A program made the translations under genes and the position numbers. The notes beneath the pieces were generated by a model that made no database searches, was not told the DNA's origin, and saw only the letters and a program-made list of their open reading frames with translations. This document shows positions 1-41,764 of a stretch of DNA of 41,764 nt, in pieces. Numbering within the stretch: position 1 is the first letter of the stretch; each line of letters opens with the position of its first letter. This stretch comes from Candidatus Pacearchaeota archaeon (GTDB lineage: Archaea; Nanobdellota; Nanobdellia; Pacearchaeales; GW2011-AR1): contig JAGLOA010000006.1 of assembly GCA_023139205.1 (NCBI GenBank), forward strand, positions 1 to 41,764, read 5' to 3'.

Positions 1-410
1 TGTTGGTCTGTCTGTCTGTCTGTCTGAACCCCTCCATTTCCAGTGGAAATATGCTCATTTTTGGGCTTTAAAGGGCTAAAAAGCTCTTTTTCTGTCTGAA
101 TATTCTCTTTTATTGCTGAAAATTCCTTCTTATTTGTCGAAGTGTCTGTCTGTCTGTCTAAGGTATTTTTTTGGTTTTCAAGGATTTTTTTTAACAAAAG
201 AACAACTTCAGAATTTAATTTTAACTCTTTCTCTTGAGAAATTTTATTTTCCACGATCTTTGTTTTAACATCTGTTTTTCTTAAAAGAGATTTAATTTCC
301 TCTAACTCTTCTTTAAACAGCCCCAACTCTTGTTTTAAAACAAGAGTGTTATCATTGAGGGTTTCCATATCCTCTTTAACCCTATTAAAAGATTCTTTGA
401 TATTATCCAT
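1..410 (-). CDS. Partial (3' end off window) coiled-coil-like hypothetical protein containing QTDRQTD repeats
   Basis: Reverse strand from ATG at 410 reads MDNIKESFNRVKEDMETLNDNTLVLKQELGLFKEELEEIKSLLRKTD...TLDRQTDTSTNKKEF...GGVQTDRQTDQ with no stop to the window edge; missing from the ORF track because it is truncated. Confidence 0.7.
   Translation of the reverse strand, partial: MDNIKESFNRVKEDMETLNDNTLVLKQELGLFKEELEEIKSLLRKTDVKTKIVENKISQEKELKLNSEVVLLLKKILENQKNTLDRQTDTSTNKKEFSAIKENIQTEKELFSPLKPKNEHISTGNGGVQTDRQTDQ
27..49 (-). promoter_or_regulatory. ORB-like Orc1/Cdc6 binding site (TTTCCACTGGAAATGGAGGGGTT)
   Basis: Perfect 6+1+6 dyad TTTCCA-C-TGGAAA followed by a G-string, as in archaeal ORB elements. 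Confidence 0.6.
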
Positions 411-460
411 TAAGAATTTAAAAAAGAAAACTATAAAAATTTTGAGATGATTGAAAATAA

Positions 461-724
461 CTAATTATTTTTATAAAATTCATAAACCTTGTCTGAAAGC
501 TTCCAGCGAGATCTTTTTAAGTAAGGAATACCCTGAGGATTCTTCTTTATCTCCAAAACAAACTTTTTATCTTTTAAATCTAAAAGTAATCTCTTAACAA
601 ATTCTTCGTCTCTGGCAATTTCTCTGGCAATCTGGACTGTAAAAAACAATTTAGGTGACGAAGAATAAAGGAAGGAAAGTATTTGCTCGTAAATTTTCTC
701 TATCTTCTTTTCAGAAATTTTCAT
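461..724 (-). CDS. Small winged-helix-like hypothetical protein (87 aa)
   Basis: ORF track; helix-rich N-terminus and a terminal KxSRWKLSDKVYEFY wing-like segment. Confidence 0.6.
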   Translation of the reverse strand: MKISEKKIEKIYEQILSFLYSSSPKLFFTVQIAREIARDEEFVKRLLLDLKDKKFVLEIKKNPQGIPYLKRSRWKLSDKVYEFYKNN

Positions 725-765
725 AAAATAACTAACAAAAGGTTTTTTTTAAAAGTTTAGAAAAA

Positions 766-1185
766 CTATTTCTCTTCTTTTTTTTGACCTTTCAAAAAAG
801 GAAGTGTAATATGAGTTGGAAGATTCATTTCATCTTCTAATTGAAGAGCTTTTAAATTAGATTTCTTTAAAATAATATTAAACAAGATTATCTTAAAATT
901 TTCTGAAATCTCTTTTGTTTCCCATTTTTTCAAGATTTCTTTAGATTCCTTTGAATCAATTGAAAGAAGAACACTTCCTTCAAAACTTAAATTTGCTATT
1001 TGAGGTTCATATATTATCTCATAACTAAATTTAGCCTCAAGAATCTCTTCTTTTGTTTTAAAAAAATCTGACTTAACCTTTTTTATTTCAGAAATATTTA
1101 TTTTATTACTTATCTTTAAATTTTCAAGATTATCCTTAGATTTTTCTATTGATATTTTACTAAAGTTAAATCCTATAAATCTCAT
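766..1185 (-). CDS. Hypothetical protein (139 aa)
   Basis: ORF track; non-overlapping and co-oriented with neighbours. Confidence 0.6.
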   Translation of the reverse strand: MRFIGFNFSKISIEKSKDNLENLKISNKINISEIKKVKSDFFKTKEEILEAKFSYEIIYEPQIANLSFEGSVLLSIDSKESKEILKKWETKEISENFKIILFNIILKKSNLKALQLEDEMNLPTHITLPFLKGQKKEEK

Positions 1186-1228
1186 CTTATTTTAATTAAA
1201 AAAGTCTTTTTAAAGATTACGGTAAAAA

Positions 1229-1486
1229 TTAGATTAAATCTTCTTCTGAGACAATAACAAAGTCTCCAATAGCAATAATAGAACTATAAGGAATTAAAAG
1301 TTCGTTTGAATTTGTTCTCTCTAAATTTAGATTTTTTGTGTAAGGTGTTGAATCTTTAACCACAAGGTTAATAAGTTCTCCAGAACGGGTTTCAAAAGTT
1401 ATGTCTTTAACAAAACCTAATCTTTTCCCTTCCTTAGTTACAATCATTTTTTCAAGAATTGCACTAAATGGATTTTTATTTTGCAT
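1229..1486 (-). CDS. PRC-barrel-like domain protein (85 aa)
   Basis: Sequence VTKEGKRLGFVKDITFETRSGELINLVVKD...LLIPYSSIIAIGDFVIVSEE fits the PRC-barrel pattern. Confidence 0.7.
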   Translation of the reverse strand: MQNKNPFSAILEKMIVTKEGKRLGFVKDITFETRSGELINLVVKDSTPYTKNLNLERTNSNELLIPYSSIIAIGDFVIVSEEDLI

Positions 1487-1570
1487 AAAATGTTAAAAGA
1501 GAAATAACTTATAAACTTTTCTGTAAAATCTTTCTAATTAAATAATTAGTTAATTTTCTTCTTAAGGTCT

Positions 1571-1595
1571 CTCACCCCTTGATTTCATATAGAAG
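1571..1595 (-). promoter_or_regulatory. ORB-like site (CTTCTATATGAAATCAAGGGGTGAG)
   Basis: Shares GAAAT-N3-GGGGT with the site at 27-49. Confidence 0.5.
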
Positions 1596-1616
1596 TATTT
1601 AAAAAAGAATTTATTA

Positions 1617-1671
1617 TTTATTATTTATTATTTATTATTATAAATATTTATATATTATATATTATATATTA
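1617..1671. repeat. Two heptanucleotide tandem repeats, TTTATTA x3 and TATATTA x3
   Basis: Direct reading of 1617-1637 and 1651-1671. Confidence 0.9.
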
Positions 1672-1674
1672 AAG

Positions 1675-1697
1675 TTTCCATTAGAAATGTAGGTGTT
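1675..1697 (+). promoter_or_regulatory. ORB-like site (TTTCCATTAGAAATGTAGGTGTT)
   Basis: 19 of 23 positions match the site at 27-49 by hand alignment; abuts the AT-only repeats. Confidence 0.55.
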
Positions 1698-1772
1698 TTT
1701 CTTTTTTAGTAGTTATAATCTTTTATATAATAAAATAATTTCTTTTCGTTGGGATATTTTTATTTTTATTTT

Positions 1773-1799
1773 TTTCCATAAGAAATAGACGTGGGGGTC
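1773..1799 (+). promoter_or_regulatory. ORB-like site with longer spacer, overlapping the GTG start of orc1/cdc6
   Basis: TTTCCATAAGAAATAGACGTGGGGGTC; dyad half plus G-string, spacer about 4 nt longer than the other sites. Confidence 0.4.
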
Positions 1800-3026
1800 T
1801 TTGATATAAATTTTAAAATGGTAAATGAACTTGATCAAATTTTTGAATCTTTTGATAAGAATAATATTTTTAGAGATAAATCAATTTTACAAACAAATTA
1901 TCGTCCAGAAGAAATTCCCTACAGAGATGAGCAGATAAAACAAATTGCCTCCATTCTTGCTCCTGTTTTAAGAGGTGAAAGAACAAGTAATCTTTTTTTA
2001 TATGGAAAAACAGGAACAGGGAAAACTCTTTCTGTTTGTTATGTTAAGGATGAATTACTTAAGAGAGTTAAGAAAGAAAGTGGTTTTAAATTAAAAATAG
2101 AATATTTAAATTGTAAATTAAAGAAGGTTTCTGATACAGAATATAGGATTTTAGCTGAACTTGTTAAGAAACTTGGAGGAGAAATTCCTTCAACAGGATT
2201 ACCTACTCAAGCTGTTTATAGTAAGTTTATTGAGTTAATTGATTCTGAAAAGCAGTTAATTGTTTTGATTTTGGATGAAATTGATCAAACTATGAAAAAA
2301 ATTTCTAACGATTTCCTTTATAATTTAACACGTCTTAACTCAGAATTATCTAAAACACAAATTTGTGTTGTTGGGATTAGTAATAATCTAACTTTTTTAG
2401 ATGAATTGGATCCAAGAGTTCGTAGTTCTCTTTCAGAAGAAGAAATTGTTTTTCCTCCTTATAATGCTTTACAATTACAGGGTATTTTAAATAAGAGGGC
2501 AAAGGAAGTGTTTAAAGAAGGGGTTCTTCAAGAAGGGGTTGTTGCAAAGTGTGCTGCATTTGCTGCTAGGGAGCATGGAGATGCAAGAAGGGCCTTAGAT
2601 TTGTTTAGGATTGCAGGGGAACTTGCTGAAAGAGAGGGAGCTAAAAAAATTTCTTTAAAATATATTGATGAAGCTAATGATAAACTTGAAAGGGATAAAA
2701 TATTGGATATTATTCGTTCAGAACCTAAACAATTTCAGTTTGTTTTACATTCTATAATTAGTTTATCTGAGAAAAATAAAGAAGAACCAATTTTTACAGG
2801 AGATGTTTATAATTTTTACCAAGATTTATGTTTAAAAAATAAACTTGAAGTTTTAACTCAACGTAGGATTAGCGATATTATTCAGGAATTTGACATGTTG
2901 GGAATTATTAATGTGAGAGTTATTTCAAAAGGAAGAGGAGGACGAATGCGTGAAATACGTTTAGCAATTACAAAAAATATTATTGAAAAAGCTAAGGAAA
3001 TAATTAAACATTCTTTGAATTACTAG
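1791..3026 (+). CDS. cdc6: Orc1/Cdc6 replication initiator
   Basis: Walker A LYGKTGTGKT, Walker B LIVLILDEID, sensor region VVGISNNLTFLDELDPRVRSSL, C-terminal winged helix; alternative start ATG at 1818. Confidence 0.95.
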   Translation: MGVFDINFKMVNELDQIFESFDKNNIFRDKSILQTNYRPEEIPYRDEQIKQIASILAPVLRGERTSNLFLYGKTGTGKTLSVCYVKDELLKRVKKESGFKLKIEYLNCKLKKVSDTEYRILAELVKKLGGEIPSTGLPTQAVYSKFIELIDSEKQLIVLILDEIDQTMKKISNDFLYNLTRLNSELSKTQICVVGISNNLTFLDELDPRVRSSLSEEEIVFPPYNALQLQGILNKRAKEVFKEGVLQEGVVAKCAAFAAREHGDARRALDLFRIAGELAEREGAKKISLKYIDEANDKLERDKILDIIRSEPKQFQFVLHSIISLSEKNKEEPIFTGDVYNFYQDLCLKNKLEVLTQRRISDIIQEFDMLGIINVRVISKGRGGRMREIRLAITKNIIEKAKEIIKHSLNY

Positions 3027-3029
3027 TAA

Positions 3030-4604
3030 ATGGATGCTCAAAAAATCTTAAAATTTTGTTTGGAAAAAGGTTTTTTAGTTGATAAAGAGGTTTTAAATTT
3101 GTTTAGCGAAACTTCTGATTTGGAATCTTTGGGATTGATTGTAGAGAAAATTAAGAGTCATACACAAAAAAGAATAATTACTAAACAGACTTTTTGTGAG
3201 AACCAAGATAAAGTTAATGAAGTTTTTTTAAGTCTTCCTGAGAAAAAACAAGAAAGTTTGGAAAAGTTGAAAATAAAACTTGGTTTGAGCATTGAGATTT
3301 CTCATGAAAAAAGAGTGGCTTTTGAAGAAAATGTTCCTGAAGAGGATGTTTGTCAAGTTAATCCTTTTTCCGGGGTAAAAATTCTTTCAAACCCTATTCA
3401 GCCAAATAAAAAGATTGAAGTGAAAGATTTTGTTTTACATTTTAAGAATAGATTTTCTGAATTAAGCAATATTTTACAACAACATTCTGAATTAAGTAAT
3501 TTGGTTTCAATAAATAAAATTTCAGGAAATCGGCAGGGAATTTCAATTATTGGGATTGTTTCTGATAAAAAAATCACTAAGAATAAAAATATTTTATTTG
3601 AAGTAGAAGATTTAACTGGAAAAATAAAGGTTTTGATAAACCAAAATAAACCAGAACTTTATAAAAAAGCAGAAGAAATCTCTTTAGATTCTGTAATTGG
3701 ATTTAAAGGTTCTGGTAATCGGGAAATATTTTTTGTTAATGATGTTATTTTTCCTGATTCAAAAATTTTTGAAAGAAAAAATTCTTTTGTTGAAGAGTAT
3801 GCTTTATTTATTGGTGATTTGCATTTTGGAAGTAAATTATTTTTAAAAGAAAATTTTCTGAAATTTATAGATTATCTTAATGGAAAGGTTCCTAACACCT
3901 TGGAGGTTGATAAGATAAAATATCTTTTTATTGTTGGTGATTTAATTACTGGTGTTGGAAATTATCCGAATCAGGAAAGAGATTTGAAAATAGTTGATCT
4001 TGAAGAACAATTTTCTGGGATTGCTGAATTATTGGGGAAGATAAGAAAGGATATTAAGATAATTATTTCTCCTGGAAATCATGATTGTGTTAGGCTTATG
4101 GAACCTCAACCTGTTTTTGATGAAAAATATGCCTGGCCTTTATATGATTTAGATAATGTTCTTTTAACTGGAAATCCATGTAATGTAAATATTGGGGCAA
4201 AAAAAGGATTTCTTGGATTTAATGTTTTAACTTACCATGGTTTTTCTTTTCCTTTTTATGCTAATAATGTTTCGAGATTAATGTTAAAAAAATCAATGAA
4301 TTCTCCAGAGGAGATTATGAAATATTTGTTGAAAAACAGACATCTAGCTCCGACTCATGCTTCTGTCCAGTATTTTCCTTTAGAAAAAGATGCTTTATTG
4401 ATAAGAGAAGTTCCAGATATTTTTGTTGCAGCTCATACACATAAAAGTGCTGTTTCATATTATGATAATGTTTTGGTTGTTTCTACTTCTTGTTGGGAAA
4501 GTATGACTCCTTATCAAGAGAAATTTGGTAATAAACCAGATCATTGTAAAGTCCCCCTGTTTAATTTGAAGACAAGATCTGTGAAGATCCTTGACTTTGA
4601 ATAG
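3030..4604 (+). CDS. polB: DNA polymerase D small subunit DP1
   Basis: OB-fold region then calcineurin-like phosphoesterase motifs GDLHFGS, GDLITGVG, SPGNHD, YHG, AAHTHKS. Confidence 0.95.
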   Translation: MDAQKILKFCLEKGFLVDKEVLNLFSETSDLESLGLIVEKIKSHTQKRIITKQTFCENQDKVNEVFLSLPEKKQESLEKLKIKLGLSIEISHEKRVAFEENVPEEDVCQVNPFSGVKILSNPIQPNKKIEVKDFVLHFKNRFSELSNILQQHSELSNLVSINKISGNRQGISIIGIVSDKKITKNKNILFEVEDLTGKIKVLINQNKPELYKKAEEISLDSVIGFKGSGNREIFFVNDVIFPDSKIFERKNSFVEEYALFIGDLHFGSKLFLKENFLKFIDYLNGKVPNTLEVDKIKYLFIVGDLITGVGNYPNQERDLKIVDLEEQFSGIAELLGKIRKDIKIIISPGNHDCVRLMEPQPVFDEKYAWPLYDLDNVLLTGNPCNVNIGAKKGFLGFNVLTYHGFSFPFYANNVSRLMLKKSMNSPEEIMKYLLKNRHLAPTHASVQYFPLEKDALLIREVPDIFVAAHTHKSAVSYYDNVLVVSTSCWESMTPYQEKFGNKPDHCKVPLFNLKTRSVKILDFE

Positions 4605-4641
4605 CTTAATACCCTAAAGGGTACGAGAGGTCACAAGTAAA

Positions 4642-7600
4642 ATGAAAACACAAGAATATTTTAAAAAAATTGAAAAAGATGTTAGAGAAATTTATGAAGT
4701 AGTTGGGGCTGCAAGGGCAAAGGGGTTGGATCCTGTTAATGAGGTTGAAATTCCTTTGGCAATGACCATGGCTGAAAAAGTTGTCGGACTTATTTCAACA
4801 ATTTATCCTCAGATGATGAATTCTGGAATTGCAAAAAGAATTCTTGAATTAGAAAAAGAATATGGGAAATTAGATACTACTGTTACATTTAAAATTGCAG
4901 AGGAGGTTGCTAAGCAAAAATTTTGCAAGTTTGAAAGTTTGTTGCAGGCGATTGAGGCTGGAGTAAGAATTGGTTTTGCTTATTCAACTTTGGGGGTTGT
5001 TTCTTCTCCTATTGAAGGGTTTACTGAATTAAAATTAGGGAAAACAAGAGATGAGAAAGATTATTTTATTGCTTGTTTTTCAGGTCCTATTAGAAGTGCA
5101 GGAACTACTGCTTCTTGTGTTGTTTTAATGTTAATTGATTATTTGAGGGAGATTTTTGGTTATGCAAAGTATGATTCTACAGAAGAAGAAGTAAAAAGAA
5201 CTGTTTCTGAGTTGACTGATTTTCACGAGAGGATTACTAATTTGCAATATATGCCAACTGAGGAGGAGATTATTTTTTTGGCGAAGAATATCCCTATTCA
5301 GGTTGCAGGTGATGCTTCAGAAAAACTTGAGGTTTCTAATTACAAGAATTTGGAGAGGGTGGATACTAATTTTCTTAGAAGTGGTTTTTGTTTGATTTTA
5401 GCAGAGGGTCTTGCACAAAAAGCAGCAAAGGGGTTTAGATTGTTAAAAGCAATTAAAGCTAATGGAATTAAATCAACTGGTTTTGATTTTTTAGAGGAAT
5501 ATATTAAGATACATGAAAAGAGAGATACTGGGAAAACAGATGATTCTCCTACTTATATTAAAGATCTGGTTGCAGGTAGACCTGTGTTTGGTCATCCTTC
5601 TAGATCAGGGGCATTAAGGTTTAGATATGGAAGAGGCAGGGTTTCTGGTTTTAGCGCATCTTCATTACATCCTGCAACAATGGCAATTACAGATGATTTT
5701 ATTGCTATTGGAACTCAATTAAAAATAGAGAAACCAACTAAAGGAACTGTTGCTACTGTTTGTGATTGTATTGAAGGACCAATAGTTAAGCTTGTTAATG
5801 GTAGTGTAAAAAAAATTAAGACAAAAGAAGAAGCAAAAAAAGTTTATTCTGATGTTGAAGAAATAATTTATCTTGGAGATATTTTATTCCCTTTTAGTGA
5901 TTTGGCGAATAGAAATTCTAATTTAATTAAACCAGGTTATGTTGAAGAATGGTGGGGATTGGATTTAAGGGAAAAGAATTTTGAGTTAGAAAAAGAAATA
6001 AACTATTTTAATGTTGATTTTGAAAATGCCGTCGAATTAAGTAAGAAATACAATATTCCTCTTCATCCTAATTTTATTTTTTATTGGACTGAAATTTCTA
6101 AAGAACAATTTTTAGGATTAATTGATTGGTTAAAACATTCAAGAGTTAGTGGAAAAATTATTTTTCCCTATAATCCTGCTGAACAGGAAAAGTTTGAATT
6201 GGGAAAAAGATGTTTGGAATTATTGGGTTTTGAGCATGATGTAACAATTGAAAATGTTGTTGTAAATGAGGAAAATAGCAAGGCTTTATTTGCAAATTTA
6301 GGAATTGATTTAAATATTTTAGGAAAGGAAGAATTTTTACTTTATGATGTTTTTGATGTTGATAAATTTGATTTAGATAAGTCTGTTTTGGAGACAGTAA
6401 ATTCTGTTTCGTATTTTGAAATTAAAGATAAAGCAGGGGATTTTATTGGAACAAGAATGGGAAGACCTGAAAAAGCAAAACTTCGAAAGTTGACTGGGAG
6501 TCCTAATGTTTTGTTTCCTGTTGGTAAAGAAGGGGGAAGGTTGAGAAGTGTGCAGGCAGCATGTGAAGAGGGGAGAGTCAGAAGCGCGTTTCCAATTAAT
6601 TATTGTGATAATTGTAAAAAGGAAACAATTTATTCTGTTTGTGAAGATTGCGGGGGCAAATGCAGGAAAATGTTTTATTTTTTTGAGACAAAAGAAAAAT
6701 CTTTTAATAAAATTGAAGAGGGTTTGGAGAGAGAAGGTATGCCTTATTGCAACCAGGATTTAGATATAAATCATTATTTTGAAAAGGCACGAGAGAAAAT
6801 TGGTTTTGATAAAAAGGATGTCCCGCTTTTGATTAAAGGTGTTAGGGGAACATCTTCTGCTGGGCATATGATGGAGAATCTTTCTAAAGGAATTTTAAGA
6901 GCAAAACATGGATTGCAGGTTAATAAAGACGGGACTATTCGGTTTGATGCTACTGAATTGCCGTTGGTTTCTTTTAAACCAAAAGAAGTTTTTGTGAGTA
7001 TTGAGAAACTGAAAGAATTAGGATATGATCAAGATGTTTTTGGAAAAGAACTTATTGATGAAAATCAGATTTTAGAATTAATGCCTCATGATGTTCTTAT
7101 CCCAAGTTCCCCTGAATCTCCTGATGAAAAAGGAGAAGATGTTTTTATGAATATCTGTAATTTTGTTGATGAACTTCTTGTTAAATTTTATGGATTAAAA
7201 CCTTTTTATAATCTTAAGAAAAAAGAAGATTTAATTGGACATTTTGGTGTTTGTATGGCTCCTCATAATTGTGCAGGAGTTGTTTGCAGATTTATTGGGT
7301 TTTCAAAAACTTTAGGTTTGTTTGCAAGCCCGTATATGCATGCTGCTATTAGAAGAGATTGTGACGGAGATGAAGCTGCAATTATGCTTTTGGGAGATGT
7401 TTTGTTGAATTTTTCTAGGAAGTTTTTGCCTAGTCATAGAGGAGGAACACAAGATGCTCCTTTAGTTTTAAATGCAAAAATTGATGCTGGAGAAGTTGAT
7501 GACCAGATTTTGGATTTTGAATTTGTTAATGAATATCCTCTGGAACTTTACAGACTTGCTGAGCAGAGAAAACATTCTTCTGAAGTTAAAGTTAATACTG

Positions 7601-8109
7601 TTAAGGATATTTTAAAACAAGGGAAAGACCCTTTTGTTAATATTGGTTTTACTCACGATACTTCTGATTTTAATGAGGGAGTTTTATGTTCTTCATATAA
7701 ATTGCTTGCGACAATGCAGGAAAAAGTTCAGCATCAGATGGAGCTTGTTGAAAGAATCAGGGCTGTTGATACTTCTGATACTGCGAGGTTGATTCTTGAG
7801 AGGCATTTTATCAGAGATATGAGGGGTAATTTGAGGAAGTTTTCTATGCAGGGTTTTCGGTGTGTTGCGTGCAATGAGATTATGAGAAGACCTCCTTTAA
7901 CAGGAGTTTGTCCAAAGTGCAGAGGGAAGATAATATTTACAATTCATGAAGGGGGGATAAAGAAGTATCTTGAGCCTGCTTTGGATTTGGCGAAGAAATA
8001 TAATCTCTCTCCTTATATTAAACAGAATTTAGAATTAATAAAAAGATATATTGATAGTATTTTTGGAAAGGAACTTGAGAAGCAAGAGAAATTGGGGGAG
8101 TGGTTTTGA
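4642..8109 (+). CDS. polC: DNA polymerase D large subunit DP2 (no intein)
   Basis: Contains SPYMHAAIRRDCDGDEAAIMLLGDVLLNFSRKFLPSHRGGTQDAPLVLN and Zn motifs CDNC..CEDC, CVAC..CPKC; uninterrupted 1155 aa. Confidence 0.97.
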   Translation: MKTQEYFKKIEKDVREIYEVVGAARAKGLDPVNEVEIPLAMTMAEKVVGLISTIYPQMMNSGIAKRILELEKEYGKLDTTVTFKIAEEVAKQKFCKFESLLQAIEAGVRIGFAYSTLGVVSSPIEGFTELKLGKTRDEKDYFIACFSGPIRSAGTTASCVVLMLIDYLREIFGYAKYDSTEEEVKRTVSELTDFHERITNLQYMPTEEEIIFLAKNIPIQVAGDASEKLEVSNYKNLERVDTNFLRSGFCLILAEGLAQKAAKGFRLLKAIKANGIKSTGFDFLEEYIKIHEKRDTGKTDDSPTYIKDLVAGRPVFGHPSRSGALRFRYGRGRVSGFSASSLHPATMAITDDFIAIGTQLKIEKPTKGTVATVCDCIEGPIVKLVNGSVKKIKTKEEAKKVYSDVEEIIYLGDILFPFSDLANRNSNLIKPGYVEEWWGLDLREKNFELEKEINYFNVDFENAVELSKKYNIPLHPNFIFYWTEISKEQFLGLIDWLKHSRVSGKIIFPYNPAEQEKFELGKRCLELLGFEHDVTIENVVVNEENSKALFANLGIDLNILGKEEFLLYDVFDVDKFDLDKSVLETVNSVSYFEIKDKAGDFIGTRMGRPEKAKLRKLTGSPNVLFPVGKEGGRLRSVQAACEEGRVRSAFPINYCDNCKKETIYSVCEDCGGKCRKMFYFFETKEKSFNKIEEGLEREGMPYCNQDLDINHYFEKAREKIGFDKKDVPLLIKGVRGTSSAGHMMENLSKGILRAKHGLQVNKDGTIRFDATELPLVSFKPKEVFVSIEKLKELGYDQDVFGKELIDENQILELMPHDVLIPSSPESPDEKGEDVFMNICNFVDELLVKFYGLKPFYNLKKKEDLIGHFGVCMAPHNCAGVVCRFIGFSKTLGLFASPYMHAAIRRDCDGDEAAIMLLGDVLLNFSRKFLPSHRGGTQDAPLVLNAKIDAGEVDDQILDFEFVNEYPLELYRLAEQRKHSSEVKVNTVKDILKQGKDPFVNIGFTHDTSDFNEGVLCSSYKLLATMQEKVQHQMELVERIRAVDTSDTARLILERHFIRDMRGNLRKFSMQGFRCVACNEIMRRPPLTGVCPKCRGKIIFTIHEGGIKKYLEPALDLAKKYNLSPYIKQNLELIKRYIDSIFGKELEKQEKLGEWF

Positions 8110-8161
8110 GTTAGGAGTGAGAATTAAATAAATTGATAAAGTCCGATATTCTTAATTCTTT

Positions 8162-8515
8162 ATGGTAAATAAATTTATTAAAGAGATACATAGTCTTCTC
8201 CCAATAAATTACAGATTATGGAAAGAAAACCAGGATGATGTTTATTATCAGATTAAAAAAAGTTTAAAATTCTCTTGGCTTTCTACTCAATGTACAATTC
8301 ATTCTTCTATGAATCTCTCTCTTTTTATCCTTCTTTTTACTTTGGGTTTGGGGTTTATACTTAAATCTTTTGAGCTTAAGTCTTTTTTTCTTTATGTTTT
8401 TTGTTCTTGTATTTTGATTTTTATTATACTTTATCTTTTGTTGCTTAACCATCATTATGATAAATATGTTGATGAGAAATATTTAGAATTTTCTAAAACA
8501 AATACAAAACAATAG
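8162..8515 (+). CDS. Small two-TM hypothetical membrane protein
   Basis: ORF track; two hydrophobic segments; 3' end overlaps the convergent gene by 23 nt. Confidence 0.6.
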   Translation: MVNKFIKEIHSLLPINYRLWKENQDDVYYQIKKSLKFSWLSTQCTIHSSMNLSLFILLFTLGLGFILKSFELKSFFLYVFCSCILIFIILYLLLLNHHYDKYVDEKYLEFSKTNTKQ

Positions 8516-9710
8516 TCGGAATCAATAAACACCCCATCATATTTGTTCTTTTTACTTTTAATGAGATGCAATAAATTCCTGCAAATGTTGAAATTATTAA
8601 AACTATTAATCCAAGAAAACTGGAAACAAGGAAGACAATTATTCCTAAGAAAATTAAGGTTATTGTTGATGTAATTGTATAGTTTATTTTTGTTATTTTT
8701 TGTGAAAAGAATTTTGCTAAGGAGATTGTTATAAAAAAAGAAATTACTCCTGAGATTAAAACAACTACAAGAATTAAAAAAAGAATTTTGGGATTTAGTT
8801 CTCCAATTATTTTTTGAATTGCAACTGCTGCACCTGTTCTTGTTTTTGAGATTATGTAAAGTGTAATAAATGAAAAGCCCATAACCAGAGTATTTGTTGC
8901 TCCAAGTAAAATAAGAAATCCTTTTTTGTCTGTTCTTGAAATTGTATTTCCGATGATTGCTGCCTGACCACTTCCTAATCCTGGAAGGAAACTGCATAAT
9001 GGAGAGGCGATTAATGCTCCGATAATTGGTTTTAAGATATTTACCGAGGGTTTTTTAATTTTTTGTTTTGGAATTTGGGTTTTATTTTTTATACTTGTAA
9101 CTAACATTGAACCTCCAAAAAGTCCTGTAAGAAGAGGTAATAATGGTTGTTTTAATTCAAGGGCTTTTCCTAAGATTTCATGAGGATTTAAAATAAGAAT
9201 TCCTAAAAAACCAGTTAATAGAAAAACAAAAATTGCAGAGAATTTTTTGTTTTCTAATGAGATTAAGAAAAAAGAAGTTAAGATAAGCAAGCCAGGGATT
9301 AAAACTGGAATAAAATTATAGAGATAAATAATTGATTCTTTGAAAATAAAAAAAGGAGAAGAAATTAAAATTAAAATAAAGATTGCAGCTAAACTTCCGT
9401 AGCATGTTAAAATTATTGCTTCATATCCCTGGCCTTTTTTTAATAATTCATGTCCTGGTAAAACAGAAAGTTCTGTGTCTGTATCTGGACAGCCTAAAAA
9501 GATTGAAGGAATAAAATCAATAAATGTGTGGGCAATTGCCATTGATGCAATGAAAACCACAAGATAAATTGGGGTGATTGAACTAAATAAGGATGTAGAT
9601 AATGAGACAATAAAAATTCCAATTAAATTTATGTGGATTCCTGGAATTAGGCCGGTTAATGTTCCTGCTATAATCCCAAGGATTAAAAAAAGCAATATTT
9701 CAATTAACAT
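8493..9710 (-). CDS. TctA/DUF112-like membrane protein
   Basis: Multi-TM with GLIPGIHINLIG and repeat-like SFLPGLGSGQAAIIG, typical of TctA-type permeases. Confidence 0.75.
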   Translation of the reverse strand: MLIEILLFLILGIIAGTLTGLIPGIHINLIGIFIVSLSTSLFSSITPIYLVVFIASMAIAHTFIDFIPSIFLGCPDTDTELSVLPGHELLKKGQGYEAIILTCYGSLAAIFILILISSPFFIFKESIIYLYNFIPVLIPGLLILTSFFLISLENKKFSAIFVFLLTGFLGILILNPHEILGKALELKQPLLPLLTGLFGGSMLVTSIKNKTQIPKQKIKKPSVNILKPIIGALIASPLCSFLPGLGSGQAAIIGNTISRTDKKGFLILLGATNTLVMGFSFITLYIISKTRTGAAVAIQKIIGELNPKILFLILVVVLISGVISFFITISLAKFFSQKITKINYTITSTITLIFLGIIVFLVSSFLGLIVLIISTFAGIYCISLKVKRTNMMGCLLIPTIVLYLF

Positions 9711-9761
9711 GAAATAGGAATTATAGAAATCTTTAATAATCTCTTATTTCTCTTTTTTGTT

Positions 9762-10781
9762 ATGGATGTTAATAAAAAATTTGAATTAATCAAAAGAAAT
9801 ACAGAGGAAATAATTGGAGAGGGAGATTTGAAGAATTTATTAAAGAAGAAAAAGGAAGTTAGTGTTTATTGGGGAACCATGCCGACAGGAAGTATTTCTA
9901 TTGCTTATTTTTTTCATATGTTGAAAATTGCTGATTTTTTAAAAGCTGGTTTGAAGGTTAAGATTTTGATTGCTGATTTACACGCTGCTTTAGATAGTGT
10001 GCCTTGGATTGAATTAGAAAAAAGATATGATTATTATGAGAAGGCAATTGTTATGATTTTAGAAATTATTGGAGTTGATTTAAAGAAACTTGAATTTGTT
10101 AAGGGAAGTGAGATGCAATTAAAACCAGAATATATGTATGATGTTTTACAATTAGCTAGTTTGTCTTCTGTGAGTAATGCTACAAAAGCAGCTTCTGAAG
10201 CAGTGAAGAGTGCCAAAACTGGAAAGGTTAGAGTTTCTGGTTTGATTTATCCTTTAATGCAAGCTTTAGACGAACAATACTTGGATGTAGATATTCAATT
10301 TGCAGGGGTTGATCAAAGAAAGATTATGGTTTATGCGAGAGAATTTCTTCCTAAGATAGGTTACAAGCCAAGAATTGAAATTATGACCTCTATGATAAGA
10401 GGTTTGGTTGGAAAACAAATGAGTTCAAGTATAGAAGCAACTAAAATTGATTTGCTTAATGATGAGAAAATAGTTAATAGGAAAATTAATAACGCAGAAT
10501 GTGTTTCAGGAAATCCTGATAATGGGGTTATGGCTTTTTTGAAATATGTTATTATGGCTATTAAAAAAGATAAGAAAGAAAAGTTTGTTATTGAAAGATC
10601 TGAAAAATATGGGGGAAATTTAGAGTATAAAGATTATGAAGAAATTGAGAAAGATTTTGTTGGTAAAAAATTACATCCTCTTGATTTGAAAAATGCTACT
10701 GCTAAGGAGATTAATATCTTATTAGAGAGTTTTAGAAAAGATAAGAAAATTCAGGAGTTGCATAAGAAAGCTTATTCTTGA
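9762..10781 (+). CDS. tyrS: Tyrosyl-tRNA synthetase, eukaryotic-like type
   Basis: VYWGTMPTGSISIAYF, KIADFLKAGLKVKILIADLHAALD, QALDEQYLDVDIQFAGVDQRKI, KMSSS-type GKQMSSS. Confidence 0.92.
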   Translation: MDVNKKFELIKRNTEEIIGEGDLKNLLKKKKEVSVYWGTMPTGSISIAYFFHMLKIADFLKAGLKVKILIADLHAALDSVPWIELEKRYDYYEKAIVMILEIIGVDLKKLEFVKGSEMQLKPEYMYDVLQLASLSSVSNATKAASEAVKSAKTGKVRVSGLIYPLMQALDEQYLDVDIQFAGVDQRKIMVYAREFLPKIGYKPRIEIMTSMIRGLVGKQMSSSIEATKIDLLNDEKIVNRKINNAECVSGNPDNGVMAFLKYVIMAIKKDKKEKFVIERSEKYGGNLEYKDYEEIEKDFVGKKLHPLDLKNATAKEINILLESFRKDKKIQELHKKAYS

Positions 10782-11696
10782 TTATCTTGTTTTAAACTCA
10801 ACAACATCTAAATCTTTTAATTTGTGTTTTAAACCAACTTTTTGAGCTGGAAATTTTGAGGAAGGTCCCCAAATTTTTGTTTCTTTTATTTTATTTGAAA
10901 AACCTTTTAATATTTTTTCAGCGACGTCTTTTATCGTTGATTCTGGATTAAGGATTATTGGTTTTGGGGATTTTTCTTTTCCTGGCTCTTTTGTGTAAAT
11001 TCTTATTTTATCAAAACTTTGAAAGATTTTATCTTTTAATTCTTCAATCCCTTGTTTTGTTTTTGTAGAAATTAAAACAAAGTTATATTTTTTAGAAGAA
11101 AGTGTTGCTGAAAGTTTTCTTATTTCATTTTTGTTTAGTTTATCTATTTTATTAAAGAGAATTATCCTTTTTCCATGGGCTTTCTTTATTTCTTTTTCTA
11201 TTTCATTTATTTGTTTTAAATTTGTGATTAAAATTAAAATTGTGTCAGCAGTATTAGCAAGTCCTTTATCGTATTGTGCAGAGCCTAAAGAGGGGATTTC
11301 AATTAATTGTATGCTTGTTCCTTTGTAGCCCATTATCCCTATTTCTGGGAAAGTTGTGATATATTTTGCTTCAGAAATTTTTGGTTTAGCGTTGGTGAGC
11401 AAAGAAATTAAAGAAGATTTCCCAGAGTTTGTAAATCCAATAATTACTGCCTGCATATCCCCTTTTTTTATTCCTGGTTTTCCTGAAGATTTGCCTGATT
11501 TTTTTGTTTTTTCTAATTTTGCTTTTAATTTTTTATATCTTGTTTTAAGATTTGCCAGCATATTTTCAGAAGATTTGTGTTTTGGGCATTCTTTTATCAT
11601 TTCTTCAAGAGCTTCAATTCTTTCTTCATCTGTTTCTGCTGACAGAAATTTTCCCTGTGCTTTTTGATAGAATGGTGATTGATTTGTTGATGCCAT
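10782..11696 (-). CDS. DRG/Obg-family GTPase with TGS domain
   Basis: G1 GFTNSGKSSL, G4 NKID, C-terminal TGS-like KETKIWGPSSKFPAQKVGLKHKLKDLDVVEF. Confidence 0.88.
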   Translation of the reverse strand: MASTNQSPFYQKAQGKFLSAETDEERIEALEEMIKECPKHKSSENMLANLKTRYKKLKAKLEKTKKSGKSSGKPGIKKGDMQAVIIGFTNSGKSSLISLLTNAKPKISEAKYITTFPEIGIMGYKGTSIQLIEIPSLGSAQYDKGLANTADTILILITNLKQINEIEKEIKKAHGKRIILFNKIDKLNKNEIRKLSATLSSKKYNFVLISTKTKQGIEELKDKIFQSFDKIRIYTKEPGKEKSPKPIILNPESTIKDVAEKILKGFSNKIKETKIWGPSSKFPAQKVGLKHKLKDLDVVEFKTR

Positions 11697-11788
11697 GTTT
11701 TTTAGAATTGATTTCTATATTAATACTTTTCTTTATTAAATGAAAAATTTATAAAACTTGAATTGTTCTTATTATGGAGGTGAATTAA

Positions 11789-11947
11789 ATGCAAAAGCAA
11801 ATACAGCAACAAAAACCAGTGGTTGAAAATTCTCAACCAGAGCAAAAAGTTAAGTCAGTTCCTAAGAAGAAATCAAATTTGTTGATTATCCTGATTGTTA
11901 CTTTAATTATTGCTATTGGGATTGGAATTTATTTTTTGGTTTCTTAG
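11789..11947 (+). CDS. 52-aa single-TM small protein (not in ORF track)
   Basis: ATG preceded by GGAGGTGA; reads MQKQIQQQKPVVENSQPEQKVKSVPKKKSNLLIILIVTLIIAIGIGIYFLVS-stop. Confidence 0.7.
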   Translation: MQKQIQQQKPVVENSQPEQKVKSVPKKKSNLLIILIVTLIIAIGIGIYFLVS

Positions 11948-12055
11948 ATAATAATTTTGAAACTGAAATTTTGCAGAAAGGTCTTTAGCTAATTTAAATT
12001 AAAGCAGGTTTTTTCCAAACATTATCTTTAAATATCTTGATTAATATTTTTTAAC

Positions 12056-13255
12056 ATGAAACATAATTTTCATAGAAAAATTCTGAAAAATGGAATGACC
12101 CTTCTTTTTGAGAAAAGAAATATTCCTGTTGTTAGTGTAGCTTTTGCAGTTAAGGCAGGAGGAATTCATGAAACTGAAGCAGAAAAAGGAATTTCTCATT
12201 TTATTGAGCATATGTTTTACAAGGGAACTCCGACAAGAAACACAAAACAAATTGCCGAAGAAATTGAATGGAATGGGGGGGAGTTAAATGGTTTTACTTC
12301 AGAAGAGGTTGTTGCTTATTGGTGTAAGATGCCTTCTAAACATTTGGATGTTGCTTTAGAGGTTTTAGGGGATATGGTTAAGAATCCTTTGTTTGATGAG
12401 AAAGAATTAGAAAAAGAAAGAAAAGTTATTTTTGAAGAGATTAAAATGTATAAAGATAGTCCTAGAATGCATGTTTTTGATGAGATTCAAAAATCCCTTT
12501 ATACTGGGACAATGGGAATTAATCTTGCCGGGACATTTGAAACAATGAACTCTGTTGACAGAAAGAAAATGTTTGAGAAATTTGAAGAAATTTACCAACC
12601 GAATAATATGATTTTATGTGTTATTGGTGATGCAGATTTTGAAAAGATCGTTAAATTTGCTGAAACTAATTTTGGAGATAAAAAAGGAAAAATTCAAAAT
12701 CAAAAATTTGATTTAAGGAATGAAATTAAAATTGAAAAAAGAAAAGATATAGATCAGGCTAATTTAGTTTTTGCATATCATGTGCCTTTGGCAGGAGAGA
12801 AAGGATGTTATGCTGCGCAAGTTTTAAGTTGTTTAATGGCAGAAGGAATGTCCTCAAGATTATTTGAGGAAATTAGAGAAAAAAGAAATCTGGCTTATGC
12901 TGTTAAAGGAGATTCTAATATTAACAAGGGTTTTGCTTATAATTTAATTTATGTTGGAACAATGAAAGAAAATGTTGAAAAAGTCAAGGAATTAATTTTA
13001 AAAGAATTTAAAGAGGTCGCAAAAGAATTAACAGAAAGTGAATTAAATAAGATTAAGGAAAAATTAATCGGGAATTACCATATTTCTATGGAAGATTCTC
13101 AGACTCAGATGATTAATTTGCTTGTTTCAGAAATTCATGGAAATGCTGAAGAGTTTTATGAATTTGAAAAGAATATTTCTGAAGTTAAGTTAAAGGATGT
13201 TAAAGATTTAGCAAATATAAAGGATTATAGTTTTTTTGCGTTGGTGCCTGAATAA
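12056..13255 (+). CDS. M16 family zinc peptidase (insulinase-like)
   Basis: HFIEHMFYKGT (HxxEH) and downstream EKERKVIFEEIKMYKDSP. Confidence 0.93.
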   Translation: MKHNFHRKILKNGMTLLFEKRNIPVVSVAFAVKAGGIHETEAEKGISHFIEHMFYKGTPTRNTKQIAEEIEWNGGELNGFTSEEVVAYWCKMPSKHLDVALEVLGDMVKNPLFDEKELEKERKVIFEEIKMYKDSPRMHVFDEIQKSLYTGTMGINLAGTFETMNSVDRKKMFEKFEEIYQPNNMILCVIGDADFEKIVKFAETNFGDKKGKIQNQKFDLRNEIKIEKRKDIDQANLVFAYHVPLAGEKGCYAAQVLSCLMAEGMSSRLFEEIREKRNLAYAVKGDSNINKGFAYNLIYVGTMKENVEKVKELILKEFKEVAKELTESELNKIKEKLIGNYHISMEDSQTQMINLLVSEIHGNAEEFYEFEKNISEVKLKDVKDLANIKDYSFFALVPE

Positions 13256-13333
13256 GGTTTTTTATCAATTTCTGCTTTTGATTAAATAAAAAGGAATATA
13301 GTTTGAAAAGTTTTCTAGGATTTATATTGTTTT

Positions 13334-13404
13334 TGTTTTGCAAAAGATATTTTCATGTACACACTTTTTTATAAAGAGTTTTTTGTTTTTTATATTTTAA
13401 TGGA
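13334..13404 (+). promoter_or_regulatory. Promoter repeat copy A with TATA box TTTATAAA (13368-13375) for a leaderless gene starting at 13400
   Basis: About 64/71 nt identical to 15936-16006; TATA start 32 nt before ATG in both copies. Confidence 0.75.
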
Positions 13405-14479
13405 AGAGATAGTATCTAAAACAGCTTATGAAAAAGAAGTAAGAAATTATTCTAAAGATTTTGGAGGTTTTTTTAATGCTCATGCTCATGGGGATAGAGC
13501 CTTTACCAGAAGAGATGAGTTTTATGTTGATATTGGTCGATCTAAAGATGAAATAGAGAGATTATCTTTGAAGGATAAACAAGGTCTTGTTTGGGCGTTG
13601 CATACTGGAAGAGCATTTAGCAAGGATAGTCTTCTTGAAAGAATGAGTTGTTTGTTAGAGGATTCTATTAAATATGGGACCAGAAGAATTGATAGTTGTA
13701 TTGATGTAACTTATAATACTGGGCTAAAATCTTTTGAAATAGCAAAAACATTAAAGAAAAAATATAAAGACAAAATTGATTTTAGACTTGGGGCTTATAA
13801 TGTTTCTGGATTTAAAGATTCTGATCCAGAAAGATCTGAAATTTTTGAACAAGCATGTAAAGAAGCGGATTTTATTGTTGCTTTAGCTGAAAAAGATAGA
13901 GGAGAAGAACATATTGGAGAGAAGCAACATAATATTTATATGTTAAATTTGGGGCTGAAATTTAATGTTCCTGTTCATTTTCATGTTGGTCAGGCAAATA
14001 CCCCAAAAGATCGAGGAGCAGAAGTTCTTTTTGAGTGTATGGATTGGATGTATAATCTTGATAAGAGACTTGATTCAAAATCTTTTCCTAAAAATATGCT
14101 GGTTCATGATATCTCTGCTTCATGTTATTCTAAAAAGGATTTTGAAAAGCATTGCAATCAATTATTAAAATATAATCTGGGGGTTATTTGTTGTCCTACT
14201 GCAGGTATTTCTATGAGGCAAGAAAGTAAATACAAAAGCAGGATCCATAATAGTCTTGCAAGAGTTTGGGATTTTGCATTAAGGAAGATTCCTGTTTTTC
14301 TTGGAACAGATAATATCAATGATGTTTTTGTTCCTTCTTCTACCCCTGATATGTATGATGAAATTTTTACTTTTTCAAATAGTTTAAGAGGATATGATGA
14401 ACGGATTTTAGCAAAGATTGCATGTGGAAAGGAATTAGATGATTTTGATAGGGGAAAAATCAAAGAAATGATTTTTTAA
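13400..14479 (+). CDS. Amidohydrolase-family metal-dependent hydrolase (cytosine/adenosine deaminase-like)
   Basis: NAHAHGDR (HxH), VHFHVGQ, MLVHDIS, LGTDNINDV; the ORF-track start at 13355 lies upstream of the TATA box. Confidence 0.8.
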   Translation: MEEIVSKTAYEKEVRNYSKDFGGFFNAHAHGDRAFTRRDEFYVDIGRSKDEIERLSLKDKQGLVWALHTGRAFSKDSLLERMSCLLEDSIKYGTRRIDSCIDVTYNTGLKSFEIAKTLKKKYKDKIDFRLGAYNVSGFKDSDPERSEIFEQACKEADFIVALAEKDRGEEHIGEKQHNIYMLNLGLKFNVPVHFHVGQANTPKDRGAEVLFECMDWMYNLDKRLDSKSFPKNMLVHDISASCYSKKDFEKHCNQLLKYNLGVICCPTAGISMRQESKYKSRIHNSLARVWDFALRKIPVFLGTDNINDVFVPSSTPDMYDEIFTFSNSLRGYDERILAKIACGKELDDFDRGKIKEMIF

Positions 14480-14559
14480 TCTGAAAAAGAGTTTTAGTTG
14501 TAAAGGTTTTTAATATCTTTCTTCGATAATTTTTTAAATGATTTTTATTAGCTATTTTC

Positions 14560-15366
14560 ATGTTTATTGTAAAAGTTCCGGGAATAAATGGTCTTGGAAG
14601 AACTAAAGGTTGTGAAGGTGCAGGAAATGCTATTTTGAAATCTTTGAAAGAAATTTATACAAATGAATCTGGAAAAAAAATTGAGGTTGATAAATTGGAT
14701 TTGGAAGAAATTCATTTAGATAATGAAAATCTGGAATTAAGCAATAAATTAATTTATGAAAATTCTTTTAAAACTTTTGAAGAAAAACCAAAAACTATTT
14801 TTCTTGGGGGAGATCATTCAGTTAGTTATTCAACAACTAGGGCTTTTTTTGATTATTGCCAGAATTCAGGAAGAGAACCTTGTTTAATTGTTTTTGATGC
14901 TCATGCAGATTGTATGACTCCTATGAAAGAACCAACTCATGAAGAATGGTTAAGAAAGTTAATTGAGGATGGTTTTCCTGCAGAAAATATTCTTTTGGTG
15001 GGGGTTAGAAATATTTGGGAAGATGAGAAGAAGTTTTTAGAAAAGAATAGTGTGAGAATGATTTCAATAAATAATTTGTTAAAGGATCTGGAAAATAGTT
15101 GCGATACTATTATGGAATTTGCTTTTGGTAAGGAACTTTATGTTTCAATTGATATTGATGTTATTGATCCTGCTTTTGCACCAGCTACAGGATATCCTGA
15201 GCCAGGAGGATTAACAAGCAGGCAGTTTATTTATTTAATTCAGAGAATAAATAAAATTAAAAACCTGAGAGCCTTTGATATTGTAGAGATAAATTCAGAA
15301 AAAGATAAACAAAATAATAATATGACAATTAAACTTGGGGCTAAAATTTTGGGAGAGTTGATTTAA
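14560..15366 (+). CDS. Arginase/agmatinase-family ureohydrolase
   Basis: GGDHSVS, FDAHADC, SIDIDVIDPAFAPATGYPEPGGLT. Confidence 0.92.
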   Translation: MFIVKVPGINGLGRTKGCEGAGNAILKSLKEIYTNESGKKIEVDKLDLEEIHLDNENLELSNKLIYENSFKTFEEKPKTIFLGGDHSVSYSTTRAFFDYCQNSGREPCLIVFDAHADCMTPMKEPTHEEWLRKLIEDGFPAENILLVGVRNIWEDEKKFLEKNSVRMISINNLLKDLENSCDTIMEFAFGKELYVSIDIDVIDPAFAPATGYPEPGGLTSRQFIYLIQRINKIKNLRAFDIVEINSEKDKQNNNMTIKLGAKILGELI

Positions 15367-15906
15367 ATGAGGGTTTTTATTGCAATTGATTTGCCAGAGC
15401 ATGTGAAAGCAAAAATTTTCCATGAATTTGAAAATTTAAGAACTAAGAATTTGTTTAATGGAAAATTTGTTGAAAAAGATAATTTGCATTTGACTTTAAA
15501 ATTTTTAGGAGAAATTAATGAGGAAAAAATTGAAGAAATAAAAAGTAAATTAAAAGAATTGAAATTTGAAAAGTTTGATTGTGAAATTGGGAAAACAGGT
15601 TTTTTTCATGACAAAAATCATATAAAAGTTATTTGGGTTGAATTGGTTTCTGAAAAGATAAAAGAGTTACAACAACAAATAGATAGATTATTTCCTGAAA
15701 TCCTTGTGGATAAAGAATTTAGTTTTCATATTACAACAGCAAGAGTTAAGTTTGTTGAATATAGAGAAAATTTAGTAAAAGAAGTTGAAAAAATTCATTT
15801 TAAAAATTTAGATTTTGAAGTTGATGAATTTGTTTTAATAAAATCAGAATTAATGAGACAAGGACCAGTTTATAAGATTCTTCAGAAATGTAGTTTGGTT
15901 AAATAG
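15367..15906 (+). CDS. thpR: RNA 2',3'-cyclic phosphodiesterase (2H family)
   Basis: Two HxTx motifs: HLTLKFLG and HITTARV. Confidence 0.92.
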   Translation: MRVFIAIDLPEHVKAKIFHEFENLRTKNLFNGKFVEKDNLHLTLKFLGEINEEKIEEIKSKLKELKFEKFDCEIGKTGFFHDKNHIKVIWVELVSEKIKELQQQIDRLFPEILVDKEFSFHITTARVKFVEYRENLVKEVEKIHFKNLDFEVDEFVLIKSELMRQGPVYKILQKCSLVK

Positions 15907-15935
15907 AGGAGAATATATTTTCTTTGGTTTTATCT

Positions 15936-16006
15936 TGTTTTGTAAAGGATATTTTCCTGTACATACTTTTTTATAAAGAGTTCTTTGTTTTTCATATTTT
16001 GATGGA
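15936..16006 (+). promoter_or_regulatory. Promoter repeat copy B with TATA box TTTATAAA (15970-15977)
   Basis: See copy A at 13334-13404. Confidence 0.75.
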
Positions 16007-16358
16007 TAAATCAAATTTTAATTTAGAATATTTTGTTAATCTTTATGTTGATACAGCATTAGATTATGTCGAGACTGCATTCAAAATTGCGAAAAAATAT
16101 CCTTTGTTAGAAGAATTTGATAAAGATATAAGAAAAACTCTTTCTGAAAAATTAAATATTTCTGTTCAAAAGATTGGATGGTTGCATCATCCTTTTCATT
16201 GGGCTTTTTTTTGTGATAAAAAGGATTCACCATTTGAGCTTAAGGAAAATTGGATTGTTAGTCTAAAAAATGAAAAAAATTCAAAGCAAAGTTTAGGGAA
16301 TTATATTCTTACAGAGTATGGAAAGTTATTAGAAGAAAAAATTAAAGCAAATTTATGA
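16002..16358 (+). CDS. Hypothetical protein (118 aa; corrected start)
   Basis: In-frame ATG at 16002 sits 32 nt after the TATA start, matching the copy A arrangement; ORF-track start is 15924. Confidence 0.65.
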   Translation: MDKSNFNLEYFVNLYVDTALDYVETAFKIAKKYPLLEEFDKDIRKTLSEKLNISVQKIGWLHHPFHWAFFCDKKDSPFELKENWIVSLKNEKNSKQSLGNYILTEYGKLLEEKIKANL

Positions 16359-16362
16359 TTTT

Positions 16363-17064
16363 TTAATATTCTTCTTCAATAATCTTTTTTATTATTTCTG
16401 CTTTTTTCCCTGCTATTTCTTTTAGTTCTTCTTGTGTGGAATTAATTATTTTTTTTATTGTTTTGAATTTTTCTAAAAGTTTTTTTGCTGTTTTAGGACC
16501 AATTCCAGGAAAACTTTCTATTATAAATTGTAGTCGTTCTTTTTTGTTTAATGATTTTTTGTTAAAATTTAAGGATATTTCTGTTGATTTTTTTCTTGAT
16601 AAAATCAGAATAAATTTAGCAGTATCTTCAGGGTTTTTTGTGAAAATTAAGGGTATTTTATGTTTAAGAATTATTGAGAGAAGAAACCCTCTTATTGCAT
16701 TTGCATGCACTCCATTACCATTTTTTTCATTATATAATTCCTGCTCTTCGATTCCTTCAACAATTAAAAGTTTATTTTCACATTGCTGTAAATCTTTAAT
16801 TTGTTTATGGAGTCTTTGATTTATCATAGAGGAGATAAAATCTGAAATGGTTTTTCTTTCTATTACAATATTTTTAATAATATAATCAGCAACTTTTAGT
16901 TCTTTGAATTCAATTTCAAAACCAAGTTTTTTTAGATGTGATGGAACAAGGCAATTTTTTTCTCTGTAATCTATTTCTATTTTTTCTTTTGGTTGTTCTT
17001 TTTTTATTATTTGTTTTCTTTTTTGAAAGATGTTGTGGAGTTGTTTTTTATAGATTGTTTTCAT
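16363..17064 (-). CDS. ERCC4/XPF-type nuclease with HhH region (Hef nuclease half)
   Basis: IDYREKNCLV...VADYIIKNIVIERKTISDFISSMINQRLHKQI; HhH ESFPGIGPKTAKKLLEKF. Confidence 0.9.
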   Translation of the reverse strand: MKTIYKKQLHNIFQKRKQIIKKEQPKEKIEIDYREKNCLVPSHLKKLGFEIEFKELKVADYIIKNIVIERKTISDFISSMINQRLHKQIKDLQQCENKLLIVEGIEEQELYNEKNGNGVHANAIRGFLLSIILKHKIPLIFTKNPEDTAKFILILSRKKSTEISLNFNKKSLNKKERLQFIIESFPGIGPKTAKKLLEKFKTIKKIINSTQEELKEIAGKKAEIIKKIIEEEY

Positions 17065-17115
17065 TTTAGATTTAAATTAATAAACTTTAAATAGATTCTT
17101 TTTGTTTGTTTTAAT

Positions 17116-20100
17116 ATGAAAAGAAGTTTAACATTTATTCTTTGTTTATCTTTAATATTAGTTTTGTCTTTATCTTTAATTTCTGCTGGATGGTTTTCTG
17201 ATTTTTTTGGGAGGATTACTGGGAATGTTGTGGAGGGAGAGTGTATTGATTCTGATTCAGGAGACGATATTTATACTAAAGGTTATAGGATAAATAATAA
17301 TTCTAACTATGCAGATTATGGAATAATAAGTTGGGATTATTGCATATATAATCCAGAAATCTCTGGTTCAGGAAGTATAATTAGTGATAGGGATAGGGAA
17401 GTTTTTTCCTGTGAAGGAGAAGATTGTTATGTTATGGAATATCATTGTAAATCTTCTTTATCAGATGCTCATAAAGGGTATATTTGTCCAAATGGCTGTA
17501 ATGATGGGGCTTGTATTGGAGAATCTTTAAACAATGTTACTAATGTCACTTGCATAGATTCTGATGGAGGGAAGAATTATTATGTTGATGGAAAAACATG
17601 TGTTGAAGATAATTGCAAATATGATCAATGTATAGATAGCATATATTTAAGTGAATATTATTGTCAAAATGGGAATGATCGGGGAGATGAATTATTTAAA
17701 TGTTCAAATGGTTGTTCAAATGGAGCTTGTGTTTCTGATGGAGATTTAGGTTTTTGCGGTGATGGGTTTTGTGACGCTGATCTTAATGAAACTTCAGTTT
17801 CATGTCCAGAAGATTGTGAAGAAACTCAATTAACAGAATGTGAAGAGAAGGGAGGGTATTGTGCACATTGGCAGGATAAGTGCAAAGAAGGTTATGTTGG
17901 TTCTGGACCTATGGATTGTCCTTTGGGGAGATCTGCACAATGTTGTGTTCCCGAGGAGGATTGTGGGAAGGAAGGAGAAAAAGTTAATAGAAATCCTTTT
18001 TTAGGAGAAACTGATAAAAAATGTTGTGAGGGTTTGACTGAAATAAAAGTTAGTTTTTCTTATAGTGTATGTGTTAATTGCGGTGATGGTGTTTGCACAA
18101 GTCCTGAAGATGAATCTAATTGTCCAGGGGATTGTGGTGAAGGAAATTTTAATTTAAGCATAGCAACTTTAAAAGATTCTTATTCTATTGGAGAACAAAT
18201 AAAATTAACAGATCCTCCTGAAATTGAGATTAAAGAGGTGGATAAAGGAATTACTGGATTTGTAGTCGATAATAGTTTACAAGATGAAGAAGGTTATGTT
18301 ATCAATGAGTTTAGAAGAGGTGAGATGAATATTTTAACTGAAAGAGGTTTTGAGTCAGAATCAACAAATATTCAGGGTTATATAATTGAACTTAAAGATG
18401 ATCCAATTTTAGTTAAGAAAAATAAATTAGATAAAAAAGCAAAAGATAATGAAGCTAATTTGTTTTTTCAAGCTGTAGCTGTTATTTTGCCAAAAGCATT
18501 AGAACCTGTTCTTCCTTCAAATGTTCAGGATAAATTAGAAAATGAAATAGCTAAAATAAAAAATAATAAAGAGGATTTTAAGAGAGAGGTTTTACGAGTT
18601 TTAGGAAAAAATAGTTTTATTACGGGAAATGTAATTGGAAGTAGTGAATTAGTTGTTCTTGGAGAATATGAAAATGTGTTTAATGGAATTGCTTTAGATA
18701 TTACTCCAGAAGAATCAAAAGAAATTGAAAAAATAAATAGTGTAAAAAGAGTTTATCCCAATTATGAAGTTCATGCAACTTTAATGGATTCTGTTCCGTT
18801 GATTAATGCAGATGATGTTTGGGAGTTGGATGAAGATGGAAATGATTGTTCTGTTTCTGGAAAAATTTGTCTAACTGGTAAAGGTGTAACTATTGGGATA
18901 ATTGATACTGGGGTTGATTATACTCATGAGGATTTAGGAGGTTGTTTTGGAGTTGATTGCAAAGTTGTTGGAGGTTATGATTTTGTTAATTGGGATGATG
19001 ATCCTATGGATGATCATGGACATGGGACTCATTGTGCTGGGATAGCTTCTGGAAATGGAGTTTTAAAAGGTGTTGCTCCTGATTCTGAGGTTTATGCTTA
19101 CAAAGTTTTGGATGCTGGGGGTAGTGGTTCTTTTGCTGGAGTAATTGCAGGAATTGAAAAATCAGTTTTGGATGGTGTTGATATTATTAGTCTGAGTTTA
19201 GGAGGTCCTGGAAATCCAGATGATCCTATGAGCCAAGCAATTGATAATGTTGTTGATGCAGGTGTTGTTGCAGTTATTGCTGCTGGGAATTCTGGACCTG
19301 GTGAGCAAACAATTGGGAGTCCTGGAACAGCAAGAAAAGCGATCACTATTGGAGCTTCTGATAAATCTGATTTAATTGCTAGTTTCAGTTCTAGAGGTCC
19401 TGTAATTTGGGAAGATGAAGATGGAAATGAAAAAGCAATAATAAAACCAGATGTTATTGCTCCTGGAGTTTCTATTTGTGCTGCACAATATGATTCTGCC
19501 TGGGATGACAGAAAATGTTTAGATGAGGAACATATTGCTATTTCAGGAACATCAATGGCAACTCCGCATGTTGCAGGTGCTGTTGCTTTATTGAAACAAA
19601 AAAATCCTGATTGGTCTCCTGATGAAATTAAAATGGCTTTAAGAAATACTGCTGTTGATATTGGGGAAGATGTTAATACTCAGGGTTATGGGAGAATGGA
19701 TGTTTTGGAAGGAATTGAATCTCAAAAACCTTTAGTATTAAATTTGCAAATTAGCAGTAATATTTTAGCAGGAGATATAGAGATTATCGGTTCTGTATTG
19801 GGAGAAAATTTGCAATATTATAAATTAGAATATGCTTCTATTATGAATCTTGATTCGTGGATTGAATTTTATCGAGGATATAATTCTGTAGAAAACGATA
19901 TAATTGGAAATTTAGATACAACTCTAGTTGATGATGGGAAATATATTTTAAGATTAACAGGAGTGGATATTAATGGGAATAATTATTTTGATCAAACAAT
20001 AATAAAAATTAATAATGATGTTAATTATAATTTTATTGATAAAGTACAAGGTTTTTCTTACTTCCACTCTCCTTTTGTTGTTGGAGACGTAAATGGAAAT

Positions 20101-21717
20101 TCTGAAAAAGAGATTATTGCGACAGAAAGTGGGGGTTTTTTTGAACCAAAAATTTGGGTGTGGGACAAAGATGGAAATGTCTTGAGTGGATGGCCAAAAA
20201 AGATTGATTATTGGAAATTTGTTACGGGCAATCTTGTATATGCTCCTGCTCTTTCAGATATAGATAATGACGGAATAAATGAAGTTTTATTAGTAAGTGG
20301 AAAAATGGTTTATGCTTGGAATGGAGATGGTACTAATATTCCAGGATTTCCTCTTGATATAGATCCAGATGGTTTAATAAATGGCAATGCCCCTGAATCT
20401 CATGAGGCGAGATTTCCCCATTTTTCTGTTGGAGATTTAGATAATGATGGTAATAAAGAAATAGTTTCTATATTATCCTCTGCTCCATTTAGTTTATATA
20501 ATCTCGAAGGAAAAACGGCCCCTGGAGTTTTGTATATTTTTGATAATGTTGGACAAATTCACACAATAAAAATTTTAAATGGGATTCCAAATTCTGCTCC
20601 TGCTATTGGAGATCTTAATCAAGATGGTAAAAAGGAAATAGTTGTTACATTAATTAATTGCAATGATGAATCTACCTCTTGTGGACAGAGCGAAGGTAGT
20701 AAAGTTATTGTTTTAAATAAAGAAGGAGAGGTACTTAATGGCTGGCCTGTTATAATTCCTGATTCACAAATTGTGAAATCTCCTATTCTTGGGGATTTAA
20801 ATAAAGATGGAACTTTGGAAATACTTGTTGTATTGTTTGATGTTAATACAAGGAGTTGGAAACTTGTAATATTTGATTCAATTGGAAATATAATTGATGA
20901 AATTGTCCTTAGAGATCTCAATCTTGAAGGATTACCTTTTTTATATCCAGATATATCTCTCGGTGATGTTGATGGAGATAATTTCCCTGAGATTATTTCA
21001 AGAGATGGAGAAAAAGTTATAATCTTAGATAAAGATGGAAATAAACTAAATGAAAAAAAGATCTCTTCAACAAGTCCAGCTTATTCTTTAATTGGAGATG
21101 TGGATGCGGATGGAGATAAAGAAATTTTAATTTGGGATGCAGATGAATTTAAAGTTCTTGATAAAAATTTAAATTTGGAGTATGTTAGGTTTACTAATGA
21201 TTTTGGTTATATGGCGGGATTAATAATAACTGATTTAGAAGAAGATAATACCTTGGATATAGTTGGGATTAGTGAATTTGGGAATGTATTTTTATGGAAA
21301 GATTTAGCGATGGATTATGATTCATCAACAATGGATTGGCCAATGTTTCAACACGACCCACAACACACAGGTTGTTATAATTGCGATTTAGGAATAACAC
21401 CACAACCTGAAAGACCTCAATCAAAAATTGTTAATCATGGGAATTTTGATTTGACCGGAAATTTAATTATTAAAATCCAGAAAAAAGTTGGAGAAGAGTG
21501 GCAGGATTATCTGATTCCAGTTAATCAGGAAATAACTGTTCCTGTAAATTGTCTTATAAAATTAGATGTAGGAAAAGATGATTTAGGGAATCAAGTTTTT
21601 GCAGGTTTTAATAATCTGGATGTTTCTTTGAATGAAACAGGAGAGTATAGAGTTTATGCAGAATTTTTGGAGAAGGGTGCGAGTTGGGAATTTGAAGTTT
21701 TAGGACCAATGATTTAA
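17116..21717 (+). CDS. Secreted S8 subtilase with Cys-rich N-terminal modules and FG-GAP/VCBS-like propeller repeats
   Basis: Signal peptide; catalytic triad IIDTGVDYTHEDLGG, DHGHGTHCAGIASG, SGTSMATPHVAGA; repeated GDxDxDGxxEI motifs. Confidence 0.93.
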   Translation: MKRSLTFILCLSLILVLSLSLISAGWFSDFFGRITGNVVEGECIDSDSGDDIYTKGYRINNNSNYADYGIISWDYCIYNPEISGSGSIISDRDREVFSCEGEDCYVMEYHCKSSLSDAHKGYICPNGCNDGACIGESLNNVTNVTCIDSDGGKNYYVDGKTCVEDNCKYDQCIDSIYLSEYYCQNGNDRGDELFKCSNGCSNGACVSDGDLGFCGDGFCDADLNETSVSCPEDCEETQLTECEEKGGYCAHWQDKCKEGYVGSGPMDCPLGRSAQCCVPEEDCGKEGEKVNRNPFLGETDKKCCEGLTEIKVSFSYSVCVNCGDGVCTSPEDESNCPGDCGEGNFNLSIATLKDSYSIGEQIKLTDPPEIEIKEVDKGITGFVVDNSLQDEEGYVINEFRRGEMNILTERGFESESTNIQGYIIELKDDPILVKKNKLDKKAKDNEANLFFQAVAVILPKALEPVLPSNVQDKLENEIAKIKNNKEDFKREVLRVLGKNSFITGNVIGSSELVVLGEYENVFNGIALDITPEESKEIEKINSVKRVYPNYEVHATLMDSVPLINADDVWELDEDGNDCSVSGKICLTGKGVTIGIIDTGVDYTHEDLGGCFGVDCKVVGGYDFVNWDDDPMDDHGHGTHCAGIASGNGVLKGVAPDSEVYAYKVLDAGGSGSFAGVIAGIEKSVLDGVDIISLSLGGPGNPDDPMSQAIDNVVDAGVVAVIAAGNSGPGEQTIGSPGTARKAITIGASDKSDLIASFSSRGPVIWEDEDGNEKAIIKPDVIAPGVSICAAQYDSAWDDRKCLDEEHIAISGTSMATPHVAGAVALLKQKNPDWSPDEIKMALRNTAVDIGEDVNTQGYGRMDVLEGIESQKPLVLNLQISSNILAGDIEIIGSVLGENLQYYKLEYASIMNLDSWIEFYRGYNSVENDIIGNLDTTLVDDGKYILRLTGVDINGNNYFDQTIIKINNDVNYNFIDKVQGFSYFHSPFVVGDVNGNSEKEIIATESGGFFEPKIWVWDKDGNVLSGWPKKIDYWKFVTGNLVYAPALSDIDNDGINEVLLVSGKMVYAWNGDGTNIPGFPLDIDPDGLINGNAPESHEARFPHFSVGDLDNDGNKEIVSILSSAPFSLYNLEGKTAPGVLYIFDNVGQIHTIKILNGIPNSAPAIGDLNQDGKKEIVVTLINCNDESTSCGQSEGSKVIVLNKEGEVLNGWPVIIPDSQIVKSPILGDLNKDGTLEILVVLFDVNTRSWKLVIFDSIGNIIDEIVLRDLNLEGLPFLYPDISLGDVDGDNFPEIISRDGEKVIILDKDGNKLNEKKISSTSPAYSLIGDVDADGDKEILIWDADEFKVLDKNLNLEYVRFTNDFGYMAGLIITDLEEDNTLDIVGISEFGNVFLWKDLAMDYDSSTMDWPMFQHDPQHTGCYNCDLGITPQPERPQSKIVNHGNFDLTGNLIIKIQKKVGEEWQDYLIPVNQEITVPVNCLIKLDVGKDDLGNQVFAGFNNLDVSLNETGEYRVYAEFLEKGASWEFEVLGPMI
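20060..21290 (+). repeat. FG-GAP/VCBS-like calcium-binding beta-propeller repeat region inside the subtilase
   Basis: GDVNGNSEKEI, SDIDNDGINEV, GDLDNDGNKEI, GDLNQDGKKEI, GDLNKDGTLEI, GDVDGDNFPEI, GDVDADGDKEI, TDLEEDNTLDI; boundaries approximate. Confidence 0.8.
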
Positions 21718-21729
21718 TTTTTTGAATAT

Positions 21730-23277
21730 CTAATTCAACTTCTTCTGAAAATTTAATTTATTCCCGTTAGCTAAATCTTCTTTTATTATTTTTATTGCTG
21801 TGTGCATTTTTTTCTCTTTTGCTTTTGAGACATAATAAAAAGTTTCATCTCTTGTTTTTTTTGTTATAAGCACAATTAATTTTCCTTTCATTAATCTTGC
21901 TGTTCTCCCTGCTCTTTGAATTGTTCTTATTGCAGAAGGAACTGGTTCATAAAAAATTACTGCATTTACCTCGGGAATATCTAATCCTTCTTCGGCGATG
22001 CATGTTGCACATAAAACATTTATATTTCCCTCAGAAAAATCCTGAATTATTTTTTTTTGTTGTTTTTGACTTAAACCTCCATTGTTTTTGTCTGCCTGCC
22101 CAACAAAAACTTTTGCATTTATTCCCTGAGTTTCATTTATCTTTTTTGAAATTGTCTTGGCTGTTTCTCTAAATTGAGTAAAAATAATAATTTTTATTTT
22201 TTCATTTTTTGATTTTTCTTTTTGAATAATTTCTTCAATTTTTTGAAGTTTTGGATGTTCTATATTTTTTGAAAGAAGTTCATTTGAGCTCATAAATATA
22301 AAATTAAATTCAGGTTTTGCTACAAGTTTTACAACCCCCTTACTTTTTCTTTTTGCTGCTTGATTAAATAAGTCTTTGAGGTATTTGTTAAATCCTCCAA
22401 GAGTCTGGGTTTCTAAAAGTTCTAAAGCATGCTGGAGTTTTATTGCCTGAGCACATGCACTTACTCCCAACATATAATTGAAATTTTTATTTCCTCTTAC
22501 AATTGAACCAATCATGGTTTTTTGCAATTTTAATAAATTTGTTTTTGAAACAGGCCCCCATAAAACTCCTCGTCTTTTCATTTCTTCAATATATCCATTA
22601 AAAAGTTTTAGAAGAACCTGCTTTATTTCTTCAAATTCAGAAGGAAATTCAACTGTTATTTTTTCAAATTCTCTTTCCTGCAAATATTGTTTTACTTCTG
22701 GACTTTCTCTTGTCATTAATTCTACTTCTTCTATGGAAAGATTTTTGCATATTTCTTTTATTTTTGAGATTTCACTTCCTGGTGAGGCTGTTAATCCCAA
22801 GATTCTTGGATTTTGGGATTGATTTTGGTATTGCTGGGCAACATAATTGTAATCATAATTTTTTATGCATCTGTGGGCTTCGTCTTCTATTAAAAGGCAG
22901 ACTTCATTGAAATTGTAGAGGTTTTTTTTTAAATCATTTGCAACACATTGAGGGGTCGAAAAAATTATATCTGCTGTTTGAAATATTTTTTTTCTTTGCT
23001 CTGCTTTTACCATACCGGTAAATAATTGCATGTCCCCAAATAATTCTGGAAGGTGTTTTTTGAAAAAAACTAAATGTTGTTCTGCTAAAGGTTTTGTTGG
23101 TGCAAGGAAAACAACTTTTTCTCCTGGAAACTCCTGCATTCTTTTTATTGTGAGCATTAATGCAATAAGTGTTTTTCCCAGCCCTGTTGGAAGAACTACC
23201 AAACAATTTTTTTTAACACAACTTTCAAAAATTTTTTGTTGATATTCTCTTGGAGTAATATTTTTTAAAAATCCCAT
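21730..23277 (-). CDS. Hef-type SF2 helicase (helicase half)
   Basis: LPTGLGKTLIAL, IEDEAHR, GLTASPG, FTQFRETAKTI, EEGLDIPEVNAVIFYEPVPSAIRTIQRAGRTAR. Confidence 0.93.
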   Translation of the reverse strand: MGFLKNITPREYQQKIFESCVKKNCLVVLPTGLGKTLIALMLTIKRMQEFPGEKVVFLAPTKPLAEQHLVFFKKHLPELFGDMQLFTGMVKAEQRKKIFQTADIIFSTPQCVANDLKKNLYNFNEVCLLIEDEAHRCIKNYDYNYVAQQYQNQSQNPRILGLTASPGSEISKIKEICKNLSIEEVELMTRESPEVKQYLQEREFEKITVEFPSEFEEIKQVLLKLFNGYIEEMKRRGVLWGPVSKTNLLKLQKTMIGSIVRGNKNFNYMLGVSACAQAIKLQHALELLETQTLGGFNKYLKDLFNQAAKRKSKGVVKLVAKPEFNFIFMSSNELLSKNIEHPKLQKIEEIIQKEKSKNEKIKIIIFTQFRETAKTISKKINETQGINAKVFVGQADKNNGGLSQKQQKKIIQDFSEGNINVLCATCIAEEGLDIPEVNAVIFYEPVPSAIRTIQRAGRTARLMKGKLIVLITKKTRDETFYYVSKAKEKKMHTAIKIIKEDLANGNKLNFQKKLN

Positions 23278-23286
23278 GTTCTTAAT

Positions 23287-23952
23287 TTAAATTATTAAGA
23301 TTGAATAAAAAAGACCTATTAAAACTATGGATGCTAAGAAGCACCAGATTATTTTGTTCCCAAAAAATATTTTGTTCCCGTCTAAATCTGAGATTGGAAT
23401 CATGTTAAAGAAAGCATAATAAATATTTAATCTGGCAAATTCCTGGAATCCAATTAAATATCCTGCTATTGCTAAGATTATGTTCATTACAATTCCTGCA
23501 GCTGCAATTAATCCGATATGGTTTTCAGTTATTTCTGAAAAAGAATATAATCCATGTCTTTTTGCTGCTCTGTGAATTTTTGGTTTAACTTCAAAAACAA
23601 GTGAAGCCATCCAAACAAAACTTTTGAAAGGGAAAAGAATTAATTTTGAAATTATTGGAAAAAATGCTCCTGCTGGAAAAGGTCTTTTGAATTCTCTGGA
23701 AGGATGGCTTCCTCTTTTAAATTTCCAAAACAAAAATAATAAACCAACCCTTTTTATTTCCCATAACTTGATTTCTATTTCTGATTCAAGGTAAAAACTT
23801 GCAACTTTTTTTGCAGTGAGATTCATTCCGATAATTATAGATACTGCTAAAATTGTATCTAGAAAAATTTGAAAAGAAGCTATTAAGCTAATTGAAAAGG
23901 AAATAATTAGAGTCGCAATACTTATGGAGATTATCTCTTTTTTGTTTAACAT
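23287..23952 (-). CDS. M50 (site-2 protease)-like membrane protein, HExxH absent
   Basis: C-terminal FFNMIPISDLDGNKIFFG resembles the M50 NPxxDG motif; N-terminal helix has no HExxH. Confidence 0.6.
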   Translation of the reverse strand: MLNKKEIISISIATLIISFSISLIASFQIFLDTILAVSIIIGMNLTAKKVASFYLESEIEIKLWEIKRVGLLFLFWKFKRGSHPSREFKRPFPAGAFFPIISKLILFPFKSFVWMASLVFEVKPKIHRAAKRHGLYSFSEITENHIGLIAAAGIVMNIILAIAGYLIGFQEFARLNIYYAFFNMIPISDLDGNKIFFGNKIIWCFLASIVLIGLFYSILII

Positions 23953-24054
23953 ATTTTGTCTATGTAAATATTTCTTATAAATTTTGTTATTAAAGGAATA
24001 TGGAAAAATATTTAAAGAAGATATTATAATTATTTTTATGAGGAGTATTTATAG

Positions 24055-24333
24055 ATGAGAATAAAGAAGATTACTGATGTTCTGGGAACTAAAGTGTATA
24101 CTGATTTCGGAGATTATTTTGGAGAAGTTGAAGAAGCTAATTTGTCTGAAAATAAGATTGATGGATGGAGGATAAAAGTTGGAGGAAATATTATGTCTTT
24201 AATTGGAGGAGCAAAAGGAGTGATTATCCCTCATCAATTTGTCAGGGCTATTAGTGATATTTTTATAATAAATAAATCAGCTTTACCAAGTCCTGATGAA
24301 CAAATTGAGGAAATTCCTGAAGATTTAATATAA
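24055..24333 (+). CDS. PRC-barrel-like domain protein
   Basis: VLGTKVYTDFGDYFGEVEEANLSENKIDGWRIKV...VIIPHQFVRAISDIFII. Confidence 0.75.
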   Translation: MRIKKITDVLGTKVYTDFGDYFGEVEEANLSENKIDGWRIKVGGNIMSLIGGAKGVIIPHQFVRAISDIFIINKSALPSPDEQIEEIPEDLI

Positions 24334-24334
24334 G

Positions 24335-24829
24335 ATGGCTGACACAATTTTTCAACATTTTATAGTCCAGGATTTTATTTTACCTTTTCTGTTAATTTTT
24401 ACCCTTGTATTTGCAATTCTTGAAAAAACAAAACTTCTAGGAGATGGAAAAAAACAACTTAATGCGATTGTTGCTTTTGTTATTGGATTAATTTTTGTTA
24501 CTGCTGTTTTTCCTAAAGAGGTGGTGGGTAATTTAATGTTATTTTTAACTGTTGCACTTGTGATCATGTTTGTGATCATGTTGCTTTGGGGGTTTGTGTT
24601 TGGAGATATTAAAGACGGATTTAAACCTGAAGGGTGGATGAAAATAGGTCTGGGCCTTATAATTGGTATTGCTACAATTGCCGCTGTTATTTGGGCAGTA
24701 GGGATTAGAGGAGGAATAATTGATTTCTTGTTTAGACAAAGCTGGAGTTCAACTTTTTGGACAAATTTCTCTTTTGTAATAATTGTTGTGCTTGTTTTAG
24801 TATATTTTATAAGAAAACCTAAAGGTTAA
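24335..24829 (+). CDS. Multi-TM membrane protein, paralog of 24878-25456
   Basis: LPFLLIFTLVFAILEKTKLLGDGKKQLNAIVAFVIGLI shared in pattern with its neighbour. Confidence 0.75.
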   Translation: MADTIFQHFIVQDFILPFLLIFTLVFAILEKTKLLGDGKKQLNAIVAFVIGLIFVTAVFPKEVVGNLMLFLTVALVIMFVIMLLWGFVFGDIKDGFKPEGWMKIGLGLIIGIATIAAVIWAVGIRGGIIDFLFRQSWSSTFWTNFSFVIIVVLVLVYFIRKPKG

Positions 24830-24877
24830 GAACTAATATTTAGAAACATATTTAAACAATATTTCTTAATTATTTTT

Positions 24878-25456
24878 ATGTTACAGGGGTTGATTACATT
24901 TGCTTGGGGTAGTTTTAGTGGAGGATTATTTGGAGAGATGTTCCAGTCTTGGGAGCAGGCAGGAGTTTTTAGTTATATGTTGCCTTTCTTGTTAATTTTT
25001 TCTTTGGTTTTTGGAATTTTAACCCAGGTAAAACTTTTTAAGGATGGTAATAAGGCAATTAATGGGATTATTGCACTGGTTGTTTCTTTGATGTCGATTC
25101 AATTTGGAATTGTTTCTGAATTTTTTGCACAGGTTTTCCCGAGAGTTGGTGTTGGCCTGGTTATTTTATTAGTAGTTATGATTTTTTTGGGATTGTTTGC
25201 ACCAGATAGGACATGGGTTACTTATACTCTTTTTGCAGCTGCAGCAGTGATTTTAATAGTTGTTCTTTCAAATTCTGCAACTTCTGTTCAATGGCTTTCT
25301 ACAGGGATTTTATCTCATATTGATTGGCAGTTTATTATGCCTTTTGTAGTTTTGATTGTTTTAGTTGCAGTGGTTATAGGAGGTTCAATGAAACCTAAGG
25401 ATAAACAAGATACAAGTTCTCTTTTCATGAGAAATCTTTTAGGTACTGGAAAGTAA
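24878..25456 (+). CDS. Multi-TM membrane protein, paralog of 24335-24829
   Basis: LPFLLIFSLVFGILTQVKLFKDGNKAINGIIALVVSLM. Confidence 0.75.
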   Translation: MLQGLITFAWGSFSGGLFGEMFQSWEQAGVFSYMLPFLLIFSLVFGILTQVKLFKDGNKAINGIIALVVSLMSIQFGIVSEFFAQVFPRVGVGLVILLVVMIFLGLFAPDRTWVTYTLFAAAAVILIVVLSNSATSVQWLSTGILSHIDWQFIMPFVVLIVLVAVVIGGSMKPKDKQDTSSLFMRNLLGTGK

Positions 25457-25458
25457 AA

Positions 25459-26085
25459 TTATTTTTTCTTAGAAGTTTTTTTGTGAGAACTTGGTTTGTG
25501 TCTTACTGCCTGATTAATTACTTTGCCAAAAGAATCCTGCATCATTGACATTTCTTTTTTTATTCCTTCTATATTTTTTCCATAAGCACCTATTTTTCCT
25601 AAAATTTCAATCTGTAATTTATCAATTATATTTTCCATTCTTTTTAATCTGTCTGCAATATTTTCTATTTTTACTTCTGAAAGTGTTTTAAATTCAACTA
25701 AATCTTCAACTTGTTTTTGTGTTTTTTTAATTTTTTCAGAAAAAACCTGTTCAGCTATTTCAATGGTCATATCGCTACTGGTTGTTTCAGGAGAGTAACC
25801 ATAATTTTCTTCTTGTTGATAAGTTTCTTGTGGTTGAGAAGTGTTGTACATTTCCTGTTCTGGTATTTCCTGGGTTTGAGGATAATAGTTTCCTTGTTCT
25901 GGGTTTGGAGAAGGAGGATTCATTGGTTCTTGTTCATTTTGACTTATTGCGCTTTTTATTTGAGCCTGATTTAGTGCATCATTTATTTCTCTTGGAGAAA
26001 CTCCTTGTTCTTGCAAGCTTCTTACAATTTGTTCATCAGGCATCCCCTGATTTTTCATCTGCGTTATTTGTTCTAAAATTCCCAT
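25459..26085 (-). CDS. Coiled-coil protein with N-terminal UBA/CUE-like helical segment
   Basis: MGILEQITQMKNQGMPDEQIVRSLQEQGVSPREINDAL then Q/P-rich linker and long coiled coil. Confidence 0.65.
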   Translation of the reverse strand: MGILEQITQMKNQGMPDEQIVRSLQEQGVSPREINDALNQAQIKSAISQNEQEPMNPPSPNPEQGNYYPQTQEIPEQEMYNTSQPQETYQQEENYGYSPETTSSDMTIEIAEQVFSEKIKKTQKQVEDLVEFKTLSEVKIENIADRLKRMENIIDKLQIEILGKIGAYGKNIEGIKKEMSMMQDSFGKVINQAVRHKPSSHKKTSKKK

Positions 26086-26130
26086 CTTTTTTTTAAGTTA
26101 AGGATGTTTATAAAAATTCCTTTTGTGTAA

Positions 26131-26460
26131 TTAATCTGTATCTTTTTCTATAAATTTTAAAGGTTGAAACATTTTTGCTTGTTTAGATAATATTTCTAAA
26201 TCTTCTTTTCTTGCAAATTTTGAAAATTCACTTGATGCTGTTTCCAAAAACGAAAGAGTTCTTTCCATGCTTTGTTTTATTATTTCTATTTCTTTTTTCA
26301 TCCCCAAAATTTTTTCATTTATTTCTTCTTTCATTTCTATTACATTTTTCCCTATTAGTAAGAGTCTGTCTTTGAGAATTCTTTGTTTTTCTTCAATGTC
26401 CCTTATTTGAGTATTTGTTTCCCCAAAAGATTGATTTGAATAATTCATTTGTTCTTCCAT
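26131..26460 (-). CDS. Coiled-coil hypothetical protein (109 aa)
   Basis: Heptad-rich sequence; co-oriented with 25459-26085. Confidence 0.6.
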   Translation of the reverse strand: MEEQMNYSNQSFGETNTQIRDIEEKQRILKDRLLLIGKNVIEMKEEINEKILGMKKEIEIIKQSMERTLSFLETASSEFSKFARKEDLEILSKQAKMFQPLKFIEKDTD

Positions 26461-26544
26461 TAAAAATTAAGTTTAAATTAGTTTAAATTTGTTGTGATTG
26501 TTCTGTATAATTAAATTAAAAAGGGTAGATTGTTAAAGAGTTAA

Positions 26545-26901
26545 ATGGAATTTATACATTTATTAATTTTTACAAGTTTTCTTTTATCGTTTCTTTTGTT
26601 TGTAATTGATGTCGGGAAAGTTGGGAAAAAGTTTAGCAGGAGAAAATTATTTTCTATTATCAGTCTAGCTTTTCTTCCTGTTCTGTGGCTTTGTGTTTAT
26701 TTTATTCTTGATGTAAGTTGTAAGGCTTTGTTTAATCCTTTGATATTCTTAGTTTTTCCAATTTTTTTAGGAGTTATTATCTGGAGTTTTATTTATTCAA
26801 TTAAATACAAAATTTTTCTTGGAAAGATCATCCCTGCTTTTAATGTTTTGATTTTTATTATAACATTTTTTTTAAGAAAGAGTGTGATGTGTTTGGATTA
26901 A
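26545..26901 (+). CDS. Multi-TM hypothetical membrane protein
   Basis: ORF track; several hydrophobic segments. Confidence 0.55.
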   Translation: MEFIHLLIFTSFLLSFLLFVIDVGKVGKKFSRRKLFSIISLAFLPVLWLCVYFILDVSCKALFNPLIFLVFPIFLGVIIWSFIYSIKYKIFLGKIIPAFNVLIFIITFFLRKSVMCLD

Positions 26902-26902
26902 A

Positions 26903-27190
26903 ATGGATAAAGATATTAAATTACTTTTGAAGATTATTGGTATTTGTTTATTGATTACTTTTATTTTATTTATTATCTTTTTTGGTTTTTTCTTTTTTAG
27001 CCGAGTTAATTATTGTTATAAAACATGTGGAAATTGGATGTTTGAAGAAATTGATAATGAAGAGTGCGTGAATCTGGAATGGTTTACGGAATGTCGGAGC
27101 AATCCTAAATGCTTTGCCACAGGTTCTTCTGAAGGTCGGCTCTTTTGTGAAACATGTTCTAAATGTCTTTTTAGAAATATTGGTGGTTGA
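26903..27190 (+). CDS. Single-TM protein with short Cys-rich domain
   Basis: Hydrophobic N-terminus then C-rich segment YCYKTCGNW...CVNLEWFTECRSNPKCF...CETCSKC. Confidence 0.6.
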   Translation: MDKDIKLLLKIIGICLLITFILFIIFFGFFFFSRVNYCYKTCGNWMFEEIDNEECVNLEWFTECRSNPKCFATGSSEGRLFCETCSKCLFRNIGG

Positions 27191-27248
27191 AATTTTGTTG
27201 TGATTATGGGCAGTAATTCTTATAAAGGCATTGAAATATTCTGAGGTA

Positions 27249-27956
27249 ATGGGGAAAGTTAATTGTGGATATTGCAAAAAGGAAATAGGAAAGGGTTCTA
27301 GAGAATGCCCTCATTGTGGAAAAAAGTTTAAGATGTTTGAAGAAGAAGATAAAAACAAACTTTTTAGAAACATAACCTTAAAAAAATATTTTTCGGCAAG
27401 TTTAATTCTTTCGTTGAGTATAAGTGCATTAATAGGAATATTTATTTTTATTTTTTGGGAATTTGGGGAGGTACAAAGGAAAATACTTTTCACAACATTG
27501 TCTCTTGGGGGATTTAGTATGTTGGGTTTGTGTGCAGCGATTTGGTATGATAAGCAGAAATTTCTTTTATTAAGTTATTCTGGAATGATTTCATCAGTTC
27601 TTGGTTTCCTTTATAGTTTTTTGTTAATCTGGGAAATTATTGATACCCTTTCTTTTTATGAAGCTAAACCTTTTTTCATATTAGTTATCCTTTCTATCAC
27701 ATTAGCTTATTCATGTCTTATTTTGCTGGCTCATAAAGAAAAGTCTCCATTAAATTTTATTTTATGGCTCACAATTATATATGCTTTTGTTATTTCATCA
27801 ATGTTAATAGGGTTAATTATCTGGGAATGGGATGTCGAGGAACTATTCTTTAGGGTTCTTGGAGTTTTTATCCTCTTAGTTGTATTAGGAACAATTTCTA
27901 CTCCTTTTTTAAATAAAATTGGTTTATTGAATAAATTATGGTTGGAGAAATTGTAA
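27249..27956 (+). CDS. Zinc-ribbon plus multi-TM protein (corrected start)
   Basis: CGYCKKEIGKGSRECPHCGKKF; TATA-like TTATAAAG about 27 nt before the ATG at 27249; ORF-track start is 27231. Confidence 0.65.
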   Translation: MGKVNCGYCKKEIGKGSRECPHCGKKFKMFEEEDKNKLFRNITLKKYFSASLILSLSISALIGIFIFIFWEFGEVQRKILFTTLSLGGFSMLGLCAAIWYDKQKFLLLSYSGMISSVLGFLYSFLLIWEIIDTLSFYEAKPFFILVILSITLAYSCLILLAHKEKSPLNFILWLTIIYAFVISSMLIGLIIWEWDVEELFFRVLGVFILLVVLGTISTPFLNKIGLLNKLWLEKL

Positions 27957-27980
27957 TTTAAACTGAAATAAAAATTTTGT

Positions 27981-30314
27981 ATGAACCACACAAAATATTT
28001 TAAACTCGCTCTTCTTTTCTCACTTATGCAATTTAAAGAGGGAACTAAATTATATTCTTATGAAGTTCAAAGAGAAGGTGGAGAAGATGTTCTTTATGTT
28101 AATTACTTGGGAGCTCCTTATGTGCCGAGTCTTTCTGATTATCCTGAGATTATGGAAAAGACAGTTGATGCTTTAATAGAGAATCCTAATGTTTCCAGGA
28201 TTGTTTTTGTTCAGCAGAAAAACTATAATTATGATTTTGATGAAACTTCTTTTTTATTGGAAATCTCTCAGCTTTATGTTTATCTTATCAGACATGAGAA
28301 AATTTTATCCCAACAAAAACTTGTTACAGGTCATGAACAATTTTTTTCTTCCAGATACAATAGTCTTTTTTCTTTTCTTTTCTTATTAAAACAAGATCCA
28401 ATTGCATCTTACTATGAACTAAAAAAGATTTTGATTGAGGCTAAGATCTTTTTTGAAAAAATTGATGAGAATTATAAAGCAGATCAGTTAAATTATATCC
28501 GGCTTTTAGAAAAGATCTTTAAGATGCTTGAAAAAACAAAAATTATTCAGGCAATTTTTCCTCATCTTAATGAATATCAAAAAGGAAATAGGGAAATTTA
28601 TCATAGAATTTTTAAACCAGATATAATCCCGAACTTTACTTTTACAAGATTGGTTTCAGATTTGCCAGAAGATGCTGAAATTATGGACCAATATGAAATT
28701 CAGGGGGGAGAAGATGATAGGTCTCTTGTGACTATTTTAAGAAAAAAAGATGAAGCTAAATTAATTTACCATTTAAATCCTTCTGAGAATTCTCTTGATG
28801 AATCTCAAAATCTTCTTTTGAATCTGGCAAGAAGTGTTTTAATTGAGCATCAGCCTAAAGCTGAAGAGTTTACAGATACCGACAGGGTTAGACAAGTTTT
28901 TTTTAATATTTCTAAAAATTTACTGCAGGATTTAGCACAAACTAAAGGAATAAGGGTTAGCTATTCTGATTTAAATAAAATGTCTACTATTCTTGTTCGG
29001 AATACAATTGGATTTGGGCTCCTTGAAGTTTTGCTGCAGGATAAAAAAATTCAGGATATTGTTTTGAATGCTCCTATTCCTTTAACAAATATTTTTTTAA
29101 GGCATCAGGATTATGATGAATGTTCTACAAATATTCTTCCAAGTCAGGAGGATGTAGATTCCTGGGCTGCTAAATTTAGGATGATTTCTGGAAGACCCTT
29201 AGATGAAGCTAACCCTATTTTAGATACTCAACTGGAAATTGGAAAGTTAAGGGCGAGAATTGCTATTATTCAGAATCCTTTGTCTCCAGATGGTTTAGCT
29301 TATGCAATCAGAAGACATAGAGAAGAACCCTGGACCCTGCCCCTTTTTATAAAAAATAAAATGATTAATCCTTTTGCTGCAGGGTTGCTTAGTTTTTTAA
29401 TTGATGGTTCAAGAACACTTTTAATTGCTGGAACCAGGAGTTCTGGTAAATCGTCGATGTTGGGAGCTTTGATGCTTGAGATTATTCCAAGGTTTAGAAT
29501 TATTGTAATAGAGGATACTTTAGAATTGCCTGTAGAATCTTTGAGAAAACTTGATTATGATCTCTTGAGAATGAAAGTTCGTTCTGCTTTGTTGAAAACT
29601 ACTGCTGAAGTTTCTGCTGAAGATGGAATAAGAACTTCGTTGAGACTTGGGGATAGTTGTTTAATTATTGGAGAGGTGAGATCTCAGGAATGTAAAGCAC
29701 TTTATGAAGCAATGAGAATTGGTGCTTTGGCAAATGTTGTTGCAGGAACAATTCATGGAGCTTCTCCTTATGGTGTTTTTGACAGAGTTGTAAATGATCT
29801 GGGAGTTCCACCAACGAGTTTTAAGGCTACTGATATAATTGGAGTTTGCAATCCAATAAAATCCCCTGATGGTTTACACTCCTGGAGAAGAATGGTTCAG
29901 CTTTCTGAAATAAGAAAACATTGGAAAGAAGATCCTATGTCTGAAAAAGGATTTGTTGATTTGCTTAGATATAATGTTGAGAAAGATGAACTTGAACCAA
30001 GCGACGATTTAATTAATGGAGATAGTGAAATAATTAAGGATATTGCTTCAAATGTTAAAGGTTGGGCAGGAAACTGGGATGCGATTTATGATAATATTTT
30101 GGTAAGAGCAAAAATAAAAAAAGAAATTGTTGAAGTTGCTGAAAAAACTAAAGATGAAGGAATTCTTGAGGCGAAATTTAATTCTTTATCAAATCACATG
30201 TTTCATAAAATTTCAGATGAGGTAAGGCAGGAAATTGGTCTTCCGTTGGGTAAAAGAGTTTTTCCTGAATGGCAAACTTGGTTAAATAAGGAAGTGAAGA
30301 AAAGGAGGATTTAA
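27981..30314 (+). CDS. Type II/IV secretion ATPase (pilus assembly, FlaI/TadA/GspE-like)
   Basis: Walker A AGTRSSGKSS, VIEDTLELP, Walker B SCLIIGEVRSQE, GTIHGASPYGVFDRVV. Confidence 0.93.
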   Translation: MNHTKYFKLALLFSLMQFKEGTKLYSYEVQREGGEDVLYVNYLGAPYVPSLSDYPEIMEKTVDALIENPNVSRIVFVQQKNYNYDFDETSFLLEISQLYVYLIRHEKILSQQKLVTGHEQFFSSRYNSLFSFLFLLKQDPIASYYELKKILIEAKIFFEKIDENYKADQLNYIRLLEKIFKMLEKTKIIQAIFPHLNEYQKGNREIYHRIFKPDIIPNFTFTRLVSDLPEDAEIMDQYEIQGGEDDRSLVTILRKKDEAKLIYHLNPSENSLDESQNLLLNLARSVLIEHQPKAEEFTDTDRVRQVFFNISKNLLQDLAQTKGIRVSYSDLNKMSTILVRNTIGFGLLEVLLQDKKIQDIVLNAPIPLTNIFLRHQDYDECSTNILPSQEDVDSWAAKFRMISGRPLDEANPILDTQLEIGKLRARIAIIQNPLSPDGLAYAIRRHREEPWTLPLFIKNKMINPFAAGLLSFLIDGSRTLLIAGTRSSGKSSMLGALMLEIIPRFRIIVIEDTLELPVESLRKLDYDLLRMKVRSALLKTTAEVSAEDGIRTSLRLGDSCLIIGEVRSQECKALYEAMRIGALANVVAGTIHGASPYGVFDRVVNDLGVPPTSFKATDIIGVCNPIKSPDGLHSWRRMVQLSEIRKHWKEDPMSEKGFVDLLRYNVEKDELEPSDDLINGDSEIIKDIASNVKGWAGNWDAIYDNILVRAKIKKEIVEVAEKTKDEGILEAKFNSLSNHMFHKISDEVRQEIGLPLGKRVFPEWQTWLNKEVKKRRI

Positions 30315-30349
30315 GGAAAGTTTTTAAATTAGTTTTTGTTTAGTAAATA

Positions 30350-30919
30350 ATGGGTAAGAATAATTCAGATATTTCTAAATATAAGGCCATCAAGGATTAT
30401 AAAAAAAGTATTTCTGCGATGAAGGATCGTAATATGGATAAATATGGAAAAATCGTTTCGTTTGATGCTATTTCTGAAGAATATAAACAACTTGGAATTC
30501 TCTATGCTGAAGAGGGACGTTTCTCAGAAGCTAATAAGACTTATCAAGAAGCTCTTAGTTATGCAAAGGATTCAAATCTTAAAAATGAGATTATAGAACA
30601 AATGGGAAAATCAGAGCCTTCATCTGCTTCCAAGAAACATAAACGCTTGAATAAAAAACCTTCTTTTCTTGAAAAATTACTTGGGAGTGTAGATAAAGAA
30701 GTTACTAATATTGAAAAAAAGATTGGAATTAGAAAATATTCTTTGTTTGTATTTTTGTCTATGATTAGTTTTGTTTTTGCTTTATTTTTTTCTTCATTTA
30801 AATTAACTGGAGCTGTTACTGGAAGTCTTTTGTCTCAAAGTAATTCTACTTTTCTTGGAACAGGATTTTTTGTTTTGGGGTTGATTTTTGTTTTTATTTC
30901 TTTTAAAAAGAGGAAGTGA
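30350..30919 (+). CDS. TPR-like protein with C-terminal TM segments
   Basis: EQLGILYAEEGRFSEANKTYQEALSYAK-type helical repeat; two hydrophobic C-terminal segments. Confidence 0.65.
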   Translation: MGKNNSDISKYKAIKDYKKSISAMKDRNMDKYGKIVSFDAISEEYKQLGILYAEEGRFSEANKTYQEALSYAKDSNLKNEIIEQMGKSEPSSASKKHKRLNKKPSFLEKLLGSVDKEVTNIEKKIGIRKYSLFVFLSMISFVFALFFSSFKLTGAVTGSLLSQSNSTFLGTGFFVLGLIFVFISFKKRK

Positions 30920-30978
30920 TTTTTTATCTGAATTTCTAAAGATTTATTAATTAATTTTTATTATTGTTTTTGTAAAAG

Positions 30979-33141
30979 ATGGTGTACAAAAAATCTGATG
31001 TATCTGATATACTTAGAAAATATAGTTCTAAAATAGAAGGACAAATTAAAACTTCTGGAAAGAATGTAAATTATAGTAAAGCTTATGTTAAATTTAAAGA
31101 GGAGATGGTCCCTACTTTGAATAGATATGAAAAATTGTGTCGTAGTACTGGAAATGTGATTAAATTAAAGGGTTCTAAAAAAGATGAGGAGAAGATTAAA
31201 AGGCAGCTTGAGATTGCGCATCTTGATTTACAGCCCTGGCAGGTTTTGACTTTTAGCGTTGTTGTTTTATTGGGAGTATTTTTTATGGGGCTGTTGATTT
31301 CTGTTTCAGTGGCTTTGATAAATGGGAGTATGGCTGCTTTTCCATTTTTGTTTTTTGTTTTAATGATGGTTGTTTCTGTTTTTCTTTTTTATTTTGTGAA
31401 TGGTTATCCTGCAAGGTTGGCAAATAAATGGAGACTTAAAGCATCGTCTCAAATGGTGCCTGCAATTTTGTATGTGGTTGTTTATATGAGGCACACACCT
31501 AATTTAGAAAAAGCAATTGCTTTTGCTTCAGAGCATTTGCAATATCCTCTTGCACTGGATTTTAAAAAAGTTTTTTATAATGTTTCTATTGGAAAGTTTT
31601 CTACAATTAAAGAAAGTTTAGATAATTATCTTGAAACCTGGAGAGATTATTCTATTGAGTTTATTGAAGCATTTCATTTAATTGAAAGCAGTTTGTTTGA
31701 ACCTGATAATGCCAGAAGAATTTCTACTCTGGAAAAATCTTTGCAAGTGGTTCTTGACGGAGTTTATGACAAAATGTTGAAATTTACTCATGATGTCAGG
31801 AGTCCTTTGACAAATGTTTATATGTTGGGTGTTGTTCTTCCTACTTTAGGATTAGCTTTAATTCCTTTGGCTTCTACAATGGTTGGGGATTTTTTAAAGT
31901 GGAATCATATTTTTATTTTGTTTAATTTAATTGTTCCTTTTATGGTTTTTTATCTTACAGATAAAATTTTAATGTTAAGACCAGGAGGATATGGGGAACA
32001 AGGTTTGCTGGAAAGAAATCCTCTTTATCATAAATATAAGAGCAGAAAACCTTATATGAAGGCTTTTTTTATTTGCTTGCCTTTTTTAATAATTGGTTTG
32101 CTGCCTTTGATTTTTCAGTTCACTCCAATCCCTGAATTATTTGGCTTGCAAAAAGATTATTCTTTTTCTCAAATTGGTTTGGGCTTTTTTGGAGATGAAC
32201 TGCTTTTTGATTTTAAGCAAGCAGGGAATTCAGTTGTAGGTCCTTTTGGAATTGGGGCTTTAATTTGCAGTATGTTTATCCCTTTAGGACTTGCTTTGTT
32301 TTTTTCAATGTCTTTTAAAGAAAGAACTAAAGATTTAATTAAAGAAAGAGCAAAAACAAAGCAACTTGAAAGGGAGTTTAATAATTCTTTATTTCAGTTA
32401 GGAAATAGAATTGGGAATGGAGTTCCTCCTGAACTTGTTTTTTCGAAAGTTGCTGAATCTTCAAAAGGATTGAAAACAGAGGATTTTTTTAGGAGAGTTA
32501 ATTATAATATTCGGCAAATGGGCATGAGTGTTGAGAAGGCAATTTTCGATCCTAAGAGGGGAGCTCTTGTTTATTATCCTTCTAGTTTAATTGCAACAAG
32601 TATGAGAATTTTAGTCGAGTCTTCTAAAAAAGGTTTGACTATTGCTGCTGTGAGTTTGATGAATATTTCAGAATATGTAAAGAATATACAGAAAATTACC
32701 AGTCGTTTGAGAGATATGCTTGCGGAAATTGTTTCAGATATGAAGAGTAATATGACTTTTCTTGCACCTTTGCTTTCAGGAGTTGTTGTGGGTTTGGCTG
32801 TGATGATAACTTCTATTTTAAATAAATTAAGTGTTGCTAGTCTTGGAGAATCTTCTGCAGCAGGACTTGGAAATTTAGGTTCAATGATTGAAATATTCAG
32901 CATAATAAAAATGGTGCCTCCATATTATTTGCAGATTGCAGTTGGGGTTTATATTATTCAGATAATTTTTATTTTAACTAGTGCTTTAGTCACAATTGAT
33001 TCTGGAGAAGATAAACTTGAAAAGACAAATAAGATCGGGAAAAATCTTTCAAAAGGAATTGCACTTTATTTTATTACAGCACTTTTAGCAACTTTGGCTT
33101 TGTTTTTCTTAACTTCAATTGTTTTGGGAGGATTGCTTTAA
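30979..33141 (+). CDS. FlaJ/TadC-like (T2SSF) membrane platform protein
   Basis: Multi-TM 720 aa protein immediately downstream of the ATPase; duplicated T2SSF-like arrangement. Confidence 0.85.
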   Translation: MVYKKSDVSDILRKYSSKIEGQIKTSGKNVNYSKAYVKFKEEMVPTLNRYEKLCRSTGNVIKLKGSKKDEEKIKRQLEIAHLDLQPWQVLTFSVVVLLGVFFMGLLISVSVALINGSMAAFPFLFFVLMMVVSVFLFYFVNGYPARLANKWRLKASSQMVPAILYVVVYMRHTPNLEKAIAFASEHLQYPLALDFKKVFYNVSIGKFSTIKESLDNYLETWRDYSIEFIEAFHLIESSLFEPDNARRISTLEKSLQVVLDGVYDKMLKFTHDVRSPLTNVYMLGVVLPTLGLALIPLASTMVGDFLKWNHIFILFNLIVPFMVFYLTDKILMLRPGGYGEQGLLERNPLYHKYKSRKPYMKAFFICLPFLIIGLLPLIFQFTPIPELFGLQKDYSFSQIGLGFFGDELLFDFKQAGNSVVGPFGIGALICSMFIPLGLALFFSMSFKERTKDLIKERAKTKQLEREFNNSLFQLGNRIGNGVPPELVFSKVAESSKGLKTEDFFRRVNYNIRQMGMSVEKAIFDPKRGALVYYPSSLIATSMRILVESSKKGLTIAAVSLMNISEYVKNIQKITSRLRDMLAEIVSDMKSNMTFLAPLLSGVVVGLAVMITSILNKLSVASLGESSAAGLGNLGSMIEIFSIIKMVPPYYLQIAVGVYIIQIIFILTSALVTIDSGEDKLEKTNKIGKNLSKGIALYFITALLATLALFFLTSIVLGGLL

Positions 33142-33179
33142 TTAAAAACATTTATTAATTCTTTTTCTTTTTTTCTTTT

Positions 33180-33380
33180 ATGAAAAAGAGACAAAAAAAG
33201 AGGAACTTTTTTAGCGATAATTTTTTTACAAAAAATCATAAGGGGATAATAACAGAATATCTTCCATGGATTTTAATTGCTGTTGCAATTTTAGCTGTTC
33301 TTATGATTACAATTTTTTTGTTGAGAGGGAAAGGGACTTCATTAATAGATCAAGTTAAAAATTTATTCAGGGGGAGATAA
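33180..33380 (+). CDS. Prepilin-like small protein
   Basis: FFTKNHKG followed by IITEYLPWILIAVAILAVLMITIFLL. Confidence 0.7.
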   Translation: MKKRQKKRNFFSDNFFTKNHKGIITEYLPWILIAVAILAVLMITIFLLRGKGTSLIDQVKNLFRGR

Positions 33381-33547
33381 TGACCGAACTTACAATTAGT
33401 CAATTGATAAAAATAATTATTGGGGTTTTTGTGGTTGTTGCTGTTGTTGGGGGATTGTATCTTTTGTTTAAGGGTCATGTATTTGATTTTATTAAAAATC
33501 TTCCAGGAGGAGAAACTTCAGATTTTTTTCTAAGTTTATTAAAATGA
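33380..33547 (+). CDS. 55-aa single-TM small protein (not in ORF track)
   Basis: TAATG overlap with upstream gene and ATGA overlap with downstream gene; MTELTISQLIKIIIGVFVVVAVVGGLYLLFKGHVFDFIKNLPGGETSDFFLSLLK-stop. Confidence 0.75.
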   Translation: MTELTISQLIKIIIGVFVVVAVVGGLYLLFKGHVFDFIKNLPGGETSDFFLSLLK

Positions 33548-34017
33548 ATAGAAGAGGACTTTTACTGGCTTCAGAAACTTTGAAAATTGTTATTGCAGTA
33601 ATTTGTATTGGCTTTTTAATTTATTTTTTAACTTCATTATATTTCACAAATGTTAAAAACAAGAATTTTGAAAAAGCAGAAGCTAGTTTGAATTTAATTG
33701 AATCTGAGGTTGAGAGAATTAGTGAGGGAGGAGAATTTAGAGAAGATGGTTTAAATGTTCCTAGCCCTTCTGGTTGGTATTTATGGAGTTTTATTGAAGA
33801 TAAACCTCTTTCTTGTTTAAACCAAAATTGTTTATGTATTTGTGACAATGTCTGGGCTAATTTTTTTGATAGGCAAATTAAAAAATGTGATAAAGAAGGA
33901 GTTTGTTTAATTGTTGAAAATTTAAAAGGTTTTGATAAAATAAAAATTAAAAATGACGGGACATTTGTTTTAATTAAAGAAGTTGAAGGTTTAATTGAGG
34001 TGAGTGAAATAAAATGA
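33544..34017 (+). CDS. Prepilin-like protein
   Basis: MNRRG then LLLASETLKIVIAVICIGFLIYFL. Confidence 0.7.
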   Translation: MNRRGLLLASETLKIVIAVICIGFLIYFLTSLYFTNVKNKNFEKAEASLNLIESEVERISEGGEFREDGLNVPSPSGWYLWSFIEDKPLSCLNQNCLCICDNVWANFFDRQIKKCDKEGVCLIVENLKGFDKIKIKNDGTFVLIKEVEGLIEVSEIK

Positions 34018-34115
34018 ATCTTGATAGTTTGATAAAATATTTAATTTGGATTGTTTTTTTTATAGCTGTTTTAGCAGGATTATATTTTATGTTAAATAGG
34101 TTGGGGGTTTTATAA
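34014..34115 (+). CDS. 33-aa single-TM small protein (not in ORF track)
   Basis: ATGA overlap upstream, TAATG overlap downstream; MNLDSLIKYLIWIVFFIAVLAGLYFMLNRLGVL-stop. Confidence 0.65.
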   Translation: MNLDSLIKYLIWIVFFIAVLAGLYFMLNRLGVL

Positions 34116-35017
34116 TGAAGAAAGGAGAATTAACAACTCAGCAAATAGTTATGTTAATAATTTTAATCACGAGTTTTGTGATTATTTTGTTTTTGCTGTT
34201 TAGGTTGAATTTTGGCGAGACAACTGAAAAAGAAATTTGTCATAATTCGGTTGTTCTTAAAGGAAATTCTCAACTTCCTGATAATGCACTTTCTTTAGAT
34301 TGCAAGACAAGTTATATTTGCATTAGCAAGGACGGAAGTTGTGATAAAATGAAAAATTCTGAAATAAAAAAAGTGGCGAGTGATGAAGAAGTTTATCAAA
34401 TTTTAGCTGATGAATTAGCTGATTGTTGGTGGATGTTTGGTGAGGGGAAAATAGATTATGTTCAAAAAGATTTGATTTCTAATCTTTATTGTTCACTTTG
34501 TTCTCAAATTGCTTTTGATGAAAGTGTGAAAGAGATTCCTGGATTTGAAGAAGGGATATTTAATCAGAAGGATCTTTATGATTTTATGTCTAAGGAGAAA
34601 CTTTCTGGAGGAGAGAAAACTTATTTGGAATATTTGATGGGTTTGCAGGAAGCAGAAAAAATTAGAGAAGAATTAGTAAAAACTGAAGTTGGTTCTGGAG
34701 GGGTTGATTTTCCGAAGATTATTTTGGATAATTATTATTATGTGGTGATGGGAATTTCCAGCAAGATTAGTAAATTACAATGGGGGGCATTGGCTGGGAC
34801 AGTTGGGTTGGTGACAGCTATAATTTTTCCTGGAGGGCTTATAGTGGGTGCGGTTATTGTTGGTGCTTCTTTTATTGCAGGAAGAGAAGTTCCTACTTTA
34901 TTGGGGGTTTTTGTTAAGGGAGATTCTGGAAATGAGTATCTTTCCCCTACAATTATTGAAGCAAATTCAAAAGAGTTTAATGAATTAGAATGCAAGGAAA
35001 TTGTGACAAAAGCCTGA
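34115..35017 (+). CDS. Prepilin-like protein with large exported domain
   Basis: MKKG then ELTTQQIVMLIILITSFVIILFLLF; Cys-containing ectodomain. Confidence 0.7.
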   Translation: MKKGELTTQQIVMLIILITSFVIILFLLFRLNFGETTEKEICHNSVVLKGNSQLPDNALSLDCKTSYICISKDGSCDKMKNSEIKKVASDEEVYQILADELADCWWMFGEGKIDYVQKDLISNLYCSLCSQIAFDESVKEIPGFEEGIFNQKDLYDFMSKEKLSGGEKTYLEYLMGLQEAEKIREELVKTEVGSGGVDFPKIILDNYYYVVMGISSKISKLQWGALAGTVGLVTAIIFPGGLIVGAVIVGASFIAGREVPTLLGVFVKGDSGNEYLSPTIIEANSKEFNELECKEIVTKA

Positions 35018-35054
35018 TAGTTAATTTTATTAATTGTATTTGTTTTTTGTGTAA

Positions 35055-35498
35055 ATGACACCAATGGCGTATACCCAAAGGACACGAGAACTTCTTCGAA
35101 GCCCCGAAATATTTACTAGGGGCAAAAAGAGAGGAGGAATCTTAGTAGAGAATATTATTTTTATTGTTTTAAATTTAATTTTTCTTTCTGTTTTAATTTT
35201 ATTTTTATTTAAACAAGGAAGTGGGGCAATTGTCTTGGAGCAATCTTATGCAAAACAAATTGCTTTGTTGATTGATTCTTCAAAACCAGTAATGGAAATT
35301 AATCTGAATATGGAAAAAGCTAAGAAATTGGCTGAAAAAAATAAAATTGATTTTGGAGAAGTTGTTAGAATTGAGAAGAATCTTGTTATAGTTAAACTAA
35401 GTGAAAAAGGAGGTTATTCATATTCTTTTTTTAATGATGTTGAAGCCACGGCTTATGCTTCTGGAGAGGATTATGTGTTTATAATAAATAAAAAATGA
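35055..35498 (+). CDS. Prepilin-like protein with long leader
   Basis: RGKKRG then GILVENIIFIVLNLIFLSVLILFLF. Confidence 0.65.
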   Translation: MTPMAYTQRTRELLRSPEIFTRGKKRGGILVENIIFIVLNLIFLSVLILFLFKQGSGAIVLEQSYAKQIALLIDSSKPVMEINLNMEKAKKLAEKNKIDFGEVVRIEKNLVIVKLSEKGGYSYSFFNDVEATAYASGEDYVFIINKK

Positions 35499-36049
35499 TT
35501 GATAAAAACTTTTTTAGTTATAGTTTTTTTCCAAAAAACAAGAGAGGGGATAAAATAATTTCTGTGTATTGGTTTGCTATCTTGATTCTTGTAGCTGGAG
35601 GAATTTCTGCAATGGTTTTTGTTTTTTATAATCAGCCTTATGATGTCCGGGAGATTGAAGCGAATATTTTAACTAATAACATTGCAGATTGTTTGTCCCA
35701 AGGAGGTTATCTAAGAGATGAATTTTTTGACGGAGAAAACTTTTTATTAAATGAAACTAATTTTTTAGAAAAATGCGAACTAAATTTTGAAGTTGAAGAA
35801 ATTTGGGAAGAAGAACAATATTATGTAAAAGTTGAGATTTATCAAATTTCTGATTTAAATAATCCTGTTTTTAATTTTGATTATGGGAATGAAAAATGGG
35901 TTGTTAATTGTGTTTTTCAAGAAGAAAAGGAATTTGAAAAATTATCAGAATGTTATGAAAGGCGATTTTATTGTTTAGATAAAAGCGGAAATCAGCATTT
36001 AATTAAAATTTTGTCTGTGATAAATAAGGGTGATAAAAATGTTAAATAA
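35495..36049 (+). CDS. Prepilin-like protein with FFPKN leader
   Basis: SFFPKNKRG then DKIISVYWFAILILVAGGISAMVF. Confidence 0.7.
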   Translation: MIDKNFFSYSFFPKNKRGDKIISVYWFAILILVAGGISAMVFVFYNQPYDVREIEANILTNNIADCLSQGGYLRDEFFDGENFLLNETNFLEKCELNFEVEEIWEEEQYYVKVEIYQISDLNNPVFNFDYGNEKWVVNCVFQEEKEFEKLSECYERRFYCLDKSGNQHLIKILSVINKGDKNVK

Positions 36050-36302
36050 AAAAGCACAATTAGGCGAGACAATGACATGGATAGTTGCGACTTTAATTAT
36101 TATTGTAATTTTGCTTATTTTTATTTATGTTTCATCTGTTTTATCTGGAATAAAAAAGATTGGAATTTCTGATTTAAAATTTGATTTAGACGAGAAGAAA
36201 GATTTTATTTCTTCTAAAACCACTTTTGCTTATTTAAATAAAGAAATTTCTGAGGAGGAAACGAAATTAATTAAAAATTGGATTGAAGAGGAGGAAAGAT
36301 GA
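36030..36302 (+). CDS. Prepilin-like protein
   Basis: MLNKKAQLGETMTWIVATLIIIVILLIFIYV. Confidence 0.65.
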   Translation: MIKMLNKKAQLGETMTWIVATLIIIVILLIFIYVSSVLSGIKKIGISDLKFDLDEKKDFISSKTTFAYLNKEISEEETKLIKNWIEEEER

Positions 36303-36613
36303 AAAACAAGAAGGGAGATATTCCAATAACAATCTTAGTAATTGGTGTTTTTACAATTTGCACTTTGGCTGTGCTTAGTTTTTTTAATTCAAGTATTCAA
36401 ATTAAAAATTCTTTTGTAGGAATTAATGAAATGGAAAAAATAAATATCCAAATAGAAGAATATAATTTAGGAGAGCCATTAGAAAATTTAGAGACTCTTG
36501 AAGAAAACGGAAATATTTTTCTTTATCAAGAGAAAAAAGGTTTTTGGAAATCTTTGGCTTTTTGGACAAAAGAAAAAATTCTTTTCTCAGTAAAGTTTAC
36601 CCCAGAGAAATAA
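36299..36613 (+). CDS. Prepilin-like protein
   Basis: MKNKKG then DIPITILVIGVFTICTLAVLSFF. Confidence 0.7.
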   Translation: MKNKKGDIPITILVIGVFTICTLAVLSFFNSSIQIKNSFVGINEMEKINIQIEEYNLGEPLENLETLEENGNIFLYQEKKGFWKSLAFWTKEKILFSVKFTPEK

Positions 36614-36647
36614 GAACCTTTTTAAATAAAATAAACTTAAATTAAAT

Positions 36648-37139
36648 ATGCATAATAAAAAAGAGGAGAAACGAAGTTCCTCTCATTCAAGTTTTTTTCC
36701 AAAAAACCAGAAGGGGCAGGGATTAAGTACTAATGCGATTATCTTAATTGTTTTGGGAGTTATTATTTTAGTTATTTTAATAGCTGGATTTACTATGGGG
36801 TGGAGCACTATTGCTCCATGGCTTCCTTCAGATAATGTTGATTCAATCGCTAATCAGTGTGAAACTGCTTGTTTGACTAATAGCGAGTATGATTATTGTA
36901 GAAAGGCGAGAATATTAAAAGAAGGGAAAATAAAAATTGAAACAAGTTGTGCTGTTTTCTCTGTTATAAGCGAGTATTCTAAATATGGAATTGATGAGTG
37001 TCCTTCAATTGATTGTAATATCGGTTGTACTTCTGTTAAAATTAACGAAGATAGAGTTGGGCAGGCACAAGAATCTTGTGAAGCAACTGAAGATGACATA
37101 AGTTCTATAACTGATGTTAAGTGTTGTATTATTAAATAG
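36648..37139 (+). CDS. Pilin-like protein with FFPKN leader and class III-type signal
   Basis: SFFPKNQKG then QGLSTNAIILIVLGVIILVILIAGF; Cys-rich C-terminal domain. Confidence 0.8.
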   Translation: MHNKKEEKRSSSHSSFFPKNQKGQGLSTNAIILIVLGVIILVILIAGFTMGWSTIAPWLPSDNVDSIANQCETACLTNSEYDYCRKARILKEGKIKIETSCAVFSVISEYSKYGIDECPSIDCNIGCTSVKINEDRVGQAQESCEATEDDISSITDVKCCIIK

Positions 37140-37147
37140 TTTTGAAA

Positions 37148-37261
37148 ATGTCAAAATATTCTGATTCTGAGAGAAGAAATAAAAGAAAAGATAAAAAACG
37201 TGAAAATAAGAAGTTTCCCTATAAGAAAGGTGGGAAGAGAAGAACTCAGGAGAAAAAATAA
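37148..37261 (+). CDS. 37-aa very basic small protein (not in ORF track)
   Basis: MSKYSDSERRNKRKDKKRENKKFPYKKGGKRRTQEKK-stop, within the co-directional gene string. Confidence 0.55.
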   Translation: MSKYSDSERRNKRKDKKRENKKFPYKKGGKRRTQEKK

Positions 37262-37291
37262 TTTTATAAATCTTATTTTCTAATCTCTTTT

Positions 37292-38143
37292 ATGTATGAG
37301 GTGATTTTTTTAATTATTCTGGCATTTGTCTGGATTAGTTTTGCAACTATTCAGGATTTGAAAAAAAGAGAAGTTGCTAACTGGCTTAATTTTTCTTTGA
37401 TAATTTTTGCTTTGGGTTTTAGATTTTTTTATTGTTTGTTTTCTCAGGGTGCTGGAGGATTTTCATTTTTTTATCAGGGCTTAATTGGTTTGGGGATCTT
37501 TTTTATATTGGGAAATTTACTTTATTACCTTCGGTCTTTTGCAGGAGGAGACGCAAAATTAATGATTGCTTTAGGTGCGGTGCTGCCTTTTTCTGAAAGT
37601 TTTTATGTTAATTTGAAATTTTTTATTTTGTTCTTTTTTATTTTTTTAGTTGTTGGTGCAGTTTATGGGTTGATTGTAAGTTTATTTATTGGTTTGAAAA
37701 ATTTTAAGAAATTAAAAAAAGAATTTTTAAGAAGATTTAGGGAAGATAGAAAAAAAGTTTTTTTGGTGATGGTTTTGGGTTTGATTTTAATGGGCTTGGG
37801 ATTTTTTGAAAATTTATTATTTGGTTTTGGGGCTTTGATTTTTGTTCTCCCTTATTTTTATGTTTATGCTAAAAGTGTTGATGAATCCTGTATGATTAAG
37901 AAAATTAAATCTTCTAAATTAACAGAAGGGGACTGGCTTGTAAGGAATTTGAAAATAGGAAAAAAATTAATTAAGGCAAAGTGGGATGGTTTGAGTAAAG
38001 AAGAAATTAAATTAATTAAGAAAAAATATAAAGAAATTGAAATAAAACAAGGAATTCCTTTTGTTCCTGTTTTCTTCTTTAGTTTTTTAATTTTTGTTTT
38101 AATTTATTTTTTGAATTTAGATTTCTTGAATTATTTTTTGTAA
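37292..38143 (+). CDS. Prepilin peptidase (A24 family)
   Basis: First catalytic Asp in IQDLKKREVANWLN, second in FAGGDAKLMIALGAVLPF; multi-TM. Confidence 0.88.
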   Translation: MYEVIFLIILAFVWISFATIQDLKKREVANWLNFSLIIFALGFRFFYCLFSQGAGGFSFFYQGLIGLGIFFILGNLLYYLRSFAGGDAKLMIALGAVLPFSESFYVNLKFFILFFFIFLVVGAVYGLIVSLFIGLKNFKKLKKEFLRRFREDRKKVFLVMVLGLILMGLGFFENLLFGFGALIFVLPYFYVYAKSVDESCMIKKIKSSKLTEGDWLVRNLKIGKKLIKAKWDGLSKEEIKLIKKKYKEIEIKQGIPFVPVFFFSFLIFVLIYFLNLDFLNYFL

Positions 38144-38180
38144 GGAAATATTTATATATGTATAATTTTTATTTATAATT

Positions 38181-39725
38181 ATGAAAAGAGGTTTAACATT
38201 TATTCTTTGTTTATCTTTAATATTAGTTTTGTCTTTATCTTTAATTTCTGCTGGATGGTTTTCTGATTTTTTGGGTAAGATAACTGGGAAAGTTGTAGAG
38301 GGAGAGTGTATTGATTCTGATGGCGGGGAAAATATTTATGTTAAAGGCACTGCTTCAGGTTATGGGTTGTTGGCAGATGAGATCATTTCTGAAACAGATC
38401 AATGTCAAACAAATGGAGATATAGCAGAAGCAGTTTGCAGTGAAAATGGACCTGGTGTTAATTTCATAAATTGTCCAAATGGTTGTAAAGATGGTGCTTG
38501 TATTAAAGAATCTTCTGGTAATGTAACTACTTGTACAGATTCTGATGGAGGAAAAAATATTTATGAGAAGGGAGCTACTTCAGGTCAAGAGTGGGGAACT
38601 GGTCAATATGGTTGGAATGAACAACGTGAGAAAGTATGGATTGAATCTAAACAAGTAACTGTTTTTGATTATTGTATAACAGAAGGAGAAAAAGCAGGAA
38701 GGTTAGTAGAATATTTTTGTTCAGATAAAGAAGATCTTGTCGCTTCAGAAACTTTTGCTTGTCCAAATGGTTGTGAAGATGGAGTTTGTTTACCAGGCAA
38801 AAAGATTACAGAAGAAGTGACTTGTATTTTTGTTGGTTCTAATGAAATTCAAAAATGTTATACTGCTGAAGAAACTTCAAGAGCATATTGTTCAGGTAAG
38901 CAAGATTGTGGAACAGAGATTTCTGGATATGATGGAGAGAAAATAACTTGGAAGTCTTCTTGTGGAGGATATGGTTATACTGTAATTGATGGAGAAAGTG
39001 AAACTGTTGAGTTTAATTGTGTTCCACAAATTGTGACAGAAGTAACTGAAGAAGAAATAAACTCTAAAGGATTTAGGTCTGCTTATTGGGGTTGTTATGA
39101 TAAAACTGAAGAAAAGCAAGGAGTGGAGACCTCTTGTAAATCTTCTGACACTTGGAGAAAATATGCTGAAGAATTTTGTAATGGGAAATGCGATGCTAAA
39201 GGAAAATGCGGTGTAAGTGCTTTTAGTGTTTCTAGAGAATGTGATTTCGATCAATGTTCCTTAAGTGAACTGGAAGTAAAAATTTGTTCTTATCTTGGAG
39301 TTGATTATGAAATAAAAAGGCAAATTGGATCTCAATTTATTATTTCTTATAATTCTGTTGTTGAAGATGTTTCTTTGGAGCCTTTGATGCAAATGACTCT
39401 TAAAAATGGCGTCCTTATTCAAAGAGGGGTTGATTCTATAAATGCAAATTTAGAATTTTTATCTATCCTGGAAGAGGAAGTGGAAATTTCATTAACTTGT
39501 AAAGATTCCTGCCCTTTAGATGGAAAATGTTACTCTTTTGGTTATAGAAAATCAGGTAAGTTTTGTTCTGATACTGGTTCTTTTATAGAACAAACTAAAG
39601 ATAATGAAAAATGTGATAATAATTTTGAATGCTCTTCAAATGTTTGCGTTAATGATAAATGTGTGAGTGGTGGTTTAATTGAAAAAATTATTAGTTGGCT
39701 TAAGAAATTTTTTGGAGGAGAATAG
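38181..39725 (+). CDS. Secreted Cys-rich protein sharing signal peptide and N-terminal modules with the subtilase
   Basis: MKRGLTFILCLSLILVLSLSLISAGWFSDFLGKITGKVVEGECIDSDGG; CPNGCxDGxC repeats; C-terminal LIEKIISWLKKFFGGE. Confidence 0.85.
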   Translation: MKRGLTFILCLSLILVLSLSLISAGWFSDFLGKITGKVVEGECIDSDGGENIYVKGTASGYGLLADEIISETDQCQTNGDIAEAVCSENGPGVNFINCPNGCKDGACIKESSGNVTTCTDSDGGKNIYEKGATSGQEWGTGQYGWNEQREKVWIESKQVTVFDYCITEGEKAGRLVEYFCSDKEDLVASETFACPNGCEDGVCLPGKKITEEVTCIFVGSNEIQKCYTAEETSRAYCSGKQDCGTEISGYDGEKITWKSSCGGYGYTVIDGESETVEFNCVPQIVTEVTEEEINSKGFRSAYWGCYDKTEEKQGVETSCKSSDTWRKYAEEFCNGKCDAKGKCGVSAFSVSRECDFDQCSLSELEVKICSYLGVDYEIKRQIGSQFIISYNSVVEDVSLEPLMQMTLKNGVLIQRGVDSINANLEFLSILEEEVEISLTCKDSCPLDGKCYSFGYRKSGKFCSDTGSFIEQTKDNEKCDNNFECSSNVCVNDKCVSGGLIEKIISWLKKFFGGE

Positions 39726-39738
39726 TTTTTTTTGGTAA

Positions 39739-40386
39739 TTAAGGGAGTCTTTTTGGAAGCCATGTATTTTTTTCATTAATTTCTTGTTTTGGTTTTTCTG
39801 GAATTTCTTCAACTTTTTCTTCTTTTGGTTGATTTTCTAATTGTTCTTTAAGATTTTCTAAATCTTCTTTTTTAGCAGGATGTTTTTCAGAGGTTAATGT
39901 TTCATCTGTGTAAATTGGAAGAATATTTATTATTTCATGTCCTAAAATATTTGAAGGGATTAATTGTATATTTTTTGGATTTAGAATTTTTAATTTTTCA
40001 GAAATTTCTTTTGCTAATTGCATTGCTTCATCAGGTAAATCTTCTTTTTTTTCAATATGTTTTTTTGGGATTACTATTGAATGCCCCTTTGAAACAGGAT
40101 TTATTTCTAAAATTGCAATTGCTTCATTATTTTCTCCTATTTTTGTAGAGGGGATATTCCCTGAAATAATTGAACAAAAAATACATTGCTGCGTCTGAGA
40201 AGAATCTCCCTGAGTTTTTACTAAATTATTTTGTTTTAGAAATTCTTTTAGCTGTTCTAAATTCATAGAATTAATTTGTTGTTTTGCAAATTCTTTTTTT
40301 TCTTCAGGAAAAGTAGAGTCAATTTGTTGGATTAATTGTTGTTTTATTTGTTCAGTTTGATTTTCAAAAATTTCCATTTTATCCAA
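39739..40386 (-). CDS. HIT-family protein with degenerate histidine triad
   Basis: CIFCSIISGNIPSTKIGENNEAIAILEINPVSKGHSIVIPKKH followed by GHEIINILPIY in place of HxHxH. Confidence 0.8.
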   Translation of the reverse strand: MDKMEIFENQTEQIKQQLIQQIDSTFPEEKKEFAKQQINSMNLEQLKEFLKQNNLVKTQGDSSQTQQCIFCSIISGNIPSTKIGENNEAIAILEINPVSKGHSIVIPKKHIEKKEDLPDEAMQLAKEISEKLKILNPKNIQLIPSNILGHEIINILPIYTDETLTSEKHPAKKEDLENLKEQLENQPKEEKVEEIPEKPKQEINEKNTWLPKRLP

Positions 40387-40651
40387 ACGCTCGTCGCATA
40401 TCTGTTACCTGAGAAGAACTTACACTTTCTATCTCCCCTAATTTTTTTTCAATTGGGTCTAATTCCTGAGATTCATCAAGATCAAAATAAGCTATAACTG
40501 CTTTTAGTCCAAATGCAACAGGCTCTTCTTCAAAACGAACTTTTTTTCCTTGCCCTGCTTCAATTATTTCTTTTGCTTTTTCCTTTATTTTTTCTAAATC
40601 TTCTTCAGGTGAAGAAGGCATTAATTTTATTGTTAATAATGCAATTCCCAT
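40379..40651 (-). CDS. Translation elongation factor aEF-1beta
   Basis: 90 aa; EPVAFGLKAVIAYFDLDE...DPIEKKLGEIESVSSSQVTDMRRAFG. Confidence 0.92.
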   Translation of the reverse strand: MGIALLTIKLMPSSPEEDLEKIKEKAKEIIEAGQGKKVRFEEEPVAFGLKAVIAYFDLDESQELDPIEKKLGEIESVSSSQVTDMRRAFG

Positions 40652-40736
40652 ATTTTAAAGGGATTTTTTTCATTTATAAGTTTTCTTGTTTTATTTGTAT
40701 CACAATACTTAAAAATAGCAATGGTTTTTTTAATAG

Positions 40737-41684
40737 ATGGTTCAGGGTAATTATGATAAAGTCTTGGAGAGGATTGCTAAATCTTCAGGATTGGAAAAAG
40801 AGGAGATAGAAAGAAGAGTTGAAGCTAAGAGGGCGAAACTTTCCGGGTTAATTAGTAAGGAAGGTGCTGCTCAGGTTATTGCTGCAGAGTTGGGGATTTC
40901 TTTTGATAATGAAAAATTAAAAATAGATGAGCTTTTGCCTGGAATGAGAAAGGCCAATGTTGTTGGGAAAATAATTAACCTTTTTCCTGTGAGAACTTTT
41001 ACTACAAAGAGCGGGGATGAAGGTAAGGTTGTTAATTTTTTTATGGCTGATGATACCTCTAATATTAAAGTTGTTTTATGGGATACAAACCACATTGAAT
41101 TAATTGAAAAAGGAGAGGTTGGAGAGGGTAAAGTTGTTGAACTTACAAATGCAAGTATGAGGGATAATGAATTACATTTAGGAAGTTTTTCTGAATTTAA
41201 ATTAAGTGATGAAGTTTTTGAGGATGTTAAAACAGAAAGAGTTGTTAAAGAAAAAAATATTTTTGATTTTAAAGTAGGAGATAATGTAAGTGTGAGGGCT
41301 TTTGTTGTTCAGGCATTTGAGCCGAGATTTTTTCATGTTTGTCCTGAATGCAAGAAGAAAGCAGTTCAAGAAGCAGAAGATTATGTTTGTGCTGAACATG
41401 GGAAAGTTACCCCTGAAAAAAGAGCTTTGATAAATATTGTTTTAGATGACGGTACAGAAAGTATTAGATGTGTTTTGTTTCATGATAATCTTTCAGAATT
41501 AGGAATTACTGAATTGGAAAATCCAGAAAGATTAATTAATCAAAAAGAAGATCTTTTAGGAAAGGAAATGGTCTTCTCAGGAAATGTTCGGACTAATAAA
41601 TTTTTTAATAATCCTGAATTTATTGTTAATGAGGTTAAAGAAGTTAATTTAGATGAGTTAATTTCTAATTTAGAATCTAGATAG
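40737..41684 (+). CDS. rpa: Replication protein A-like ssDNA-binding protein (OB folds, Zn-finger-like insert)
   Basis: OB-fold segments VVGKIINLFPVRTFTTKSGDEGKVVNFFMADDTSNIKVVLWD and a CPEC..C..H insert. Confidence 0.88.
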   Translation: MVQGNYDKVLERIAKSSGLEKEEIERRVEAKRAKLSGLISKEGAAQVIAAELGISFDNEKLKIDELLPGMRKANVVGKIINLFPVRTFTTKSGDEGKVVNFFMADDTSNIKVVLWDTNHIELIEKGEVGEGKVVELTNASMRDNELHLGSFSEFKLSDEVFEDVKTERVVKEKNIFDFKVGDNVSVRAFVVQAFEPRFFHVCPECKKKAVQEAEDYVCAEHGKVTPEKRALINIVLDDGTESIRCVLFHDNLSELGITELENPERLINQKEDLLGKEMVFSGNVRTNKFFNNPEFIVNEVKEVNLDELISNLESR

Positions 41685-41764
41685 TAAAAGATTAATTAAT
41701 TTGAAGTAAAAGTTTGTCTGCTTTAATTGAGAGATTTGGATGTAGAAGCAGGAGACATATGTCG

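Follow-up and report, generated by a model that had tools for sequence, protein, structure and literature searches.

Archaeal replication origins of the oriC1 type, as in Sulfolobus, Pyrococcus and haloarchaea, have an orc1/cdc6 gene as neighbour and opposite-polarity ORB sites around an AT-rich unwinding region (PMC12141716, PMC6742236); ORBs flanking a DNA unwinding element (DUE) are often of opposite polarity (PMC6742236). The locus described here shares these features. Unlike the oriC1 type, its lineage has a hypervariable spacer, a near-fixed direct pair of sites (ORB2 and ORB3) around the probable orc1 promoter, and a distant ORB (ORB4) inside a gene. The published archaeal ORB consensus is CTTCCAGTGGAAACGAAAGGGGT (PMC4153887). 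The Methanomassiliicoccales (Ca. M. alvus) resemble our locus in having ORB pairs about 1.8 kb apart and a gap ahead of the G-string that is shorter by one base (TTTCCACTGGAAACAG-AGGGGT), but differ in that the pairs are found on both sides of orc1, upstream and downstream, and the passage on that origin mentions no intragenic ORB (PMC4153887).

Three further systems offer partial parallels. In Haloarcula hispanica, as here, additional initiator sites lie outside the origin and near the initiator gene, but oriC2D consists of 11 intergenic ORBs, whereas the present lineage usually has one, intragenic and accompanied by a repeat array (PMC3936714). The ucm of Sulfolobus, which we liken to our locus by its description and not by its letters, is a conserved non-ORB sequence within the origin, located in the DUE between inverted ORBs (PMC12141716). 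The bacterial DnaA box with its DnaA-trios combines, like ORB4, an initiator site with a short-period repeat after it (PMC6742236); the array beside ORB4, however, has a period of 4 (NNCA), is not AT-rich and lies kilobases from the AT core, and no homology is implied. A comparative anatomy of a DPANN origin did not turn up in our searches of the open-access literature.

Arrangement of ORB sites upstream of orc1

The stretch analysed (the window) is one whole contig of 41,764 nucleotides from an assembly of 720,764 bases in 21 contigs. The orc1/cdc6 initiator gene (1818-3026, plus strand; PF09079, 1.2e-26; TIGR02928, 409 bits) adjoins the candidate origin and was the single match, and thus the sole copy found, in a search of the assembly. 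It is followed on the same strand by the genes for the small (DP1, 3030-4604) and large (DP2, 4642-8109) subunits of DNA polymerase D, which together occupy 3030-8109. Divergent from orc1 lies a PRC-barrel protein gene (1229-1486, minus strand; PF05239, 3.7e-8), so that the strand switch seen in the first-pass annotation, with minus genes on the left and orc1 on the right, is indeed present. Scanning the window against Rfam and for tRNAs gave no match. A scan for Orc1 yielded 73 loci of relatives, and the upstream regions analysed were those of the window and 59 of these (60 in total). Of the 15 genomes belonging to other orders, most (G054, G084, G092 and others) carry a second, distant orc1-like gene of 27-34% identity, unlike the window's order.

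ORB sites were scored with a weight matrix trained on the ORB2 sites of the relatives and of the window itself. ORB1 (CTTCTATATGAAATCAAGGGGT, 1574-1595, minus strand, 14.9 bits) has a polarity opposite to that of the other two sites upstream of orc1, its dyad facing the AT core and its G-string pointing outward. ORB2 (TTTCCATTAGAAATGTAGGTGT, 1675-1696, plus strand) reaches 33.1 bits, as a member of the training set, and ORB3 (TTTCCATAAGAAATAGACGTGG, 1773-1794, plus strand, 23.1 bits) is its direct repeat, with starts 98 bp apart. Outside these sites and ORB4, the top score across the 41.8 kb is 7.2 bits, and the three ORB-like sites first noticed here, one on the minus strand to the left and two on the plus strand to the right, are therefore well above background. 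Compared with the published consensus, all four sites of the window have both the dyad and the G-string.

Alignment across relatives, proposed at the outset as a check, found the ORB sites conserved in nearly all of the 60 loci. The ORB2/ORB3 pair occurs in 58/60, and the distance between the two starts is 96-100 bp in 57 of these 58; ORB1 was found in 44/60 upstream regions, several of the remaining ones being truncated, and its distance to ORB2 ranges from 101 to 690 bp among those 44. Judged from the aligned sequences, the conserved anatomy is a left module (ORB1 with an AT element), a hypervariable spacer and a right module (ORB2-ORB3).

The middle block of the right module (1697-1751, plus strand) consists of a T-rich tract, AGTAGTTATAA (1708-1718), the TATA-like TTTATATAA (1722-1730) and TCGTTG (1746-1751), and the 58-locus profile shows it to be strongly conserved, as TTTCTTTTTTAGTRGTYATAA, the same TATA-like element and TCGTTG. 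From its spacing, this block is probably the orc1 core promoter with the start site, expected at about 1748. ORB2 and ORB3, whose starts are about 98 bp apart, would thus straddle the probable promoter, and Orc1 bound there should therefore repress its own gene. In the order's other families the middle block is different, with the likely promoter placed behind ORB3; such autorepression may thus be limited to the window's family. Upstream of orc1 at L238-L247, from several of those other families, the block between ORB2 and ORB3 reads TTACTTTTRTTTCGTGACGAC, unlike that of the window's family. We also considered AGTRGTYATAANNNTTTATA as an order-wide origin element and rejected it, as it is absent from the order's other families that were read; outside the order it has five exact matches, with no orc1 nearby, which look like upstream regions of other genes.

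The AT-only tract and the case for an origin

Between ORB1 and ORB2, and hence flanked by ORBs of opposite polarity, lies an AT-only tract (1608-1673), the candidate DNA unwinding element. Its length, earlier put at 61 nt, is 66 nt; the three TATATTA repeats reported before are in place (1651, 1658 and 1665, ending at 1671), while TTTATTA, counted as three copies, is repeated four times in tandem (1610, 1617, 1624 and 1631, ending at 1637). No other AT run of the window is longer than 24 nt; the maximum in 200 first-order Markov simulations was 38. The window's least stable 60 bp begin at 1612 (-48.8 kcal/mol), the runner-up having -57.9 kcal/mol.

What is conserved here in relatives is a second unit beside ORB1, an AT element (1635-1670 in the window) at a fixed distance from that site, which ends in the relatives' consensus TTTATAAAAATTTATATTATATAGTATATA according to a 43-locus conservation profile and is also kept in the order's other families. 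It is the strongest candidate for an unwinding element. We rejected the tandem heptamers as the unwinding signal of the lineage, as they are not conserved as such in the aligned relatives. The heptamers are local, although the second block overlies the conserved AT element. They look like a core in the window because the spacer between the left and right modules, hypervariable and of low complexity elsewhere, is almost absent there. DnaA-trio-like TAG/TAA triplet repeats were likewise discarded as a core element, being present in just 12/44 spacers; the spacers of L006, L016, L020 and L030 contain long TAG or TAA triplet arrays.

As the genome of the window is too fragmented for skew analysis, three near-complete relatives (G001, G002 and G003) were used instead. 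Plain cumulative GC skew was uninformative, since it tracks gene orientation, and we therefore fitted two breakpoints to third-codon skew from which gene orientation had been removed; such a fit does not distinguish origin from terminus. Taking the better of two measures for each genome, a breakpoint lies 1.5 kb from the ORBs in G002 (GC3), 2.5 kb in G003 (TA3) and 7.3 kb in G001 (TA3), and the chance of such closeness, for the better of two measures and uncorrected, is 0.011, 0.019 and 0.047, respectively. The fits of the better measure were well above shuffled nulls in each genome; in G002 the TA3 fit was no better than the null and the signal is in GC3 only. The first-pass annotation had named a skew minimum or read-depth peak elsewhere, together with loss of the sites in close relatives, as what would speak against its origin reading. 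The sites are kept in relatives and the corrected-skew breakpoints lie 1.5-7.3 kb from the ORBs.

With the sole orc1 adjacent, DP1 and DP2 downstream, conserved sites and skew breakpoints near the ORBs in three relatives, the earlier proposal of a candidate origin gains support, and the region 1571-1799 is very probably the oriC of a Pacearchaeota-like DPANN archaeon. Against this reading stand the weakness of ORB1, the poorest of the sites, and the variation of its distance from ORB2 (101-690 bp), which makes the two an inverted pair without fixed geometry. Genome-wide, matches to the ORB pattern are almost confined to oriC and to the intragenic site in a winged-helix gene. Orc1 monomers would bind, in opposite polarity, ORB1 and ORB2 with the AT-only tract between these sites. 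By analogy with other archaea, they would underwind this tract and so let in two MCM hexamers for bidirectional replication (PMC6742236, PMC12141716).

It could be argued that the upstream region is nothing but an autoregulated promoter region for orc1 (and for the PRC-barrel gene divergent from it), with replication starting elsewhere or without an origin, since the strongest conservation covers the TATA-like element and the probable start site, and some archaea get by without using their oriC (PMC11005403). We consider this improbable, because skew breakpoints are close to the ORBs in three relatives, the conserved AT element keeps its distance from ORB1 outside the orc1 promoter, and the ORBs are retained in families whose likely promoter has moved to after ORB3.

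A fourth ORB inside a winged-helix gene

The first-pass annotation spoke of four sites while listing three; the fourth is real. ORB4 (TTTCCACTGGAAATGGAGGGGT, 28-49, minus strand, 29.4 bits) lies 1.8 kb from the origin, inside a coding gene, and is the closest of the window's four ORBs to the published archaeal consensus. The gene, of which the window holds the 5' part (3-410, minus strand) up to the contig end, encodes a coiled coil and a winged helix resembling MarR-type domains, with a linker of predicted disorder between them in which ORB4 is located. Directly after the G-string of ORB4 follows a (GACA)n array with CA every 4 nt (3-27, minus strand). As the contig ends inside this array and the winged-helix part of the gene was not found elsewhere in the window's assembly, the array probably broke the assembly. 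Contigs of several relatives likewise begin close to orc1, 0-750 bp upstream of it.

The winged-helix protein is present in 49/55 genomes of the order, and in most relatives it is encoded by a single gene near oriC. Most relatives with enough upstream sequence share the intragenic ORB, mostly 1.7-3.5 kb from orc1 and always on the minus strand. L069 has its sole strong distant site on the plus strand, and this site falls outside the frame test of the winged-helix gene. In the order's other families the distance from the gene to orc1 is 7-15 kb when they share a contig, and the ORB is kept with the same codons. In other orders of the class, homologues carried a mid-gene ORB at 16/16 loci examined (L286-L301), a set in which L286 belongs to the window's order and L291 is weak at 10.3 bits; in the genomes of those orders orc1 is 4.7-34 kb from the intragenic ORB where they share a contig. 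At the winged-helix gene of L298 and L300 there are two ORB copies, separated by about 335 bp; one is within the open frame of the gene and the other 104 bp outside it. In G291, G296, G054 and others the intragenic ORB is directed away from the origin (same-contig cases), even with the gene downstream of orc1, which may simply follow from the strand of the gene.

In many lineages the array has CA at every fourth base, and its wording varies, with GACA in the window and AACA, ATCA, TTCA, TGCA or GCAC elsewhere, and further lineages have CA-rich repeats of a longer period. In 49/73 loci the array beside the ORB is the longest such run of the locus, a count in which the site picked in L231 is the origin ORB and not the intragenic one. 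Slippage at a simple repeat could homogenise the units, without explaining why arrays recur beside the ORB in different words.

Codon usage separates the DNA from the peptide. The Ser codon is TCC in 38/38 loci, against a background usage of 7%, the second Gly codon is GGG in 37/38 (background 21%), and the Asp just after is GAC in 33/33 (background 21%), whereas equally conserved residues of the winged helix use codons near background. In four loci (L298, L299, L300 and L301) the ORB is read in a different frame, giving VPQEIKGS or similar instead of SSTGNKGV. With these rare codons frozen and another frame in use, it is therefore the DNA and not the peptide that is conserved, and selection acts on ORB4 and its array as a DNA element in its own right.

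Possible roles of the intragenic site

Most likely, given its form, ORB4 binds Orc1, and our best guess is that it is an origin-proximal Orc1-binding control site. Together with the CA array it might conceivably set the level of free Orc1 or regulate its host gene. We lean, with some reserve, towards a class-wide compound element, namely a canonical ORB with a CA-every-4-nt array in an origin-proximal winged-helix gene, selected as DNA beyond the peptide and acting as a remote site for Orc1-dependent control or for segregation, a type for which the papers searched offer no archaeal example.

Two narrower roles deserve weighing. Titration of Orc1, as by the ORB cluster downstream of Haloarcula oriC2 for Cdc6E, is possible but doubtful: an extra ORB near but outside the origin fits such known control (PMC3936714), but one site (two in some families) stands against 11 in Haloarcula, a single distant ORB would be weak, and the CA array and fixed host gene would be left unexplained. 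Titration regions of the oriC2D or datA type are clusters of many initiator sites, and the intragenic ORB is single, or double in some families.

Slightly less favoured, and on the whole unlikely, is that ORB4 and the array form a parS-like site to which the winged-helix protein itself would bind, with a role in origin-proximal chromosome segregation. In B. subtilis a parS site lies within spo0J, and here too the site would be within its own gene, which is single and near oriC in most relatives and encodes a coiled coil with a MarR-like winged helix; the ORB form, with dyad and G-string spaced as at oriC, nevertheless suggests Orc1.

An mRNA element is improbable: the sequence is always in the coding strand, in one orientation, and TTTCC...GGAAA can form a short hairpin, but the same sequence, G-string included, occurs in either orientation upstream of orc1, as would be expected of a DNA-binding site. 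Conservation for the peptide (STGNxGV...) can hardly be maintained, even though most members share it, in view of the invariant rare codons, the second frame in L298-L301 and the position of the peptide in the linker, for which disorder is predicted.

Our searches of the open-access literature brought up no intragenic ORB, and a conserved initiator-binding signal inside a nearby protein gene appears to be new. The anatomy of a DPANN origin can now be read in dozens of genomes, its rigid parts being ORB1 with the AT element and the ORB2-promoter-ORB3 unit, and its free parts the spacer and the heptamers. As the intragenic ORB suggests, control of the initiator in these reduced genomes may run via a second, remote site beside a conserved winged-helix protein.
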